Positions 1 through 64,000 of a DNA stretch of 64,000 nt are shown here, in pieces. This stretch comes from Blattabacterium cuenoti (GTDB lineage: Bacteria; Bacteroidota; Bacteroidia; Flavobacteriales; Blattabacteriaceae). The notes below the pieces were generated by a model, which was given only the letters and a program-made list of their open reading frames with translations, made no database searches and was not told the DNA's origin. The translations under genes and the position numbers were made by a program. The stretch spans positions 189,854 through 253,853 of the forward strand of contig NZ_CP059225.1 of NCBI RefSeq assembly GCF_014251655.1, read 5' to 3'. The first letter of the stretch is position 1, and each line of letters starts with the position of its first letter.

Positions 1-762
1 TGTTCCAAGTTGCCAATTTCTTTCTAAGGAATCTTTAATAAGAAAATCCAATTTAGGCCCATAAAAAGCAGCTTCTCCATAATTAATAGACGCCTTTATT
101 TTTTCTTTTTCTACCACTTTCAATATAGCTTTTTCTGCTTGTTCCCAATTTTTTTCTGATCCTATATAATCTTTTTTTGGATCTCTAAGAGATATCCTAA
201 TCGTATATTTCATGAAACCTAAGCTACGAAATACATAAAAAACTAAATCAATTACTTTTTTAAATTCTTCTAATAACTGATCTTTTGTACAAAAAATATG
301 AGCATCATCTTGAGTAAAACATCTTACTCTAGTTAATCCATGAAGTTCTCCACTTTGTTCATATCGATAAACTGTTCCAAACTCTGCAAAACGTTTAGGT
401 AAATCACGATAAGACCATTCTTGAGAACGATAAACTTCACAATGATGAGGACAATTCATAGATTTTAACATAAATTCTTCTCCTTTACGAGGAGTAGAAA
501 TAGATTTAAAATTATCTTTTCCATATTTACTCCAGTGACCACTCTGAACATATAAGGTTTTACTTCCAATATGTGGAGTTACTACCATTTCATATCCTGA
601 TTTTTCCTGAATATTAGTTAAAAAATTTTCTAAATTTTTTCTAAAAATAGCCCCTCTTGGTAACCATAAAGGCAGACCAGTGCCTACTTTATCAGAAAAA
701 ATAAACAATTTTAATTTTTTACCAATCTTTCTATGATCGACTGATTGATCTTTTAAAAACAT
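1..762 (-). CDS. thrS: Threonyl-tRNA synthetase, N-terminally short form (3' end beyond window)
   Basis: Charges tRNA-Thr with threonine in the cytoplasm. 254 codons are visible and the frame is open to the window edge. The protein starts [16 protein letters not shown], and DHRKIG is where the class II catalytic core of ThrRS normally begins, near residue 240 of the E. coli enzyme. Core motifs follow: [12 protein letters not shown] (zinc Cys region), [19 protein letters not shown] (motif 2) and TQDDAHIFC (zinc His region). An in-frame TAA at 772-774, which is also the glpF stop, lies three codons upstream of the ATG. The TGS and editing domains therefore cannot be encoded in this frame. It is the last visible gene of the glp cluster, 9 bp after glpF. 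Product identity is very secure. The short form is seen directly; its functional meaning is inference. Confidence 0.95.
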
Positions 763-771
763 AAAAAAAAG

Positions 772-1527
772 TTATAAGTTATTTGATAAGAATAAATAGA
801 ACATTGCTGCTAGTACACTTCCAAAAATAGGACCTATAACAGGGATAAAAGCATAATCCCAATTATTTTTTCCTTTTCCACAAATTAAAATAATAATAGA
901 ATAAATAATTCTTGGACCCATATCACGTACAGGATTTATAGCAGCTCCAGTAGCTCCCCCTAAAGATAAAATAATTCCTAAAACAACTAAAGAAGCAGGT
1001 AATGCTTCTAAAGAACCTATCCCTACAGGATGTTTTTGTCCTTGTAACAAAATAGTTCCTTTTGTAAGATATAAAGAAATAAATATGAAAAAAAAAGTAG
1101 CCAATACTTCACTTAAAAAATTCCAAAAAAAATTTTTAATAGAAGGAACAGTAACAAAAACAGATAGTTTTTCTTGTTCGTTTTCGGTTGCTAAAAAATG
1201 ATCTTTATATAATAACCATACCAATAAAGATCCTAACATAGCCCCAATTAATTGTGAAACAATATAATAAGGAACCATTTCCCAATCAAATTTTCCAATT
1301 ATAGCAAAACTTATTGTTACACATGGATTCATATGGGCTCCACTATAAGGAGCGGATACTATTATTCCCATAAAAACAGCTAAAGCCCATCCCAAAGCAA
1401 TAATAATCCATTCTGCACTTTTACTACTATGGCCTTTAGTTTTTGATAAAACAACGTTTGCTACTACTCCATTTCCTAGAAATATCAAAATCATAGTTCC
1501 TATGATTTCTGCATATATTTTTGTCAT
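772..1527 (-). CDS. glpF: Glycerol facilitator / aquaporin (MIP family)
   Basis: Inner-membrane channel, probably for glycerol. 251 residues with about six hydrophobic segments and the two half-helix loops of the MIP family. The first loop reads AHMNPCVT (NPC at 67-69) and the second AAINPVRDMGPR (NPV at 198-200). The usual motif is NPA in both, so the third position is changed twice. The Asp directly after the selectivity Arg (R201-D202) is the residue that marks glycerol facilitators rather than water-only aquaporins. It lies 15 bp after glpK and is followed by thrS. The glpD-glpK-glpF order supports glycerol uptake. Transport of water, urea or other small solutes cannot be excluded. Confidence 0.92.
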   Translation of the reverse strand: MTKIYAEIIGTMILIFLGNGVVANVVLSKTKGHSSKSAEWIIIALGWALAVFMGIIVSAPYSGAHMNPCVTISFAIIGKFDWEMVPYYIVSQLIGAMLGSLLVWLLYKDHFLATENEQEKLSVFVTVPSIKNFFWNFLSEVLATFFFIFISLYLTKGTILLQGQKHPVGIGSLEALPASLVVLGIILSLGGATGAAINPVRDMGPRIIYSIIILICGKGKNNWDYAFIPVIGPIFGSVLAAMFYLFLSNNL

Positions 1528-1542
1528 TTTATTTTTTATTGA

Positions 1543-3051
1543 TTATTTATTATTATTTTTTGATGACCATGAACGAGTTGTTTGTATTGCTCTTTTCCAA
1601 CCTCTAATTCTTTCTAAACGACTAGACATTTTTTTTGGTTCAAATACTTGTTCTAATTGCCACTTATTTTGAATATCTTCAAGACTAGTCCAATAATTAA
1701 CGGCTAATCCAGCTAAATAAGCTGCTCCAGCTGCTGTAAGTTCAGATATTTTAGATTTAACAACTTTTACATTTAGAATATCAGATTGAAATTGCATTAA
1801 TAACTTATTAACCGTTGCTCCTCCATCTACACGAAGTTCTTTGATAGAAATTCCAGAATCTGCTTCCATAGCTTTTAAAACATCCATATTTTGAAAAGCA
1901 ATACTTTCTAAAGCTGCTCTTACAAAATGAGCGGAAGAAGTTCCTCTTGTAATACCAACAATAGTCCCTCTAGCTTTTTGATCCCAATAAGGAGCTCCTA
2001 ATCCTGAAAAAGCTGGAACCATATATAAACCTTCCGTATTTTCTACAGAAGAAGCTAATGTTTCTGCTTCACTTGAAGATAAAAGTAGTCCTAATCCATC
2101 CCTAAGCCACTGTACTACAGCTCCTGCAATAAAAACACTACCTTCTAATGCATATTGAACTTTATCTCTAATCTTCCAAGCAACAGTCGTTATTAAATTA
2201 TTTTTAGAAAAAACAGGAATATTTCCTACATTCATTAACATAAAACACCCTGTTCCATAAGTATTTTTTACCATCCCTATTTTTGTGCACATTTGTCCAA
2301 AAAGAGCCGCTTGTTGATCTCCAGCAATTCCAGATATAGGTATTTTATGAGAAAGAATATGACCTGTGGTATAACCAAAAATTTCACTAGAAGACTTAAT
2401 TTCCGGAAGCATTGTTATTGGAATTCCAAATAAGTCAATTAACTCTTTATCCCAACTTAGAGTATGAATATTAAAAAGCATAGTACGAGAAGCATTAGTC
2501 ACATCTGTCACATGAATGTCTTTTCCAGTCAAATTCCATATTAACCATGAATCTATAGTTCCAAAAGCCAAAGATCCAGAATATGCTTTTTTCCTAGATC
2601 CTGGAATATGATCTAATATCCATTTAATTTTTGTAGCAGAAAAATAAGGATCAATAATTAGACCTGTTTTTTTTCTAATCATTTCAGTTAATCCTTCTTT
2701 TTTTATTTGATCACAATATTCATATGTACGACGGTCTTGCCAAACTATGGCATTATAAATAGGCTCTCCTGTTTTTTTATCCCATACTACAGTAGTTTCT
2801 CTTTGATTTGTAATTCCTATTGAAATAATATTTTCTCCTTCTAAATTTGCTTTTAAAATAGCTTCCAATGCAACTGAAGCTTGTGTAGACCATATTTCTT
2901 CTGCATTATGTTCTACCCATCCAGGGTAAGGATAAATTTGTGTAAATTCTCTTTGAGCTACGGAAATAATATTTCCTACTATATCAAATATAATAGCTCT
3001 AGAACTAGTAGTTCCCTGATCTAACGATAGCACATATTTTTTCATATTCAT
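1543..3051 (-). CDS. glpK: Glycerol kinase
   Basis: Phosphorylates glycerol to sn-glycerol 3-phosphate with ATP in the cytoplasm, which traps glycerol entering through GlpF. 502 residues, normal for the family. The FGGY-type N-terminal nucleotide motif DQGTTSSRA is at residues 11-19. Other conserved blocks are [38 protein letters not shown] and the C-terminal [10 protein letters not shown] with QSDIL. No truncation or frameshift is visible. It sits 38 bp after glpD and 15 bp before glpF in one minus-strand run, so the three genes probably share a transcript. No dedicated operator could be recognised upstream. Confidence 0.96.
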
Positions 3052-3089
3052 AAAACATTCTGATGATATATATTACAACATTTTTTGGA

Positions 3090-4685
3090 TCAAACTGTTG
3101 GGTAATAATATCGCATAGCTAATTCTTTAAAAGAATCTACTTGTGATTTTTCCCATTTCTCATCTAGAGAAAGTTCTTTGGCCATCAATGCTGCTACTTT
3201 AGGTGCTATATCTATAGCTCTTCTAGCATTTAGAAATAATATACGGAATCTTCTTGCCAAAACATCTTCCACCGTTCTAGCCATTTCATAACGAACCATC
3301 CATATAACTTCTGCCTCGGAATAAAAAAAGGAATCTTTGGAAATTAAAGAAACATCTAATAACGGATTTTTATCAATGAATTTTTTTATATAATATTCAT
3401 TTCCTTCAGAATATTTATTCTGAAAATTATTACTTTTATAAGTATTTTTATTAAACCCATCAATTCTAAGAGTTTTTGTTATGGAAGGTTTTTTATTAAA
3501 TTTTCCTATTTCAATAGCTTTATTGACAGTTTCTTCTGCCATTTTTCTATATGTAGTCCATTTTCCTCCTATAATACTTATCAATCCTGAAGAACTAATT
3601 ATGAGTTTATGAGATCTAGAAATATCTTTAGTTTTCAATGAAGAATTATGAGGAACAAAAAGAGGACGTAATCCAGAAAAAGCACTTAATATATCATTTT
3701 TTTTTGGACTAAAAAGAAAATATTTATTAAAAGTTTGTAAAATAAAATCTATTTCCTTTTCTAAAGGGGTAGGTTCAAGTATACTTTTTTTTAAAAAAGT
3801 ATCTGTAGTCCCTACCAAAACATGATCATACCATGGAACACAAAATAAAATCCTTCCATCCGAAGTTTTTGGAATTACTATGGCATTTTTACTACTAAAA
3901 AAAGATTTATTTAACACAATATGAGTTCCTTGACTTGGTTTTATCAAAATGGGACATTTAGATTCATCCATTTTTAAAATGGAATCAGAAAAAACTCCAG
4001 TAGCATTGATAACTATTTTTGAAAAAATAGAATATTTTTTTTTAGTTTCAATATCATAAGCTACTACTCCAGATATTCTATTTCCAATTTGTTTTATAAG
4101 ATTTTTAACTTGAAAATAGTTAAGTAAAATACCCCCATTTTGAACACAAGTCTGAGCTAAACTTATGGCTAAACGTGCATCATCAAATTGTCCATCATAA
4201 TATAAAACACCTCCTTTCAATTTATTAGTGTTAATTTCAGGAAATTTTTTAATTATTTCATCCTTGGATAAAAATTTGGAAGGACCAAAACTTAAAGATC
4301 CAGATAACCATTCATATAATTTTAAACCCGTCCAATACAAAATACCCATTTTCCAACTAAAAATAGGAATAACAAATTTTTGTTTTTTTACTAAATGAGG
4401 AGCGTTTTTTAATAAGAAACCTCTTTCTTGTAAAGCTTCATAAACCAATTTTATATTTCCTTGAGACAAATATCGGATTCCTCCATGAACTAATTTTGTA
4501 CTACGACTAGAAGTCCCTTTAGAAAAATCAGATTGCTCTAAAAGAAGAGTTCTATATCCTCTAGAAGCTGAATCTAGAGCAATTCCCAATCCTGTAGCTC
4601 CCCCTCCAATAATGATAATATCCCAAATTGTTACATTTTTTAAAATGTTTAAAAACCTATCTCTATTTAAAAAACCTTTCATCAT
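3090..4685 (-). CDS. glpD: FAD-dependent glycerol-3-phosphate dehydrogenase
   Basis: Oxidises glycerol 3-phosphate to dihydroxyacetone phosphate at the inner membrane and passes electrons to quinone. 531 residues. The FAD-binding fold opens with DIIIIGGGATGLGIALD (GGG at 27-29) and continues with SSRSTKLVHGGIRYL. C-terminal family blocks include GKWTTYRKMAEETV and VRYEMARTVEDVLARR. With GlpK and GlpF it forms a complete route from external glycerol to glycolysis, and with the cbb3 oxidase at 45-51 kb a possible respiratory chain. The start could be either of two adjacent ATGs (4685 or 4682). The roughly 100 bp between this gene and ffh may hold a promoter, but no convincing one stands out. 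Confidence 0.95.
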   Translation of the reverse strand: MMKGFLNRDRFLNILKNVTIWDIIIIGGGATGLGIALDSASRGYRTLLLEQSDFSKGTSSRSTKLVHGGIRYLSQGNIKLVYEALQERGFLLKNAPHLVKKQKFVIPIFSWKMGILYWTGLKLYEWLSGSLSFGPSKFLSKDEIIKKFPEINTNKLKGGVLYYDGQFDDARLAISLAQTCVQNGGILLNYFQVKNLIKQIGNRISGVVAYDIETKKKYSIFSKIVINATGVFSDSILKMDESKCPILIKPSQGTHIVLNKSFFSSKNAIVIPKTSDGRILFCVPWYDHVLVGTTDTFLKKSILEPTPLEKEIDFILQTFNKYFLFSPKKNDILSAFSGLRPLFVPHNSSLKTKDISRSHKLIISSSGLISIIGGKWTTYRKMAEETVNKAIEIGKFNKKPSITKTLRIDGFNKNTYKSNNFQNKYSEGNEYYIKKFIDKNPLLDVSLISKDSFFYSEAEVIWMVRYEMARTVEDVLARRFRILFLNARRAIDIAPKVAALMAKELSLDEKWEKSQVDSFKELAMRYYYPTV

Positions 4686-4786
4686 GTTTTACTCATTTTA
4701 AATTTAAAACGGAATATTATGTATTTTGAAAATATTTGGAGAACAAAATTAAAAATATTTTCAACAAAAATTAAATTAATTCAAAT

Positions 4787-6148
4787 TTATACACTATTTT
4801 CCTTATTCATCATTTTATATATAAAATCTTTTACAATGTTTTTCCCAGAATTTGTATTAATTTTTTTCATAATTTTATTAATATCATCAAATTGTTTTAA
4901 AAACAAATCTATATGACTCAATGTAATACCTGATCCTTTAGAAATTCTTTTTTTCCTTTTTATATCAGAAAGTATTTTTGGATTTTCTCTTTCTTCATAT
5001 GTCATAGAATGAATAATCGCTTCCATTTTTTTGAAAGAATGTTTTTGATCTACAGGAAAAAAATATTTTTCAACTCCAGGAATCATAGAAATAATATTTT
5101 TTATATTTCCTATTTTTTTAATATGTTGAATCTGTCCTAACAAATCATTAAAATTAAAACGATTTTTTGAAATTTTATGGTAAATTTTTTTCGTTTTCTT
5201 TTCGTCAAATTGTTCTTGTATTTTTTCTACTAAAGAAACTATATCTCCCATTCCTAAAATTCTATTAGCGAATCTATCTGGATAAAAAATCTCCATATCT
5301 TCTATTTTTTCCCCATTACTAATAAATTTGATAGGTTTTTTTACCACACTAGATATAGTTATCGCAGCTCCTCCTTTACTATCTCCATCTAATTTGGTCA
5401 TCACTATTCCATCAAAATTCAATATTTTTGAAAAAGATTGAGCTGTATTTATAGCATCTTGTCCGGTCATAGCATCTACAACAAATAAAGTTTCATGTGG
5501 ATGTACATGTTGATTTATTTTTATAATTTCATCCATCATAAATTGATCAATAGCTAATCGACCAGCTGTATCAATAATTATTACATTTCTATTCTCTTTA
5601 TAAGAATAAAGAATAGATTTATCTAATATAGATAGAACATTTTTATTTTCTTTCAAATAAAATACAGGAATATCTACTTTATCTGCAATACGTTTTAATT
5701 GATCTATAGCTGCAGGACGATGAATATCTGCAGCAACTAATAAAGGAGTTTTATTTTTTTTTTTTAAAAAAAAAGCAAGTTTAGAAGCAAAAGTCGTCTT
5801 CCCACTTCCTTGTAATCCACAAATCAAAATAATAGAAGGATTTTTAGGATTTTTAGAAAAATTTATTTCTATATTTGGATTTTTTCCTCCCATAAGTAAA
5901 ACTAACTCATCATACACTATTTTTATAATCAACTGTTTTGGATTTAAGGAAGTAAGTACTTTTTTTCCGATAGATTTATCTTTTATTTTCCGAATAAAGT
6001 TTTTAGCTATTTTATAATTTACATCCGCATCAATAAGAGCTCTTCCAATTTCTTTTAGAGAAGAAACAATATTGATTTCCGTAATTCTATTCTGTTCCTT
6101 TAAAAGATGAAGAGCTTTATCTAATTTATTCCGTAAATATTCAAACAT
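4787..6148 (-). CDS. ffh: Signal recognition particle GTPase Ffh
   Basis: Binds signal sequences on the ribosome with 4.5S RNA and delivers them to FtsY at the membrane. 453 residues: N domain (about 1-95), GTPase domain with P-loop GLQGSGKTT at 111-119, DTAGR, and TKLDGDSKGG, then an M domain ending with a GSGITLSHIDLFLKQF block that matches the conserved M-domain helix. The coding strand carries T9 followed by A12 just after the P-loop (plus-strand 5754-5774, residues FFLKKKN), an extreme slippage-prone tract inside an essential gene. It lies 50 bp after argS on the same strand. The 4.5S RNA gene was not found in this window. Confidence 0.96.
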   Translation of the reverse strand: MFEYLRNKLDKALHLLKEQNRITEINIVSSLKEIGRALIDADVNYKIAKNFIRKIKDKSIGKKVLTSLNPKQLIIKIVYDELVLLMGGKNPNIEINFSKNPKNPSIILICGLQGSGKTTFASKLAFFLKKKNKTPLLVAADIHRPAAIDQLKRIADKVDIPVFYLKENKNVLSILDKSILYSYKENRNVIIIDTAGRLAIDQFMMDEIIKINQHVHPHETLFVVDAMTGQDAINTAQSFSKILNFDGIVMTKLDGDSKGGAAITISSVVKKPIKFISNGEKIEDMEIFYPDRFANRILGMGDIVSLVEKIQEQFDEKKTKKIYHKISKNRFNFNDLLGQIQHIKKIGNIKNIISMIPGVEKYFFPVDQKHSFKKMEAIIHSMTYEERENPKILSDIKRKKRISKGSGITLSHIDLFLKQFDDINKIMKKINTNSGKNIVKDFIYKMMNKENSV

Positions 6149-6198
6149 AAAATTTCATATTTTTTTTTACTTAATTATTATACTTAATAAATAAAATA

Positions 6199-7941
6199 TT
6201 ACATACGATCAAGCATTCTTATGCCTAATAAATTCATTCCAGATTTTATTACATTTCCTGTAATATGAATAATATTCATAGACATATTACTATACATCAT
6301 ATTTAAAGGATCTATCAATTTTTTGTTTTGATAAAAATGATTAAAAATTTTGGATACGTCATAAATGTAATTCGCAACTAAAGAAGGGTTAAAATCTTTA
6401 GCTGATTTTTTCAATATGAATGGATATTTTTGAAGAATTTTGATCATATTTTTTTCATATATATCAAATTTCATTTCTTTCCAAGAAAGATTCAATAAAG
6501 AACATAATTTAAAAAACTTTCGTTCTAAAGAACGAATTCTAGAATAAGTATATTGAATATATATTCCAGTTTTTCCTTTAAAATCTATAGATTTTTCAGG
6601 ATAAAAAATAATTTTCTTTTTTGGATCTATCTTTAAAAAATGAAACTTTAGAGCTGATAACCCTAAAATTTTAGAATATTGTTCTTGTTCTTTTCCTTTT
6701 AAATTTAAAAAATTATTTTTTGTAACCGAACCCATTTCTGAAATAAGACTATCCGCATCTATCACATTTCCATCTCTAGATTTCATGACCCCACTCGGTA
6801 AATATACCATTTCATATGATAAATGAAATAATTTATTTATCCACATAAATCCTAAACGTTTCAATATACTGAAAAGAACTTGAAAATGATAATCTTGTTC
6901 TTTCCCTACAATGTAAATTAACTGATCTATTCTATATTTTTTAAAACGATTTATAGCAGTTCCAATATCTTGAGTCATGTAAACGGAAGTTTCATCAGAT
7001 CTTAATAACAATTTTTCATCAAAACCTTCTTTAATTAAATTAATCCAAATTGATCCATCTTTTTTTTTAAAAAAAATACCTTTTAATAAACCTTCCTTAA
7101 TAATTTTTTTTCCAATTTCATAAACATCGCTTTCATATTCTGTTTGATCAAAAGTAATACCTAATTTTTTATAGGTTTTTTCAAATCCATCATAAACCCA
7201 TTTATTCATTTTTTTCCAAATCGTTCTTGTTAAAGGATCTTTACTTTCCCATTTCTTCAGTAATTCTCTAGCTTGATTAAAAATTGAAATTTTATTTCTA
7301 TCGGAATATTTTTTAAATTCTTCATGAAAAATTTTATCGAACAAACTATAATATTTTCCCACAAAATGATCTCCTTTCATTTTAACTTGATCAGGAGTTT
7401 TTTGTTTTCCAAATTTTTTCCAAGCTATCATAGATTTACATATATGTATTCCTCTATCATTAATTATCTGAATTTTTATAATCTTATGACCTACCATTTT
7501 TAATATTTCAGCTATAGATGATCCAATAAGACTATTTCTAAGATGGCCTAAATGCAAAGGTTTATTTGCGTTAGGAGAAGAATATTCTATCATAATTCTT
7601 TTAGAAGGAAATTTTAAATCATAAAAATTTGTATTTAACATTTCCTTAAGAAGATAAATATAATATTTATCTTTATAAATAAAATTCAAGAATCCTCCAA
7701 CAATAGAAAACTGAATCAATCCTTTTAATTTATTTTGTACATAATTTCCTATATTTTTTCCTATTTCTTTTACGGGTCTATCTAATTTTTTAGATAAAGA
7801 AAATAAAATTAAAGTAATATCCCCTATATATTTTTTTTTCGTATATTGAAAATCCAATTCAGTACTATTAAGTTCGATATCGTACAAAATAAACATAGAT
7901 TCTCTTGTGATTTTCTCTATAGATGGAAAATGATCATTCAT
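6199..7941 (-). CDS. argS: Arginyl-tRNA synthetase
   Basis: Charges tRNA-Arg in the cytoplasm. 580 residues. It has an N-terminal additional domain (1-110), the class I signature SSPNANKPLHLGHLRNS (HLGH at 130-133), IQIINDRGIHICKSM, and a C-terminal DALR anticodon-binding domain ending in GMNLLGIRMLDRM. The KMSK loop is replaced by MKSRDGNVIDADSL, which lacks the usual lysine; many ArgRS enzymes have a degenerate KMSK, so this is not taken as loss of function. It lies between ilvE (16 bp upstream) and ffh (50 bp downstream) in a minus-strand run. Confidence 0.96.
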   Translation of the reverse strand: MNDHFPSIEKITRESMFILYDIELNSTELDFQYTKKKYIGDITLILFSLSKKLDRPVKEIGKNIGNYVQNKLKGLIQFSIVGGFLNFIYKDKYYIYLLKEMLNTNFYDLKFPSKRIMIEYSSPNANKPLHLGHLRNSLIGSSIAEILKMVGHKIIKIQIINDRGIHICKSMIAWKKFGKQKTPDQVKMKGDHFVGKYYSLFDKIFHEEFKKYSDRNKISIFNQARELLKKWESKDPLTRTIWKKMNKWVYDGFEKTYKKLGITFDQTEYESDVYEIGKKIIKEGLLKGIFFKKKDGSIWINLIKEGFDEKLLLRSDETSVYMTQDIGTAINRFKKYRIDQLIYIVGKEQDYHFQVLFSILKRLGFMWINKLFHLSYEMVYLPSGVMKSRDGNVIDADSLISEMGSVTKNNFLNLKGKEQEQYSKILGLSALKFHFLKIDPKKKIIFYPEKSIDFKGKTGIYIQYTYSRIRSLERKFFKLCSLLNLSWKEMKFDIYEKNMIKILQKYPFILKKSAKDFNPSLVANYIYDVSKIFNHFYQNKKLIDPLNMMYSNMSMNIIHITGNVIKSGMNLLGIRMLDRM

Positions 7942-7957
7942 ATGATGATTTTTTTAC

Positions 7958-9019
7958 TTACGAATTCTTTTTTAATTGGAGTCTCCATCCAAAAATATCT
8001 TCTGATAAATTATGTTGTATATCTAATAATCTTTTTTTTAGACGAATAGATATTTTTTCTTTCTTTGAAACAGATGGTAATAAAAAATTATTTTTTTGAT
8101 AACTAATCATTTCAAAATCATTTATAACTACAGCGGTCCCACAACCAAATGCTTCTTTTAATTCTCCTTTTTTTAATCCTTCTATGATTTCTAAAACACT
8201 TAAATTTCGTTCCTCTACAGTAATTCCTTCTTCTTTAGCTAAAGAAAGAATACTTTTGCAAGTTATTCCACTTAATATATTATCATTAGCTTTTGGAGTT
8301 ACAAGTTTATCTTTTAACCAAAAAAAAACATTCATTGTTCCGGATTCTTCTATTATTGTATGACTAGAAGAGTCGGTCCACAAAATTTGATCAAATCCTT
8401 CTTCATTTGCTAATCTAGTCGGATAAAAAGAAGAAGCATAGTTTCCAGCCGCTTTAGTAAAACCGACCCCTCCTGATGCAGAACGACTATATTTTTCTTC
8501 TATTTTAATTTTTAAAGGATGTTTATAATAAATATCAGCAGGGGTAGATACTATCATAAACATATAATTTTTAGAAGGTTTAGCAGATAAAACTCCATTA
8601 GTTGCAATTAAAAAAGGACGTATATATAAAGATTGTCCATAATTTTTTGGAATCCAATCTCTATCTATATCTATTAATTTTTTTAATCCATTCATGAATA
8701 TATATTTTGGAATATAAGGCATTTCCAATCGAATAGAGGATCTATTTATTCTTTTAAAATTTTCTTCTGGTCGAAATAAAAAAACTTCTTCATTTTTATC
8801 TTTATAAGCTTTCATTCCTTCAAATACAGCTTGTCCATAATGAAAAACAAGAGATACAGGAGATATACCTATGTTTCCAAAAGGTTTTATCATAGAATTT
8901 TTCCACTTCCCATCTATATACTCAGAACAAAACATATGATCTGAATACTGGCTTCCAAAAGAAATATTATCAAAATCGATTTCCCTAATTCTTGATTGTA
9001 AAGTTTTCTCTATCTTCAT
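7958..9019 (-). CDS. ilvE: Branched-chain amino acid aminotransferase
   Basis: PLP-dependent transamination between valine, leucine or isoleucine and their 2-oxo acids. 353 residues, class IV fold. The PLP lysine lies in VGFTKAAGNYASSFY, and a conserved C-terminal block reads LKEAFGCGTAVVI. The GLKKGELKEAFGCGTA type of ending and the length match the group II BCAT family common in Bacteroidota. It follows the fused E1 gene by 69 bp. This pairing suggests that branched-chain 2-oxo acids may pass from IlvE to that dehydrogenase, or that IlvE performs the final step of amino-acid synthesis for the host. Product is secure; direction of use is inference. Confidence 0.94.
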   Translation of the reverse strand: MKIEKTLQSRIREIDFDNISFGSQYSDHMFCSEYIDGKWKNSMIKPFGNIGISPVSLVFHYGQAVFEGMKAYKDKNEEVFLFRPEENFKRINRSSIRLEMPYIPKYIFMNGLKKLIDIDRDWIPKNYGQSLYIRPFLIATNGVLSAKPSKNYMFMIVSTPADIYYKHPLKIKIEEKYSRSASGGVGFTKAAGNYASSFYPTRLANEEGFDQILWTDSSSHTIIEESGTMNVFFWLKDKLVTPKANDNILSGITCKSILSLAKEEGITVEERNLSVLEIIEGLKKGELKEAFGCGTAVVINDFEMISYQKNNFLLPSVSKKEKISIRLKKRLLDIQHNLSEDIFGWRLQLKKNS

Positions 9020-9088
9020 AGTAAAAAATTATTAAAAACAAAGATAATAATAAATAATTATTATTTTTTTAATAAAAAAGTTAATTTT

Positions 9089-11602
9089 CTAATTATCATT
9101 CATCATTTTTAATACTTTTTCCACAATATTTTCAACGGAAGGTTTTGAAAAATAATCTCCATCGGATCCATAAGGAGGACGATGTTCTTTAGCCGTAATT
9201 GTAACAGGTGAACAATCTAAATAATAATAACCATTTTGTTCTTCTAATATTTTTTGTAAAATAAAAGCAGAAGCCCCTCCTGGGACATCCTCATCTATAA
9301 TTAATAGTCTATTAGTTTTTTGTAAACTTTTAGCAATATCCTTTTGTAAATCAAAAGGTAAAAGAGATTGAATATCTATTATTTCAGTATCTATATTTAT
9401 TTTATACAATTCTTCTGCGGCTTTATTTACAATTCTCCATGTAGAACCATAAGTAACCATCGTGATATCTTTTCCCTTTCTTGTTATTTCCACTATTCCA
9501 ATAGGAGTTCTAAAAAAACCTAAATTTTCCGGTAACTTTTCTTTTATTCTATATCCATTTAGACATTCAATAACCAAAGCAGGATCATCTCCAGATAACA
9601 AAGTATTATAAAATCCAGCCGCCTTTACCATATTTCTTGGAACAAGAACTAAAACGCCTCTTAAATAATTAATGATCCCTCCCATAGGAGAACCGGAATG
9701 CCATATTCCTTCTAGACGATGTCCTCTTGTTCTAATAATAACAGGAGATTTTTGTCCTCCTCTTGTTCTATACTGTAAGCAAGCAATATCATCACTCATA
9801 ATTTGTAAAGCATATAGAATGTAATCTATATATTGAATTTCAACTATAGGACGTAACCCACGCATAGATAAACCTATACCTTGTCCAAGAATTGTAGATT
9901 CCCGTATTCCAGTATCAAAAATCCTTGTTTTTCCATATTTTTTTTGTAACCCTTCTAATCCTTGATTGACATCTCCTATTTTTCCTACATCTTCACCAAA
10001 TATTAGAAGATCAGGATACATTTTTAACAATTTATCAAAATTTTCTCTTAATACGATTCTACCATCTACTTCCAAAGTTTTATTATTATATACAGGAAAA
10101 ACTTCTGTTATTTTTACGGAAGATTTTTTGGAAATACTATATAGATGGGACGAATAATTTTCTTCTTCTTTCCGAAATTTATTATTAAACCATTTTATAA
10201 GACAATATTTTTCATCTAATTCCACCTCATACAAAAGATATAAAATTTTTCTAACGATACGAAATATTGATTTCTTTGTAGATAAATTTTTATTGAAATT
10301 GTTTAATTTATCTATATATTTATTCACATATTTATTAATCCATTTTTTCTTCAAACAAGAAGAACTATCTTGTACTTTTTGTAAAATACTTATAGCTTCA
10401 TTTTTAAGTTTATGAATAGGTTTTTGGAAAGCATTCCATGCTTTTATTTGCTCATTTTTAACGTATTCTTTAGCTTCTATATCTATTTTATCTAAAAAGC
10501 AAACATTTGCTATAGTTTGAACAACTTCTTTTTTTTTATTAGTATTAAAAAAATTAAATCTAAAATTTAAAATCCAATCTCTAAATTTTTTGATTCCATC
10601 ATTCTCCATTTCCCATTTTAACCGTTCTTTTGATTTATATCTTTCATGTGAAGAAGAAGTAGAATGACCTTGCGGTTGAGTCAAATTAGTAACATGAATA
10701 ATCACTGGAACATGTTCATAACGAGCAATTTTATTTGCTTTATCATAAGTTATGGTAAGATCCATATAATTATATCCATTAACACGAATAATTTCAATTC
10801 CTTTTTCCTTTTTATTTCTATGAAACCCATATAAAAGATCACTAATATTTTTTTTAGAAAATTGGTATTTATTGGGAACAGATATTCCATATCCATCATC
10901 CCAAATAGAAAGAATTATAGGAACTTGTAAAACCGAAGCCGCATTTAAAGTTTCCCAAAATAACCCTTCTGAAATACTAGCGTTTCCAATAGTTCCAAAT
11001 GCAACTTCATTTCCATTATTAGAAAATTTTTTATGTGTTTTTTTTAAATTTTTCAATTTTTTATAAATTTTAGAAGCTTGAGCTAAGCCTAATAGTTTAG
11101 GCATCTGAGCGGCTGTAGCAGATATATCAGCAGTAGAATTTTTTTGTTGAACAAGATTTTTCCAATCCCCATCCTGATTCAAAAAACGTGTTCCAAAATG
11201 GGAAGTCATCATTCTTCCAGATGAAATAGGTTCATATTTTAAATCTGAATGGGCATATAATTGTGAAAAAAAACTTCTTACAGTTAAAGCTCCGATAGCC
11301 ATCATAAATGTTTGATCTCTATAATATCCAGATCTAAAATCTCCATTTTTAAAAACCTTTGCCATAGCTAATTGAGGAATCTCTTTTCCATCTCCAAATA
11401 TTCCAAATTTAGCTCTTCCATTTAAAACTTCTTTTCTACCTAAAACACTTGTTTCACGGCTAATTTTTGCTAATTTATAATCGTTTAAAACCGTTTTTCT
11501 AAATGATTCAAAAGAACTTTCTTCATCATCATTAGATTTATTATTATTATATTTCATAATCAAATTTTTCTTTTTTTGATATGAAAATACAGGAATTTTC
11601 AT
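9089..11602 (-). CDS. 2-oxoacid dehydrogenase E1, fused alpha and beta subunits
   Basis: Thiamine-diphosphate E1 of a 2-oxoacid dehydrogenase complex, with alpha and beta halves in one 837-residue chain. The alpha half (about 30-450) carries GTIGNASISEGLFWETLNAA and SIWDDGYGISVPN, the thiamine-binding region in the form typical of a fused Bacteroidota family, and TQPQGHSTSSSHERYK, the phosphorylation-loop region. The beta half (about 500-837) has VDGRIVLRENFDKLL, FGEDVGKIGDVNQG, LGQGIGLSMRGLRPIVEIQY and GSPMGG. The linker contains Lys/Asn-rich sequence. The substrate is not certain: branched-chain 2-oxo acids are likely given ilvE next door, pyruvate less likely because a separate pdhB exists at 18 kb. 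E2 and E3 partners are not in the window. Confidence 0.88.
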   Translation of the reverse strand: MKIPVFSYQKKKNLIMKYNNNKSNDDEESSFESFRKTVLNDYKLAKISRETSVLGRKEVLNGRAKFGIFGDGKEIPQLAMAKVFKNGDFRSGYYRDQTFMMAIGALTVRSFFSQLYAHSDLKYEPISSGRMMTSHFGTRFLNQDGDWKNLVQQKNSTADISATAAQMPKLLGLAQASKIYKKLKNLKKTHKKFSNNGNEVAFGTIGNASISEGLFWETLNAASVLQVPIILSIWDDGYGISVPNKYQFSKKNISDLLYGFHRNKKEKGIEIIRVNGYNYMDLTITYDKANKIARYEHVPVIIHVTNLTQPQGHSTSSSHERYKSKERLKWEMENDGIKKFRDWILNFRFNFFNTNKKKEVVQTIANVCFLDKIDIEAKEYVKNEQIKAWNAFQKPIHKLKNEAISILQKVQDSSSCLKKKWINKYVNKYIDKLNNFNKNLSTKKSIFRIVRKILYLLYEVELDEKYCLIKWFNNKFRKEEENYSSHLYSISKKSSVKITEVFPVYNNKTLEVDGRIVLRENFDKLLKMYPDLLIFGEDVGKIGDVNQGLEGLQKKYGKTRIFDTGIRESTILGQGIGLSMRGLRPIVEIQYIDYILYALQIMSDDIACLQYRTRGGQKSPVIIRTRGHRLEGIWHSGSPMGGIINYLRGVLVLVPRNMVKAAGFYNTLLSGDDPALVIECLNGYRIKEKLPENLGFFRTPIGIVEITRKGKDITMVTYGSTWRIVNKAAEELYKINIDTEIIDIQSLLPFDLQKDIAKSLQKTNRLLIIDEDVPGGASAFILQKILEEQNGYYYLDCSPVTITAKEHRPPYGSDGDYFSKPSVENIVEKVLKMMNDN

Positions 11603-11644
11603 TTATGAATTTCTTTATTTAATTTTATCAATTGAACGTTAATT

Positions 11645-12094
11645 ATGATTGATCATATGTTTGGAAGAATTACTCTATCTATTATTAAACCGGATGCAGT
11701 ACAAAAAGGATATATTGCTACTATTCTAACTAAAATAGTTCATGCTGGATTTCATATAATAGCACTTAAAATGACAAAACTTTCCAAAAAAAACGCTATC
11801 AAGTTTTATTCGGAACATCAAAAAAAATATTTTTTCAATTCTTTAGTAGAATTCATGTCATCTGGACCAATCGTATCTATTCTTTTAGAAAAAGAAAACG
11901 CAGTTAAAGACTTTAGACTTTTAATAGGAGATACAAATCCAATAAACGCTAAAAAAGGAACAATAAGAAATTTATATGCTACTTCCCTAAAAAAAAATGC
12001 TATACATGGATCAGACAGTAATAAAAGTGCTTTTCAAGAAAGTCAATTTTATTTTTCGAATAGAGAAATTTTTGTACAAGAATCTTTCAACTAA
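11645..12094 (+). CDS. ndk: Nucleoside diphosphate kinase
   Basis: Balances NTP and dNTP pools by phosphate transfer through a phospho-histidine. 149 residues, slightly longer than the usual 138-145. The active-site block is KNAIHGSDS with the catalytic His at 121. The N-terminal substrate block ITLSIIKPDAVQKG and the FYSEHQKKYFF region are conserved. An internal ATG at 11657 would give MFGRITLSIIKPDAV and is a reasonable alternative start. It is divergent from the fused E1 gene, with only 42 bp between the two starts, and lemA follows after 6 bp. Identity is secure. Confidence 0.95.
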   Translation: MIDHMFGRITLSIIKPDAVQKGYIATILTKIVHAGFHIIALKMTKLSKKNAIKFYSEHQKKYFFNSLVEFMSSGPIVSILLEKENAVKDFRLLIGDTNPINAKKGTIRNLYATSLKKNAIHGSDSNKSAFQESQFYFSNREIFVQESFN

Positions 12095-12100
12095 TTTTTT

Positions 12101-12703
12101 ATGAAAAAAATTTTTTTAATAATCATTTCCTCTATTTTTATTTTAACATTTATATTTGGACTATGGACCGTTAATATATATAATCATCTTATCGAATTAA
12201 ATGAAAATATTAAAACACAATGGGGTCAAGTAGAAAATGTTTATCAACGTAGATCTGATTTAATTCCAAATTTAGTTAATACAGTAAAAGGATCTGCAAA
12301 CTTTGAAAAAAATACGTTAAATCAAGTAATAAAAGCTAGATCAAAAGCTACTTCTTTTTCTATAAATCCAAACGATTTGAATCAAAATAAAATAAATCAA
12401 TTTCAAAAAGCACAAGAATATCTAAATAATTCCGTCAGTAGACTACTTCTAATTGTAGAAAATTATCCAGATATAAAGTCTACACAAAATTTTTATGAAT
12501 TGCAAAATCAATTAGAAGGAACAGAAAACCGTATTAATGTAGAAAGAAACCGTTTCAATGATCAAGTAAATAATTTTAATTCTTATAGAAATCAATTTCC
12601 AAAATCGATCATTGCAAATTTTTTTACTCAATTTAAAGAAAAAGGATATTTTCAATCTTCTATAGGATCAGAAAAATCTCCTATCGTAGATTTTTCCAAT
12701 TAA
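12101..12703 (+). CDS. lemA: LemA family membrane protein
   Basis: Small membrane-anchored helical protein whose precise role is not established in the family. 200 residues: an N-terminal membrane segment (about 4-24, IFLIIISSIFILTFIFGLW) followed by the LemA helical bundle. Family blocks are NENIKTQWGQVENVYQRRSD, LIPNLVNTVKG, LSIVENYPDIKST-like (here LLIVENYPDIKST) and GTENRINVERNRFND near 147-161. A TPM-domain gene follows after 5 bp; this LemA-TPM pairing is standard in Bacteroidota, where a second TPM gene often follows but is missing here. Confidence 0.93.
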   Translation: MKKIFLIIISSIFILTFIFGLWTVNIYNHLIELNENIKTQWGQVENVYQRRSDLIPNLVNTVKGSANFEKNTLNQVIKARSKATSFSINPNDLNQNKINQFQKAQEYLNNSVSRLLLIVENYPDIKSTQNFYELQNQLEGTENRINVERNRFNDQVNNFNSYRNQFPKSIIANFFTQFKEKGYFQSSIGSEKSPIVDFSN

Positions 12704-12708
12704 AAATT

Positions 12709-13434
12709 ATGAACAAAACCATTCAATTTATCATTCTAATTTTTTCTTGTATAAATTTAGTAAAAGGACAATTGAATATCCCTGAAATACCAAAAAAAAT
12801 ATCTCCTATTCAAGATAATGTCGGAGTTTTATCCAGAAAACAAATAAAAAAATTAAATGAACAACTTATTCTATACTCTAAAATTACATCAACAGAAATA
12901 TTAGTATCCATTATTAATAATCTTCATGGAGAAGATCCAAATGTTATAGCTTATAAATGGGGAGAAAAATGGAAAATTGGAAATTTTCATAAAAATAATG
13001 GAATAGTCATATTATTATCTGTCAATGATAGAAAAATATCTATTCAAAATGGATATGGAATAGAACCTTATCTCACCGATTTTTTAACTACGAAAATTAT
13101 AAGAAAAATAAAACCAATATTAAAAAATGGTCTTTATTATAAAGCTATAGATTATAGTATTCAAGAAATATTCAAAATTTTAAAAGATAAATATAAAAAA
13201 AATCATACTAAAAAAGTTTTTCCTAAATGGAATTTATTGATTTACATAAGTGTTTTTTTTCTTCTACTTTTATTTATCTATAAAACCAGAGATTACCCAT
13301 TACTATTAAATACATTATTATTTATGGACTTTTTAAACAAATTTCATAATCATGAACATGAAGAAAATTTTAACGAAGATGAATTTGGAGGAGGAGGACA
13401 TTTTGGAGGGGGAGGAAGCAGCGGAAATTGGTAA
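12709..13434 (+). CDS. TPM-domain (YgcG-like) secreted membrane protein
   Basis: 241 residues. An N-terminal signal peptide (about 1-20, ending LVKGQ) is followed by a TPM domain (about 30-165) with VLSRKQIKKLNEQL, NGIVILLSVNDRKISIQNGY and EPYLTD, the core blocks of the family. A membrane segment (about 174-191) comes next, then a short charged region and a glycine-rich tail (about 226-241, GGGGHFGGGGSSGNW). The domain is therefore probably periplasmic, with a cytoplasmic tail. The TPM family has been linked to photosystem repair phosphatases in plants; no such substrate exists here and the bacterial role is unknown. It is coupled to lemA, and convergent valS ends 5 bp away. Confidence 0.88.
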   Translation: MNKTIQFIILIFSCINLVKGQLNIPEIPKKISPIQDNVGVLSRKQIKKLNEQLILYSKITSTEILVSIINNLHGEDPNVIAYKWGEKWKIGNFHKNNGIVILLSVNDRKISIQNGYGIEPYLTDFLTTKIIRKIKPILKNGLYYKAIDYSIQEIFKILKDKYKKNHTKKVFPKWNLLIYISVFFLLLLFIYKTRDYPLLLNTLLFMDFLNKFHNHEHEENFNEDEFGGGGHFGGGGSSGNW

Positions 13435-13438
13435 TATT

Positions 13439-16084
13439 TTATTTTTTCAAATATTCTAAATATTCCTTTAATTGTTCTATTTTTTTTAATGTATCATTCT
13501 CTTTTTTTCTTTCCTTTAAAAGGATATTCATTGGTACTGATTTTACATATTTTTCATTAGATAAATTTTTTCTAATTATAAATAAAAAATTATAGTAATA
13601 TTGAATTTTTTTTTCAGTATTTACGATTTCTATATCATCATTAGTATGATATTTCTTTTTTCTAGATAAAAAAAACTGATCTTGACCTAAAATAAAGGAA
13701 AAAAATGGAGTATTTTTAGGTGTTTTTAATACGGAAATAATTTGAGATAAATTTGCTAATTTCAATAAAATTGAATCATATTCTTTTTTTTCTTCTTTTT
13801 TTTTCGTAGAAAATAATATAAGACTTTCTTTATAAGGAATATGATTTTCATTTCTTATATTACGTATTTTAGATATTATCTGAGTAATCCTTTCAAAGGA
13901 AACTAATATATCATGATTATAAGATTTTTTTTTAGGCCAAGAAGAAATAATTAAAGCTTCTTTCGATTTTCTCCTTCTGAGAAGATTCCAAATCTCTTCT
14001 GATAAAAAAGGCATATATGGATGTAATAATTTTAACATATTTTCAAAATATTTTATAGTATTTAAATATACTATTTTTGATATACATTTATTTTCTGGTT
14101 TTATTATTTCAAGATACCAAGAACAGAAATCTTCCCAAATAAACTTATATAAAACCAGTAAGGATTCATCAAATTTATATTCATAAAATAATTTATCAAA
14201 TATTTCTAAAATAAAATAAAAACGATTTCTTAACCATAGAATAGCAATTTTAGAATATTCAGGAACAGTTTTATTTTCTCTTATTTTCCAACTTTGAATT
14301 AAACGAAAAGCGTTCCATATTTTATTAGAAAAATTTCTACCTTGCAGACATATTTTTTCATCAAAATGATAATCTTTCCCTGCACTACTAGTTTTTAGCA
14401 TAAGACCCATACGTATAGCATCGGCTCCATATTGGTGAATCAAATCTATAATATTCGGAGAATTATTTAATGATTTTGATATTTTTCTATTTTTAAAATC
14501 TCTGATAATACCAGTAAAAAAAACCCTTTTAAAGGGTTTTTCTTTTTTAAAAAAAAATCCAGCCATAATCATACGTGCAATCCAGAAAAATAATATATCT
14601 GAACCTGTAACCATATCTTCAGTTGGATAATAATAAAAAATTTCATGATTATAAGGATCATTAATTCCATCAAAAACAGATAAAGGTAATATCCAAGAAG
14701 AAAACCAAGTATCTAAAACATCTGTATCTTGCCATATTTTATCATAGCTTAAAGATGGATTTTTACTTTTATTCTTTGCTTCTTTTAATGCTTCTTCTAT
14801 ATTTTCCGAAACTACAAAATCATCAATATTTTTTCCATAATAATAGACAGGAATACGATGTCCCCACCATAATTGTCTAGAAATATTCCAATCACGAATT
14901 TGATTCATCCACTGAAAATAAATTTTATTCAATTTTTTAGGATAAAATTGAATATCTCCATTTTTTACGGATTCTATAGCAGGAATAGAAATTTCTTTCA
15001 TTCTCAAAAACCATTGAAGAGACGGTTTATATTCTATAATAGATAAAGTTCGTTCAGAAAAACCTATTTTTTGAGTATATTTTTCAATATTTTCTATAGC
15101 TTCCAATTTGTTTAATTCTACTACTATTCTTTTTCTTACTTCAAAACGATCCATTCCTTTATAATGAAGTCCATTTTCATTTAGAGTAGCATCTTCATTA
15201 AAAATATCAATAATCTTTAATTTATGTTTATCTGATATCTTTTTATCGTGTATATCATGCGCTGGAGTTATTTTTAAACATCCTGTTCCAAAATTCATAT
15301 CCACATATGAATCTTCGATAATAGGAATAGATCTATTTACTATTGGAATAGTTACAGATTTACCTTTTAAATGAGAAAAACGTTTATCATATGGATGAAT
15401 ACAAATAGCCGTATCTCCAAATATGGTTTCTGGACGAGTTGTTGCCACAACAACAAAATCTTTTTCTCCTTGTATTTGATATTTCAAATAATAAAGTTTA
15501 CCAATACATTCTTTATAAATAACTTCTTCATCTGAAATTGTCGTTTTAGCTTTTGGATCCCAATTCATGACATGATATCCTCTATATATATATCCTCTTC
15601 TATATAAATCTATAAAAATTTTTGTAACAGATTTAGACAATTTTGGATTCATGGTAAATTGAACACGATTCCAATCACAAGAACATCCCAATTTTTTTAA
15701 CTGATCAAAAATAATACTTTTATGCTTTTTATACCATTCTAAAACACGATATAAAAATTTTTCTCTTCCCAAAAAACTTTTGGATAATCCTTGTTTTTTC
15801 AATTGATCTACAACTTTTGCTTCTGTTGCAATAGATGCATGATCTATTCCAGGAATCCAACAAGCATTATATCCTTTCATTCTAGCATGTCTAATCAAAA
15901 CATCCTGGATAGTATTGTTTAACATATGTCCTATGTGTAATACTCCAGTAATGTTGGGAGGTGGCATAATGATAGTATAAGAAATTCTATCATCTGGATA
16001 AGATGAAAAATAATTTCTTTTCATCCAATAATGATATATTTTTTTTTCTACAGATTTTGGATCATATTTAATTGGAATATCCAT
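13439..16084 (-). CDS. valS: Valyl-tRNA synthetase
   Basis: Charges tRNA-Val, with editing of mischarged threonine. 881 residues from the chosen start MDIPIKYDPKSVEKKIYHYW, which matches the conserved N-terminus of the family. The open frame extends 22 codons further upstream, but that extension is hydrophobic, unlike ValRS, and would overlap folA. The HIGH motif is GVLHIGHM (50-53), the editing domain holds TTRPETIFGDTA, and the KMSKS loop is KISKSLNNSP. A C-terminal coiled coil (KKIEQLKEYLEYLKK end) is retained. Only 22 bp separate its start from the divergent folA start. Identity is very secure. Confidence 0.96.
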   Translation of the reverse strand: MDIPIKYDPKSVEKKIYHYWMKRNYFSSYPDDRISYTIIMPPPNITGVLHIGHMLNNTIQDVLIRHARMKGYNACWIPGIDHASIATEAKVVDQLKKQGLSKSFLGREKFLYRVLEWYKKHKSIIFDQLKKLGCSCDWNRVQFTMNPKLSKSVTKIFIDLYRRGYIYRGYHVMNWDPKAKTTISDEEVIYKECIGKLYYLKYQIQGEKDFVVVATTRPETIFGDTAICIHPYDKRFSHLKGKSVTIPIVNRSIPIIEDSYVDMNFGTGCLKITPAHDIHDKKISDKHKLKIIDIFNEDATLNENGLHYKGMDRFEVRKRIVVELNKLEAIENIEKYTQKIGFSERTLSIIEYKPSLQWFLRMKEISIPAIESVKNGDIQFYPKKLNKIYFQWMNQIRDWNISRQLWWGHRIPVYYYGKNIDDFVVSENIEEALKEAKNKSKNPSLSYDKIWQDTDVLDTWFSSWILPLSVFDGINDPYNHEIFYYYPTEDMVTGSDILFFWIARMIMAGFFFKKEKPFKRVFFTGIIRDFKNRKISKSLNNSPNIIDLIHQYGADAIRMGLMLKTSSAGKDYHFDEKICLQGRNFSNKIWNAFRLIQSWKIRENKTVPEYSKIAILWLRNRFYFILEIFDKLFYEYKFDESLLVLYKFIWEDFCSWYLEIIKPENKCISKIVYLNTIKYFENMLKLLHPYMPFLSEEIWNLLRRRKSKEALIISSWPKKKSYNHDILVSFERITQIISKIRNIRNENHIPYKESLILFSTKKKEEKKEYDSILLKLANLSQIISVLKTPKNTPFFSFILGQDQFFLSRKKKYHTNDDIEIVNTEKKIQYYYNFLFIIRKNLSNEKYVKSVPMNILLKERKKENDTLKKIEQLKEYLEYLKK

Positions 16085-16106
16085 AATATAAATATAAAAA
16101 AAAAGG

Positions 16107-16601
16107 ATGAAAATTATATTAATAGCTGCTGTTTCTAAAAATGGATTCATAGGAAAAAAGAATCAATTAATGTGGCATTTACCCAATGATTTAAAACGAT
16201 TTAAAAATCTAACTATAGGAGAAACAATTTTAATGGGAAGAAAGACTTTCGAATCCATTGGAAAATGTCTTTCAAAAAGAAAGAATATTATACTTACGAA
16301 AAAAAAAATAAATTTTATAAAGAAAACAAATAATATTAAGATTATTTCTTCTATAAAACATATAGATCATTTATTAGATAAAAAAATATTCGTTATAGGA
16401 GGAGAAAAAATATATGATTCCACAATTGAAAAAGCAGACGTTATAGAACTAACCTTAGTTCACAAAAATTTTTATGGAGATACAAGATTTCCAAAAATAG
16501 ATACAAAAAAATGGAAAAAAATATATGAATTTGTTTATGAAAAAGATAAAAACCATCCATACAACTACAGTTTTATAAGATTCGAAAAAATAAAAAAATG
16601 A
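16107..16601 (+). CDS. folA: Dihydrofolate reductase
   Basis: Reduces dihydrofolate to tetrahydrofolate with NADPH in the cytoplasm. 164 residues, normal length. Conserved blocks are LIAAVSKNGFIGKKNQLMWH (substrate pocket; the usual Asp in the LPxD block is retained in HLPNDLKRFK), ETILMGRKTFESIG (NADPH binding) and IFVIGGEKIYD. With folD and metF in this window it forms part of a one-carbon set. It is divergent from valS and convergent with the bifunctional-nuclease gene, 6 bp apart, so its promoter must overlap the start of valS. Confidence 0.95.
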   Translation: MKIILIAAVSKNGFIGKKNQLMWHLPNDLKRFKNLTIGETILMGRKTFESIGKCLSKRKNIILTKKKINFIKKTNNIKIISSIKHIDHLLDKKIFVIGGEKIYDSTIEKADVIELTLVHKNFYGDTRFPKIDTKKWKKIYEFVYEKDKNHPYNYSFIRFEKIKK

Positions 16602-16607
16602 TTATAT

Positions 16608-17249
16608 TTACTCTCTCCTATCTAATTCTTTTTTAATTTGTGCCGCAAGTTCGTAACATTCATTAACCACAGCATGATTTAATAAAGTATTTAAATCTCT
16701 TTCTGTCATTTTTTCTAGATCTTTTTTATTTTTTTCTTTATAAAAAATAATTCCATTATTATCCATTATTGATTCATACTCAGAAGTTTCATTTTCTTTA
16801 TCTTTATCAATAGGAAATCCATTTTCAAAATAAATACCAGCCTTATCAAAAATTTCTTTTGTCGTATAAATAGGAGCTTGAAATCGTATAGATAAAGCAA
16901 TTGCATCTGATGTTTTTGAATCTATTTTATGTTCTATTTTTTCTTCTTTTTGATTGAGACCTTCAAATAAAATATAAGAAAAAAATATACCGTTTACTAA
17001 TTTGTATATCACAACTGCTTTTAATTTTATATGGAATGCTCTGGAAAAAGTAAGAAACAAATCATGAGTAAAGGATCTAGACGTATCTCTTTTTCCCAAA
17101 GAATAAGCAATAGATTGAGCTTGTGAACTTTCTATAATAATAGGAAGTTTTATTTTTCCATATTCTTCTTCAAGTAACAAAATATATATTCCCGATTGTA
17201 TTTGACTTAAGGAAATTCCCCGTATAGTTAATTTAATAAGCTGATCCAT
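16608..17249 (-). CDS. Bifunctional nuclease domain protein (DUF151) with UVR-like tail
   Basis: 213 residues. The N-terminal part (about 1-135) is the bifunctional nuclease/DUF151 domain: IRGISLSQIQSGIYILLLEE, LPIIIESSQAQSIAYSLGK and SKTSDAIALSIRFQAPIYTT, matching the widespread bacterial family. The C-terminal end (about 178-213) with MTERDLNTLLNHAVVNECYE and AAQIKKEL resembles the UVR motif of UvrB/UvrC-type interaction helices, an arrangement seen in Bacteroidota. The biochemical role of the bacterial family is poorly defined. It is divergent from the lipoprotein gene at 17398, with 148 bp between them. Confidence 0.85.
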   Translation of the reverse strand: MDQLIKLTIRGISLSQIQSGIYILLLEEEYGKIKLPIIIESSQAQSIAYSLGKRDTSRSFTHDLFLTFSRAFHIKLKAVVIYKLVNGIFFSYILFEGLNQKEEKIEHKIDSKTSDAIALSIRFQAPIYTTKEIFDKAGIYFENGFPIDKDKENETSEYESIMDNNGIIFYKEKNKKDLEKMTERDLNTLLNHAVVNECYELAAQIKKELDRRE

Positions 17250-17397
17250 AGTAAAATATAAATTATAGTACTATATGTAAACAAATATTCTAAATTCAAA
17301 AGATTTTTCTTTTTTTTCACGCTTCTTAATATATATAATTATTATTATATGTAATAATTTTTTTTATATATTTAGTAATATTTAAATTTTTATTATT

Positions 17398-18057
17398 ATG
17401 AATACTTCTATTAATTCTATGAAATTTGTTTTAATCCCTGCAATTTTTTTAACGTTAGGATTTATTGTATCATGTAATGATGATATAATTTCTTCTAATT
17501 CTAACGAAAAAAAAATTGGAGTTAATGATATTCCTATAGTAACTCCCCCTACTTCTACAACTACAGCTTCTTCAACTACTACTACAACAGAGGAGGATGA
17601 GGAGGATGATGAAGATACAAGTGATCTTTTTCCTGTCGAGAAAGAAGATAATCTTTCGGACGAAGAAATGGATAAAATAGATATAGATGATTTATCTAAA
17701 AAAATTAAAGAAATAAAAGACAAAATACAGGAATCAGAAAAAGAAAAAGATAGACATCATGATGAGTATGACCAGATGGTAGATCTTCAAAAAAAAATAT
17801 TAAATGAAATAAAAGAAAAGAAAATAGTCATGATATCTAAACCTGAAGGTTCAAAAGAACAAATAGATGCAAAAAAAGATTTTGAAGATCAAAAAGAATT
17901 AGGAAAAGAAAAATTAGAAGTTCTTAAAAAGAAAAATAGACTTTTGAATAACATATATAAATCAATAAGATTGGCGATAATAGAAAAAGAGTTTCTAGAG
18001 AAAAGAAAAGAAAAAGTACTAAAAAGAAAAAAAGAAAAAGAAGAGAAAAGGAACTAA
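17398..18057 (+). CDS. Unrecognised lipoprotein: Thr-rich linker, acidic patch, coiled coil
   Basis: I do not recognise a family. 219 residues. A lipoprotein signal peptide ends at Cys26 (LTLGFIVSC), so the mature protein should be lipid-anchored. A Thr/Ser-rich linker (about 52-64) is followed by a run of Glu/Asp (65-74), and a highly charged Lys/Glu-rich region predicted to be coiled coil fills about 95-219, ending in a basic tail. The residues after the cysteine (NDDII) include an acidic pair, loosely like the surface-export signal described for some Bacteroidota lipoproteins. An internal ATG at 17419 is a possible start. It stands alone: a divergent neighbour upstream and a strong hairpin terminator (18080-18119) downstream. 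A structural envelope role is only a guess. Confidence 0.8.
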   Translation: MNTSINSMKFVLIPAIFLTLGFIVSCNDDIISSNSNEKKIGVNDIPIVTPPTSTTTASSTTTTTEEDEEDDEDTSDLFPVEKEDNLSDEEMDKIDIDDLSKKIKEIKDKIQESEKEKDRHHDEYDQMVDLQKKILNEIKEKKIVMISKPEGSKEQIDAKKDFEDQKELGKEKLEVLKKKNRLLNNIYKSIRLAIIEKEFLEKRKEKVLKRKKEKEEKRN

Positions 18058-18079
18058 TAGCTATAAAATATTTTTTTGA

Positions 18080-18119
18080 AACGGAAAAGAAAGTTCTTTC
18101 TTTTCCGTTATTTTTTTTT
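18080..18119 (+). terminator. Strong intrinsic terminator after the lipoprotein gene
   Basis: Perfect inverted repeat: arm 18080-18093 (AACGGAAAAGAAAG) and arm 18096-18109 (CTTTCTTTTCCGTT), followed at once by a T run at 18111-18119. The flank on the other side has no T run for the minus strand, so it works for plus-strand transcription. It is one of only two clear hairpin terminators seen in the window, and it separates the lipoprotein unit from pdhB. Confidence 0.88.
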
Positions 18120-18148
18120 ACATTTTTCCTGAAAAATTGATAACTATT

Positions 18149-19129
18149 ATGAAAGAAAAGACTTTTCGTGAAGTAATAGCAGAAGCTATGAGTGAAGAAA
18201 TGAGAAAAGATGATACTGTTTATCTCATGGGTGAAGAAGTAGCTCAATATAATGGAGCTTATAAAGCCTCTAAAGGAATGTTAGAAGAATTCGGACCAAA
18301 AAGAGTTATTGATACCCCTATATCGGAATTAGCATTTTCTGGAATAGGGGTGGGATCCGCTATGAATGGATGTAGACCTATTATAGAATTTATGACTTTC
18401 AATTTTTCTTTAGTTGCTATGGATCAAATTATTAATAATGCAGCAAAGATACGTTATATGAGTGGAGGACAATGGAACATCCCTATTGTTTTTAGGGGGC
18501 CTACGGGATCTGCTGGACAATTAGGAGCTACTCATTCTCAATCTTTTGAAAGTTGGTATGCTAGTTGTCCTGGACTAAAAGTAGTTATTCCATGTAATCC
18601 TTATGATGCTAAAGGACTTTTAAAATCAGCAATTAGAGATAATAATCCAGTTATATTTATGGAATCCGAACAAATGTATGGAGATAAAATGATGATCCCA
18701 GAAGAAGAATATATTATTCCTATTGGAAAAGCAGACATAAAAAAAGAAGGAACTGATATTAGTTTAGTTTCTTTTGGAAAGATTATGAAAATGGCAATGA
18801 ATGTAGCAAAAAAATTAGATAAAGAAAATATTAGTGTAGAAGTTATAGATATTCGTACGATACGACCATTAGATTACGAATCCATACTTTTTTCTGTAAA
18901 AAAAACGAATCGGTTGGTTATTTTAGAAGAATCATGGCCTTTTTCATCTATAGCTTCTGAAATTTCATATTTTATACAAAAAAAAGCATTTGATTATCTA
19001 GATGCCCCTATTAGTAGAATTACTTTATTGGATACTCCTGCACCTTATGCTTCTAATTTAATAAAAATTTGGTTTCCTAATGAAGATCAAATAATTAATA
19101 CTATCAAAAAAACTCTTTATTTAATTTAA
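18149..19129 (+). CDS. pdhB: Pyruvate dehydrogenase E1 component, beta subunit
   Basis: Beta subunit of the thiamine-dependent E1 of pyruvate dehydrogenase, feeding acetyl-CoA synthesis. 326 residues from ATG 18149 (MKEKTFREVIAEAMSEEM), the conserved family start; a TTG at 18137 would add four residues and is less likely. Conserved blocks are YLMGEEVAQYNGAYKASKGM, DTPISELAFSGIGVGSAMNG, RGPTGSAGQLGATHSQS and the C-terminal DIRTIRPLDYESI. It is encoded alone, as in free-living flavobacteria where pdhA and pdhC lie elsewhere. Its stop codon shares the palindrome TTAA (19126-19129) with the stop of convergent metF. Confidence 0.94.
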   Translation: MKEKTFREVIAEAMSEEMRKDDTVYLMGEEVAQYNGAYKASKGMLEEFGPKRVIDTPISELAFSGIGVGSAMNGCRPIIEFMTFNFSLVAMDQIINNAAKIRYMSGGQWNIPIVFRGPTGSAGQLGATHSQSFESWYASCPGLKVVIPCNPYDAKGLLKSAIRDNNPVIFMESEQMYGDKMMIPEEEYIIPIGKADIKKEGTDISLVSFGKIMKMAMNVAKKLDKENISVEVIDIRTIRPLDYESILFSVKKTNRLVILEESWPFSSIASEISYFIQKKAFDYLDAPISRITLLDTPAPYASNLIKIWFPNEDQIINTIKKTLYLI

Positions 19130-20088
19130 TAAATAGCTTGAACAATATTATAAATATTTTCTGGTCTATCCATAGTATAATAATGAATTATTTCAACTCC
19201 AGAATCTTTTAATTCTTTAGATTGATGAATAGCCCATTCAATTCCAATATGAGAAACAATTTTTTTGCTTTTTGCTTTTTCAACCTCTTTTACTAATTCA
19301 TTAGGAATATTTAAAAAAAAACGAGATGGAAGACTATTTAGATGTTTTTTAGAAGAAATAGGTTTAATTCCAGGAATTATAGGGACAGAAATCCCTTCTG
19401 ATCTACATTTTTTTACGAAAGTAAAATATTTTTTATTATCAAAAAACATTTGAGTAACAATATAATCGGCTCCTGCTTCTATTTTTTTTTTCAAAAAAAA
19501 TAAATCACTTTCAATATTTGGAGCTTCAAAGTGTTTTTCAGGATATCCTGCTACTCCTATACAAAAATCAAATAATGTAGATTCTTTATGTTCTATAAAA
19601 GTTTTATCTAAATATTTTCCTTTATTTAAATCTTGAACTTGTTCTACTAATTCTACTGCATATTTATATCCTTCTTTTTCTGCAAAAAAACTATTTTCAG
19701 ACTTCATTAAATCTCCTCTTAAAACTAGAACATTATCTATTCCTAAAAAATTTAGATCTATTAAAGCATTTTCCGTCATTTGTTTGTTAAATCCTTCACA
19801 AATCAAATGTGGAACGGCATCCACTCCATATTTATTCATAATAGCAGCACAAATACCTACAGTACCTGGACGTCTAGAAATTTTTTTTCTTTGTAAAAGT
19901 CCATTATCTTTTTCTACATAAATAAATTCTTCTTTATGATAAGTAACATCGATAAAAGGAGGACAAAATTCCATTAATGGATCTAAAGTAGAAAAAATAT
20001 CTTTAATATCATGCCCTCTTAAAGGAGGTAATATTTCAAAAGAAAATAAACTCTTTTTTGCTTTAGCTATATGATCAACAACTTTCAT
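19126..20088 (-). CDS. metF: 5,10-Methylenetetrahydrofolate reductase
   Basis: FAD enzyme that makes 5-methyltetrahydrofolate for methionine synthesis. 320 residues, family-typical. Conserved blocks are FSFEILPPLRGHDI at the start, FIDVTYHKEE, GTVGICAAIMNKYGVDAVPH, NVLVLRGDLMK, GADYIVTQMFFDN and VPIIPGIKP. It follows serS by 21 bp on the same strand. Its stop codon overlaps that of pdhB in a shared TTAA. Together with folA, folD and gcvH it completes much of the folate one-carbon cycle in this window. Confidence 0.95.
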   Translation of the reverse strand: MKVVDHIAKAKKSLFSFEILPPLRGHDIKDIFSTLDPLMEFCPPFIDVTYHKEEFIYVEKDNGLLQRKKISRRPGTVGICAAIMNKYGVDAVPHLICEGFNKQMTENALIDLNFLGIDNVLVLRGDLMKSENSFFAEKEGYKYAVELVEQVQDLNKGKYLDKTFIEHKESTLFDFCIGVAGYPEKHFEAPNIESDLFFLKKKIEAGADYIVTQMFFDNKKYFTFVKKCRSEGISVPIIPGIKPISSKKHLNSLPSRFFLNIPNELVKEVEKAKSKKIVSHIGIEWAIHQSKELKDSGVEIIHYYTMDRPENIYNIVQAIY

Positions 20089-20109
20089 AATATAAGAACC
20101 CTTTTTTAT

Positions 20110-21381
20110 TTAATTAATATGATCAAATTCAGTATAAGGAACTAAAACTTTGGGAATATTAATTTTATTTTTAGTTTGATTATTTTCTAGTAAAGCAGCC
20201 ATAATTCTTGGTAAAGCTAAAGAACTTCCATTTAAAGTATGACATAATTCTATATGACCTTTTATATTTTTATATTTTAGATTTAATCTATTTGACTGAA
20301 AATTAGTACAGTTTGATATAGAACTTACTTCTAACCATTTTTTTTGTGCTATAGAATAAACTTCAAAATCATAAGTCATAGAAGAAGAAAATCCAAGATC
20401 TGGACCCATTAAACGGATTAAACGAAAAGGTAATTTTAAAGATTTTAAAATATTTTTAACATGTAAAATCATTTCTTCCAAATAATAAAAAGAAGAATCT
20501 TTTGTAGTAATTTGAATAATTTCTACTTTTTCAAACTGGTGTAATCTGTTCAATCCTCTAACTTTACTTCCATAAGATCCAGATTCTCTTCTAAAACAAG
20601 AAGTGTAAGTAGTAGCTTTTATAGGAAGGTCTTTTTCTGAAAAAATTTTATCTTGATAACAATTCATAATAGGAATTTCACCAGTAGGAATTAAATAAAA
20701 TCTATCCTTTTCTATAAAATACATTTGATTTTTTTTATCTGGAATTTGTCCAGTTGCATATCCAGATTTTTCATTGATAAGATAAGGTAAACTATATTCT
20801 TTATATGATGCTTGTATATTTTTATCTAAGAAATATTGAATTAAACTTCTTTGTAATTTAGCTGCTTTTCCTATATAAACTGAAAAACCAGATCCACATA
20901 TTTTTGTTCCTAAATTTAAATCAAATAAACAAAATTTCTTAGATAATTCCCAATGAGGAAGAGGATTTTTAGTTTCGCAATGAGTTTTTCCTTCTTGAAA
21001 AAGAATATCATCTTTTTCAAAAATTTTTTTTACTTTTTTATCAGGAATATTGGGAATATCGTGTAATTTTTTTTCTAAAATTTGAATAATTTTTTTTAAT
21101 TTAATATTAACATTTTTTTTATTCGTTTTTAAAAAAGACGATTTCTCTTTCAAAGAATCTATTTTTTCCCAATTTTCTTTTTCTAAAGTTAGAATTTTTC
21201 CGATTTTTCTAGATATATAATTTTCTTTTTCTAATATCTTATTAAGAACCTTTTGAGTTATTTTTTTTTTTTCGTCTAAAATTAATATTTCATCTATTAA
21301 GTGAATGTTACGAAAATTACGTTTTTCTAATCCTAATAAAACTTTTTCTTTATTCTTCCGTATAAAAGAAACTTTAAGCAT
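20110..21381 (-). CDS. serS: Seryl-tRNA synthetase
   Basis: Charges tRNA-Ser (and tRNA-Sec where present). 423 residues, normal. The N-terminal antiparallel coiled-coil arm (about 30-100, Lys/Glu-rich) binds the tRNA long variable arm. Class II motifs are seen: motif 2 TTYTSCFRRESGSYGSKVRG and motif 3 HTLNGSSLALPRIMAALLEN. LIPTGEIPIMN marks the serine pocket region. It is divergent from rsmA (83 bp between starts) and followed by metF. Identity is very secure. Confidence 0.96.
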   Translation of the reverse strand: MLKVSFIRKNKEKVLLGLEKRNFRNIHLIDEILILDEKKKITQKVLNKILEKENYISRKIGKILTLEKENWEKIDSLKEKSSFLKTNKKNVNIKLKKIIQILEKKLHDIPNIPDKKVKKIFEKDDILFQEGKTHCETKNPLPHWELSKKFCLFDLNLGTKICGSGFSVYIGKAAKLQRSLIQYFLDKNIQASYKEYSLPYLINEKSGYATGQIPDKKNQMYFIEKDRFYLIPTGEIPIMNCYQDKIFSEKDLPIKATTYTSCFRRESGSYGSKVRGLNRLHQFEKVEIIQITTKDSSFYYLEEMILHVKNILKSLKLPFRLIRLMGPDLGFSSSMTYDFEVYSIAQKKWLEVSSISNCTNFQSNRLNLKYKNIKGHIELCHTLNGSSLALPRIMAALLENNQTKNKINIPKVLVPYTEFDHIN

Positions 21382-21452
21382 ATAACAATTAAGATCCTAT
21401 TTAATTATAAATATTACATTTTTACGAATACAAGATACAACATAAAATTTTC

Positions 21453-21460
21453 TATATTTG
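21453..21460 (+). promoter_or_regulatory. Bacteroidota-type -7 box for rsmA, possibly leaderless
   Basis: TATATTTG matches the Bacteroidota -7 consensus TAnnTTTG exactly and ends 5 bp before the rsmA ATG at 21465. If it is used, transcription would start at or next to the start codon, giving a leaderless or near-leaderless mRNA. No clear -33 TTG is seen at 19-21 bp. In such A+T-rich DNA a match of this kind is expected about once per kilobase per strand, so confidence is modest. Confidence 0.4.
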
Positions 21461-21464
21461 TATA

Positions 21465-22244
21465 ATGCAAATAGATAAATCTATTTTTAGAAAAAAATTT
21501 GCTCAATATTTTTTAAAAGACAAAAATATAGCTAAAAAAATTGTTAATAATCTTTCTTTTAAAAATTATGATACAGTAGTAGAAATAGGACCAGGATTAG
21601 GAATCCTTACTCAATACTTATTAAATAATCCATATCATCAAGTATTCTTAATAGAAATTGATAAAAAATTAATCTCTTTTTTGAAAAAAACTTTTCCTAT
21701 TTATAATCATAGAATTATTCATAAGGATTTTTTAAAATGGAATCCCAAGGAATCAAACTTACATAAATTCGCAGTTATTGGAAATTTTCCTTACAATATA
21801 TCCTCTCAAATATTATTCCATATATTGGAATATAATCAATACATACAAGAATGTATTGGTATGTTTCAAAAAGAACTAGTAAAACGTATTATATCTCATA
21901 AAGGAAAAAAAACTTATGGAATTTTATCCGTTTTAATACAAATATTTTACAATGTAAAATACCTTTTTACTGTAAAGGAACATGTATTTTTTCCTAGAAC
22001 CAATGTAAAATCTGCAGTCATTTCCTTAAAAAGAAAAAATGAAATTATTTCTTGTAACAAAAATTTATTATTTCAATGTGTAAAAACCGCTTTTAATCAA
22101 AGAAGAAAGAAATTAAAAAATTCTTTACAATTATTCAAACATATTTCAAACTTTGATAAAATCCCATTTTTAAATAAAAGAGCAGAAGAATTATCTGTAA
22201 ATGAATTCATTCAATTAACAAAAGAAATAGAAATAAGGAAATGA
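21465..22244 (+). CDS. rsmA: 16S rRNA dimethyladenosine transferase
   Basis: Dimethylates two adjacent adenosines near the 3' end of 16S rRNA (KsgA family). 259 residues. The SAM-binding block VVEIGPGLGILTQYLL is at about 38-53, the acidic loop after it holds IEIDKKLI, and the catalytic motif is VIGNFPYNISSQI (NFPY). The N-terminal block FAQYFLKDKNIAKKI replaces the usual GQHFL by AQYFL. The downstream end overlaps folD by 4 bp (ATGA), so translation is probably coupled in an rsmA-folD-queE operon. Confidence 0.95.
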   Translation: MQIDKSIFRKKFAQYFLKDKNIAKKIVNNLSFKNYDTVVEIGPGLGILTQYLLNNPYHQVFLIEIDKKLISFLKKTFPIYNHRIIHKDFLKWNPKESNLHKFAVIGNFPYNISSQILFHILEYNQYIQECIGMFQKELVKRIISHKGKKTYGILSVLIQIFYNVKYLFTVKEHVFFPRTNVKSAVISLKRKNEIISCNKNLLFQCVKTAFNQRRKKLKNSLQLFKHISNFDKIPFLNKRAEELSVNEFIQLTKEIEIRK

Positions 22245-23116
22245 CTAAACTATTAAATGGTAATCAACTGGCAAAAGAAATAAGAAAAGAAATTTCTAAG
22301 GAAATAGAAAAAAAAATATTAAGTAAAAACAAACGTATTCCTCATCTTGGAATTATTTTAACAGGAACCAATAATTCTAGCATTACATATGTAAATAGTA
22401 AAATTAAAGAATGTAAAAATATTGGAATTCAATCTACTTTAGTAAAATTACCTATAGATAGTACAGAAGAAAAATTGTTAGAAGAAATAAAAAAAATGAA
22501 TACAAATCCATTAATAGATGGATTTATTGTTCAATTACCATTAGAAAAACATATTGATCAAGATCAAATTATCTTATCTATTAATCCAAAAAAAGATGTA
22601 GATGGATTTCATCCTGAAAATTTTGGAAAAATGGCTTTAGATATGAAAACTTTTTTTCCTGCTACTGCATTAGGAATACTTACTCTTTTAGAAAGGAGTA
22701 AAATTAAAATATCTGGAAAACATACTGTAGTAATAGGTAGAAGTAGAATAGTAGGAAAACCCATAAGTATTTTAATGAGTAGAAAAAGTTATCCTGGAAA
22801 TAGTACAGTAACACTCACTCATAGTAATACTCTAAATATAGAATATTATACCAAACAGGCTGATATAATTATAGTAGCAGTAGGAATTACAGGATTTTTG
22901 AAAGGAAACATGATAAAAAATGGGGCTATTATTATAGATGTAGGAATCAATAAAAATGGAAAAAACATATTAGGAGATGTTGATTTTAGAAGTGTATATG
23001 GAAAAGCTTCTTATCTTACTCCTGTTCCAGGAGGAGTAGGACCTATGACTCGTGTAATGCTATTAAAAAATACTTTAATGGCTGCATTAACAAATAGAAA
23101 ACATCCTACTTTATGA
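22241..23116 (+). CDS. folD: Methylenetetrahydrofolate dehydrogenase / cyclohydrolase
   Basis: Bifunctional enzyme that interconverts 5,10-methylene-, methenyl- and 10-formyl-tetrahydrofolate. 291 residues. Conserved blocks are SITYVNSKIKECKNIGI (catalytic Lys region), DGFIVQLPLEKHID, DVDGFHPENFG, VIGRSRIVGKPI (cofactor site) and LTPVPGGVGPMTRVMLL. It overlaps rsmA and queE by 4 bp on each side. It supplies the substrate of metF and, with GcvH, connects glycine to the folate pool. Confidence 0.95.
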   Translation: MTKLLNGNQLAKEIRKEISKEIEKKILSKNKRIPHLGIILTGTNNSSITYVNSKIKECKNIGIQSTLVKLPIDSTEEKLLEEIKKMNTNPLIDGFIVQLPLEKHIDQDQIILSINPKKDVDGFHPENFGKMALDMKTFFPATALGILTLLERSKIKISGKHTVVIGRSRIVGKPISILMSRKSYPGNSTVTLTHSNTLNIEYYTKQADIIIVAVGITGFLKGNMIKNGAIIIDVGINKNGKNILGDVDFRSVYGKASYLTPVPGGVGPMTRVMLLKNTLMAALTNRKHPTL

Positions 23117-23718
23117 ATTTTTTCCCTATAAAAGAAATTTTCTATTCGCTTCAAGGAGAGGGGTATTATTGTGGAATTCCTGCGTGTTTTATTCGTTTTG
23201 AAGGATGTGATATACAATGTCCTTGGTGCGATAGTAAAGAAACCTGGATTATTCAAAAAAAAGATTTCATTTCAATTAAGAAAATTATTACTCGTATTAA
23301 TAGTTTTAAAGGAAAAAACATTATAATAACTGGAGGAGAACCTATGATGTGGGATATATCCCCTTTAACTAAACTTCTCAAAAAAAAGGGTTATCATATT
23401 CATATTGAAACTTCAGGATCCTATTCTATAAAAGAAAAATACATGGATTGGATTACTATTTCTCCCAAAAAAAATAAATTACCTTTGATCGAAAATTATA
23501 ACAAGATTAATGAATTGAAAATTATTGTTTCTGATGAAGAAGATTTTCTTTTTGCAGAAGAACAATCGACTTATGTAAAAAATAATAATTGTATATTATT
23601 GTTACAACCTGAATGGAATAATTCCATTGAAATTACTCCAAAAATTATTTCCTATATAAAAGAAAATCCAAAATGGAGGATATCTGTTCAAATTCATAAA
23701 ATATTAAATATTCCTTAA
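23113..23718 (+). CDS. queE: 7-carboxy-7-deazaguanine synthase (radical SAM)
   Basis: Radical SAM enzyme of the queuosine precursor pathway, converting 6-carboxytetrahydropterin to 7-carboxy-7-deazaguanine. 201 residues. The cluster motif GCDIQCPWCDSKETW gives CxxxCxxC at about 36-43, preceded by EIFYSLQGEGYYCG, the substrate-binding start of the family. NIIITGGEPMMW follows. No other queuosine genes are in the window. It overlaps folD by 4 bp, and its 3' end overlaps the convergent hisIE end by 15 bp. Confidence 0.9.
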   Translation: MNFFPIKEIFYSLQGEGYYCGIPACFIRFEGCDIQCPWCDSKETWIIQKKDFISIKKIITRINSFKGKNIIITGGEPMMWDISPLTKLLKKKGYHIHIETSGSYSIKEKYMDWITISPKKNKLPLIENYNKINELKIIVSDEEDFLFAEEQSTYVKNNNCILLLQPEWNNSIEITPKIISYIKENPKWRISVQIHKILNIP

Positions 23719-24309
23719 ATGTCTATGTTTCAAAATATCAATAACATCTTGTATTTCAAAACCTTTTTTATTTAGTAAGATAAGATAATGAAATAGTAAA
23801 TCTGCCGATTCGTTTAAAAACAAATTTTTATCATTATCTTTAGATTCAATAATAAGTTCTACTGTTTCTTCTCCTAATTTTTGAGATATTTTATTAATTC
23901 CTTTTTTTGATAATTGATATATATAAGAATTTTTTGATTTTTGATGGATTCTATTAGAAATTATATTTTCTAAATGAAATAAAAATCTTTTTTCATTAAT
24001 TTCTTTCCAACAAGTATCCGTTCCTTTATGACAAACAGGCCCAGCAGGTTCCGCTTTGATTAATAAAGCATCTCCATCACAATCTACTAATATTTCTCGA
24101 ATAAAAAGATAATTTTTGCTTACCTCTCCTTTAGTCCATAATCTTCTTTTGGATCTACTATAAAAAATTACTTTTTTTTCATCAATACTTTTTTTATAAG
24201 CTTCTTGATTCATATATCCTAACATTAAAACTTTATCTGTTTTTATATCTTGAACAATAACGGGAATTAAACCTTCTTTAAAATTTATTTTTGATTCTAT
24301 TGTTATCAT
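23704..24309 (-). CDS. hisI: Histidine biosynthesis bifunctional HisIE
   Basis: Phosphoribosyl-AMP cyclohydrolase (N-terminal, about 1-110) fused to phosphoribosyl-ATP pyrophosphatase (C-terminal, about 112-201), steps 3 and 2 of histidine synthesis. HisI blocks are VLMLGYMNQEAY, VIFYSRSKRRLWTKGE and the metal-binding VDCDGDALL with CHKGTDTCW. The HisE part carries KLGEETVELIIESKD and a LLFHYLILL helix. It is the last gene of the his operon and overlaps hisF by 4 bp. The fused form is normal in Bacteroidota. Confidence 0.95.
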   Translation of the reverse strand: MITIESKINFKEGLIPVIVQDIKTDKVLMLGYMNQEAYKKSIDEKKVIFYSRSKRRLWTKGEVSKNYLFIREILVDCDGDALLIKAEPAGPVCHKGTDTCWKEINEKRFLFHLENIISNRIHQKSKNSYIYQLSKKGINKISQKLGEETVELIIESKDNDKNLFLNESADLLFHYLILLNKKGFEIQDVIDILKHRHLRNI

Positions 24310-25061
24310 GTCCTTACAGGTATATGAAGACGATTTAAATAATATTTTAATTTTGGAATTTCTATTTCTTTAAAATGAAATATACTAGCAGCTAAAGCTG
24401 CATCTGCTTTTCCATTTTTAAATATTTTATAGAAATCTTCTAATTTTCCAGCTCCTCCTGAAGCAATTACCGGAGTAGTAATATTATCGGATATTTTCCT
24501 GGTAATATCTAAAGCAAATCCATTTTTTGTTCCGTCATGATTCATTGAAGTTAATAATATTTCCCCTGCCCCTCTGTTAGTCCCTTCTTTAGCCCAATCT
24601 AATGTTTTGGTATTAGTAGAAATCCTACCTCCATTTAAATAAACCCACCATTCATTATTTTCATATTTTGTATCAATAGCTAAAACAATACTTTGACTTC
24701 CAAATCTTTTAGAAAGATTTTCTAAAAGGTTTGGACTTTTGAAAGCGGCAGTGTTAACAGATATTTTATCAGCTCCTGCATTTAATAATAGTTCAACATC
24801 TTCTTCTTCTCTAATCCCTCCTCCAACCGTAAAAGGAATATTAATATGACGAGATATTTCCCTAACTAAACTAATTAATGTCTTACGTTTTTCATTTGTA
24901 GCAGTAATATCTAAAAATATTAATTCATCGGCACCTTGTTTTGTATACCAACAAACTAATTTAATTGGATCTCCTGCATCTTTTAAATGTTTGAATTTTA
25001 CTCCTTTTACTGTTCTTCCATTTTTAATGTCTAAACAAGGAATAATTCGTTTAGCTAACAT
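24306..25061 (-). CDS. hisF: Imidazole glycerol phosphate synthase, cyclase subunit
   Basis: Cyclase of the HisH-HisF complex; uses ammonia from HisH and PRFAR to make imidazole glycerol phosphate and AICAR. 251 residues, a TIM barrel. The catalytic start MLAKRIIPCLDIKNGRTVKG, the second catalytic Asp region AIDTKYENNEWWVY, FTVGGGIREEEDV and PVIASGGAGK are typical. It overlaps hisIE by 4 bp and follows hisA by 8 bp in the operon. Confidence 0.96.
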   Translation of the reverse strand: MLAKRIIPCLDIKNGRTVKGVKFKHLKDAGDPIKLVCWYTKQGADELIFLDITATNEKRKTLISLVREISRHINIPFTVGGGIREEEDVELLLNAGADKISVNTAAFKSPNLLENLSKRFGSQSIVLAIDTKYENNEWWVYLNGGRISTNTKTLDWAKEGTNRGAGEILLTSMNHDGTKNGFALDITRKISDNITTPVIASGGAGKLEDFYKIFKNGKADAALAASIFHFKEIEIPKLKYYLNRLHIPVRT

Positions 25062-25069
25062 AATTATTA

Positions 25070-25798
25070 TTATTCTTTATTGTCCCAATTTTTCAATTCT
25101 AATAATGATATTTTATTTTCATATATAGCTTTCCCAATAATAACTCCACAACAACCTATATTTAATAATTTATCTATATCTTCTATATTACGAATTCCTC
25201 CACTTGCTATAAATTCAATATTTGGAAATTTTTTAATTATTTTTTCATATAAGGAAAAAGAAGGACCGGAAAGTCCTCCATCTTTTGATATATCTGTACA
25301 AAACATTTTTTTTATTCCGTCATTATTTTTTTCTTCTATAAAATTAAAAAATGGAATATTAAAAAATTCTGTCCATCCATTAGTCGCTATTTTATTATTT
25401 TTAACATCTACTCCTAATAAAATTTTTTCTTTTCCATAAATATGAATCCATTTTTTTAAAAGAAAAGGATTTTTAACAGCAACGCTTCCAACAGTAGCCA
25501 TATGTCCTCCATTTTCAAATACAATACGTATATCTTCATCAGAATGAATTCCTCCTCCAAAATCTATGATTAAATTTGTATATTTTGCGATTTTTTCTAA
25601 AATTTTCCAATGAACCACTCTTCTTTTTCTAGCTCCATCTAAATCTACTAAATGTAATCTAGTTATTCCATAACTTTCTAGTAATAAAGCAAATTCAATA
25701 GGATTATTATTATATACTTTCTTTCTTTTAAAATCCCCTTGTATTAACCGAACACATTTACCATCAATCAAATCTATAGCTACTATAATATCCATCAT
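25070..25798 (-). CDS. hisA: ProFAR isomerase
   Basis: Isomerises ProFAR to PRFAR, step 4 of histidine synthesis. 242 residues, a TIM barrel related to HisF. The start is IIVAIDLIDGKCVRLIQGDF with the catalytic Asp, followed by RLHLVDLDGA, IDFGGGIHSDEDI, and the second catalytic region TDISKDGGLSGPSF. FIASGGIRNIEDI closes the phosphate site. It lies between hisH (28 bp) and hisF (8 bp) in the operon. Confidence 0.95.
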   Translation of the reverse strand: MMDIIVAIDLIDGKCVRLIQGDFKRKKVYNNNPIEFALLLESYGITRLHLVDLDGARKRRVVHWKILEKIAKYTNLIIDFGGGIHSDEDIRIVFENGGHMATVGSVAVKNPFLLKKWIHIYGKEKILLGVDVKNNKIATNGWTEFFNIPFFNFIEEKNNDGIKKMFCTDISKDGGLSGPSFSLYEKIIKKFPNIEFIASGGIRNIEDIDKLLNIGCCGVIIGKAIYENKISLLELKNWDNKE

Positions 25799-25826
25799 TT
25801 ATATATTATAAAAAAATTATTTATTA

Positions 25827-26420
25827 TTATAATCGAATAAAATTTTCTAATATTTTATGTCCTACATAAGAAGATTTTTCTGGATGAAATTGTACAGCAT
25901 AAAAATTATCTTTTTGTAATGCAGCACTATAAGAAACTATATATTCTGTTTTTGCTATAGTATATCTTCCTAAAGGAGCATAATAACTGTGAACAAAATA
26001 TTGATAACTACCATCTGGTATATCTTTAAATAAAGGTCCTTTCAATTTATGAATAGTATTCCACCCTATTTGAGGGATTTTATCATTTTTCTTATCAGAT
26101 TGAAATTTTTTAACTAATAAATCAAAAATTCCTATACAAGTTGTGCCTCTTTCTTCTGAATATTTACAAAGTAATTGCATTCCCAAGCAAATTCCTAATA
26201 CAGGTTGTTCTAGTTCAGATAAAAGTATATCTAATTTTTTTTCTTTTAAATATTTCATAGCACAATGAGCCTCTCCTACTCCAGGCAAAATCACTTTTTC
26301 TGCATTTTGAATAGATTTTTTAGAATCTGTTACTACAGCTTGTACTCCTATTCTTTCTAAAGAAAAAAGAACTGACTGTACATTTCCTGCAGGATATTTT
26401 ATTATAATAATTGTTTTCAT
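25827..26420 (-). CDS. hisH: Imidazole glycerol phosphate synthase, glutamine amidotransferase subunit
   Basis: Glutaminase that channels ammonia to HisF. 197 residues, class I amidotransferase. The nucleophile Cys lies in PVLGICLGMQLLCKYSEE, and the His-Glu pair in FYAVQFHPEKSSYVG. KVILPGVGEAHCAM is the conserved loop before the active site. It lies 17 bp after hisB and 28 bp before hisA in the operon. Confidence 0.95.
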   Translation of the reverse strand: MKTIIIIKYPAGNVQSVLFSLERIGVQAVVTDSKKSIQNAEKVILPGVGEAHCAMKYLKEKKLDILLSELEQPVLGICLGMQLLCKYSEERGTTCIGIFDLLVKKFQSDKKNDKIPQIGWNTIHKLKGPLFKDIPDGSYQYFVHSYYAPLGRYTIAKTEYIVSYSAALQKDNFYAVQFHPEKSSYVGHKILENFIRL

Positions 26421-26437
26421 AATTATTCAAATATTTT

Positions 26438-27604
26438 TTATAATAGTCCTTTAGAACTCGGTATTTTATGATCAAAAATATTTTTTTTTATGGCCATTTT
26501 TATAGCTCTTGCAAAGCATTTAAAGATAGCCTCTATTTTATGATGTTCATTTTTTCCTATAGCATGAATATATAAATTACATTTTGCATATAAAGAAAAA
26601 GACCTAAAAAAATGATAGAACATTTCTGTAGGAACTTTTCCTATTTTTTCTCTATAAAATTTTACTTTCCAAAGTAATTTACTTCTTCCTCCAAAATCTA
26701 ATGCTACCGTAGCTAAACTTTCATCCATAGGAATAATATAAAAACCATAACGTTCTATTCCTTTTTTATTTCCTAAAATTTTATCAAAAGTTTTTCCTAA
26801 AGAAATTCCAGTATCTTCTATAGAATGATGTTCATCTACATTAAGATCTCCTTTTATTTTAATATTGATATCTATAGAACTATGAAAAGCCAATTGTTGA
26901 AGAAGATGATCAAAAAATCCAAGTCCCGTTTGTATATTTGATATTCCTTTTCCATAAAGAAAAACAGAGATTTTAATATCTGTTTCTAATGTAATACGTT
27001 GATATACATATTTTTCATTTGAAATCAATGATAAATATTCATAAATTTCCTTCCAACTATCGGTTTTTAAAGAAATAATTGTTTCTAAATCTATTTTATT
27101 AATATTGGAATAATAATTTTTTTCTTCTTGAGTTATGTTTTTACAATAATGGACTTCTTTGAACCATATAGATTTACATCCTAAATTTTTAGCTAATAAA
27201 ACGTCTGTAATTCTATCTCCAATAACAAAAGATTTGGAAATATCATATAAATCAGATTTTAAATAACTATTCAGCATCCCTATTCCAGGTTTTCTAGTCA
27301 AAGATTTTTCATCAGGATAAGTTTTATCTATATAAATAGAGGAAAAATGAATTCCTTCTGTTCGTAAAATATTTAATATATGATTATGTATAGGCCAAAA
27401 TATTTCTTCTGGATATTGATTTGTACCCAAACCATCTTGATTGGTTACCATAACTAAATCATAATCTAATTCTTGTACTATTTTGGATAAAAAGAATATA
27501 ACTTTTGGATAAAAAATTATTTTTTCAATAGAATCAATCTGATAAGTAGGAGGATTCTCTCGAATAATAGTCCCATCTCTATCAAGAAACAATATTTTTT
27601 TCAT
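26438..27604 (-). CDS. hisB: Bifunctional histidinol phosphatase / imidazole glycerol phosphate dehydratase
   Basis: Two histidine steps in one protein of 388 residues. The N-terminal HAD phosphatase (about 1-165) opens with KKILFLDRDGTIIRENPP (catalytic DRDGT) and includes VMVTNQDGLG and VIGDRITDVLLA. The C-terminal dehydratase (about 200-388) has GLGFFDHLLQQLAFHS, DEHHSIEDTGISLG and KNEHHKIEAIFKCFARA, the metal-binding His blocks. The fusion is normal in Bacteroidota and Enterobacteria. It lies 7 bp after hisC. Confidence 0.95.
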   Translation of the reverse strand: MKKILFLDRDGTIIRENPPTYQIDSIEKIIFYPKVIFFLSKIVQELDYDLVMVTNQDGLGTNQYPEEIFWPIHNHILNILRTEGIHFSSIYIDKTYPDEKSLTRKPGIGMLNSYLKSDLYDISKSFVIGDRITDVLLAKNLGCKSIWFKEVHYCKNITQEEKNYYSNINKIDLETIISLKTDSWKEIYEYLSLISNEKYVYQRITLETDIKISVFLYGKGISNIQTGLGFFDHLLQQLAFHSSIDINIKIKGDLNVDEHHSIEDTGISLGKTFDKILGNKKGIERYGFYIIPMDESLATVALDFGGRSKLLWKVKFYREKIGKVPTEMFYHFFRSFSLYAKCNLYIHAIGKNEHHKIEAIFKCFARAIKMAIKKNIFDHKIPSSKGLL

Positions 27605-27611
27605 TACATTT

Positions 27612-28718
27612 TTATTTTTTGAATGTAGTTTTAGTAGAGTATTTTTTAATTTTATTTATCAAATACTCATTTTCTTCATGATTCCCTATTGTAATTCTTA
27701 AACAATGATTACATAAAACAATTTTTGAACGATCTCTAACAAAAACATTTTTTTCCATTAGATACTTATAAAGATTTTTTGAAGAAAAATTGATTTTCAC
27801 TAGTAAAAAATTTGCAGAACTAGGATATACTTTTTCTATAATGGAAATTTTTTGTAAAGATTTTTCCATATATTTTCTTTCTGAAAAAATATTTTTCAAA
27901 TGATAAAAAAATAAGTCTTTATTTTCAAGAGCTTTTATAGCTATTTCTTGAGAAAGATAACTTATATTATATGGATGTTTTATTTTGTTCATCCAACTTA
28001 TAATCTCTTTTGAAGCAATAGCAATTCCTATTCTTAGTCCAGCTAACCCCCAAGATTTAGAAAGTGTTTGTAAAATAATTAAATTAGGATATTTACAAAT
28101 ATCGATAGAAAAAGATTTTTGATATGAAAAATCTATATAGGCCTCATCTAAAACAATAATTCCTGAAAATATTCTTATAATATGTTCAATATCTTTTCTT
28201 TTTATATCATTTCCTGTAGGATTATTTGGAGAACAAATGAATATAATTTTACTATGATGATTAACAATTTTTTTAATTTTATCCAAGTTTAATTGGTATT
28301 CCTCTTCTGTTAGGGTTATTTTAACAATATCTACTCCATGTATTTTTCCACTAACTTCATACATACCATAGGTAGGAGGAAAAATAATTGCATTATCTAT
28401 TCCTGGTATAGAAAAAATACGATAAATTAAATCAATAATTTCATCACTTCCATTTCCCAAAAAAATATTGGAAGTGGAAACATTTTTTAATTCTGATATT
28501 TTTTTCTTTAATTCTTTTTGTATAGGATCCGGATATCTATGGTAAGAATTTAAAAAAGATAATGGAGGCCCAAAAGAATTTTCATTAGCATCTAAAAAAA
28601 TGGAATTTTTTTCTTTATTATGTTCGGATCTAGCTGATATATAAGGTTCTATACTTAGAATATTTTTCCTAATTAATGACCTCAAATCGAAATTATAATT
28701 CGAATAATTATTCTTCAT
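27612..28718 (-). CDS. hisC: Histidinol-phosphate aminotransferase
   Basis: PLP-dependent transamination of imidazole acetol phosphate. 368 residues, class I/II fold. Conserved blocks are LDANENSFGPP, LGNGSDEIIDLIYRIF, FICSPNNPTGNDI, IVLDEAYIDFS and TLSKSWGLAGLRIGIAIAS, where the Lys is the PLP ligand. The C-terminal VRDRSK and LRITIGNHEENEYLI are typical. It lies between hisD (17 bp) and hisB (7 bp). Confidence 0.95.
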   Translation of the reverse strand: MKNNYSNYNFDLRSLIRKNILSIEPYISARSEHNKEKNSIFLDANENSFGPPLSFLNSYHRYPDPIQKELKKKISELKNVSTSNIFLGNGSDEIIDLIYRIFSIPGIDNAIIFPPTYGMYEVSGKIHGVDIVKITLTEEEYQLNLDKIKKIVNHHSKIIFICSPNNPTGNDIKRKDIEHIIRIFSGIIVLDEAYIDFSYQKSFSIDICKYPNLIILQTLSKSWGLAGLRIGIAIASKEIISWMNKIKHPYNISYLSQEIAIKALENKDLFFYHLKNIFSERKYMEKSLQKISIIEKVYPSSANFLLVKINFSSKNLYKYLMEKNVFVRDRSKIVLCNHCLRITIGNHEENEYLINKIKKYSTKTTFKK

Positions 28719-28735
28719 GAATTTACATTATTTAT

Positions 28736-30013
28736 TTATGATAAACGAATATCAATAGATTTTTTATGCGCTATTAATCCTTCTTCAGAAGATAAAACAT
28801 TTATACATTCCGATAAATTTTTCAATCCTTTTTTAGATATCTTTTGGAAAGTCATTTTTTTAATAAAACTGTCTACAGATACTCCACTATAAGATTTAGC
28901 ATATCCATATGTAGGAAGAACATGATTAGTTCCAGTAGCATAATCACCAGCACTTACTGGAGCATAATTTCCCAAAAATACAGATCCTGCATTAATTACT
29001 TTTTCTCCCCAATTAGAGGCATTATTACAATTAATAATAAGATGTTCTGGTGCTACTTCATTGATTAAATCTATACATTCTTCTAAAGAAGAAAGAACAA
29101 TTATCTTACTATTTTTCAAAGATTTCTTAATGATTGCTTCTTTTTTTGAAAAGAACAAAAATTGTTTTTTTAATTCTTCTTTTACCTTTTCTAACCAAGA
29201 CTGATGATTAATAGTAACCAAAAGTATATAACTATCTGGATCATGTTCAGATTGAGATAATAAATCAGAAGCAACATATTCTGGTTTTGCACTATCATCA
29301 GCCATGATTACTATTTCTGAAGGACCTGCCGGCATATCTATAGATACTATTCCTCTTTGGGATACAATTTGTTTTGCTTTTGTTACATAAGAATTACCTG
29401 GACCAAATATTTTGTATACAGAAGGAATACTTTCTGTTCCATAAGCCATAGCAGAAATTGCTTGAGCCCCTCCTACTTTATATATACGTGTAATACCAAT
29501 ATATTTAGCTGTATATAAAATAGAGGGATGAATTTCTCCATTTTTATTCGGAGGACTACATAAAATGATATTTTTACATCCTGCTAATTTTCCCGGTGTT
29601 CCTAACATTAATACAGTAGATAATAAAGGAGCGGATCCTCCAGGTATATAGAACCCCACTTTTTCTATTGGAATTCTTTTTCTCCAACAAATAACTCCTG
29701 TAGAAGTTTCTATTTTGGATTCTTTATATATTTGATTTTGATGAAAAGATTTTATATTTTCATATGCTATTTCTATAGATTTTTTTAATCTGTTTGAAAC
29801 TTGCATATTTGCTTTTTGAAAATCGTTTTCTGTGACTTGAATTTCTTTTATATCAACATGATCATATTTTCTTGTATAAGTTTTGATAGCTATATCTCCA
29901 TAACTTTTTACATGATTCACTATAGGAACAACTGAATTTATTAAATAAGATGAATCTTTATAGGATCTGATAATATTTTTCCATTTTTTAGGATAAAGAT
30001 ATACTTGAATCAT
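28736..30013 (-). CDS. hisD: Histidinol dehydrogenase
   Basis: NAD-dependent two-step oxidation of histidinol to histidine, the last step. 425 residues. Conserved blocks are RIPIEKVGFYIPGGSAPLLS, GGAQAISAMAYGTESIP, KIFGPGNSYVTKAKQ, SIDMPAGPSEIVIMAD, DLLSQSEHDPDS and VAPEHLII, which carry the zinc and catalytic residues. It lies 10 bp after hisG, as the second gene of the operon. Confidence 0.96.
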   Translation of the reverse strand: MIQVYLYPKKWKNIIRSYKDSSYLINSVVPIVNHVKSYGDIAIKTYTRKYDHVDIKEIQVTENDFQKANMQVSNRLKKSIEIAYENIKSFHQNQIYKESKIETSTGVICWRKRIPIEKVGFYIPGGSAPLLSTVLMLGTPGKLAGCKNIILCSPPNKNGEIHPSILYTAKYIGITRIYKVGGAQAISAMAYGTESIPSVYKIFGPGNSYVTKAKQIVSQRGIVSIDMPAGPSEIVIMADDSAKPEYVASDLLSQSEHDPDSYILLVTINHQSWLEKVKEELKKQFLFFSKKEAIIKKSLKNSKIIVLSSLEECIDLINEVAPEHLIINCNNASNWGEKVINAGSVFLGNYAPVSAGDYATGTNHVLPTYGYAKSYSGVSVDSFIKKMTFQKISKKGLKNLSECINVLSSEEGLIAHKKSIDIRLS

Positions 30014-30023
30014 ATCTATTTAT

Positions 30024-30881
30024 TTACAGTATAATTTTTTCTATGGGAAGAACTAATATATCTTGTGCCCCAAGTGCTTTTAAGTTTTCTATTATTCCCC
30101 AAAAATCGTTCTCATTAACAACAGAATGTACGGAACTACATTCTGAATTAGCTAGAGGAAGAATAACTGGACTTTTAATTCCTGGAAGATAAGATATTAT
30201 TTTTTCTAATCGTTCATTGGGTACGTTTAAAAGAATATATTTATTATTTTTAGCTTTTTTCACCGCTCTTATTCTAAATAATAGTTTATCCATTATAATA
30301 TTTTGTGGAGAACCTAGATGTAGGTGAGAGGCTAAAACAGCTTCCGATTGAAGAACTGTTTCTACTTCTTTTAATCCATTCATAAAAAGAGTTGATCCAC
30401 TACTTACTAAATCGCAAATACAATCAGCTAACCCTATTCCAGGAGCAATTTCTACTGCTCCAGATATCTCATGAATTTCCGCTTTTATATATCTTTTTTT
30501 GAAAAATTCTTGCACTAAAAAAGGATAACTTGTAGCAATACGTTTTCCGTCTAAATCGTTGATATCATGATAAATCCTAGATTTAGGAACCGCTATAGAA
30601 AGTCTACATTTTCCGAATCCTAAAGTTTCTTTTATTCTTATTTTTTTTCTTTTTTCTAAAAGAACATTTTTTCCGACAATTCCTATATCAGCCACTCCAT
30701 CTTCTAAATATTGAGGAATATCATCATCTCTTAGAAAAAGTATTTCTAGAGGAAAATTAAGAGCCGTTGTTTTTAATTTATCTATACCAATATTAATTTC
30801 GATGCTGCAATCTTTTAGCAACTTAATAGAGTCTTCATAAAGACGACCTGATTTTTGAATAGCTATTTTAAGTTTATCCAT
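30024..30881 (-). CDS. hisG: ATP phosphoribosyltransferase (long form)
   Basis: First and committed step of histidine synthesis, usually feedback-inhibited by histidine. 285 residues, the long form with a C-terminal regulatory domain, so HisZ is not needed. Conserved blocks are LKIAIQKSGRLYEDSIKLL at the start, IGIVGKNVLLE, CRLSIAVPKSR, ATSYPFLVQEFF and EISGAVEIAPGIGLADCICD with LVSSGSTL. The C-terminal regulatory domain is about 205-285. It leads the eight-gene his operon; the leader contains a perfect hairpin (30901-30926) and a -7-like box (30956-30963). Confidence 0.95.
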   Translation of the reverse strand: MDKLKIAIQKSGRLYEDSIKLLKDCSIEINIGIDKLKTTALNFPLEILFLRDDDIPQYLEDGVADIGIVGKNVLLEKRKKIRIKETLGFGKCRLSIAVPKSRIYHDINDLDGKRIATSYPFLVQEFFKKRYIKAEIHEISGAVEIAPGIGLADCICDLVSSGSTLFMNGLKEVETVLQSEAVLASHLHLGSPQNIIMDKLLFRIRAVKKAKNNKYILLNVPNERLEKIISYLPGIKSPVILPLANSECSSVHSVVNENDFWGIIENLKALGAQDILVLPIEKIIL

Positions 30882-30900
30882 AATAGAATGGAAGAAATAA

Positions 30901-30926
30901 TAAAAGCTTACAAGAGTAAGCTTTTA
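30901..30926 (-). promoter_or_regulatory. Perfect hairpin in the his operon leader
   Basis: Arms 30901-30911 (TAAAAGCTTAC) and 30916-30926 (GTAAGCTTTTA) pair perfectly around a 4-base loop. It lies 20 bp upstream of the hisG ATG, within the predicted leader. Downstream on the minus strand there are few T residues in a row, so it is a poor terminator and could instead affect translation or mRNA stability. No short reading frame with a run of His codons is present, so classical his attenuation is not supported. Confidence 0.55.
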
Positions 30927-30955
30927 TGTAGATTAAATTAATTAAAGTATTATGG

Positions 30956-30963
30956 CAAATATA
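30956..30963 (-). promoter_or_regulatory. Possible -7 box of the his operon promoter
   Basis: On the minus strand this reads TATATTTG, an exact match to the Bacteroidota -7 consensus TAnnTTTG. Transcription would begin near 30949 and give a leader of about 68 bases containing the hairpin. No -33 TTG is visible at the right distance, so the call relies on one short motif. Confidence 0.4.
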
Positions 30964-31045
30964 ATAACTATTTTGAATATTTTATAATTATAATATATGT
31001 AATTCTATGTCATATGTATGACTTTAATAAATAAAAATATATATA

Positions 31046-31804
31046 ATGAAAATTATTAGCTACAATATAAATGGAATTAGATCTGGAATAAATAAAGGGT
31101 TGTTTGATTGGATAAAGATGAACAATCCAGATATTTTATGTTTGCAAGAAATAAAAGCTTTTCAAGAACAGATAAATACTAATATTTTTGATCAATTAGG
31201 ATATAATCATTATTGGTTTCCTTCCAATAGAAAAGGATATAGTGGGGTAGGAATCTTGTGTAAAAAAAAACCTATTCATGTAGAATATGGAATAGGTTTG
31301 AATTCTATTGATATAGAAGGAAGAGTTTTACGTATAGATCTAAAAAAAATATCTATAATTAGTCTTTATCTTCCTTCAGGAAATAATATAAAAAAAAGAT
31401 TAGGATTTAAATTTTTTTTTATGAAAGAATTTTTTTCACATATAAAAAAAATAAAAAATAAATTTAATAATCTCATTATTTGTGGAGATTACAACATTTG
31501 TCATCGAGAAATAGATATTTATGATCCTATTAAAAACAAAGAAACTTCAGGGTTTTTACCAGAAGAAAGAAAGTGGATGACACATTTTTTAGATTTAGGG
31601 TTTATAGATAGTTTTAGAAATTTTATAAAAGAAGGGAATCATTATAGTTGGTGGAGTTACCGTTATAATGCTAGAAAAAATAATAGAGGATGGAGAATTG
31701 ATTATGCTATGGTAAGTAATTCTTTAAAAAAGAAGATAAAAAAATCCTATCTTTTACCAGATGTAAAATATTCTGATCATTGTCCTGTAGTTCTAGAAAT
31801 CTGA
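31046..31804 (+). CDS. xth: Exodeoxyribonuclease III
   Basis: AP endonuclease and 3'-5' exonuclease for base excision repair. 252 residues. Family blocks are MKIISYNINGIRSGINKG, DILCLQEIKA, LIICGDYNICHREIDI (metal and catalytic residues) and the C-terminal WRIDYAMVS and YSDHCPVVLEI with the catalytic Asp-His. The last codons lie in a 28-bp tandem duplication (31773-31828) that changes the reading frame: without it the frame would run to a stop at 31839-31841, inside the tRNA-Lys gene. Catalytic residues precede the changed end, so the enzyme is probably active. Confidence 0.95.
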   Translation: MKIISYNINGIRSGINKGLFDWIKMNNPDILCLQEIKAFQEQINTNIFDQLGYNHYWFPSNRKGYSGVGILCKKKPIHVEYGIGLNSIDIEGRVLRIDLKKISIISLYLPSGNNIKKRLGFKFFFMKEFFSHIKKIKNKFNNLIICGDYNICHREIDIYDPIKNKETSGFLPEERKWMTHFLDLGFIDSFRNFIKEGNHYSWWSYRYNARKNNRGWRIDYAMVSNSLKKKIKKSYLLPDVKYSDHCPVVLEI

Positions 31805-31828
31805 TCATTGTCCTTTAGTTCTAGAAAT
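31773..31828 (+). repeat. 28-bp tandem duplication at the 3' end of xth
   Basis: Copy 1 at 31773-31800 and copy 2 at 31801-31828 are identical at 27 of 28 positions (G versus T at the 15th). The repeat starts in the SDHCPVV codons of xth. Because 28 is not a multiple of three, the second copy is read in another frame, which supplies the present TGA stop at 31802-31804. The near identity suggests a recent event. Confidence 0.93.
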
Positions 31829-31833
31829 TTATA

Positions 31834-31906
31834 TGACCTGACTGGGATTCGAACCCAGGACCCTTACATTAAAAGTGTAATGCTCTACCAGCTGAGCTAT
31901 CAGGTC
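31834..31906 (-). tRNA. tRNA-Lys (anticodon TTT)
   Basis: 73-nt cloverleaf on the minus strand. The acceptor arms GACCTGA and TCAGGTC pair fully, the D arm is AGCTCAGCTGGTAGAGC, the anticodon stem TTACA/TGTAA closes the loop CTTTTAA with anticodon TTT, and the T arm is CTGGGTTCGAATCCCAG. The discriminator is A and no CCA is encoded. The gene is convergent with xth, 29 bp from its stop. Identity is very secure from the fold. Confidence 0.96.
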
Positions 31907-31990
31907 TTATTTCCTTAAAAATATTTATAGTTAGTTACTTAATTTTTTCATTGATAGTCCATTTACAATACCATAATAATACCATTGAAG

Positions 31991-31998
31991 CAAATATA
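31991..31998 (-). promoter_or_regulatory. Possible -7 box upstream of tRNA-Lys
   Basis: The minus strand reads TATATTTG, matching TAnnTTTG. It lies 85 bp upstream of the mature tRNA-Lys 5' end, farther than usual, so a long 5' leader would have to be processed. It is just upstream of aroK on the other strand. Evidence is a single short motif. Confidence 0.25.
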
Positions 31999-32017
31999 CT
32001 AATTTTTATATGTTTTT

Positions 32018-32539
32018 ATGAAAATCACTTTAATAGGATATATGGGAAGTGGAAAAACTTCTATAGGAAAAATTTTATCTAAAAAATTGAATTTGTATTT
32101 TTATGATTTAGATGATATTCTTTCTGAAAGAAAAAAAGACTCGATTTATAATCTTTTTCATAAAAAAGGAGAATTCTATTTTAGAAAAATAGAGCATACT
32201 ATGCTAAAAAAATTTTTAAAAAATAAAAATAAATACGTTTTATCTGTAGGTGGAGGGACCCCTTGTTTTTATAATAATATTGATTTGTTAAATAAGTATT
32301 CACTAACATTTTATTTAAAAGCGAATAGTTATATTTTATTTAAAAGATTATTTTTAGAGAAAAGTACAAGACCATTAATTTCTCATTTATCTAAATATGA
32401 ATTATTTAGATTTATTATGAAACATTTATCTAAAAGAACATATTTTTATGAAAAATCTCATAAAAAGATAGATATTGGGATGAAATCTAAAAATGATATA
32501 GTTCGAGAACTTATTGATTCTATGAATTATGATTCATGA
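32018..32539 (+). CDS. aroK: Shikimate kinase
   Basis: Phosphorylates shikimate with ATP on the way to chorismate. 173 residues. The Walker A is GYMGSGKTSIGKIL (about 7-20), the shikimate-binding Asp-Asp lies in FYDLDDILSERK, and the Gly-rich loop is LSVGGGTPCF. RPLISHLSKYELFRFI is the lid region, and the following KRTYFYEKSHKKID is typical. tilS begins 11 bp before its stop, so the two are translationally coupled. It feeds AroA (56 kb) and the trp operon. Confidence 0.94.
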   Translation: MKITLIGYMGSGKTSIGKILSKKLNLYFYDLDDILSERKKDSIYNLFHKKGEFYFRKIEHTMLKKFLKNKNKYVLSVGGGTPCFYNNIDLLNKYSLTFYLKANSYILFKRLFLEKSTRPLISHLSKYELFRFIMKHLSKRTYFYEKSHKKIDIGMKSKNDIVRELIDSMNYDS

Positions 32540-33860
32540 TATTTTTTTGAAAAAAATTAGAGAGTATTTTTCGTTTAATAAAAAAACAAAAATATGCGTT
32601 GCTTTAAGTGGAGGATTAGACAGTATGGTACTTACTCATTTGTTACTTAAGATTCCTTCTATTGAATTAGAAGTAGCGCATTGTAATTTTAAATTAAGAA
32701 ATCAAGAATCTATTGAAGATGAAATTTTTATAAGAAATTTTTGTGTAAAAAAAAATATTGTATGTCATGTAAAAAGATTTAATACTTTATATTTTTCTAA
32801 AAAAAATAATTTATCCATACAAATGGCGGCTAGAAAACTTAGATACGACTGGTTTATAGAATTGTTAAAAACTAATTTATATAAATATATAGTATTAGGA
32901 CATCATTTTGATGATTCAATTGAGACTTTTTTTATAAATATTTTTAGGGGAACTGGAATTAAGGGTTTATTGGGAATCCCACAAAAAAATGGAAAATTTA
33001 TTCGTCCTCTTCATAATTTTACTAAAAAAGAAATTTTACATTATGCAAAAATAATGAATATTCAATGGAGATCTGATAGTAGCAATAAAAATATGAAGTA
33101 TTTAAGAAATAAAATTCGTTTTATTTTATTTAAATTTTCTTCTTTTTCATCTTTTTTTTATAATGGATTAAAAAAAACTATGGATCATCTTCATGATGAA
33201 AATCTTTTAATAGAAGAAAGAATAAAAGAAATTTCTCAAAAAATTACAATAGAAAAAAAGTATAATCCGTTTTTTTGGAAAATAAAATGTAAAAAAATAG
33301 AAAAATTACATCCTTTATCTTTTTATTTATTTAGATTATTTTATTCATATGGATTTAATAATATGAATAATTTAAAAGATCTTATTTATGCTCAATCTGG
33401 AAAACAACTTCTATCAAAGAGATATCGTATCATTAAAAATAGAGATAATTGGATTTTAATTTCTAATGAATCTTTATTAAAAAATAAAGATAAAATCTAT
33501 ATGATTCCAAATTTAAAAGATTTAGATCAAACATATTTACCCATTAATATGAAATTTTTTCTGAATCCAGAAAGAAAAAATAAAAAGGAAATGTTCCTTA
33601 TAGATTTTGATAAAATTAAGTTTCCGTTATCTATGAGAACATGGAGAAAAGGAGATTTTTTTGTCCCGTTGAAAATGAAAGGAACAAAAAAATTAAGTAA
33701 ATATTATAAAGAAAAAAAATTTTCTCTTTTAGAAAAAGAACAGACATGGTTATTAATTAATGGAAATGGATATATTATTTTGGTTATAAAAAACCGTTTA
33801 GATGATAGATTTAAGATTACAGAAAATACGAAAAAAATATTAGGTATAAAAATAATATAA
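32529..33860 (+). CDS. tilS: tRNA(Ile)-lysidine synthetase
   Basis: Modifies C34 of tRNA-Ile(CAU) to lysidine so that it reads AUA, an essential step. 443 residues, with the N-type ATP pyrophosphatase P-loop VALSGGLDSMVLTHLL (about 24-39). ELEVAHCNFKLR, VLGHHFDDSIETFFINIFRG and IRPLHNFTKKEI are family blocks. The C-terminal part (about 250-443) is Lys/Asn-rich and diverged, as is common in this family. It overlaps aroK by 11 bp. AUA codons are frequent in this A+T-rich genome, so the enzyme matters. Confidence 0.94.
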   Translation: MIHDIFLKKIREYFSFNKKTKICVALSGGLDSMVLTHLLLKIPSIELEVAHCNFKLRNQESIEDEIFIRNFCVKKNIVCHVKRFNTLYFSKKNNLSIQMAARKLRYDWFIELLKTNLYKYIVLGHHFDDSIETFFINIFRGTGIKGLLGIPQKNGKFIRPLHNFTKKEILHYAKIMNIQWRSDSSNKNMKYLRNKIRFILFKFSSFSSFFYNGLKKTMDHLHDENLLIEERIKEISQKITIEKKYNPFFWKIKCKKIEKLHPLSFYLFRLFYSYGFNNMNNLKDLIYAQSGKQLLSKRYRIIKNRDNWILISNESLLKNKDKIYMIPNLKDLDQTYLPINMKFFLNPERKNKKEMFLIDFDKIKFPLSMRTWRKGDFFVPLKMKGTKKLSKYYKEKKFSLLEKEQTWLLINGNGYIILVIKNRLDDRFKITENTKKILGIKII

Positions 33861-33918
33861 TTGAGTTCAATTAGTATTTTTTTTAATTTTGAAAAGAATT
33901 AGTTTTTCTATTTATATG

Positions 33919-34983
33919 ATGAAAATACATAATTTCAATGCAGGTCCATCTATTTTACCAAAAGAAGTTGTTATAAAATCAGCTCAATCTATAATTAATC
34001 TTAATAAATCTGGATTATCTTTACTTGAAATTTCTCATAGAAGTTTAGATTTTTTAGAAATCATCGAAAAAACTACTCATTTGGTAAAATATATTATGAA
34101 TTTAAATGATGATTATGCTATTTTATTCCTTCAAGGAGGAGCTACCCTACAGTTTGCAATGGTCCCATATAATTTAATGAATCAAGAAGCAGCTTATTTA
34201 GATACAGGATTTTGGGCTCATAACGCTATTAAAGAAGCAAAAAAATTTGGTAAAGTAAATATCTTGTTTTCCGGAAGAAAAAAAAACTATACATGTATAT
34301 CAAAAAATTATCAAATCCCATATAATGTAGATTATTTTCACTGTACATCTAATAATACGATTGTTGGAACACAAATGAATAAGTTTCCTAAAACTACTGT
34401 TCCAATAGTCTGTGATATGTCATCCGACATTCTTAGTAGAAAAATAGATTTTTCACAGTTTAGTTTAATCTATGCATCTGCACAAAAAAATGTGAGTTCT
34501 GCAGGAATGACTATTGTAATCGTAAAAAAAGATATTTTAGGAAGAATTAAAAGAGAGGTTCCTACTTATATGGATTATCAAATTCATGTACAGAATAATA
34601 GTATATTAAATACTCCAAATGTATTTTCTATTTATACTTCTATGCTAACTTTAGAATGGATAAAAAATAAAGGAGGTCTTTCTATTTTAGAAAAAGAAAA
34701 TAAGTATAAAACTAAATTATTATATGATGAAATAGATAAGAGTAATTTATTTGAGAATAAAATAGATAAAGAAGATCGATCTAAAATGAATGTTTCTTTT
34801 TTTTTAAAGAAAAAAAATCTAGAAAAAGAATTTAATAAAATGTGGAAAAAAGAAAATATTGTAGGATTGGATGGACATCGATTTGTAGGCGGATATAGAG
34901 CAAGTATATATAATGCTCTTCCATTAGAAAGTGTTCAATTTTTAATTGAAATCATGAAAGAATTTGAAAAAAAATTTTCATAA
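33919..34983 (+). CDS. serC: Phosphoserine aminotransferase
   Basis: PLP enzyme that makes 3-phosphoserine, on the route to serine and glycine, and also acts in PLP synthesis. 355 residues from MKIHNFNAGPSILPKEVV, the conserved start. Upstream ATG 33916 and TTG 33889 are alternatives. Blocks are FLQGGATLQFAMVPYNLM, VCDMSSDILSRKID and IYASAQKNVSSAGMTIVIV, in which Lys is the PLP ligand, and FVGGYRASIYNALP at the end. Its TAA overlaps the yggS ATG by one base. It supplies serine for the gcvH/folD one-carbon set. Confidence 0.94.
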   Translation: MKIHNFNAGPSILPKEVVIKSAQSIINLNKSGLSLLEISHRSLDFLEIIEKTTHLVKYIMNLNDDYAILFLQGGATLQFAMVPYNLMNQEAAYLDTGFWAHNAIKEAKKFGKVNILFSGRKKNYTCISKNYQIPYNVDYFHCTSNNTIVGTQMNKFPKTTVPIVCDMSSDILSRKIDFSQFSLIYASAQKNVSSAGMTIVIVKKDILGRIKREVPTYMDYQIHVQNNSILNTPNVFSIYTSMLTLEWIKNKGGLSILEKENKYKTKLLYDEIDKSNLFENKIDKEDRSKMNVSFFLKKKNLEKEFNKMWKKENIVGLDGHRFVGGYRASIYNALPLESVQFLIEIMKEFEKKFS

Positions 34984-35624
34984 TGAGTTCCATAGAAAAT
35001 AGATTTTTTACAGTAAAAAAATTAATTCCAAAAAATATAAAAATTTTAGTAGTTTCTAAAAATCAAGATATTACTTCCATAAAAAAATTATATCAAATAG
35101 GACATAGAGATTTTGGAGAAAATTATGTTCAGGAAATGGTGGTAAAATATCAAAAATTACCAAAAGATATTCGATGGCATATGATTGGACAAATTCAAAG
35201 GAATAAATTAAAATATATTGTTCCTTTTATTTATTTGATTCATAGTGTTCAAAAAATAAAACAAATTAAAATCATAAATAATTTGGCTTTAAAATATAAT
35301 AGAATAGTTAATTGTCTTTTACAAATAAAAATATGTGATGAAAAAAGTAAGTCAGGAATAAGTAATCAAGAAGCTTATGATATATTAAAAGACGAAACTT
35401 ATCAGTTAATGAGAAATATAAAAATAATAGGAATAATGGGGATGGCTTCTTTCCAAGAACTATCAAAAGTACAGAACGAATTTTTATATTTACGAAATAT
35501 ATATCAAGAATATAAAAAAAAATACGGTCATCATGTACTTTCTATGGGAATGAGTAGAGATTATCTCATAGCAATAAAATATGGTAGCACAATGGTTAGA
35601 TTAGGGTCTTCTATTTTTGGTTAG
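34983..35624 (+). CDS. yggS: PLP homeostasis protein, YggS/PLPBP family
   Basis: Pyridoxal-phosphate-binding protein that helps keep PLP and amino/keto acid pools balanced; it has no known catalytic activity. 213 residues, alanine-racemase-like barrel. Blocks are KILVVSKNQDITSIKKLYQI (PLP lysine in VVSKNQ), GHRDFGENYVQE, IRWHMIGQIQRNK, GIMGMASFQE and SMGMSRDYLIAIKYGSTMVR. It is coupled to serC, another PLP protein, by a one-base overlap. Its 3' end overlaps the convergent trpA end by 14 bp. Confidence 0.92.
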   Translation: MSSIENRFFTVKKLIPKNIKILVVSKNQDITSIKKLYQIGHRDFGENYVQEMVVKYQKLPKDIRWHMIGQIQRNKLKYIVPFIYLIHSVQKIKQIKIINNLALKYNRIVNCLLQIKICDEKSKSGISNQEAYDILKDETYQLMRNIKIIGIMGMASFQELSKVQNEFLYLRNIYQEYKKKYGHHVLSMGMSRDYLIAIKYGSTMVRLGSSIFG

Positions 35625-36390
35625 GGTAGATAGATTTTATATATTTTATTATGCTTTCTTCTAATTTATTTTCATTCAATGATTGAATAAAAGCACTTCC
35701 AATAATTCCTCCATTTGCATATTTACATGATAATTCAAAAGTTTTTCTATCTTTTATTCCAAATCCAATTAATTTTGGAATATTTATAGATAATTCTTGT
35801 ACACGTTCAAAAAAAGATATTTGTTTCCTACCAAAAGGTTCCACTTCTCCTGTTATAGAATTGGAAGAAACTAAATATAAAAATCCATCGGAAATCTGAC
35901 TTAAAAATTGGATTCTAGATGAATTTGTTTGAGGAGTTACTAAAAAAATCATAGATAATAAATGTTTTTTAAACAAATGACGATATTTATCTACAAATAT
36001 ATGAACAGGAAGATCTGGAAAAATTAATCCAGAAACACCTGATTTTTCACATTTATTTAAAAATTTTTCTTCTCCAAACTGATAAAATTGATTATAATAT
36101 CCCATAAGAATAATAGGAATTTTTATTTTTTTTTTAACTTTTTCAAGTTGAGAAAATAATAAAGGAATATTCATTCCTTTACCTAATGAAATTTGATTAC
36201 TTTTTTGAATTATCACTCCATCTGCTAAAGGATCAGAATAAGGGATCCCTATTTCTATTAAATCTACAAGATGTAGGTCTTGTAATATTTTTATTATTTT
36301 TAACGTATCCTCTGTATTAGGATAGCCAGCTGTAAAATAAATGCATAATATATTTTTTTTAATTTTTAATAAATCATGGATTTGGTTCAT
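35611..36390 (-). CDS. trpA: Tryptophan synthase alpha chain
   Basis: Cleaves indole glycerol phosphate and channels indole to TrpB. 259 residues from MNQIHDLLKIKKNILCIYFT, the conserved flavobacterial start. The frame is open to an ATG at 36426, but that would overlap trpB by 32 bp, so 36390 (or 36393) is preferred. Catalytic residues lie in LIEIGIPYSDPLADGVIIQ (Glu and Asp). Further blocks are GVSGLIFPDLP, SSNSITGE and LIGFGIKDRKTFE. It is the last gene of the trp operon and its end overlaps that of yggS on the other strand. Confidence 0.95.
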   Translation of the reverse strand: MNQIHDLLKIKKNILCIYFTAGYPNTEDTLKIIKILQDLHLVDLIEIGIPYSDPLADGVIIQKSNQISLGKGMNIPLLFSQLEKVKKKIKIPIILMGYYNQFYQFGEEKFLNKCEKSGVSGLIFPDLPVHIFVDKYRHLFKKHLLSMIFLVTPQTNSSRIQFLSQISDGFLYLVSSNSITGEVEPFGRKQISFFERVQELSINIPKLIGFGIKDRKTFELSCKYANGGIIGSAFIQSLNENKLEESIIKYIKSIYPNQK

Positions 36391-36394
36391 CATT

Positions 36395-37576
36395 TTAAAA
36401 TTTAGTAAAAAACTTATCATAAACATTCATATCTTTATCCCCTCTTCCAGATAAAGTCAAAATAACTATATCATTTTTTTCAAATGGTATTTTTTTTAAC
36501 GCAGCTAAAGCATGGGCACTTTCTAAAGCAGGTATTATTCCTTCTAATCTAATTAATTCATATCCTGCTTTTAAAGCTTCTTTATCTGTTGCATGTAAAA
36601 ACTTTACACGTTTTTTGACGAAAAGATTAGCAAACATAGGTCCTATTCCTGGATAATCTAATCCAGCAGATATAGAATGTGCCGGAATCACTTGTCCATC
36701 TTTATCCTGTAAAAGGATAGTCATACTTCCATGTAAAATCCCTTTTGATCCACAATGAATAGCAGCAGCTGTTTTTTTTGTTCTTATTCCTAATCCAGAA
36801 GCTTCTACTGCTATAAGATTTACATATTTATTATCCAAAAAGTGATAAAAAGATCCAGCTGCATTACTTCCTCCTCCTATACAAGAGATCATATAGTTAG
36901 GAAAACTAACTCCTTCTTGTTCTTTCAATTGTATTTTTATTTCTTCACTAATTACAGATTGAATATCCGCTACCATTTGAGGATAAGGGTGTGGTCCTAC
37001 AGTAGATCCTATTAAATAATAACTTTCTGGATGGATTATCCAGTAACGGATAGCTTCGTTAACTGCATCTTTAAGTGTTTTTTCTCCACTTATAACTGGA
37101 ATTACTTTTGATCCAAGGGATTTTATTCTTAGAACATTTGTATGTTGACGTTTCATATCTACTTCTCCCATGAAAACAATACATTCTAGGTTCATTAATG
37201 CACAAGTAGTAGCTGTTGCTACTCCATGTTGTCCAGCACCTGTTTCGGCAATAATTTTTTTCTTACCTAATTTTAGGGCCAATAGTGTTTGACCTATCGT
37301 ATTATTAATTTTATGGGAACCAGTATGATTAAGATCTTCTCTTTTAATATAAATTTTAGTTTTATATTTTTCTGAATATTTTTTACAAAAAAATAAAGGA
37401 GTTGGTCTTCCTACATAATTTTTTAATATTTTTTTGTATAATTTTTTAAATTCAAAACTTGTAAGGACTTCTTTATATTTACATTGTAATTCTTTTATAT
37501 TGTTATGCAACATTTCAGGAATAAATGCTCCTCCAAATTCTCCATAATATCCATTTTCATCAACGAAATATTTCAT
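36395..37576 (-). CDS. trpB: Tryptophan synthase beta chain
   Basis: Condenses indole with serine to tryptophan using PLP. 393 residues, typical. Blocks are GYYGEFGGAFIPEMLHNNI, RPTPLFFCKKYSEKY, REDLNHTGSHKINNTIGQ (PLP lysine), AETGAGQHGVATAT, GSTVGPHPYPQMV and the phosphate loop CIGGGSNAAGSFYHF. HSISAGLDYPGIGP is also present. It overlaps trpF by 4 bp. Serine from serC (34 kb) is its co-substrate. Confidence 0.96.
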   Translation of the reverse strand: MKYFVDENGYYGEFGGAFIPEMLHNNIKELQCKYKEVLTSFEFKKLYKKILKNYVGRPTPLFFCKKYSEKYKTKIYIKREDLNHTGSHKINNTIGQTLLALKLGKKKIIAETGAGQHGVATATTCALMNLECIVFMGEVDMKRQHTNVLRIKSLGSKVIPVISGEKTLKDAVNEAIRYWIIHPESYYLIGSTVGPHPYPQMVADIQSVISEEIKIQLKEQEGVSFPNYMISCIGGGSNAAGSFYHFLDNKYVNLIAVEASGLGIRTKKTAAAIHCGSKGILHGSMTILLQDKDGQVIPAHSISAGLDYPGIGPMFANLFVKKRVKFLHATDKEALKAGYELIRLEGIIPALESAHALAALKKIPFEKNDIVILTLSGRGDKDMNVYDKFFTKF

Positions 37577-38199
37577 AGATTTCTTATTTTTTTTATAAAG
37601 GTTTTTAAAGAATCATATTTTTTTTTTCCTGGACTAATTTCGAACTGACTATTAACATCTATCCCATACATTTTTGGATGTGAAAAATTTATAATCTTAC
37701 ATAAATCGTTTATCCCAATTCCTCCACTTAGAAAAAATGGAATATCTAAATTATATTCATAAAGTTTTTTCCAACAGAATTTTTTACCACTACCACCATA
37801 GTGAATGGTATGATTATCAAACAAAAAATAAGTACAGAAAGGAATATAATCTGTAACTTCTTGAAAAGAAAAAAAAGAATTTATTCTAAAACATTTGATC
37901 AATTTTAATCCTTTTTTGAATAATTTTTCACAAAAAATAGGACTTTCTATTCCATGTAATTGAATAAAATCTAATTTATTTTTTTTACTTATTTCTAAAA
38001 TATTTTTTTTCGATTCATTTACAAAAACACCGGTTTTAAATATTTCTTTTTTTAATTTTGGAATAATAAAGTTTGAACCTACAAATCTTGGAGAATAAGA
38101 ATAAAATATAAATCCGATAAAATCAGGATTTAGATCAGAAATTTTTAATATATGATATTTCATTCCACATATTTTTATTTTTAATGATTTCTTTATCAT
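37573..38199 (-). CDS. trpF: Phosphoribosylanthranilate isomerase
   Basis: Amadori rearrangement of phosphoribosylanthranilate. 208 residues, TIM barrel. Blocks are LKIKICGMKYHILKI with the catalytic Cys, FIGFIFYSYSPRFVG, GVFVNESKKNILEI, LDFIQLHGIESP, and near the end FFLSGGIGINDLC and YGIDVNSQFEISPGKKKYD with the catalytic Asp and phosphate site. It overlaps trpB and trpC by 4 bp each, as part of a tightly coupled operon. Confidence 0.94.
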   Translation of the reverse strand: MIKKSLKIKICGMKYHILKISDLNPDFIGFIFYSYSPRFVGSNFIIPKLKKEIFKTGVFVNESKKNILEISKKNKLDFIQLHGIESPIFCEKLFKKGLKLIKCFRINSFFSFQEVTDYIPFCTYFLFDNHTIHYGGSGKKFCWKKLYEYNLDIPFFLSGGIGINDLCKIINFSHPKMYGIDVNSQFEISPGKKKYDSLKTFIKKIRNL

Positions 38200-38999
38200 G
38201 AACTGATCCCATTTATTCTTTTTAATAATAATTTCATAAAATATTTACAAATTATTCCAGGATGTTTCCCTTTCATGAAATATTCTCCAATTAAAAAACC
38301 TTGAACCCCTATTTTAATCAATTTTAAAATAACATTTATATTATTAATTCCACTTTCTGCTATTTTTATATAATTGCCAGGAATTTTTGAATATAGATTC
38401 AAACTAGTATTATGATCTACAATGAAATTTTGTAAGTTTCTATTATTAATTCCTATAATATCTAAATTTTCTGTTATTTTATCTATATCAAATTCATTAT
38501 GTATCTCCAATATCACTTCTAATCCTAACTCTTTTGCAAGTTTTGAGAAATTTTTTATTTTCATCTTAGAAAGAATTCCTGCAATTAGTAAAATTACATC
38601 AGCTCCTATAGATTTAGATTCTATAATTTGATATTCATCAATAATGAAATCTTTTCTTAATATAGGAATAGAAACAATAGAACGAGATTTTTTTATATTT
38701 TCATTTTTTCCATAAAAAAAACGATGATCTGTAAGAATAGATATTCCGCTAACTTCTGCAGATTCATAACCTGAAACTACTTTTTCTACCGAAATTGTAT
38801 TATTGATAATTCCTTTAGATGGAGATCCTGACTTAAATTCTGCAATGATTCCAATTTTACTATTTTTTATTTTTTCAACTAAAGAAAAAGTTTTTCTATT
38901 AAAAAATAGACTATTTTCCAATTTTTTTATAGGACAAATAATTTTATTATTGGATATTTCTTTTTCTTTTTCAGACAGGATTTTATCAAGAATATTCAT
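38196..38999 (-). CDS. trpC: Indole-3-glycerol phosphate synthase
   Basis: Ring closure to indole glycerol phosphate. 267 residues, TIM barrel with an N-terminal helical cap. Blocks are IGIIAEFKSGSPSKGII (catalytic Lys), GISILTDHRFFYG, PILRKDFIIDEYQIIESKSI, ADVILLIAGIL, LGLEVILEIHNEFD, IIGINNRNLQNF and IKIAESGINN. It overlaps trpF and trpD by 4 bp. TrpC and TrpF are separate here rather than fused as in E. coli. Confidence 0.95.
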   Translation of the reverse strand: MNILDKILSEKEKEISNNKIICPIKKLENSLFFNRKTFSLVEKIKNSKIGIIAEFKSGSPSKGIINNTISVEKVVSGYESAEVSGISILTDHRFFYGKNENIKKSRSIVSIPILRKDFIIDEYQIIESKSIGADVILLIAGILSKMKIKNFSKLAKELGLEVILEIHNEFDIDKITENLDIIGINNRNLQNFIVDHNTSLNLYSKIPGNYIKIAESGINNINVILKLIKIGVQGFLIGEYFMKGKHPGIICKYFMKLLLKRINGISS

Positions 39000-39997
39000 A
39001 AACTTAATAACTTTTTTAGAATATTCTTAGCTTTTCCACTTTTCAAAGAGTATTTTGCTTTATCATAATTATTTTCAAGACTATCTTTATTTAATAAACT
39101 CAAGGCAAAGGTGGCGTTTGTTAAAACAACTTCATTTTGATATAAAGTTCCTTCTCCAGATAAAACGCTAATAAATATACGAATATTTTCTTCCGTATTT
39201 TTTCCTCCTTTTAATTCATTAGGATTTACTTTAATTTTATTTAATCCTATGTCTATTAATTCATCTATAGAGTATAATGTTTCTCCTTTTGGAGTATAAC
39301 ACTTTATATCACTAGTTAACGTTATTTCGTCATATCCATCTAAACTATGTACAATAGCATAATTATTTTTTGTATTTTGATACATATAATAATATATTCT
39401 TGCTAATTCTAAATTATTTACTCCTAATAATTGATTTTTGGGATTTCCTGGATTAAGTAAAGGACCAAGTGTATTAAAAATAGTTTTAATTCCTAATTCT
39501 TTTCTTGCTTTATATACAATATTTAACATTGGATGAAACATAGGTGCATGTAAATAACAGATTCCCACTTTATCTAACTGATTTTTTAAATTTTCTTCTT
39601 TATTTGTAAAATTATATCCTAATCCTTTTAATATATTAGAAGATCCGGTTATAGAAGAAGAACTAAAACTACCATGTTTAATTACTTTTTCTCCAGCTCC
39701 TGCTACTATGAAACATGCTAAAGTAGAAATATTAAAAGTATTTTTTTTATCTCCACCTGTTCCTACAATATCAATTGCATTAAATTCTGTAAAATTTATT
39801 TTGATGCATAATTCCATCATTGCTTGCCTAAAACCTCCTATTTCTTCTAAAGTAGGAGATCTCATATTATATATAGAAGTGAGAGCGATGGTTTGTGTTT
39901 GATTTATTTTTCCTTTTGATAATTCTATAAAAAGATTTTTAGCCTCTTGTTGAGTGAGTGTTCTTTCTAAAAAAAGATTTTCTAATGCTTTATTCAT
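38996..39997 (-). CDS. trpD: Anthranilate phosphoribosyltransferase
   Basis: Transfers phosphoribose from PRPP to anthranilate. 333 residues. The PRPP-binding glycine-rich motif is AIDIVGTGGDKKNTFNIST (GTGGD at about 79-83), with KHGSFSSSSITGSSNILKGL and FNTLGPLLNPGNPKNQLLGV also conserved. The usual KHGNR is replaced here by KHGSF. It overlaps trpC by 4 bp and lies 7 bp after trpG. Confidence 0.94.
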   Translation of the reverse strand: MNKALENLFLERTLTQQEAKNLFIELSKGKINQTQTIALTSIYNMRSPTLEEIGGFRQAMMELCIKINFTEFNAIDIVGTGGDKKNTFNISTLACFIVAGAGEKVIKHGSFSSSSITGSSNILKGLGYNFTNKEENLKNQLDKVGICYLHAPMFHPMLNIVYKARKELGIKTIFNTLGPLLNPGNPKNQLLGVNNLELARIYYYMYQNTKNNYAIVHSLDGYDEITLTSDIKCYTPKGETLYSIDELIDIGLNKIKVNPNELKGGKNTEENIRIFISVLSGEGTLYQNEVVLTNATFALSLLNKDSLENNYDKAKYSLKSGKAKNILKKLLSL

Positions 39998-40004
39998 AAA
40001 TTAT

Positions 40005-40580
40005 TTATTTGTTTTTCAACCAATTATCTATAATTTTTTCCCCATATGGAGTTAAAATAGATTCTGGATGGAATTGTACTCCACGTACATCATACGATTT
40101 ATGACGTAAAGCCATTATTTCTCCTTTATCTCCAATAGCTGTTATTTTAAGTTCTTTAGGAAAATTATGTGGGGATATAATCCAAGAATGATAGCGTCCA
40201 ACTTTTATTTCTCTAGGTAATTTTTTAAAAAGAATTTCTTTTGGATCTACGATTTTTATCAAACTAGAAATTCCATGATAAACTTCTTTTGTATTTAGAA
40301 GAGTCGCTCCAAACACTTCACCTATAGCTTGTTGTCCTAAACAAACTCCAAAAATACTCTTAGTAGAGGCAAAAGTTTTTACTAAAGGCTTTAAAATATG
40401 GGCTTCATCAGGTATTCCAGGACCTGGAGAAAGAATAATCTTGTTATATTTTTCTATATCTGATAATTTTATTTCGTTATTTCTATATACTTGTATAGGA
40501 TTGTTTGTTAATGTTTTTACAACATGAACAAGGTTATAGGTAAAAGAATCATAATTATCCAAAATCAGTATTTTTTTCAT
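40005..40580 (-). CDS. trpG: Anthranilate synthase component II (glutamine amidotransferase)
   Basis: Supplies ammonia from glutamine to TrpE. 191 residues. Blocks are KKILILDNYDSFTYNLVHVV, IILSPGPGIPDEA, SIFGVCLGQQAIGEVFGA with the nucleophile Cys, and the His-Glu pair VRGVQFHPESILTPYG. It overlaps trpE by 4 bp and precedes trpD by 7 bp. TrpG and TrpD are separate. It could also serve folate (PabA) function if no second copy exists elsewhere. Confidence 0.95.
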   Translation of the reverse strand: MKKILILDNYDSFTYNLVHVVKTLTNNPIQVYRNNEIKLSDIEKYNKIILSPGPGIPDEAHILKPLVKTFASTKSIFGVCLGQQAIGEVFGATLLNTKEVYHGISSLIKIVDPKEILFKKLPREIKVGRYHSWIISPHNFPKELKITAIGDKGEIMALRHKSYDVRGVQFHPESILTPYGEKIIDNWLKNK

Positions 40581-41986
40581 ATATTTCTAGCTAATTCGAT
40601 AGCCTTAAATAAAGCCATCAGCTTATTATTTACTTCCTCTAATTCTTTTTCTTCTTTAGAATTAGAAACAATACCTGCACCAGCTTGTAAAAAAAGAGAG
40701 TTATTTTTACTTACAAAAGAACGAATGATTATAGCGGTATTAATGCAAGAATTATTCAAACCAAAAAAACCAATAGCTCCTCCATAAACTCCTCTATGTT
40801 GATTTTCTATTTTATCTATTAACTCCATAGCTTTATATTTTGGAGCTCCAGAAAGTGTTCCTGCAGGAAAAGTATCTCCGAATACTTTAATATTTGATAT
40901 ATTATCTTCTAATTTACCAGATACTTTAGACACCATGTGTAATACATGAGAAAAAAATTGTATTTCTTTAAATACTTCTACTTGTACATTGGAAGAATTT
41001 TTACTTAGGTCATTTCTTGCTAAATCTACTAACATGACGTGTTCTGCATTTTCTTTTGGATCTTTAGAAAGAGATTCAGATAATTTTTTATCTTTATATT
41101 CTGACCCAGATCTTCGTATAGTTCCTGCTATAGGGTTGATATAAGCTTTTTGTTTATTAATGATTAATTGCGATTCTGGAGAAGAACCAAATAATTTATA
41201 ATTTCCATAATCAAAATAAAAAAGATAAGGAGAAGGATTGATAAATCGTAAAGCCCTATATACGTTAAATTCATCTCCCTTGAATTTTTGTTGAAATTGT
41301 CTAGATAATACTATCTGAAAAACATCTCCACGGAAACAAGCTTTTATTCCTTGAGCCACCATTTTTTTGTATTCTGTATCAGTAACATTTGAAGAACGAT
41401 TTCCAATGGATTGAAATGGAAAAGAAGAAAAATTTTTCTTTTTTACTAATTCTATTAACTGGTCTATATAGGTTTTTTTATCAAAATCAGAAAATTGATG
41501 TTCAATTAAATATATTTCATGATAAAAATGATGAAATACAATTAAATTTTTATAAAATCCAAATCGTATTTGTGGAATGTTATAGATATCTTTTATAGAA
41601 GCATAAAATTGAATATTTTCAAAATATTGAATACTATCATAAGAGATATACCCATATAATCCAGAATAAGAAACAGAAGTATTTACACTTTTAAACTTTT
41701 TAAAAAAATCCTCGATAAATGTTTGTATATCTAATTTATCGTTTATAAATATGTGTTTATGAATACAGTTTGGGTATGATATTCGTAAGACATTATTATC
41801 TAGAATTAATTCCGAAATTGGATTGATGCAAAGAATAGAAGAATGACTTTTTGATAATTGACAATTATAAGATTCTAATAATAAAGTATTTGGAAAAATA
41901 TCTCTTAGTTTTAAATATAATTCTATTGGGGTAGTACTATCAGCTAAAATTTTTTTCTGAATAGTTCTAAAATTAAATTTAAACAT
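40577..41986 (-). CDS. trpE: Anthranilate synthase component I
   Basis: Makes anthranilate from chorismate. 469 residues. The C-terminal chorismate domain has FQIVLSRQFQQKFKGDEFN, FGSSPESQLIINKQK, INPIAGTIRRSG, MLVDLARNDLSKNSSN, HMVSKVSGKL and TFPAGTLSGAPKYKAMELID. Near the N-terminus, LLLESYNC keeps the LLES element that belongs to the tryptophan feedback site in other TrpE proteins, so feedback inhibition may be retained (inference). It leads the seven-gene operon trpEGDCFBA and is divergent from the porin-like gene. Confidence 0.95.
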   Translation of the reverse strand: MFKFNFRTIQKKILADSTTPIELYLKLRDIFPNTLLLESYNCQLSKSHSSILCINPISELILDNNVLRISYPNCIHKHIFINDKLDIQTFIEDFFKKFKSVNTSVSYSGLYGYISYDSIQYFENIQFYASIKDIYNIPQIRFGFYKNLIVFHHFYHEIYLIEHQFSDFDKKTYIDQLIELVKKKNFSSFPFQSIGNRSSNVTDTEYKKMVAQGIKACFRGDVFQIVLSRQFQQKFKGDEFNVYRALRFINPSPYLFYFDYGNYKLFGSSPESQLIINKQKAYINPIAGTIRRSGSEYKDKKLSESLSKDPKENAEHVMLVDLARNDLSKNSSNVQVEVFKEIQFFSHVLHMVSKVSGKLEDNISNIKVFGDTFPAGTLSGAPKYKAMELIDKIENQHRGVYGGAIGFFGLNNSCINTAIIIRSFVSKNNSLFLQAGAGIVSNSKEEKELEEVNNKLMALFKAIELARNI

Positions 41987-42044
41987 GATTTATGGTATTT
42001 TTACATGATGAAAAAGACTGTCATAAAGACGAGCCTTAATAAAA

Positions 42045-42139
42045 ATAGATGTCTTAAATTAATTAGAATACCATTTACTTTTAAAATTAAAAAATGACAC
42101 TTAATTCCATACAAATATATATAAATTTTTGACATCTAT
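42045..42139. repeat. 14/16 inverted repeat in the trpE-porin divergent region
   Basis: Left arm 42045-42060 is ATAGATGTCTTAAATT. The reverse complement of the right arm 42124-42139 is ATAGATGTCAAAAATT, so 14 of 16 positions match, including a 9-bp perfect block. The arms are 63 bp apart. The right arm overlaps a TTGACA (42129-42134) that could be the -35 of the porin-like gene, and the left arm lies in the trp leader. It could be a pair of operator half-sites or a long-range stem; function is unknown. Confidence 0.55.
42112..42119 (-). promoter_or_regulatory. Possible -7 box of the trp operon promoter
   Basis: The minus strand reads TATATTTG, an exact TAnnTTTG match, about 125 bp upstream of the trpE ATG. 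It would give a leader of roughly 120 bases. That leader has no short reading frame with Trp codons, so classical trp attenuation is not supported. No -33 TTG is seen. The same octamer precedes hisG. Confidence 0.4.
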
Positions 42140-42155
42140 GGATGTTAATTATAAA
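42129..42155 (+). promoter_or_regulatory. Possible sigma-70-like promoter of the porin-like gene
   Basis: TTGACA at 42129-42134 is followed 15 bp later by TATAAA at 42150-42155, about 25 bp before the ATG at 42180. The hexamers resemble housekeeping promoter elements, but the spacer is short and Bacteroidota normally use other motifs. Confidence 0.3.
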
Positions 42156-42179
42156 TAGTGCAATTTATAGTTCAATTAT

Positions 42180-44039
42180 ATGAAAATAATCATTTTTACT
42201 TTTTTATTTTTTTTATCTCCTATGGATCATTCTATAAAACAAAAAATTATGGATTTAAAAATTGATAAAAAAGAAGATATAGAAATTTATCATCCTATTG
42301 ATGAAGATTATAAATTTTGGACTGAAGAAAAAAATTTTAATAAGATATTATTAGATACAAAATCTTTTTCTATCAATAAATATTATTCTCATAATTTCTT
42401 TAAAAAAGATGATTTTGGATCATTTTATTATAAAAATGGAAAAGAGTTGTTAATTCCTAATAGGAAAAATAATGAAAATATTTATTTTAGTAATCCACGA
42501 AAAATGCTTTTTTTTGAAGATTATTTTTTATCACGTGAAAAAATTCAATATTTTGATGTTAAAACTCCTACTTCAGAAATTTTATATGCAAAAAATTATT
42601 CTTTTCAAGATTCTTTTAAAGAAAAAATGCTAGAAGTTTTTTTTTCTCAAAGTCCAAATGAAGAAACCAATTATTCCATAGAATATAGAAATATCTATTC
42701 TATTAGATATAGTCCTTTTTTTGATAAAAGTAAAAATTTATTTATTACTACTTTTAATTATCAAGATCATAATAATGATCGTTATAAACTATGGGGTCAT
42801 TATATTTTTCAAAAGTTTTCTTTCAAAGAAAAAGAAAAAATTGTAAAATGGAATATTAATAATACTATTTTTTTTGATAAAAATCAATTCACTTATCAAA
42901 GATTCTATATAAATTTTGTTCAAAAAATTTTTGAACGAGATAAAGATAAATTTTTTTCTTTAAAAACTTATATAGAATATGATAAATATCATAAAGATCG
43001 TATTTTATCTTATCAAAATAATATAATTCATCATTTCCATTCTAGAAATGGTTTATTTCTAATTTTTTTTAGAAAAAAATTTAATATGGAAATTGGAGGT
43101 ATTTTAGATACAATAAATTATCAATTATTTTTTATCAATGAATATAATATGAGAATAGTTCCTAAAAATAAAAATATAAAAAATTTTTCTATAGAAACCA
43201 AAATAAATTATCCGATTAACGATATTTTTGAATTTCATTCAAATGCAAAATGGATAATAGATCATGATCATCATTTAACATTATTAACAGGCCCTATTTT
43301 TTATATACATGGTAATATAATGTTAAAAAATATTTTTTTATTTCCAAAAAGTCGATTGTTAACTCAGTTTATAATTGCTAAAAATATGACCAATACTGAT
43401 ATTATTTCCCTTTATATTTTAAAAAAAAATAAAGATTGTTATAATAATAAACGAATAAATACACTTCTTTTTAATCAAGAAAAAACAATTGATTTTTCTT
43501 TTTTTTATGATAAAAATTATCATATGTCTTTTTCTGTATCTGAATATTCATTTAAAGATAATGATGAAAAAGAAAAAATAGAAGATTTTTTTTATCATAA
43601 GAATATTCAATTATATAAATTAAAATTGAAAACTATACATGAATATTGGAAATTTCAATTACACAATATTTTTTTATATCAAAAATATAATTCAGATACA
43701 TTTATTTTTTCTATTCCCAATTTTTTATCAAGAAATACAATCTATTTTAAGGATAATTATTTTAATAAATCTTTATCTATGCAAACCGGTTTTTCCGTTC
43801 ACTATTTTAGTAATTTTTATCATCAAGATATTATATATCCATTTGATTTACATATATTTTCATCAGAAAAAGAATGTATTCCCAATCAAATTGGAGGAGA
43901 TTTTTTATTCAATTATTTCTTGAACTTTAAAATATATAGAACTATATTGTATTTTGAATTAAAAAACGTAGGTAATCTTTCAAAAAAGGATAATGACTTT
44001 CTTATAAAAATGGGATTATTGTGGAATCTTTTTACTTGA
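42180..44039 (+). CDS. Putative outer-membrane porin (Porin_10-like)
   Basis: 619 residues, very rich in Phe, Tyr, Lys, Asn and Ile. A short hydrophobic N-terminus (IIIFTFLFFLSP) is a probable signal peptide. The region about 60-170 contains INKYYSHNFFKKDDFGSFYY, FDVKTPTSEILYAKNYSFQD and SPNEETNYSIEYRN, which resemble the N-terminal part of the flavobacterial putative porin family (Porin_10). The rest has many alternating aromatic stretches consistent with beta strands, ending in LIKMGLLWNLFT. I infer an outer-membrane beta barrel. Substrate is unknown. It is divergent from trpE and followed by a glucosaminidase gene 43 bp later. Confidence 0.72.
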   Translation: MKIIIFTFLFFLSPMDHSIKQKIMDLKIDKKEDIEIYHPIDEDYKFWTEEKNFNKILLDTKSFSINKYYSHNFFKKDDFGSFYYKNGKELLIPNRKNNENIYFSNPRKMLFFEDYFLSREKIQYFDVKTPTSEILYAKNYSFQDSFKEKMLEVFFSQSPNEETNYSIEYRNIYSIRYSPFFDKSKNLFITTFNYQDHNNDRYKLWGHYIFQKFSFKEKEKIVKWNINNTIFFDKNQFTYQRFYINFVQKIFERDKDKFFSLKTYIEYDKYHKDRILSYQNNIIHHFHSRNGLFLIFFRKKFNMEIGGILDTINYQLFFINEYNMRIVPKNKNIKNFSIETKINYPINDIFEFHSNAKWIIDHDHHLTLLTGPIFYIHGNIMLKNIFLFPKSRLLTQFIIAKNMTNTDIISLYILKKNKDCYNNKRINTLLFNQEKTIDFSFFYDKNYHMSFSVSEYSFKDNDEKEKIEDFFYHKNIQLYKLKLKTIHEYWKFQLHNIFLYQKYNSDTFIFSIPNFLSRNTIYFKDNYFNKSLSMQTGFSVHYFSNFYHQDIIYPFDLHIFSSEKECIPNQIGGDFLFNYFLNFKIYRTILYFELKNVGNLSKKDNDFLIKMGLLWNLFT

Positions 44040-44082
44040 TTTCGATGAAAAACGTAATTTTATTAATAAAGTTAAATTATAA

Positions 44083-44742
44083 ATGAGAAATATTTTTTAT
44101 TTTTTTTTGTTATTTTTTATGTATTCATCTTATTCTTTTTCAGAAAATTCAGAAGAAATAGAAAATATGATAAAATACATTAAAAAATACGCTGTTTTTG
44201 CTATTGAAGAAATGGAAAAATTTGGAATACCAGCTAGTATTAAACTAGGACAAGGTTTGTTAGAATCTTCTATTGGAAATAGTTCTTTATCAAAAGCTAC
44301 TAATAATCATTTTGGAATTAAATGTGGAATAAATTGGACGGGAGAATCTTATTATCATGATGATGATTCTTCAAAAGAATGTTTTCGTAAATATAACACA
44401 GTAAAAGATTCGTTTATAGATCATTCTAAATTTTTGAAAAAACCACGTTATTCTAAATTATTTTTGTTAAAAAAGAATGATTATAAAGCCTGGGCTATAG
44501 AATTACAAAAAGCGGGATATGCTACTTCCTCAAAGTACTCAAATTTATTAATTCATCAAATAGAAAAATATTATTTATGGAAGTTTGATGAAGATAGGGA
44601 TCATGATATCGATAAAAGAATCGATTCATACTTAACTTTTATTAATAAAAGAAATAAAAAGTATGATTCTTTTTTCATAAGAAAAATATGGTTTTTTTAT
44701 AAAATTTACCTTTTAATTAAGAAAAAAATAAATGATTCTTAA
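44083..44742 (+). CDS. Secreted glucosaminidase-domain cell wall hydrolase
   Basis: Peptidoglycan hydrolase of the mannosyl-glycoprotein endo-beta-N-acetylglucosaminidase (FlgJ-like) family, acting in the periplasm. 219 residues: signal peptide (about 1-20, ending SYSFS), then the domain (about 30-175) with IPASIKLGQGLLESSIGNS (candidate catalytic Glu61), ATNNHFGIKCG, ECFRKYNTVKDSFIDHSKFL and KAWAIELQKAGYATSSKYS. Flavobacterial relatives often end with LysM repeats; none is seen here, only a basic hydrophobic tail. gcvH follows after 18 bp. Confidence 0.88.
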   Translation: MRNIFYFFLLFFMYSSYSFSENSEEIENMIKYIKKYAVFAIEEMEKFGIPASIKLGQGLLESSIGNSSLSKATNNHFGIKCGINWTGESYYHDDDSSKECFRKYNTVKDSFIDHSKFLKKPRYSKLFLLKKNDYKAWAIELQKAGYATSSKYSNLLIHQIEKYYLWKFDEDRDHDIDKRIDSYLTFINKRNKKYDSFFIRKIWFFYKIYLLIKKKINDS

Positions 44743-44760
44743 TTTAAAAAACAAAAAATA

Positions 44761-45168
44761 ATGCATATGAATCCTAATTGTTTGAGATACAGTGAAAATC
44801 ATGAATGGATTGGATTAAAATCCAAAAGAGATAAAGAGAATAAAAAAGCTTATGTTGGAATTACTCATTTTGCTCAAAATGAGTTAGGAGACATTGTTTA
44901 CTTAGATATAGAAAAATCTATTATAGGTAAAAAAATAAAAAAAGGATCTCTATTCGGTACAATAGAAGCAGTAAAAACTGTTTCAGATTTATTTATGCCT
45001 GTTTCAGGTTCTATTTTTGAAATTAATCAAGGATTATTATCTCAACCCGAATTAATAAATCAAAAACCTTATAATGAAGGATGGATGATCCAAATAGAAA
45101 TTTTAAATTTACAAGAATATAACCAGTTGATGTCTATAGAAGAATACAAAAAGTATATAATAAAATAG
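44761..45168 (+). CDS. gcvH: Glycine cleavage system H protein
   Basis: Lipoyl carrier that shuttles the aminomethyl group between the P, T and L proteins. 135 residues, slightly longer than usual because of a Lys-rich insertion near 20-30. The lipoylation site is [19 protein letters not shown] with Lys72, and YSENHEWI and [17 protein letters not shown] are conserved. The second ATG at 44767 is an alternative start. It gives the one-carbon set here a glycine entry. ccoI begins 18 bp after it. Confidence 0.95.
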
Positions 45169-45186
45169 AGTTTTATAAATAAATGT

Positions 45187-47406
45187 ATGAATGAATTTTA
45201 TGATTTTCTTGATGATGAAAAAATTTCAGAAAAAATAATTGATTTTAATCATAAAAATATTACAATTGTTCGTTTTTTCATTCCTTCTATTCATTGTAGT
45301 TCTTGTATTTTTATTTTGGAAAGTTTATCTAAGTTTCATCAAAACATTCTAGAATCTACTGTTGATTTTTCAAGTAAACAAATATGGATCACATACAATA
45401 ATACTAGATTAAAACTAAGTGATTTAGCAAAATTACTTGATAATATGGGGTATAAACCTGATATTAATTTTGATTCTATAGGAAATAGAAAAAAAAATTT
45501 GTTTGATAGAAAATTGATAGCAAAATTGGCTATTTCTTTTTTTTGTTTTGGAAATATTATGCTTTTAGCTATTCCGGAATATGTTGGAGCTTATGAGGAG
45601 GATATATGGTTTTTAGAGCATAGAAATTTTTTTCGTTTTATCATGGTAATTTTATCTTTACCAGTAGTTTTTTTTTCTTTTTTCGATCATATAAAAAATG
45701 CTTTTTTAGGATTAAAAAAAAATGTGATCAATATAGATGTTCCTATTTCTATTGGAATATTAGTTCTTTTTTTATGGAGTTGTTATGAAGTATTTTTTGA
45801 TTTAGGATTTGGTTATTTTGATAGTCTTTCTAGTTTTTCCTTATTTTTACTTATCAGCAAAATTTTACAAAATTATACTCATTATCAAATTTTTTCTTTT
45901 GATAGAAATTATCAATCTTTTTATCCAATTTTTATAACGAAAGTACAACCAAAAAATAATCAAAAAGAAGAAAAAATTTTACTTTCTTCTTTGAAAAAAG
46001 GGGATTTAATTTTAATTAGAAATGAAGAAATTGTTCCTGCAGATTCAATTTTAATAAAAGGAAATGCTTTATTAGATAATAGTTTTATTACAGGAGAATC
46101 CCATTTAGTTTATAAAAGGATAGGAGAACGTATTTATGCTGGTTCTAAACAAAGAGGAGAAGCTATCTATTTGAAGATAATTAAAGAAATAGATCATAGT
46201 TATTTAAGTTTATTGTGGAATAAAAATAAATCTAATCAATTGATTCATAAAAATTATTTAAATTCTATATCTACTAAATTCAGTCAATATTTCACTCCTA
46301 CCATTTTATTTATTTCTATAATCACTGGAATATATTGGTATTTAATGAATGATATTCCAAAAATATTTCAGACTACTTTTTCCGTTTTAATTATTACTTG
46401 TCCTTGTGCTTTAATTCTTTCTACCCCATTAGTATTTGGAAATATGATACGATTTTTTTCGAAAAAAGGTTTTTATGTAAAAGATATTTTTACAATGGAA
46501 AAAATTTCTTACATAAAAACTTTAATTTTTGATAAAACGGGAACTATCACTGATCCGAATAAAGAGAAAATATATTTCGTAGGAAATATGGAATATGAAG
46601 AAAAAAAAATAATAGCTTCTCTTTTGAAAAACTCTAGTCATCCTTTAAGTCAAAAAATATTATCAGAATTATCTGTGAATAGTTTTTATTCTATAAAAAA
46701 TTTTAAGGAAGTAATAGGAAAAGGGGTAGAAGGAGTAGTAAAAAATGTATTGGTAAAAGTTGGATCTACAGAATATTTAGATATTCCAACAACAAGAAAT
46801 AAAACTACAGTTTATATTTCTATAAATAATAGAATTATGGGATATTTTTTATTTCGTAATTATTATCGGAAAGGGATAAAAAAAATGTTTCAATACTTAA
46901 AAAAGTATAAAATAATTATTCTTTCTGGAGATAAAAATGAATTAGAAAAAAAATATTTAAAATCTATTTTACCAAAAAATAGCAAGGTTTTTTTTAGTCA
47001 AAGTCCAGAAGATAAATTAAATTATGTTAAAAAATTACAAAAAAATGGAGAATCAATTATGATGTTTGGAGATGGAATTAATGATTGTGCAGCATTAAAT
47101 CAAAGTGAAGTAGGAATTGCTGTATCTGAAAAAACAACTAGTTTTTTTCCTAGCTGTGATGCTTTATTACAGTCCGATTATTTGAATAAAATTGTTTTAT
47201 TTTTGAAAATATCTAGGGTATCTACAATATTAGTAATTATCAATTTTATGATAAGTTTATTTTACAATAGTATAGGAATTTTATTTGCTATTACAGGAAA
47301 TTTGAGACCTTTTATAGCCGCTATTCTCATGCCTTTAAGTTCTTTATCCGTTATTTTTTTTTCTCTTATATCTACTTGGATAATTTCACGAAGATTAATA
47401 TTTTAG
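45187..47406 (+). CDS. ccoI: Copper-transporting P1B-type ATPase of cbb3 oxidase assembly
   Basis: Inner-membrane copper pump needed to load copper into the cbb3 oxidase (CcoI/FixI). 739 residues. An N-terminal metal-binding domain has SIHCSSC (Cys37 and Cys40), followed by membrane segments, the transport motif ITCPCALILSTP (Cys405-Pro-Cys407), phosphorylation site DKTGTITDP (Asp449), HPLSQ and hinge GDGINDCAAL (Asp629). The protein starts at DFLDDEKISEKIIDF, where free-living flavobacterial CcoI is already some 65 residues along; the N-terminal cysteine-rich domain is therefore absent. ccoS follows after 18 bp. Confidence 0.94.
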   Translation: MNEFYDFLDDEKISEKIIDFNHKNITIVRFFIPSIHCSSCIFILESLSKFHQNILESTVDFSSKQIWITYNNTRLKLSDLAKLLDNMGYKPDINFDSIGNRKKNLFDRKLIAKLAISFFCFGNIMLLAIPEYVGAYEEDIWFLEHRNFFRFIMVILSLPVVFFSFFDHIKNAFLGLKKNVINIDVPISIGILVLFLWSCYEVFFDLGFGYFDSLSSFSLFLLISKILQNYTHYQIFSFDRNYQSFYPIFITKVQPKNNQKEEKILLSSLKKGDLILIRNEEIVPADSILIKGNALLDNSFITGESHLVYKRIGERIYAGSKQRGEAIYLKIIKEIDHSYLSLLWNKNKSNQLIHKNYLNSISTKFSQYFTPTILFISIITGIYWYLMNDIPKIFQTTFSVLIITCPCALILSTPLVFGNMIRFFSKKGFYVKDIFTMEKISYIKTLIFDKTGTITDPNKEKIYFVGNMEYEEKKIIASLLKNSSHPLSQKILSELSVNSFYSIKNFKEVIGKGVEGVVKNVLVKVGSTEYLDIPTTRNKTTVYISINNRIMGYFLFRNYYRKGIKKMFQYLKKYKIIILSGDKNELEKKYLKSILPKNSKVFFSQSPEDKLNYVKKLQKNGESIMMFGDGINDCAALNQSEVGIAVSEKTTSFFPSCDALLQSDYLNKIVLFLKISRVSTILVIINFMISLFYNSIGILFAITGNLRPFIAAILMPLSSLSVIFFSLISTWIISRRLIF

Positions 47407-47424
47407 TTGATAAAAAAATATAAT

Positions 47425-47577
47425 ATGGATATATTAATTATTATGATATTGTCTAGTATTTTCTTAAGTACATTTTTTCTTATTTTATTTTTAATTTGTC
47501 TTTATTCTGGACAATTTGATGATTATGAATCTCCTAGAATTAGGATTTTAATTGATGATATTGAAAAAAAGGAATAA
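47425..47577 (+). CDS. ccoS: cbb3-type cytochrome oxidase assembly protein CcoS
   Basis: 50 residues. One membrane segment (about 2-27, IIMILSSIFLSTFFLILFL) is followed by YSGQFDDYESPRIRILIDD, the signature of the small CcoS protein needed for heme/copper maturation of cbb3 oxidase. It lies exactly between ccoI and ccoN, as in related bacteria. Its stop is at 47575-47577, 8 to 11 bp before the preferred ccoN start. Too short for most gene callers. Confidence 0.93.
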   Translation: MDILIIMILSSIFLSTFFLILFLICLYSGQFDDYESPRIRILIDDIEKKE

Positions 47578-47587
47578 TGATTCTATG

Positions 47588-49783
47588 ATGAAATTAAAAA
47601 CATATTATTATAATAATCGTATTGTAAAAGCTTTTTTATACGCTACAATTTTTTGGGCATTTTTAGGATTTATAGCAGGTTTATTTATAGCTTTATTATT
47701 ATTTTATCCAGAACTTCCTGAATTTTTATTTGGAAATAATCTAAAGGATTCTCAAGGAGTCATAGGATTTGGACGATGGAGAATGTTACATACAAGTACT
47801 ACTGTTTTTGCTTTTGTAGGAAATATAATTTTTACAGGATACTATTATGCTTTGCAGCGTTTGTTGAAAACAAGAATTTTTAGTGATATCCTTAGTTGGA
47901 TCCATTTTTGGGGATGGCAATTTTTTATTTTTTTTACTTGGATTACTTTTTTATTGGGTATAAATACAAGCAAAGAATATGCTGAACATGAGTGGCCTTT
48001 AGATGTAGGTATTTTTTTCATTTGGGTTATTTATGGAATTAATATGATAGGAACTATTTTAAATAGAAGAATCAAACATTTATATGTTAGTATTTGGTTT
48101 TTATTAGGAACATGGGTAGCTGTAGCTATGTTACATTTATTTAATAATCTTGAATTACCTATATCTTTATTATCTTTTAAAAGCTATTCTATATATGCTG
48201 GAGTACAAGATGCTTTAATGCAATGGTGGTACGGACATAATGCAGTTGCATTTATTTTGACTACTCCTATATTAGGATTAATGTATTATTTTGTTCCAAA
48301 AGCATCTCATCAACCTATTTTTTCTTATAAACTTTCTATCATACATTTTTGGTCCTTAATTTTTATATATATCTGGGCAGGGCCTCATCATTTAATGTAT
48401 ACATCTCTTCCTAATTGGGCTCAAGTATTGGGTACTATTTTTTCAATCATGTTAATTGCTCCTTCTTGGGGTGGTATGTTAAATGGATTGCTAACATTAA
48501 GAGGAGCTTGGGATCAAATGAAAAGGAATCCTATTTTAAAATTTTTTATTGTAGGAATTACTTGTTATGGAATGGCAACTTTCGAAGGACCTATGTTAGC
48601 TACTAAAACTTTGAATTCTATAGCACATTTTACGGATTGGGTTATAGCTCATGTACATTTGGGAACTTTAGGATGGAATGGGTTTATGGCATTTGGAATT
48701 ATGTATTGGTTAACGCAAAAAATATGGAATACCAAATTATATTCTATATCATTAGCTAATATACATTTTTGGTTAGGTGTTTTAGGAATTATATTATATA
48801 TTTTTCCGATGTATTTTGGATCTATATTACAATCTGCAATGTGGAAAAAATTTAATCCGGATGGAACATTAACTTATAAGAATTTTTTAGATTCTGTTTT
48901 ATCTATTATTCCATTTTATAAAATAAGATTTATTGGTGGAATGATTTATTTTTTAGGTTTTATTTTAATGATGTTTAATATTTTTAAAACAATTAGAAAA
49001 GGATATTCATTAGATAATGAAAAATTTCAGGATGAACCGTTTTATAATAAAAAAAGTATCAAAGAAAAAAACGATAAATTTCACAGTTGGTTAGAAAAAA
49101 AACCAATACAATTAACAATTCTTTCTTTTATAGCAGTAGCTATTGGTGGTTTTATAGAAATTATTCCTACTTTAGTTATTAAATCTAATGTTCCTACTAT
49201 TCATAATATAAAACCTTATAAAGCTCTTGAATTAGAAGGGAGAGATTTATTTGTAAGAGAAGGATGTAATGCTTGTCATAGTGCACAAGTCCGTCCATTT
49301 AGAGATGAGGTAGTACGTTATGGAGAATATTCTAAAGCTGGAGAATTTGTATATGATCATCCATTTCTTTGGGGTTCTAAAAGAACAGGTCCAGATTTAG
49401 CTAGAGAAGGAGGAAAAAATCCTAATTCTTGGCATTTCAATCATATGTTAAATCCTAGATCCACATCTCATGGATCTATTATGCCAAGATATCCTTGGTT
49501 AATTTATAATAAATTAGATAGATCTAATACGGAAAAAAAAATAAAAGCAATGGTAAAATTAGGAGTCCCATATTCTTTAGAATATATAAAAAATGTGAAT
49601 AAAGATATGGATCTTCAAGCAAGTAAGATTGTCTTTGATATTTATAAGGAATATCCAAATTTGAAAAAAGAAATTTATAAACAAAGACAAATAGAAAAAG
49701 AAAAATTTATTCCTCTAGAAAAAAGAGAAATTATAGCTCTTATTGCTTATTTACAACGTTTAGGTACAGATATAAAATCTTAA
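47588..49783 (+). CDS. ccoN: cbb3-type cytochrome c oxidase, fused subunits I and II (CcoNO)
   Basis: Terminal oxidase core: CcoN with the heme b/b3-CuB site, fused to CcoO with one heme c. 731 residues from ATG 47588 (MKLKTYYYNNRIVKAFLYAT); an ATG at 47585 and upstream TTG 47552 are less likely, the latter overlapping ccoS. The CcoN part has about 12 membrane segments with QWWYGHNAVAF, AGPHHLMYTSLP and WVIAHVHLGTLGWNG (metal-ligand His residues). The CcoO part has REGCNACHSAQVRP (heme c near residue 560), WGSKRTGPDLAREGG and MPRYPWL. The fusion is normal for Bacteroidota. Confidence 0.95.
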   Translation: MKLKTYYYNNRIVKAFLYATIFWAFLGFIAGLFIALLLFYPELPEFLFGNNLKDSQGVIGFGRWRMLHTSTTVFAFVGNIIFTGYYYALQRLLKTRIFSDILSWIHFWGWQFFIFFTWITFLLGINTSKEYAEHEWPLDVGIFFIWVIYGINMIGTILNRRIKHLYVSIWFLLGTWVAVAMLHLFNNLELPISLLSFKSYSIYAGVQDALMQWWYGHNAVAFILTTPILGLMYYFVPKASHQPIFSYKLSIIHFWSLIFIYIWAGPHHLMYTSLPNWAQVLGTIFSIMLIAPSWGGMLNGLLTLRGAWDQMKRNPILKFFIVGITCYGMATFEGPMLATKTLNSIAHFTDWVIAHVHLGTLGWNGFMAFGIMYWLTQKIWNTKLYSISLANIHFWLGVLGIILYIFPMYFGSILQSAMWKKFNPDGTLTYKNFLDSVLSIIPFYKIRFIGGMIYFLGFILMMFNIFKTIRKGYSLDNEKFQDEPFYNKKSIKEKNDKFHSWLEKKPIQLTILSFIAVAIGGFIEIIPTLVIKSNVPTIHNIKPYKALELEGRDLFVREGCNACHSAQVRPFRDEVVRYGEYSKAGEFVYDHPFLWGSKRTGPDLAREGGKNPNSWHFNHMLNPRSTSHGSIMPRYPWLIYNKLDRSNTEKKIKAMVKLGVPYSLEYIKNVNKDMDLQASKIVFDIYKEYPNLKKEIYKQRQIEKEKFIPLEKREIIALIAYLQRLGTDIKS

Positions 49784-49803
49784 TTATTAATTGCAAGATT
49801 CAC

Positions 49804-49974
49804 ATGATAAGTTTTTTGAAACAGTATTTTACAGAAGAAAAAAATGTAGGAATTTTTCAATCTATTGTATTAATTTTATTTTTATTAGCTTTTTTTATTA
49901 TTTTATTTTTTGTAGCTTTAAAACCTAAAAAGTATTATAAAAAAATAAGTATTCTCCCTTTAGAGGAAAATTAG
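49804..49974 (+). CDS. ccoQ: Small cbb3 oxidase subunit CcoQ-like
   Basis: 56 residues. After a short polar N-terminus there is one membrane segment (about 17-38, GIFQSIVLILFLLAFFIILF) and a basic tail ending SILPLEEN, which matches the small CcoQ/FixQ-like protein found between ccoNO and ccoP in flavobacteria, where the tail has a similar LPLE ending. It lies 20 bp after ccoNO and 20 bp before ccoP. Identity relies on position, topology and the tail. Confidence 0.85.
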   Translation: MISFLKQYFTEEKNVGIFQSIVLILFLLAFFIILFFVALKPKKYYKKISILPLEEN

Positions 49975-49994
49975 AATAAAAAAAAGGAAAAATT

Positions 49995-50876
49995 ATGAGA
50001 TCTAAAATTTCTTCTTTTATTATGATTTCTTCCTTTTTATCTATCATAATATTTATATTTTATGTTTTCTTAAAAAGTTATAATCATATATCTTATTTTA
50101 CACACCCTATTAGTATATTTTTTTTTATTATAATAACGATGTTATTATGTATTTTAGAATGTGTGAATCATTTAATTTTTAAAAAAAAATTACAATTTCT
50201 TTCAGAAAAAGAGAGAATAAAAATTTTTGAAGAAAATGAGGGTAATTATTTTTATAGATTTTATAGATTCATATTTTATGATAAAATAAATAATAATAAA
50301 GTTAAAAGAATAGATCATGGATTTGATGGAATTATAGAATTGGACAATAAATTACCAATGTGGTGGATTCATCTTTTTTATCTGACAATTATTTTTTCCG
50401 CAATTTATTTTTTTTCTTACTTTCTATTAGATTTCTCTGATCCTTATGAAGAATATAATATATCTTATAAAAACCAATTAAAAGAAATAGAAATTTTTGA
50501 AAAAAATACTCCACAAGTTACTATAGAAAATGCAGTATTTAAGAAATATTTAGTTAATGATGGAAAAATTATTTTTGAAAAAAATTGTGCTACTTGTCAT
50601 CAATCAGATGGAAGTGGAAATATAGGTCCTAATTTAACAGATAACTATTGGATAAATGTAAAAGAAAAAGACTTATTTAAAAATATATTTTCTATAATAT
50701 GGAATGGAAGTGATAATAATCCCACTATGCGTGCTTTTGGTAAAACAGGAGAAATTAAAGGAAATGATATTGAGAAAATATCCAGTTATGTTTATTTTAT
50801 TAATCAAAAATCTAAAAAACCTTTAAGAGCTAAAGCTCCTCAAGGAAAAAAAATAATAAAATGGAAAGAAATATAA
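49995..50876 (+). CDS. ccoP: cbb3-type cytochrome c oxidase subunit III (CcoP)
   Basis: Membrane-anchored cytochrome c that passes electrons to CcoNO. 293 residues: two hydrophobic segments (about 6-27 and 33-55), the conserved HGFDGIIELDNKLPMWWIHL block that precedes a third segment (about 123-147), and a C-terminal cytochrome c domain with one heme site NCATCHQSDGSG (Cys198, Cys201, His202) and a possible axial Met in NPTMRAFG. Only one CxxCH is present, whereas proteobacterial CcoP has two. ccoH follows after 70 bp; ccoG, often found here in flavobacteria, is absent. Confidence 0.93.
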   Translation: MRSKISSFIMISSFLSIIIFIFYVFLKSYNHISYFTHPISIFFFIIITMLLCILECVNHLIFKKKLQFLSEKERIKIFEENEGNYFYRFYRFIFYDKINNNKVKRIDHGFDGIIELDNKLPMWWIHLFYLTIIFSAIYFFSYFLLDFSDPYEEYNISYKNQLKEIEIFEKNTPQVTIENAVFKKYLVNDGKIIFEKNCATCHQSDGSGNIGPNLTDNYWINVKEKDLFKNIFSIIWNGSDNNPTMRAFGKTGEIKGNDIEKISSYVYFINQKSKKPLRAKAPQGKKIIKWKEI

Positions 50877-50946
50877 AATTTATTTGAGATTTTATATAAA
50901 AAAATTTCATTATTGATTTATGTTCTTATTGATTAAAGTTTAAATA

Positions 50947-51393
50947 ATGAAAATAAAATTCAATTGGGATATCGGAATTTTTTTATCTTTTTTTATTTTT
51001 ATAATTTTTATTATTTATATTTCTTTGTTTTTTCCACATGAAAAAAGTGAACTTGTATCAGATAGATATTATGAAGAAGAAATCAAATATCAAGAAATTA
51101 TAAATGAGAAAAAAAACGGATCAACACTCCCTAAAAAAATAAAAATTTTTATTTTTTACTCTGGGATTCAAATTATATTTCCTTCTATGAAGAGTAATAG
51201 TAATGGATTTATTACTTTATTTCGATTTTCTTCTAAAGATTTAGACATTAAAAGATCTTTTGAAATATTGAAAGATTCAAATAAAACATTATTTATTCCT
51301 AAAAAATTTTTAAGAAAAGGATATTATAAGATTATAATTAGATGGAAGTCAGATAAAAAATATTTCTTTGAGAAAGATATTTATTGGAAATAA
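50947..51393 (+). CDS. ccoH: cbb3 oxidase assembly protein CcoH (FixH family)
   Basis: 148 residues. One N-terminal membrane segment (about 8-30) is followed by ELVSDRYYEEEIKYQEIINE, the typical FixH/CcoH block with DxYYxxE, and a periplasmic domain of beta type ending YYKIIIRWKSDKKYFFEKDI. It is involved in maturation or stability of cbb3 oxidase in other bacteria. It is the last gene of the cco locus. Confidence 0.88.
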   Translation: MKIKFNWDIGIFLSFFIFIIFIIYISLFFPHEKSELVSDRYYEEEIKYQEIINEKKNGSTLPKKIKIFIFYSGIQIIFPSMKSNSNGFITLFRFSSKDLDIKRSFEILKDSNKTLFIPKKFLRKGYYKIIIRWKSDKKYFFEKDIYWK

Positions 51394-51458
51394 TAACATA
51401 TTTAAAATCATAAATCCTATTATTTTATCTCTTTTCATTAATTAATAAATCAATATGT

Positions 51459-53735
51459 ATGATGAAAAATATAATAAAATTTCGTGAAGAATCTTTAAAT
51501 TACCATAGCCAATTCCCTTCTGGGAAAATACAAATTACCCCTACAAAAAAATATAATAGCCAGAAAGATTTATCTCTTGCTTATTCTCCAGGAGTAGCGG
51601 AACCTTGTAAAGAAATAGCTCATTCTTCTAGAAAAGTATATAAATATACTTCTAAAGGAAATTTAGTTGCAGTTATTACTAATGGATCCGCTGTGTTAGG
51701 TCTCGGAAATATTGGAGCATTAGCTTCCAAACCGGTTATGGAGGGAAAAGCTCTTTTATTCAAAATATTTTCTGGAATTGATGTTTTTGATATAGAAATC
51801 AACGAATCTGATCCAGATAAATTTATAGAAATTGTAAAAGCTATCGCTCCTACTTTTGGAGGAATTAATCTAGAAGATATTAAAGCTCCAGAAGCTTTTG
51901 AAATAGAAAGAAGACTAAAAAAAGAACTCAATATTCCTGTTATGCATGATGATCAACATGGAACGGCTATTATTTCAGGAGCAGCATTACTTAATGCTAT
52001 TAATTATGTAGGAAAAAAAATCCATGAAGTCAAAATGGTTGTAAATGGGGCTGGAGCGGCCGCTATTTCTTGTACAAGAATATACAAACAACTTGGTGTA
52101 AATCCCAAAAATATTCTTATGTTTGATAGTAAGGGGTTATTACATACTTCAAGAACCGATTTAAATAAAGAAAAAAAAGAATTTTCTGTAAGTACTTATC
52201 CAGTTCAAAAATTAGAAAAAGCTATAATAAATACAGATGTTTTTATCGGATTATCTATAGGAGGGATATTAACCCCTGATATGTTAAAAAACATGGCAAA
52301 AGATCCAATTGTTTTTGCTATGGCAAATCCTGATCCAGAAATAGATTATAATTTAGCCATTAAAATACGTCCAGATGTTATTATGGCTACTGGAAGGAGT
52401 GATTATCCCAATCAAGTAAATAATGTTTTAGGATTTCCTTATATTTTTAGAGGAGCACTAGATGTACATGCTAGTGTAATTAATGATGAGATGAAATTAG
52501 CTGCGATACATGCTATAGCTTCTTTAGCAAAAAAACCTGTTCCAGAACAGGTAAATATTGTTTATAATAAGAAGAACATTTCTTTTGGAAAAGAATATAT
52601 TATTCCGAAACCTTTTGATCATCGACTAATTACTCATGTTTCTACAGCTGTAGCTAAAGCTGCAATAGATTCTGGAGTAGCAAAAAATCCAATTTCAGAT
52701 TGGAAAATGTATCAAGAAAAGTTACTTGATAGGATGGGATACGAAAATAAAATACTTAGAATGATTCAAAATAGAGCACGTACTAATCCTAAAAAAATTG
52801 TTTTTTGTAATGGAGAAGAATATGATATTCTTAAATCTGTTAAAATTCTTCATGAAGAAGGTATTATTTCTTATCCTATTGTTTTAGGGAACGAACGTCG
52901 CATAAAACAGTTGATCAATGCAAATAATTTAAAACTTGAATTAAAGATAATAGATCCAGAAGAAGAAGAAAAAAAAGTAGAGTATTTTTCTAATATTCTT
53001 TGGAAAAGGAGGAATCGGAAAGGATTAACTTTATACGATTCTAAAATACGTATGCGTACTAATGATCATTTTGGAGCGATGATGGTAGATCAAGGAGAGG
53101 TAGATGCCGTAATTACAGGATATTCAAAAAATTTTTCATTAAGTTTAAGTCCTATGTTAGAAGTTATAGGAAGAGGAGATTACTCTATTCGAAAAATAGC
53201 AGGAATGATGATTTTATTAACAAAAAAAGGACCTTTATTTTTAGCAGATACATCTGTTATTCCAGATCCTACAAGTGAAGAATTGGCAAGAATAGCTTTA
53301 ATGGCTTCTCATGTAGTTAAAGAATTTGATATAGAGCCACATATAGCTATGTTATCTTTTCAAAATTTTTCATCGAATTCAAAAACATCTTATAAAGTTT
53401 CTAAAACAGTAGCTTTTTTACATAAAAAATATCCAGACTTAATAGTAGACGGAGAGTTACAACCTGATTTGGCTTTAAATGAATTTTTACTATCCAGTAA
53501 GTTTCCGTTTTCTAAACTAGTTCAAAAAAAAATAAATATTTTCATTTTTCCAAATTTAGAATCAGGAAATTTAACTTATAAGTTTATTAGAGGATTAGGA
53601 GAGGTTAAAACTATTGGCCCTATAATATTAGGAATGCGAAAATCAGTACATATTATGCAAATGCAATCCAGTGTAGAGGAAATAGTTAATTTAACTACTC
53701 TAGCTGTGATAGATGCACAAATTAGAAATAATTAA
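51459..53735 (+). CDS. maeB: NADP-dependent malic enzyme with phosphotransacetylase-like domain
   Basis: Decarboxylates malate to pyruvate with NADP. 758 residues: malic enzyme N-terminal and NAD-binding domains (about 1-420) with LAYSPGVAEPCKEIAH, NLEDIKAPEAFEIE, PVMHDDQHGTAIISGA, VVNGAGAAAISCTRI and FAMANPDPEID, then a C-terminal phosphotransacetylase-like domain (about 430-758, VDAVITGYSKNFSLSL, FLADTSVIPDP, DGELQPDLALNE) that is regulatory in related enzymes. The start may be 51462. It links the TCA cycle to pyruvate and yields NADPH. Its stop shares TTAA (53732-53735) with the murI stop. Confidence 0.95.
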   Translation: MMKNIIKFREESLNYHSQFPSGKIQITPTKKYNSQKDLSLAYSPGVAEPCKEIAHSSRKVYKYTSKGNLVAVITNGSAVLGLGNIGALASKPVMEGKALLFKIFSGIDVFDIEINESDPDKFIEIVKAIAPTFGGINLEDIKAPEAFEIERRLKKELNIPVMHDDQHGTAIISGAALLNAINYVGKKIHEVKMVVNGAGAAAISCTRIYKQLGVNPKNILMFDSKGLLHTSRTDLNKEKKEFSVSTYPVQKLEKAIINTDVFIGLSIGGILTPDMLKNMAKDPIVFAMANPDPEIDYNLAIKIRPDVIMATGRSDYPNQVNNVLGFPYIFRGALDVHASVINDEMKLAAIHAIASLAKKPVPEQVNIVYNKKNISFGKEYIIPKPFDHRLITHVSTAVAKAAIDSGVAKNPISDWKMYQEKLLDRMGYENKILRMIQNRARTNPKKIVFCNGEEYDILKSVKILHEEGIISYPIVLGNERRIKQLINANNLKLELKIIDPEEEEKKVEYFSNILWKRRNRKGLTLYDSKIRMRTNDHFGAMMVDQGEVDAVITGYSKNFSLSLSPMLEVIGRGDYSIRKIAGMMILLTKKGPLFLADTSVIPDPTSEELARIALMASHVVKEFDIEPHIAMLSFQNFSSNSKTSYKVSKTVAFLHKKYPDLIVDGELQPDLALNEFLLSSKFPFSKLVQKKINIFIFPNLESGNLTYKFIRGLGEVKTIGPIILGMRKSVHIMQMQSSVEEIVNLTTLAVIDAQIRNN

Positions 53736-54535
53736 AAAAAAATATGTTTTTTAATACATACTTTTTTTCCAAAAATAACTCTGACTTTCTTTTCAAAAAA
53801 AGTGGAACTAGAACTAGTATAAAAAATAGGAAATTTTTTGTATGGAGAATGAATACACAATAATTTTTTTTCATTTAATTTTTTTTTTATTTCCTGTACT
53901 ACAATTTTTTGTATATCAATTAGATGAACTTTTCCTAGATAAAAATTTTCTATTTTTTTTTTAAGAAATAAATAATGAGTACAGGCTAATAATAATGTAT
54001 CTATGGATTTGAAATGATTTAAATAATTTCTTATAATGAAACTGACTTTTTTGATATCAAATCCATTTTCAATGATAGGAGCTAATAAAGGAGTAGATAT
54101 TTGATCTATATCTAGGTGTTGATGACTTTCTTTTATTTTATTAACGTAAAAATTTGAACGTATAGTAGCAGGAGTAGCGATAATTCCTATTTTCTTGGAA
54201 AAAAGAAAAGTTTTATCTTTAACTACAGGATCTATTACATTAAATACTAATAATTTATTATGAAATTCTTGATAAATTGTATCCAAAGCATTAGATACTA
54301 TAGAATTACATGCTATCACTAAAGCTTTGCATTTTTTTTCGAAAAGAAAAGAAGCTATTTTCATAGAATTTTCTATAATAAATTCTTTAGATTTTTCTCC
54401 ATAAGGCATATTTTTAGTATCTCCAAAATAAATAAAATCTTCATAAGGCATTTGCATTTTTATTTCTTTAGCTATAATAAGCCCTCCTATTCCAGAATCA
54501 AAAATCCCAATTGGAGATAGTGTATTAATTTTCAT
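53732..54535 (-). CDS. murI: Glutamate racemase
   Basis: Makes D-glutamate for peptidoglycan. 267 residues. Blocks are GIFDSGIGGLIIAKEI (catalytic Asp region), FIYFGDTKNMPYGEKS, ALVIACNSIVSNAL with the first catalytic Cys, and LLLACTHYLFLKKKI with the second. A Cys/His pair in each half is intact. It is the third gene after rpsT and a small membrane protein. Its 3' end overlaps maeB in a shared TTAA. Confidence 0.94.
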   Translation of the reverse strand: MKINTLSPIGIFDSGIGGLIIAKEIKMQMPYEDFIYFGDTKNMPYGEKSKEFIIENSMKIASFLFEKKCKALVIACNSIVSNALDTIYQEFHNKLLVFNVIDPVVKDKTFLFSKKIGIIATPATIRSNFYVNKIKESHQHLDIDQISTPLLAPIIENGFDIKKVSFIIRNYLNHFKSIDTLLLACTHYLFLKKKIENFYLGKVHLIDIQKIVVQEIKKKLNEKKLLCIHSPYKKFPIFYTSSSSTFFEKKVRVIFGKKVCIKKHIFF

Positions 54536-54564
54536 TAATTCTTTTAATTCTTTTTTTTATAAAT

Positions 54565-54990
54565 TCACAATATTTTCAATGGAAAACGAGTTATTATAGT
54601 CAATACAGATAAAAGAAAATAAAAAAAAACTGTATTAGTAATTTTTTTTTCTTTATCTAATTTTTTATAAAAAAAAATAAACATAGAAGATCCCAATATC
54701 ATTATAATTGGATGTTCTATTATTTTTGAACGAATTTCTCTTTGTTTTAAAATTTGAATAAAATCAATTCTATTTTCGTATAGGTAAAAACAATTAAAAA
54801 TCATCAATAAAAATCCAAAAAATATTTGAATAAATATAGTAACGACTGTAATATCCAATATAACTTTAAAAAAAAACTTTATTTGTATATTATAATTTAT
54901 TAACCATAAAATATGGATCATTTCAAATATTAAAAAAATAAGAACTAAAAAAGCTATATAATGATGAAATTTTAAAAAAAACTCATACAA
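54565..54990 (-). CDS. Small four-helix membrane protein, cytochrome b-like family of flavobacteria
   Basis: 141 residues with four hydrophobic segments (about 12-31, 40-66, 90-108 and 118-135). The layout, HHYIAFLVLIFLIFEM near the start, EHPIIMILGSSMFIFFY in the third helix and ITRFPLKIL at the end resembles short flavobacterial proteins annotated as cytochrome B. His9, His10 and the EH motif could be heme ligands, but this is inference. It sits between rpsT and murI, with 2 bp and 29 bp gaps. No function is established. Confidence 0.65.
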   Translation of the reverse strand: MYEFFLKFHHYIAFLVLIFLIFEMIHILWLINYNIQIKFFFKVILDITVVTIFIQIFFGFLLMIFNCFYLYENRIDFIQILKQREIRSKIIEHPIIMILGSSMFIFFYKKLDKEKKITNTVFFYFLLSVLTIITRFPLKIL

Positions 54991-54992
54991 AA

Positions 54993-55226
54993 TTAAAATA
55001 ATTTTTTACTTAATCTTTTTTTTAATCTAGCGGCTTTATTTGTATGTATAATATTTTTTTTAGATAATTTATCTATCATAGAGATTACAATAGGATATTG
55101 TTTTTTATCTTGATTCTTTAATAATTTTTTGATAGCTGTTTTTGTGCTCTTATACATATATTTATTACGTAATCGTTTGATACGATTTTGTTTTATTCTT
55201 TTTATAGAAGATAAATGATTGGCCAT
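54993..55226 (-). CDS. rpsT: 30S ribosomal protein S20
   Basis: Small-subunit ribosomal protein binding 16S rRNA. 77 residues from MANHLSSIKRIKQNRIKRLR, the conserved start; an ATG directly upstream (55229) is less likely. KSTKTAIKKLLKNQDK and IIHTNKAARLKKRLSKKL are the typical basic blocks. It lies 22 bp after tRNA-Glu on the same strand, and may share its transcript. Confidence 0.95.
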   Translation of the reverse strand: MANHLSSIKRIKQNRIKRLRNKYMYKSTKTAIKKLLKNQDKKQYPIVISMIDKLSKKNIIHTNKAARLKKRLSKKLF

Positions 55227-55248
55227 CATAAATTAATTATAATAATTA

Positions 55249-55320
55249 TAGCCCATAGGGGAATCGAACCCCTCTTTCCAGGATGAAAACCTGACGTCCT
55301 AACCAATAGACGAATGGGCC
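55249..55320 (-). tRNA. tRNA-Glu (anticodon TTC)
   Basis: 72-nt cloverleaf on the minus strand. The 5' acceptor GGCCCAT pairs with ATGGGCT (first pair G-U), the D arm is GTCTATTGGTTAGGAC, the anticodon stem TCAGG/CCTGG closes a loop with TTC, and the T arm is GGGGTTCGATTCCCC. The discriminator is A and CCA is not encoded. It precedes rpsT. Confidence 0.95.
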
Positions 55321-55668
55321 AAAAAAAATTAAGGATACAAATTATATTTTTTTTGTATTTAATACAAGTATTTTACTAATTTAATATTCATTACTTATTA
55401 TAATAACGGTTTCTTTATTTTATTTTTGAATATTTCAATAAATAAAATGGAATCTATTAATCAATAGAAAAAAACTAAGTATTACTACATAAAAAATATG
55501 AAAGTAAAAAATAAAATTAGAGATGATTTCATCAAAAATATTTTTTTCTTGTATTACTTTTAATATAAGTCAGTCATCGTCATCAAAAAAAATTATTAAT
55601 TATTTTATGTATACATCGATTTATTAAGGAAAAAAAAGAGTTAGTATTTTTAATAAAAACAATATTAT
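55321..55668. other. Non-coding 348-bp A+T-rich gap
   Basis: The longest gene-free stretch in the window, between the 3' end of aroA and tRNA-Glu. Apart from the promoter-like elements near 55341-55367, I see no tRNA, riboswitch, strong hairpin or conserved reading frame. A 15-codon minus-strand frame at 55485-55532 begins like a signal peptide but stops at once. It may be the remains of a lost gene or may hold an unrecognised RNA. Confidence 0.6.
55341..55367 (-). promoter_or_regulatory. Promoter-like elements upstream of tRNA-Glu
   Basis: On the minus strand, TTGTAT (55367-55362) is followed 15 bp later by TATAAT (55346-55341), which continues to TATAATTTG. Transcription would start about 14 bp before the tRNA 5' end at 55320. 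The motifs resemble both the sigma-70 hexamers and the Bacteroidota TAnnTTTG box with one extra base. Confidence 0.45.
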
Positions 55669-56919
55669 TTATTCATCTATAGAAAAACCTAATATTTTTA
55701 AGTCTTTCCAAAAATTAGGATATGATTTTTCAACAACATTTGGATCCTCTATTTGTAAAAAAGAAGAGGATAAACTCCATGGAGAAAAAGACATAGCCAT
55801 TCTATGATCTTGATAAGTTTTTATCCTTATGAAGGAATTAATTTTTATTCTATAAAAATCTGTTATTTCTAAACAAGAATCCGTAATATTTGTCATCACT
55901 CCAAATTTAATTAATTCTTCTTTTAATGCTTGTAATCTATCTGTTTCTTTGATTTTTAATGTTTCTAATCCTTTTAAATTACATTTAATTCCAGTCACTG
56001 CACAAGTAACAACAATAGTTTGTGCAAGATCTGGAGTTTTATTTAAATCCAATTCAATAAATTTTGGTCTAATAAAATTAGACTTTTTTTTTAACGTTAT
56101 CCTATTTTGATCAAATACAGTAGTTATTCCAAAATATTTATCATATATAGAAGAAACTTCTCTATCTCCTTGTAAACTATTATCCTTATTATGATAATAA
56201 GATAAATTAATATGACTACTTTCTGCTATAGCGGACATAGAATAATAGTAAGAAGCGGAACTCCAATCGGATTCTACATTAAAAAACTTCTTTCCATTAT
56301 CTTTAAATGGATAAATATGGATTATATTTCCTTTCCAAAAGGCTTTTATTCCTGATAAAATCAGTAAATTAAAAGTCATTTTTATATATGGAATAGATGT
56401 AATATTTCCTTTAAGAAAAATTTTAAGTCCTTTTTTAAATTTACTAGCTACCAACATTAAAGAACTAATATACTGACTACTCATTGTTGCTTCTATATCT
56501 ATTTCTCCTCCTAAAATGTTTTTACCAAAAATTTTTATAGGAGGATACCCCTCTTTTTCTAGATATCCAATTTTGGATCCTATCTTTTTTAGAGCTTCTA
56601 CAAGAATAGAAATAGGACGTTGTTTCATTCTATTGGATCCTGTTAATATAACTTCTTTTCCATCTTGTATAGAAAAATATGAAGTAAGAAATCGCATAGC
56701 AGTTCCAGCATGATGAATATCTAATATAGGAGAAGTGCTGACTAAACTTTTTTTTAATACTTGTGTATCTTCACAATTAGAAAGATTTTCAATATAAATA
56801 TCATTTTTATAAAGATACTTTAAGATCAAAAGTCTATTAGATATACTTTTAGAGCCAGTAATAGATATGGATCCGTATAAATGTTTTTGTTTTTTATAAA
56901 TATTAATATAGGAAGACAT
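55669..56919 (-). CDS. aroA: 3-phosphoshikimate 1-carboxyvinyltransferase (EPSP synthase)
   Basis: Transfers enolpyruvyl from PEP to shikimate 3-phosphate. 416 residues, a little short. Blocks are SITGSKSISNRLLILKYL (substrate Lys-Ser), HHAGTAMRFLTSYFS, LTGSNRMKQRPISILVEALK, ATMSSQYISSLMLVA, SDWSSASYYYSMSA, LNKTPDLAQTIVVTCA and KETDRLQALKEEL, with the C-terminal TYQDHRMAMSF. It is the last gene of a tktA-tktB-mazG-aroA run, 3 bp after mazG. Confidence 0.94.
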   Translation of the reverse strand: MSSYINIYKKQKHLYGSISITGSKSISNRLLILKYLYKNDIYIENLSNCEDTQVLKKSLVSTSPILDIHHAGTAMRFLTSYFSIQDGKEVILTGSNRMKQRPISILVEALKKIGSKIGYLEKEGYPPIKIFGKNILGGEIDIEATMSSQYISSLMLVASKFKKGLKIFLKGNITSIPYIKMTFNLLILSGIKAFWKGNIIHIYPFKDNGKKFFNVESDWSSASYYYSMSAIAESSHINLSYYHNKDNSLQGDREVSSIYDKYFGITTVFDQNRITLKKKSNFIRPKFIELDLNKTPDLAQTIVVTCAVTGIKCNLKGLETLKIKETDRLQALKEELIKFGVMTNITDSCLEITDFYRIKINSFIRIKTYQDHRMAMSFSPWSLSSSFLQIEDPNVVEKSYPNFWKDLKILGFSIDE

Positions 56920-56922
56920 ATT

Positions 56923-57255
56923 TTATTTTAATTTTTCATTTTCATGGTGTCTTGCATGATCTCTTATTTCTTTTTTCTTTAATTTTTTATAAAAGGATTC
57001 TTCTAAATCAATTCCAGTTTGATTTGCTAAACAAATTATAATAAACAAAACATCTGACAACTCTTCCCCAAGATCTTCATTATTGTTTTTATCATTTTTT
57101 TTTTTGGATTGTTCTCCATAATTTCTAGCAATAATTCTAGATACTTCTCCTACTTCTTCTGATAAAAGTATAGTATTAGTCAATACGTTGAAATAACGTA
57201 TTCCATGATTATTAATCCAATCATGAACTAACTTTTGGATGTTTTTAATTATCAA
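56923..57255 (-). CDS. MazG-like nucleotide pyrophosphohydrolase
   Basis: Probably hydrolyses unwanted nucleoside triphosphates. 110 residues, a single-domain MazG fold. Metal-binding acidic motifs are LLSEEVGEVSRIIARNYGEQ (ExxE) and DLGEELSDVLFIIICLANQT (ExxD). The protein closely resembles a short flavobacterial family member. An A11 tract (plus-strand T run 57095-57105) encodes the KKKN linker between the two motifs and may allow slippage. It overlaps tktB by 4 bp and precedes aroA by 3 bp. Confidence 0.9.
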   Translation of the reverse strand: MIIKNIQKLVHDWINNHGIRYFNVLTNTILLSEEVGEVSRIIARNYGEQSKKKNDKNNNEDLGEELSDVLFIIICLANQTGIDLEESFYKKLKKKEIRDHARHHENEKLK

Positions 57256-58214
57256 ATTTTATTTTTTAGTAATTTTTGTATATGATGAATAATAGTATCG
57301 CGATCTATATTATATTTTTTTAAAAGTTCCATAGGTTTTCCGCTTTCTCCAAAAATATCATTTACGGCTACTAAACTTTGAGGAACAAAACATTTTTTAG
57401 TAGTAAGTATTCTTGCAATACTTTCTCCTAACCCACCCCAATAATTGTGTTCTTCTGCAGTAACAATGCATTTCGTTTTATTAACGGATTTTAAAATGGT
57501 TTCCTCATCTAATGGTTTAATAGTATGAATATTAATGACTTCACATTCTATTCCTTTATTATTATACAATATTTTAGATGCTTCTAAAGATTCCCATACT
57601 AAATGTCCTGTGCTAACAATAGTGATGTCTTTTCCCTCTGTTAAAACTACTGCTTTTCCTATTTCAAATACTTGATTTTCATCCGTAAAATTAGCTACTG
57701 CAGGACGTCCAAAACGTAAATATACTGGACCAAAATAATTAGATATAGCTAAAGTAGCTGCATAAGTTTGATTATAATCACAAGTATTAATAACAGTCAT
57801 TCCAGGTAACATTTTCATCATTCCTATATCTTCTAAACTTTGATGTGTAGCTCCATCTTCTCCAAGAGTTAATCCAGAATGAGATCCGCATATTTTTACA
57901 TTTTTATAAGAATATGCAATAGATTGACGTATTTGATCATACACACGAGATGTAGCAAAATTAGCAAATGTTCCAGCAAATGGAATAAATTTTCCAATAC
58001 TAAGTCCAGCAGCTATTCCTATCATATTAGACTCTGCTATTCCTATTTGGAAAAACCTTTCCGGAAATTTTTTAGAAAAAGAATTCATAAATAGAGAAGT
58101 GGTAAGATCCGCACATAAAGCGACTACTTTTTTATTTATTTCCCCCAATAAGAATAAAGCTTTTCCAAATCCTGCCCTAGTTTCTTTTAATCCTTTATTT
58201 TCATATATTTTCAT
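57252..58214 (-). CDS. tktB: Transketolase, C-terminal subunit
   Basis: Second half of a split transketolase: pyrimidine-binding and C-terminal domains. 320 residues. Blocks are RAGFGKALFLLGEINKKVVA, CADLTTS, FPERFFQIGIAESNMIGIAA (the Glu that activates thiamine), GLTLGEDGATHQSLEDIGMM and NIHTIKPLDEETI. It lies 11 bp after the N-terminal subunit and overlaps mazG by 4 bp. It interconverts pentose phosphates and gives erythrose 4-phosphate for the shikimate pathway. Confidence 0.94.
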   Translation of the reverse strand: MKIYENKGLKETRAGFGKALFLLGEINKKVVALCADLTTSLFMNSFSKKFPERFFQIGIAESNMIGIAAGLSIGKFIPFAGTFANFATSRVYDQIRQSIAYSYKNVKICGSHSGLTLGEDGATHQSLEDIGMMKMLPGMTVINTCDYNQTYAATLAISNYFGPVYLRFGRPAVANFTDENQVFEIGKAVVLTEGKDITIVSTGHLVWESLEASKILYNNKGIECEVINIHTIKPLDEETILKSVNKTKCIVTAEEHNYWGGLGESIARILTTKKCFVPQSLVAVNDIFGESGKPMELLKKYNIDRDTIIHHIQKLLKNKI

Positions 58215-58225
58215 ATTAAAGTTTT

Positions 58226-59080
58226 TTATAATGGATAGTCTCCTAAATAAGTTTCAGGAAGTTGGGATAGTGCTTTTTCTAATTCTTCTTGATTAGGAGA
58301 TTTTCCATGCCATGTGTTATTTCCTTCCATAAAATCTACTCCATATCCCATTTTAGTATATAATATAATTAAAACAGGTTTATTTTTACCAGTTTCATTT
58401 TTTGCCTTCCTTAAAACATTAATAACTTTGTTAATATTATTTCCTTCTAACTCTTCAATCACTTTCCAATCAAAAGATTGAAATTTTTTTTTCAAATCTC
58501 CAAGAGGTAATACTTCATCAGTCGTTCCATCTATTTGTTGTCCATTATAATCTATAGTGGCTATATAATTATCTATGTTTCTAGATCCAGCATATAAAGC
58601 GGCTTCCCAAATTTGACCTTCATTCAATTCTCCATCTCCATGTAAACTATAAATAATAGTATCAAATTCCTTATTTAATTTTTTTGATAAAGCGGCTCCA
58701 ATAGCAACAGACATTCCTTGTCCTAGAGATCCAGAAGAAATTCGTATTCCGGGCAACTTTCCATGTATAGAAGGATGACCTTGTAAACGAGAATTTAATT
58801 TTCTAAAAGTAGATAATTCTTTTACAGAAAAAAAACCAGAACGAGATAATATACTATAATAAACAGGTGAAATATGACCGTTAGATAAGAAAAAAAGATC
58901 TTCTCCTTCTCCATCCATGGTGAATTTTTTTGGATTAAAATGCATTATTTCTTGATATAAACTTACGAAATATTCCGTACATCCTAAAGATCCACCAGGA
59001 TGTCCAGATTTTGCATCATGAACCATGCGTAAAATATCTCTCCTTACTTGAACACATAAATCTTTTAAACGTCCATTCAT
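58226..59080 (-). CDS. tktA: Transketolase, N-terminal subunit
   Basis: First half of split transketolase: thiamine-pyrophosphate-binding domain. 284 residues. Blocks are VHDAKSGHPGGSLGCTEYFV, FLSNGHISPVYYSIL, GSLGQGMSVAIGAALSK and SLHGDGELNEGQIWEAALYA (the GDG motif), with TIDYNGQQIDGTTDEVLP. It leads the tktA-tktB-mazG-aroA run. A possible -7 box TATTTTTG lies 44 bp upstream (59124-59131). Confidence 0.94.
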   Translation of the reverse strand: MNGRLKDLCVQVRRDILRMVHDAKSGHPGGSLGCTEYFVSLYQEIMHFNPKKFTMDGEGEDLFFLSNGHISPVYYSILSRSGFFSVKELSTFRKLNSRLQGHPSIHGKLPGIRISSGSLGQGMSVAIGAALSKKLNKEFDTIIYSLHGDGELNEGQIWEAALYAGSRNIDNYIATIDYNGQQIDGTTDEVLPLGDLKKKFQSFDWKVIEELEGNNINKVINVLRKAKNETGKNKPVLIILYTKMGYGVDFMEGNNTWHGKSPNQEELEKALSQLPETYLGDYPL

Positions 59081-59123
59081 ATTTCAATTTTTTGTTTGTA
59101 TATTTTTTATCATTACTACTTAA

Positions 59124-59131
59124 CAAAAATA
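59124..59131 (-). promoter_or_regulatory. Possible -7 box of the tkt operon
   Basis: The minus strand reads TATTTTTG, a match to TAnnTTTG, 44 bp upstream of the tktA ATG and 11 bp upstream of the divergent smpB ATG. No clear -33 TTG is seen, so the evidence is a single short motif. Confidence 0.3.
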
Positions 59132-59141
59132 AGAATTAATT

Positions 59142-59591
59142 ATGAGTATTCTAAATAGAAAAGCTAGATTTAACTATCATTTTATAGAATATTATATAGC
59201 TGGTATACAACTTCTTGGAACGGAAATAAAATCTATAAGACAAAATAAAGTAAATATTATGGATAGTTTTTGCCAAATGAAATATGGAGAATTATATTCT
59301 ATTAATATGTACATATCTGAATACCAATTTGGGACAAATTGTAATCATTTAAGTAGAAGAGAAAGAAAATTATTATTAAATAAAAAAGAATTAATAAAAA
59401 TAGAAAAGAAATTGAAGAAAACTGGATTAACTATCATTCCTATAGAATTATTTATTAATAATAAAGGATATGCAAAAATGAAAATAGCTTTAGCAAAGGG
59501 AAAAAAAATGTACGATAAACGTGAATATTTACGAAAAAAAGATTTTTCTAAGGAAATAAAACGGTTTATTCAATTCAAAAATTGTATTTAA
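59142..59591 (+). CDS. smpB: SsrA-binding protein SmpB
   Basis: Binds tmRNA and takes it to stalled ribosomes. 149 residues, normal. Blocks are NRKARFNYHFIEYYIAGIQL, LGTEIKSIRQNKVNIMDSFC, NHLSRRERKLLLNKKELIKI, IIPIELFINNKGYAKMKIAL, and the C-terminal YDKREYLRKKDFSKEIKRF that enters the decoding site. The tmRNA gene is not in this window. The ompA-like gene follows after 48 bp with its own promoter-like elements. Confidence 0.95.
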   Translation: MSILNRKARFNYHFIEYYIAGIQLLGTEIKSIRQNKVNIMDSFCQMKYGELYSINMYISEYQFGTNCNHLSRRERKLLLNKKELIKIEKKLKKTGLTIIPIELFINNKGYAKMKIALAKGKKMYDKREYLRKKDFSKEIKRFIQFKNCI

Positions 59592-59613
59592 TTTATTAAA
59601 TTTATTAAATTTG
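59582..59613 (+). promoter_or_regulatory. Bacteroidota-type promoter of the OmpA-family gene
   Basis: TTG at 59582-59584 and TAAATTTG at 59606-59613 are 21 bp apart, fitting the Bacteroidota consensus of TTG, 19-21 bp, TAnnTTTG. The TTG lies inside the last codons of smpB. Transcription would start near 59620 and give a leader of about 20 bases before the ATG at 59640. It is the most complete promoter match in the window. Confidence 0.55.
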
Positions 59614-59639
59614 TTGAGATTCAAAGAAATTATAGTTTT

Positions 59640-60878
59640 ATGAAAAACGTCAATTTTTTTATTATTGCTTTATTCGCTTTTTTTTCATCTGTTTTTTCTC
59701 AAGATTCGAAAGAAAAAGAAAAGTGGTTAATCCGAATAGGAGCTCATGATATAAATTATTATCCTATCAAATCTCCTTTTAAAGATTTTTTTATAAAAGA
59801 TAACAATAGTTTTAATCCTATCATATCTAATATAGAATTAGAACATAACATAAAAAAACATATAGGATTATATTTAGATGCATCAGTGGGGATGGTAGAT
59901 AATAACAGATGGAAAATAGAAAATATTTTTTTTGTCAAATTAACTCCGGGAATAAACTTATATATTTTTCCGAATTCTAAGTTCGATCCCTATTTACGAT
60001 TAGGAGGAGGTTTTCATAAATTTAATGGTTATCAAGATAGAGAATTAAGAATATCAGAAACGAAATATTTTAAAACAAATAGAAATAAATTTTTTATATT
60101 AGATGGTGGATTAGGGGTAAACTTTTGGATTGTTTCTAATTTTGGATTAAATATTCAAAGTACTTATAATCAAGTTTTTGCATATCAATCATCAGATTTT
60201 TTGAATTTTTGGAAACATAATATAGGAGTAGTTTTTCGTTTTGGAAATTTAAAATTTTTAAAATATAAAAACAACGATCGTGTTTCTATTCCATCAACAG
60301 TAGGAGTAGAAGAAGAGAAAAATAAAAAAATAGAAGTAGAAAATAAAAAAGAAGATAAAAATTTTACGGAAAATAAAATCTGTTGTCAAGAAAATTTAGA
60401 TCAGGATCACGATGGAGTTTTAGATAAAGAAGACTTATGTCCCAACCAATTTGGATTAAAAAAATTCAGAGGATGTCCTGATACAGATTTAGATAATATT
60501 CCAGATAATGAAGATCAATGTCCTAAAAAATTTGGAAAAAAAGAGAACCAAGGATGCCCTGATGTTGCTTTTCGTCCTATTTTATTTGATAAAGGTCGTT
60601 TTTCATTGTCTAATCATTTTTTAAATGTTTTGGATCAAATTGCTGAAATGATGATCAACGGTTTTCCTTCTTACAAATTTTATATAGATGGATATACAGC
60701 TTTTCATGGAAAGAATTCTAAAACATTATCTATAAAAAGAGCAAATGTCGTTTTTGAAGCTCTAGTATCTAGAGGAGTAGATCCTTCTAGAATAGAAATT
60801 AGAGGATTTGGAGCAGGAAAAAAGAATAAGAAGAAAAAAGGAAAAGGACGACGTGTTGAAATTACAATTAAAAAATAA
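59640..60878 (+). CDS. OmpA-family outer membrane protein with type 3 thrombospondin repeats
   Basis: 412 residues: signal peptide (about 1-20, ending SSVFSQ), a predicted outer-membrane beta barrel (about 28-210), a charged linker (about 220-250), two calcium-binding thrombospondin type 3-like repeats (LDQDHDGVLDKEDLCPNQFG and DTDLDNIPDNEDQCPKKFG), and an OmpA-like domain (about 300-412). In that domain the usual GHTD is replaced by GYTA, so the conserved peptidoglycan-binding Asp is missing, while the Arg in SIKRANVVFEAL is kept. A bidirectional hairpin (60881-60903) follows. Probably an abundant envelope protein. Confidence 0.9.
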   Translation: MKNVNFFIIALFAFFSSVFSQDSKEKEKWLIRIGAHDINYYPIKSPFKDFFIKDNNSFNPIISNIELEHNIKKHIGLYLDASVGMVDNNRWKIENIFFVKLTPGINLYIFPNSKFDPYLRLGGGFHKFNGYQDRELRISETKYFKTNRNKFFILDGGLGVNFWIVSNFGLNIQSTYNQVFAYQSSDFLNFWKHNIGVVFRFGNLKFLKYKNNDRVSIPSTVGVEEEKNKKIEVENKKEDKNFTENKICCQENLDQDHDGVLDKEDLCPNQFGLKKFRGCPDTDLDNIPDNEDQCPKKFGKKENQGCPDVAFRPILFDKGRFSLSNHFLNVLDQIAEMMINGFPSYKFYIDGYTAFHGKNSKTLSIKRANVVFEALVSRGVDPSRIEIRGFGAGKKNKKKKGKGRRVEITIKK

Positions 60879-60880
60879 TA

Positions 60881-60905
60881 AAAAACCTCTTTAAGAGGTT
60901 TTTTT
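60881..60905. terminator. Bidirectional terminator between ompA-like gene and tatC
   Basis: AAAAACCTCTT (60881-60891) pairs with AAGAGGTTTTT (60893-60903), with a T run on each strand: 60899-60905 for plus, and the complement of the A run before the left arm for minus. It can end both convergent transcripts. The stop codon of tatC (60891-60893) lies within the hairpin. Confidence 0.85.
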
Positions 60906-61691
60906 ATTCGCATAAAAGGATACATATATACTTATTTGATAAAGAATAAGAAATGGAATTAAGACCACTATTGTACTAAAGATATCTCCAGGAGTGATAG
61001 CTGAAGCTATAATTAACATAATCATAAAAGCATGTCTTCTGTATTTTATTAAAAAGGAACAAGAAATTAATTCCATTCTAGTAAGAAAAAATATGAAAAA
61101 TGGTAATAAAAAAATAATTCCCATAGATAGTACGGAATGTATAATCAAAAAAATGTAATCCGATAAATCAAATATATTTTTTGGAAAATGACTGATTTTA
61201 AAAGAATATCCAAAATGAATTAAAAATGGACATACAAAAAAATAACCAAATAAAATTCCTGATATAAATAAAAGAGTGACCATTATAAATATGCTTACGG
61301 TATGTTTTTTTTCTTTATCCGAAAGAGCAGGTTTAATAAATTTCCAAAATTCATAAAAAATATAAGGAAAGGATAATATAAATCCTCCTATAAAACAAGT
61401 CCATATATAAACATGGAATTGTCCAAATATTTGTCTATTTTGTATTTCCAAATTATGAGATAAAAAAGAGATGGAATTAAAACGATTCCCTAAAAAGGAA
61501 TTTGCTAATTTATAAAATAAACGATAAGTAATGAAATTTGTTTTTGCAGGACCAAAAATAATATAATCAAATATAATGTTTTTATTATTCATTAAAATAA
61601 TCATTGCAATTATAATTGCACAAAAACAATGAATTATATGTTTTCTCAGTTCCTCAAAATGTTTCCAAAATGGAATTTTACTTTCGTTCAT
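60891..61691 (-). CDS. tatC: Sec-independent protein translocase TatC
   Basis: Inner-membrane receptor of the twin-arginine pathway for folded proteins. 266 residues, about six membrane segments. The N-terminal MNESKIPFWKHFEELRKHII block matches the conserved FxxHLxELRxR signal-binding region, with HFEELR. PYIFYEFWKFIKPALSDKEK (conserved Glu loop), GYFFVCPFLIHFGYSF and AITPGDIFSTIVVLIPFLIL follow. TatA is not in the window. It shares a terminator with the convergent ompA-like gene. Confidence 0.94.
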   Translation of the reverse strand: MNESKIPFWKHFEELRKHIIHCFCAIIIAMIILMNNKNIIFDYIIFGPAKTNFITYRLFYKLANSFLGNRFNSISFLSHNLEIQNRQIFGQFHVYIWTCFIGGFILSFPYIFYEFWKFIKPALSDKEKKHTVSIFIMVTLLFISGILFGYFFVCPFLIHFGYSFKISHFPKNIFDLSDYIFLIIHSVLSMGIIFLLPFFIFFLTRMELISCSFLIKYRRHAFMIMLIIASAITPGDIFSTIVVLIPFLILYQISIYVSFYANKKTS

Positions 61692-61755
61692 CCATAAAAA
61701 TTGATAATTTTTAGATATATATTTATATTTTTTTTGAATATAAAATTAAAGAAAA

Positions 61756-62766
61756 ATGAAATGTGGAATTATTGGTCTTCCCAATACAGGAAAATCAACA
61801 TTTTTTAATCTGATTTCTAATTCTAAAGCTTTATCAGAAAATTTTCCTTTTTGTACCATAGAGCCCAATTATGGGATTACAAAAGTTCCAGATCCAAGAT
61901 TATCCCAAATAAGTCAAATCATTCAACCCATAAAAATTATACCATCTCAAATAAAAATAGTAGATATTGCTGGATTAATTAAAGGTTCTCATAAAGGAGA
62001 TGGATTAGGTAATCAATTTTTATCTCAAATACGTGAAACAAATATTATCATTCATATGATACGATTATTTAAAGATATCAGTGTTCTACATGTAGAAGGA
62101 TCTATAAATCCTATTAGAGATAAAGAAATTATTGATATGGAATTACAGTTAAAAGATCTAGAAACAATAGATAATCGATTAGAAAAAATCACTAAAAAAA
62201 ATAAAATAGATGAATCCATAAGTATTTTGAAAAAAGTTTCTTCTTTTTTAAAAGAAGGAAAAAATATACGAATGTATCCCTTCAAAAATCATGAAAAAAA
62301 ACATATCAATAATTTGAATCTATTAACAATTAAACCTGTTATTTATGTATGTAATGTAGATGAAAAATTAAGTTTGAACGATAATTCACACATAAAAAAT
62401 ATAAAAAAAATAGCAAAAATGGAAAATTCTATTTTTATAGTTTTATCTTTAAAAAAAGATCGTTATGGAATTGATAAGGTTATTAAAAACGCCTATAAAT
62501 TATTGAATTTACAAAGTTTTTTTACAATAGGAAAAAAAGAAGTACGGTCTTGGTCTATTCCTAATCCATGTACCGCTATAGAAGCCGCTTCTGTTATTCA
62601 TACAGATTTAAAAAAAGGATTTATAAAAGCAGAAATCATCCATTACAATGATTTTATCAAATATAGATCAGAAGAAAAAGTAAAAAAATCAGGAAAAATT
62701 TTTTTGGCAGGAAAAAATTATTTAATCCAAGATGGAGACATTATTCATTTTCGATTTTATCGATGA
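61756..62766 (+). CDS. ychF: Ribosome-binding ATPase YchF (Obg family)
   Basis: Universal P-loop protein that hydrolyses ATP and binds ribosomes. 336 residues, shorter than the usual 363 or so. P-loop GLPNTGKSTFFN is at about 7-18 (usually VGKSTL), with DIAGLIKGSHKGDGLGNQFL and IRETNIIIHMIRLF. The coiled-coil arm (about 130-190) is basic. The C-terminal TGS domain has RSWSIPNPCTAIEAASVIHT and GKIFLAGKNYLIQDGDIIHF. Its 3' end overlaps the convergent M42 peptidase gene by 26 bp. Confidence 0.94.
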   Translation: MKCGIIGLPNTGKSTFFNLISNSKALSENFPFCTIEPNYGITKVPDPRLSQISQIIQPIKIIPSQIKIVDIAGLIKGSHKGDGLGNQFLSQIRETNIIIHMIRLFKDISVLHVEGSINPIRDKEIIDMELQLKDLETIDNRLEKITKKNKIDESISILKKVSSFLKEGKNIRMYPFKNHEKKHINNLNLLTIKPVIYVCNVDEKLSLNDNSHIKNIKKIAKMENSIFIVLSLKKDRYGIDKVIKNAYKLLNLQSFFTIGKKEVRSWSIPNPCTAIEAASVIHTDLKKGFIKAEIIHYNDFIKYRSEEKVKKSGKIFLAGKNYLIQDGDIIHFRFYR

Positions 62767-63844
62767 TTAATTTAGAATTATTAATTTCGTATAAAGTTTC
62801 AAAAATTAATAATATAGCACTTTCTACATCTTTTTTATGGACCATTTCTACTGTAGTATGCATGTATTTCATAGGAATGGATATTAAAGCCGATGATACT
62901 CCTTTATTGGAATAGGCAAAAGCATCTGTATCTGTTCCTGTATCCCTGGATGAAACTAAACGCTGAAAACGTATTTTTTTATTATTAGCGGTATTAATAA
63001 TCAATTCTCTAATGTTTTTTTGTATCGAAGGGGCATATCCAATAACAGGACCTAATCCACATTTAATATCACCTTGTATTTTTTTATCGATCATAGGACT
63101 AGAAGTATCGTGAGTCACGTCTGTAACAATAGCCATATTAGGCTGAATAGTTTGAGCAATCATCTTAGCTCCTCTTAGTCCCACTTCTTCTTGAACTGAA
63201 TTTACTATATATAATCCAAATTTTAAATTTATATTATTTTCCACAATCATTTTTGCAACTTCTGCAATAATAAAACCTCCTATTTTATTGTCTAATGCTC
63301 TAGATACAAAATAATCGTGATTCATAAGTAAAAATTTATCGGGGTAAGTAATTATACATCCCACATGAACCCCCAAATTCATGGCTTCCGTTTTACTAGA
63401 AACACCAATATCAACAAATATATTATCTACATTAGGATGTTTTTCTTCCGAAGATTTCCTCGTATGAATAGCTGGCCATCCAAATACTCCATATACAAAT
63501 CCTTTATCTGTATGAATAATAACCCTTTTAGATGGTGTAATTAGATGATCTGATCCTCCATTACGAGATACATAGATAAGTCCATTCTCATTAATATAAT
63601 TTACATACCAAGATATTTCGTCAGCATGAGCTTCAATAATTAATTTATATGAAAAATTAGGATTAATGATCCCTACTGCTGTTCCATATAAATCAGTTTG
63701 AATTTTCGTTACATAAGAATTAATATAATTTATCCATATTTTTTGTCCTTCACTTTCTGCTCCTGTTGGAGAAAATCCGTTTAGATATTTTTCAAGAAAC
63801 TTTAAAGAACTTCTATTGATTGAATAATTATTATTATTTTTCAT
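62741..63844 (-). CDS. M42 family metallopeptidase (glutamyl aminopeptidase-like)
   Basis: Cobalt/zinc aminopeptidase of the M42 family, cytoplasmic, degrades peptides. 367 residues. Blocks are GFSPTGAESEGQKIW, YKLIIEAHADEISWYV (metal His), FVSRALDNKIGGFIIAEVAK (bridging Asp), VNSVQEEVGLRGAKMIAQ (catalytic Glu pair), AIVTDVTHDTSSP and DTGTDTDAFAYSNKGVSSAL with PMKYMHTTVEMVHKKDVES. It lies 4 bp after the dapF stop, so the two may be cotranscribed. Confidence 0.9.
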   Translation of the reverse strand: MKNNNNYSINRSSLKFLEKYLNGFSPTGAESEGQKIWINYINSYVTKIQTDLYGTAVGIINPNFSYKLIIEAHADEISWYVNYINENGLIYVSRNGGSDHLITPSKRVIIHTDKGFVYGVFGWPAIHTRKSSEEKHPNVDNIFVDIGVSSKTEAMNLGVHVGCIITYPDKFLLMNHDYFVSRALDNKIGGFIIAEVAKMIVENNINLKFGLYIVNSVQEEVGLRGAKMIAQTIQPNMAIVTDVTHDTSSPMIDKKIQGDIKCGLGPVIGYAPSIQKNIRELIINTANNKKIRFQRLVSSRDTGTDTDAFAYSNKGVSSALISIPMKYMHTTVEMVHKKDVESAILLIFETLYEINNSKLIIDKIENE

Positions 63845-63848
63845 AATT

Positions 63849-64000
63849 TTAAATAAAAACGCATCCTCGGAATATGAATCCTACAGATCCAGTTAAATAA
63901 ATATTTTTATATTCATTACTCGTTTTTATAAATGAAACGAATAATTTTCCACCTAATGTATTAACTAAAATTTCTTTTTGATCACTATTAGAAATCTTAT
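63849..64000 (-). CDS. dapF: Diaminopimelate epimerase, C-terminal end (5' part beyond window)
   Basis: Only the last 50 residues are visible, running off the window edge. ILVNTLGGKLFVSFIKT and IYLTGSVGFIFRG match the C-terminal beta strands of DapF, which makes meso-diaminopimelate for lysine and peptidoglycan. The stop codon is at 63849-63851, 4 bp before the M42 peptidase start. The catalytic Cys residues are not visible, so the call rests on the C-terminal pattern alone. Confidence 0.72.
   Translation of the reverse strand, partial: KISNSDQKEILVNTLGGKLFVSFIKTSNEYKNIYLTGSVGFIFRGCVFI

Follow-up and report, generated by a model that had tools for sequence, protein, structure and literature searches.

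Short tandem duplications that shift a reading frame, arising through replication slippage or misalignment, are a general class of bacterial mutation. In the open genome papers on Blattabacterium (an obligate symbiont of cockroaches) that were searched, xth, indels and tandem duplication go unmentioned, and a general literature search returned nothing specific. A locus in Blattabacterium cuenoti (GCF_014251655.1) is like this class in four respects: the copies are adjacent and near-identical, the unit is tens of bp long, its length is not a multiple of 3, and a stop codon falls at the junction. The locus lies within a window of 64,000 nucleotides, the whole stretch of DNA that was analysed, which corresponds to positions 189,854 to 253,853 of NZ_CP059225.1. 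Here hisD-hisG, on the minus strand, are followed by xth on the plus strand, tRNA-Lys on the minus strand, and aroK and tilS on the plus strand; hisD and tilS are what we take two of these genes to be, naming them from their ORF sequences. The features are as follows, with positions counted within the window.

31046 to 31804, plus strand: xth, exodeoxyribonuclease III / AP endonuclease, an intact ORF of 252 aa
31772 to 31799, plus strand: copy 1 of the 28-bp duplication, TCTGATCATTGTCCTGTAGTTCTAGAAA, coding (...SDHCPVVLE), with the ancestral G at 31787
31800 to 31827, plus strand: copy 2 of the 28-bp duplication, TCTGATCATTGTCCTTTAGTTCTAGAAA, with the derived T at 31815; its first 5 bases complete the ATC TGA of xth and the remainder is non-coding
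31802 to 31804, plus strand: the present xth stop, TGA, produced by the copy junction
31834 to 31906, minus strand: tRNA-Lys(TTT), convergent with xth and unaltered (Rfam RF00005, 75.6 bits)
31839 to 31841, plus strand: the stop of the single-copy frame (ATG ACC TGA), within the tRNA-Lys acceptor stem

The two direct copies abut in the assembled sequence and are identical at 27 of 28 positions, the sole difference being G31787/T31815, just as the original prediction had placed and read them; the match between them runs on by 1 further base. Their similarity is far above chance. With a TRF score of 107, the array tops the 118 rows obtained for the window (runner-up 74), and no other tandem pair in the 64 kb combines a period of 18-150 with an identity of 90% or more, while 20 Markov-random windows of equal size held one tandem pair in total, a weaker one (21 bp, 90%). 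A dispersed repeat or mobile element is ruled out, since the 28-mer is found nowhere else in the genome. The presence of the duplication in one genome only is what an artefact of assembly would produce, but such an origin is very improbable: both copies together span 56 bp, which should be shorter than common reads; the one-base difference falls in the non-coding copy, a detail that an assembler is unlikely to invent; and the genome was assembled as one contig of 621,203 bp.

For comparison, 48 congeners were used, one genome per species, and the end of xth and the start of tRNA-Lys were read in all 49 Blattabacterium genomes, the present one included. A tree built from xth (its end left out) and aroK places the genome G027 as sister, with support of 95/95 and a DNA identity of 86%. 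A second copy of the 28-mer is absent from all 48 congeners, this sister among them. Allowing 3 mismatches, the 28-mer matches once in 10 of the 48, each time at the xth end, and not at all in the other 38, whose sequences are more diverged. All ten single-copy matches carry G at the base equivalent to 31787/31815, and a Leu codon at the position of 31815 occurs in none of the congeners; these observations place the substitution in copy 2, as expected, copy 2 being the one that ceased coding. Because the sister lacks two copies, the duplication postdates the split between these lineages and, as judged from this comparison, it is derived and private to the present lineage. Thus, the relatives did not all carry both copies; instead, two are present here only, with none or one in each of the congeners, and the predicted status and derived state of the duplication hold.

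The event also looks recent relative to the sister split, as had been proposed. Divergence between the copies is 1/28, or 0.036, which is small against a dS to the sister of 0.42 for xth and 0.32 for aroK (~0.16-0.21 per branch), so the duplication probably falls late on the terminal branch, with the proviso that a date taken from one substitution carries a 95% Poisson range of ~0.001-0.2 per site, the upper end of which reaches the full age of the branch.

Deleting one copy in silico restores a frame that ends ...VVLEIYMT*, with its stop at 31839-31841. Two further claims, that the duplication gives xth a new stop by a frame change (the TGA at 31802-31804 arising at the junction) and that without it the frame would run into the tRNA-Lys acceptor stem, are thereby reproduced. 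The consequences for the protein are slight. Xth is a predicted AP endonuclease / 3'-5' exonuclease and a member of TIGR00633, which it matches with 293.6 bits (cut-off 99.05; E 1.3e-87) over model positions 1-254 of 255; it also matches PF03372. The alignment with 5j8n_A (E 3.6e-74) reaches the last residue, and the C-terminal SDH motif and the strand that follows it are present, ...SDHCPVVLEI aligning to the end with both of the solved Xth structures 5j8n and 3w2x. Counted from the Ser of SDH, the C-terminal end has 10 residues here, 11 to 21 in the congeners (mode 11) and mostly 12 in non-Blattabacterium relatives; it is thus one residue shorter than any other in the genus, and every family position is kept. 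Each of the 49 genomes has an intact xth, free of internal stops, and the dN/dS of the gene against the sister is ~0.25. Loss of function of Xth is rejected on the grounds of the complete TIGR00633 core and of the alignment with solved structures up to the last residue. Judged by these alignments, the protein is undamaged and has about one non-conserved residue fewer than the genus norm. The original prediction that Xth is shortened was correct in direction but overstated, the loss being 1 residue when set against the most frequent end among the species of the genus, and the TIGR00633 core being untouched. The significance it attached to the location in a DNA repair gene falls away, the protein being intact.

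The single-copy state has living counterparts. In 8 of the 48 congeners (L006, L011, L015, L019, L033, L038, L045 and L050), xth ends with the identical ATGACCTGA (ATG ACC TGA), 8 bp into the tRNA-Lys acceptor, and in a ninth (L008) it ends on the first TGA of tRNA-Lys. Since the overlap exists in eight congeners, the single-copy state deduced for the present genome is realistic. On the xth and aroK tree, the overlap state undergoes at least six changes, so that overlap evidently comes about readily and is tolerated. None of the 79 loci from non-Blattabacterium relatives contains a tRNA, so that, as far as seen, the question of overlap is confined to Blattabacterium. L033 (G021) and L034 (G045) are close species that agree in all 25 bases beyond tRNA-Lys but differ in their xth ends, with an 8-bp overlap in one and a 12-nt spacer in the other; judged from sequence, they form a second close pair with an apparent recent gain or loss of overlap.

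In the immediate relatives, the two genes are spaced. The sister has an xth stop of TAG and a spacer of 23 nt, G042 has TAA and 9 nt, and G024 and G016, near relatives as is G042, likewise show no overlap. It follows that an old stop and spacer would also have been deleted in the present lineage, either before or after the duplication. One may therefore reverse the order of events: a spaced ancestor like the sister would have acquired the duplication and with it a stop further upstream, after which the former stop and spacer would have been deleted as free sequence. The spacing in the sister and in G042 speaks for this order, as does the readiness with which spacer length changes within the genus. 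However, the later deletion must fit into the brief interval that followed the duplication (1/28 versus ~0.16-0.21 per branch), a late event leaving little time to remove an older spacer, and it must by chance have placed copy 2 in frame with ATGACCTGA. This order is thus rather unlikely; it concerns the sequence of events only, and not the duplication. Given a young duplication and a copy 2 that is in frame with ATGACCTGA, the order in which overlap came first is likely, being favoured by about two to one, and an overlap was likely present in this lineage just before the duplication. The claim that the duplication separated two overlapping genes therefore stands in part: the overlap is real in 8 of 48 congeners, but for this lineage it is deduced, with a sister that is spaced by 23 nt.

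The spacer between xth and tRNA-Lys is now 29 nt, the second longest among the 49 genomes, where it ranges from -8 to +51. Sequence has indeed been gained, but to present this as gain in a shrinking genome overstates the matter, as it amounts to 28 bp in a spacer that varies this widely in the genus. It is conceivable that selection favoured the duplication, through less conflict in convergent transcripts or in tRNA 3' processing, or through a hairpin between the two genes. Two TTCTAGAA palindromes can in fact pair, on either strand, in an 8 bp stem; however, this hairpin is hardly better than those of shuffled sequences (z -1.2 to -1.5, with 18-25 of 200 shuffles as good), and the overlap persists in eight species and arose repeatedly, and hence is well tolerated. 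A role for selection is consequently very unlikely. An Rfam search of the locus found the tRNA as the only RNA element, and a terminator or other RNA element arising from the duplication is ruled out by this result together with the near-random hairpin.

Taken together, these results make it very probable that a near-neutral 28-bp tandem duplication took place on the terminal branch, and likely that it ended a prior overlap of xth and tRNA-Lys. In this model, a single duplication, its 28 bp not divisible by 3, would have occurred on the branch to the present Blattabacterium, most likely by slipped or misaligned replication or by repair of the end-joining type, with an end homology of 1 base. 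Before it, xth most likely ended ...EIYMT* through ATGACCTGA, 8 bp over the 3' end of tRNA-Lys. The second copy would have shifted the frame, so that the TGA at the junction (GAA AT|C TGA) closes xth after the last family position, and copy 2 would have turned into spacer. The outcome would be near-neutral, with the whole enzyme kept and the convergent genes moved 29 bp apart, a normal spacing for the genus. The duplication is an ordinary event of low consequence. More tentatively, stops within the tRNA may be recurrently gained and lost as spacers erode, small tandem duplications offering one exit from a cycle of overlaps; that this locus is such an exit caught in the act is possible, but somewhat less probable than not.

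Such a locus offers a clean and roughly datable example of gene ends drifting in a compact symbiont genome, in which one duplication supplies both a stop codon and the spacer between convergent genes. More informative is the xth/tRNA-Lys overlap itself, which species of the genus have gained or lost on six or more occasions. The locus has no bearing on the loss of DNA repair, because Xth is intact in every genome examined.

Tandem gains were also surveyed in the 64 kb of the present genome and in 60 kb of the same region from each of four relatives, whose stretches held one 25-bp array, in the sister, and one low-complexity array. The latter, in G024 (L140:17404-17500), consists of AAAAAGAAC-like units and would be Lys/Asn-rich if coding. 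In these genomes, small tandem gains are among the changes that mutation normally supplies. The array of the sister, ~3 copies of 25 bp between glpF- and glpK-like genes (L134:806-880; G027:C1:190805-190879), resembles the present duplication in being a tandem gain of similar unit length in the same genus, but it differs in lying in an AT-rich intergenic stretch, with no visible change to a gene end. The eight overlap congeners have the same arrangement as that predicted for the single-copy sequence here; in them, however, the overlap is current, whereas in the present genome it is reconstructed and gone. Finally, unlike classical slippage between short direct repeats, the duplication has an end homology of 1 base only, and misaligned replication or repair of the end-joining type would therefore fit it better.
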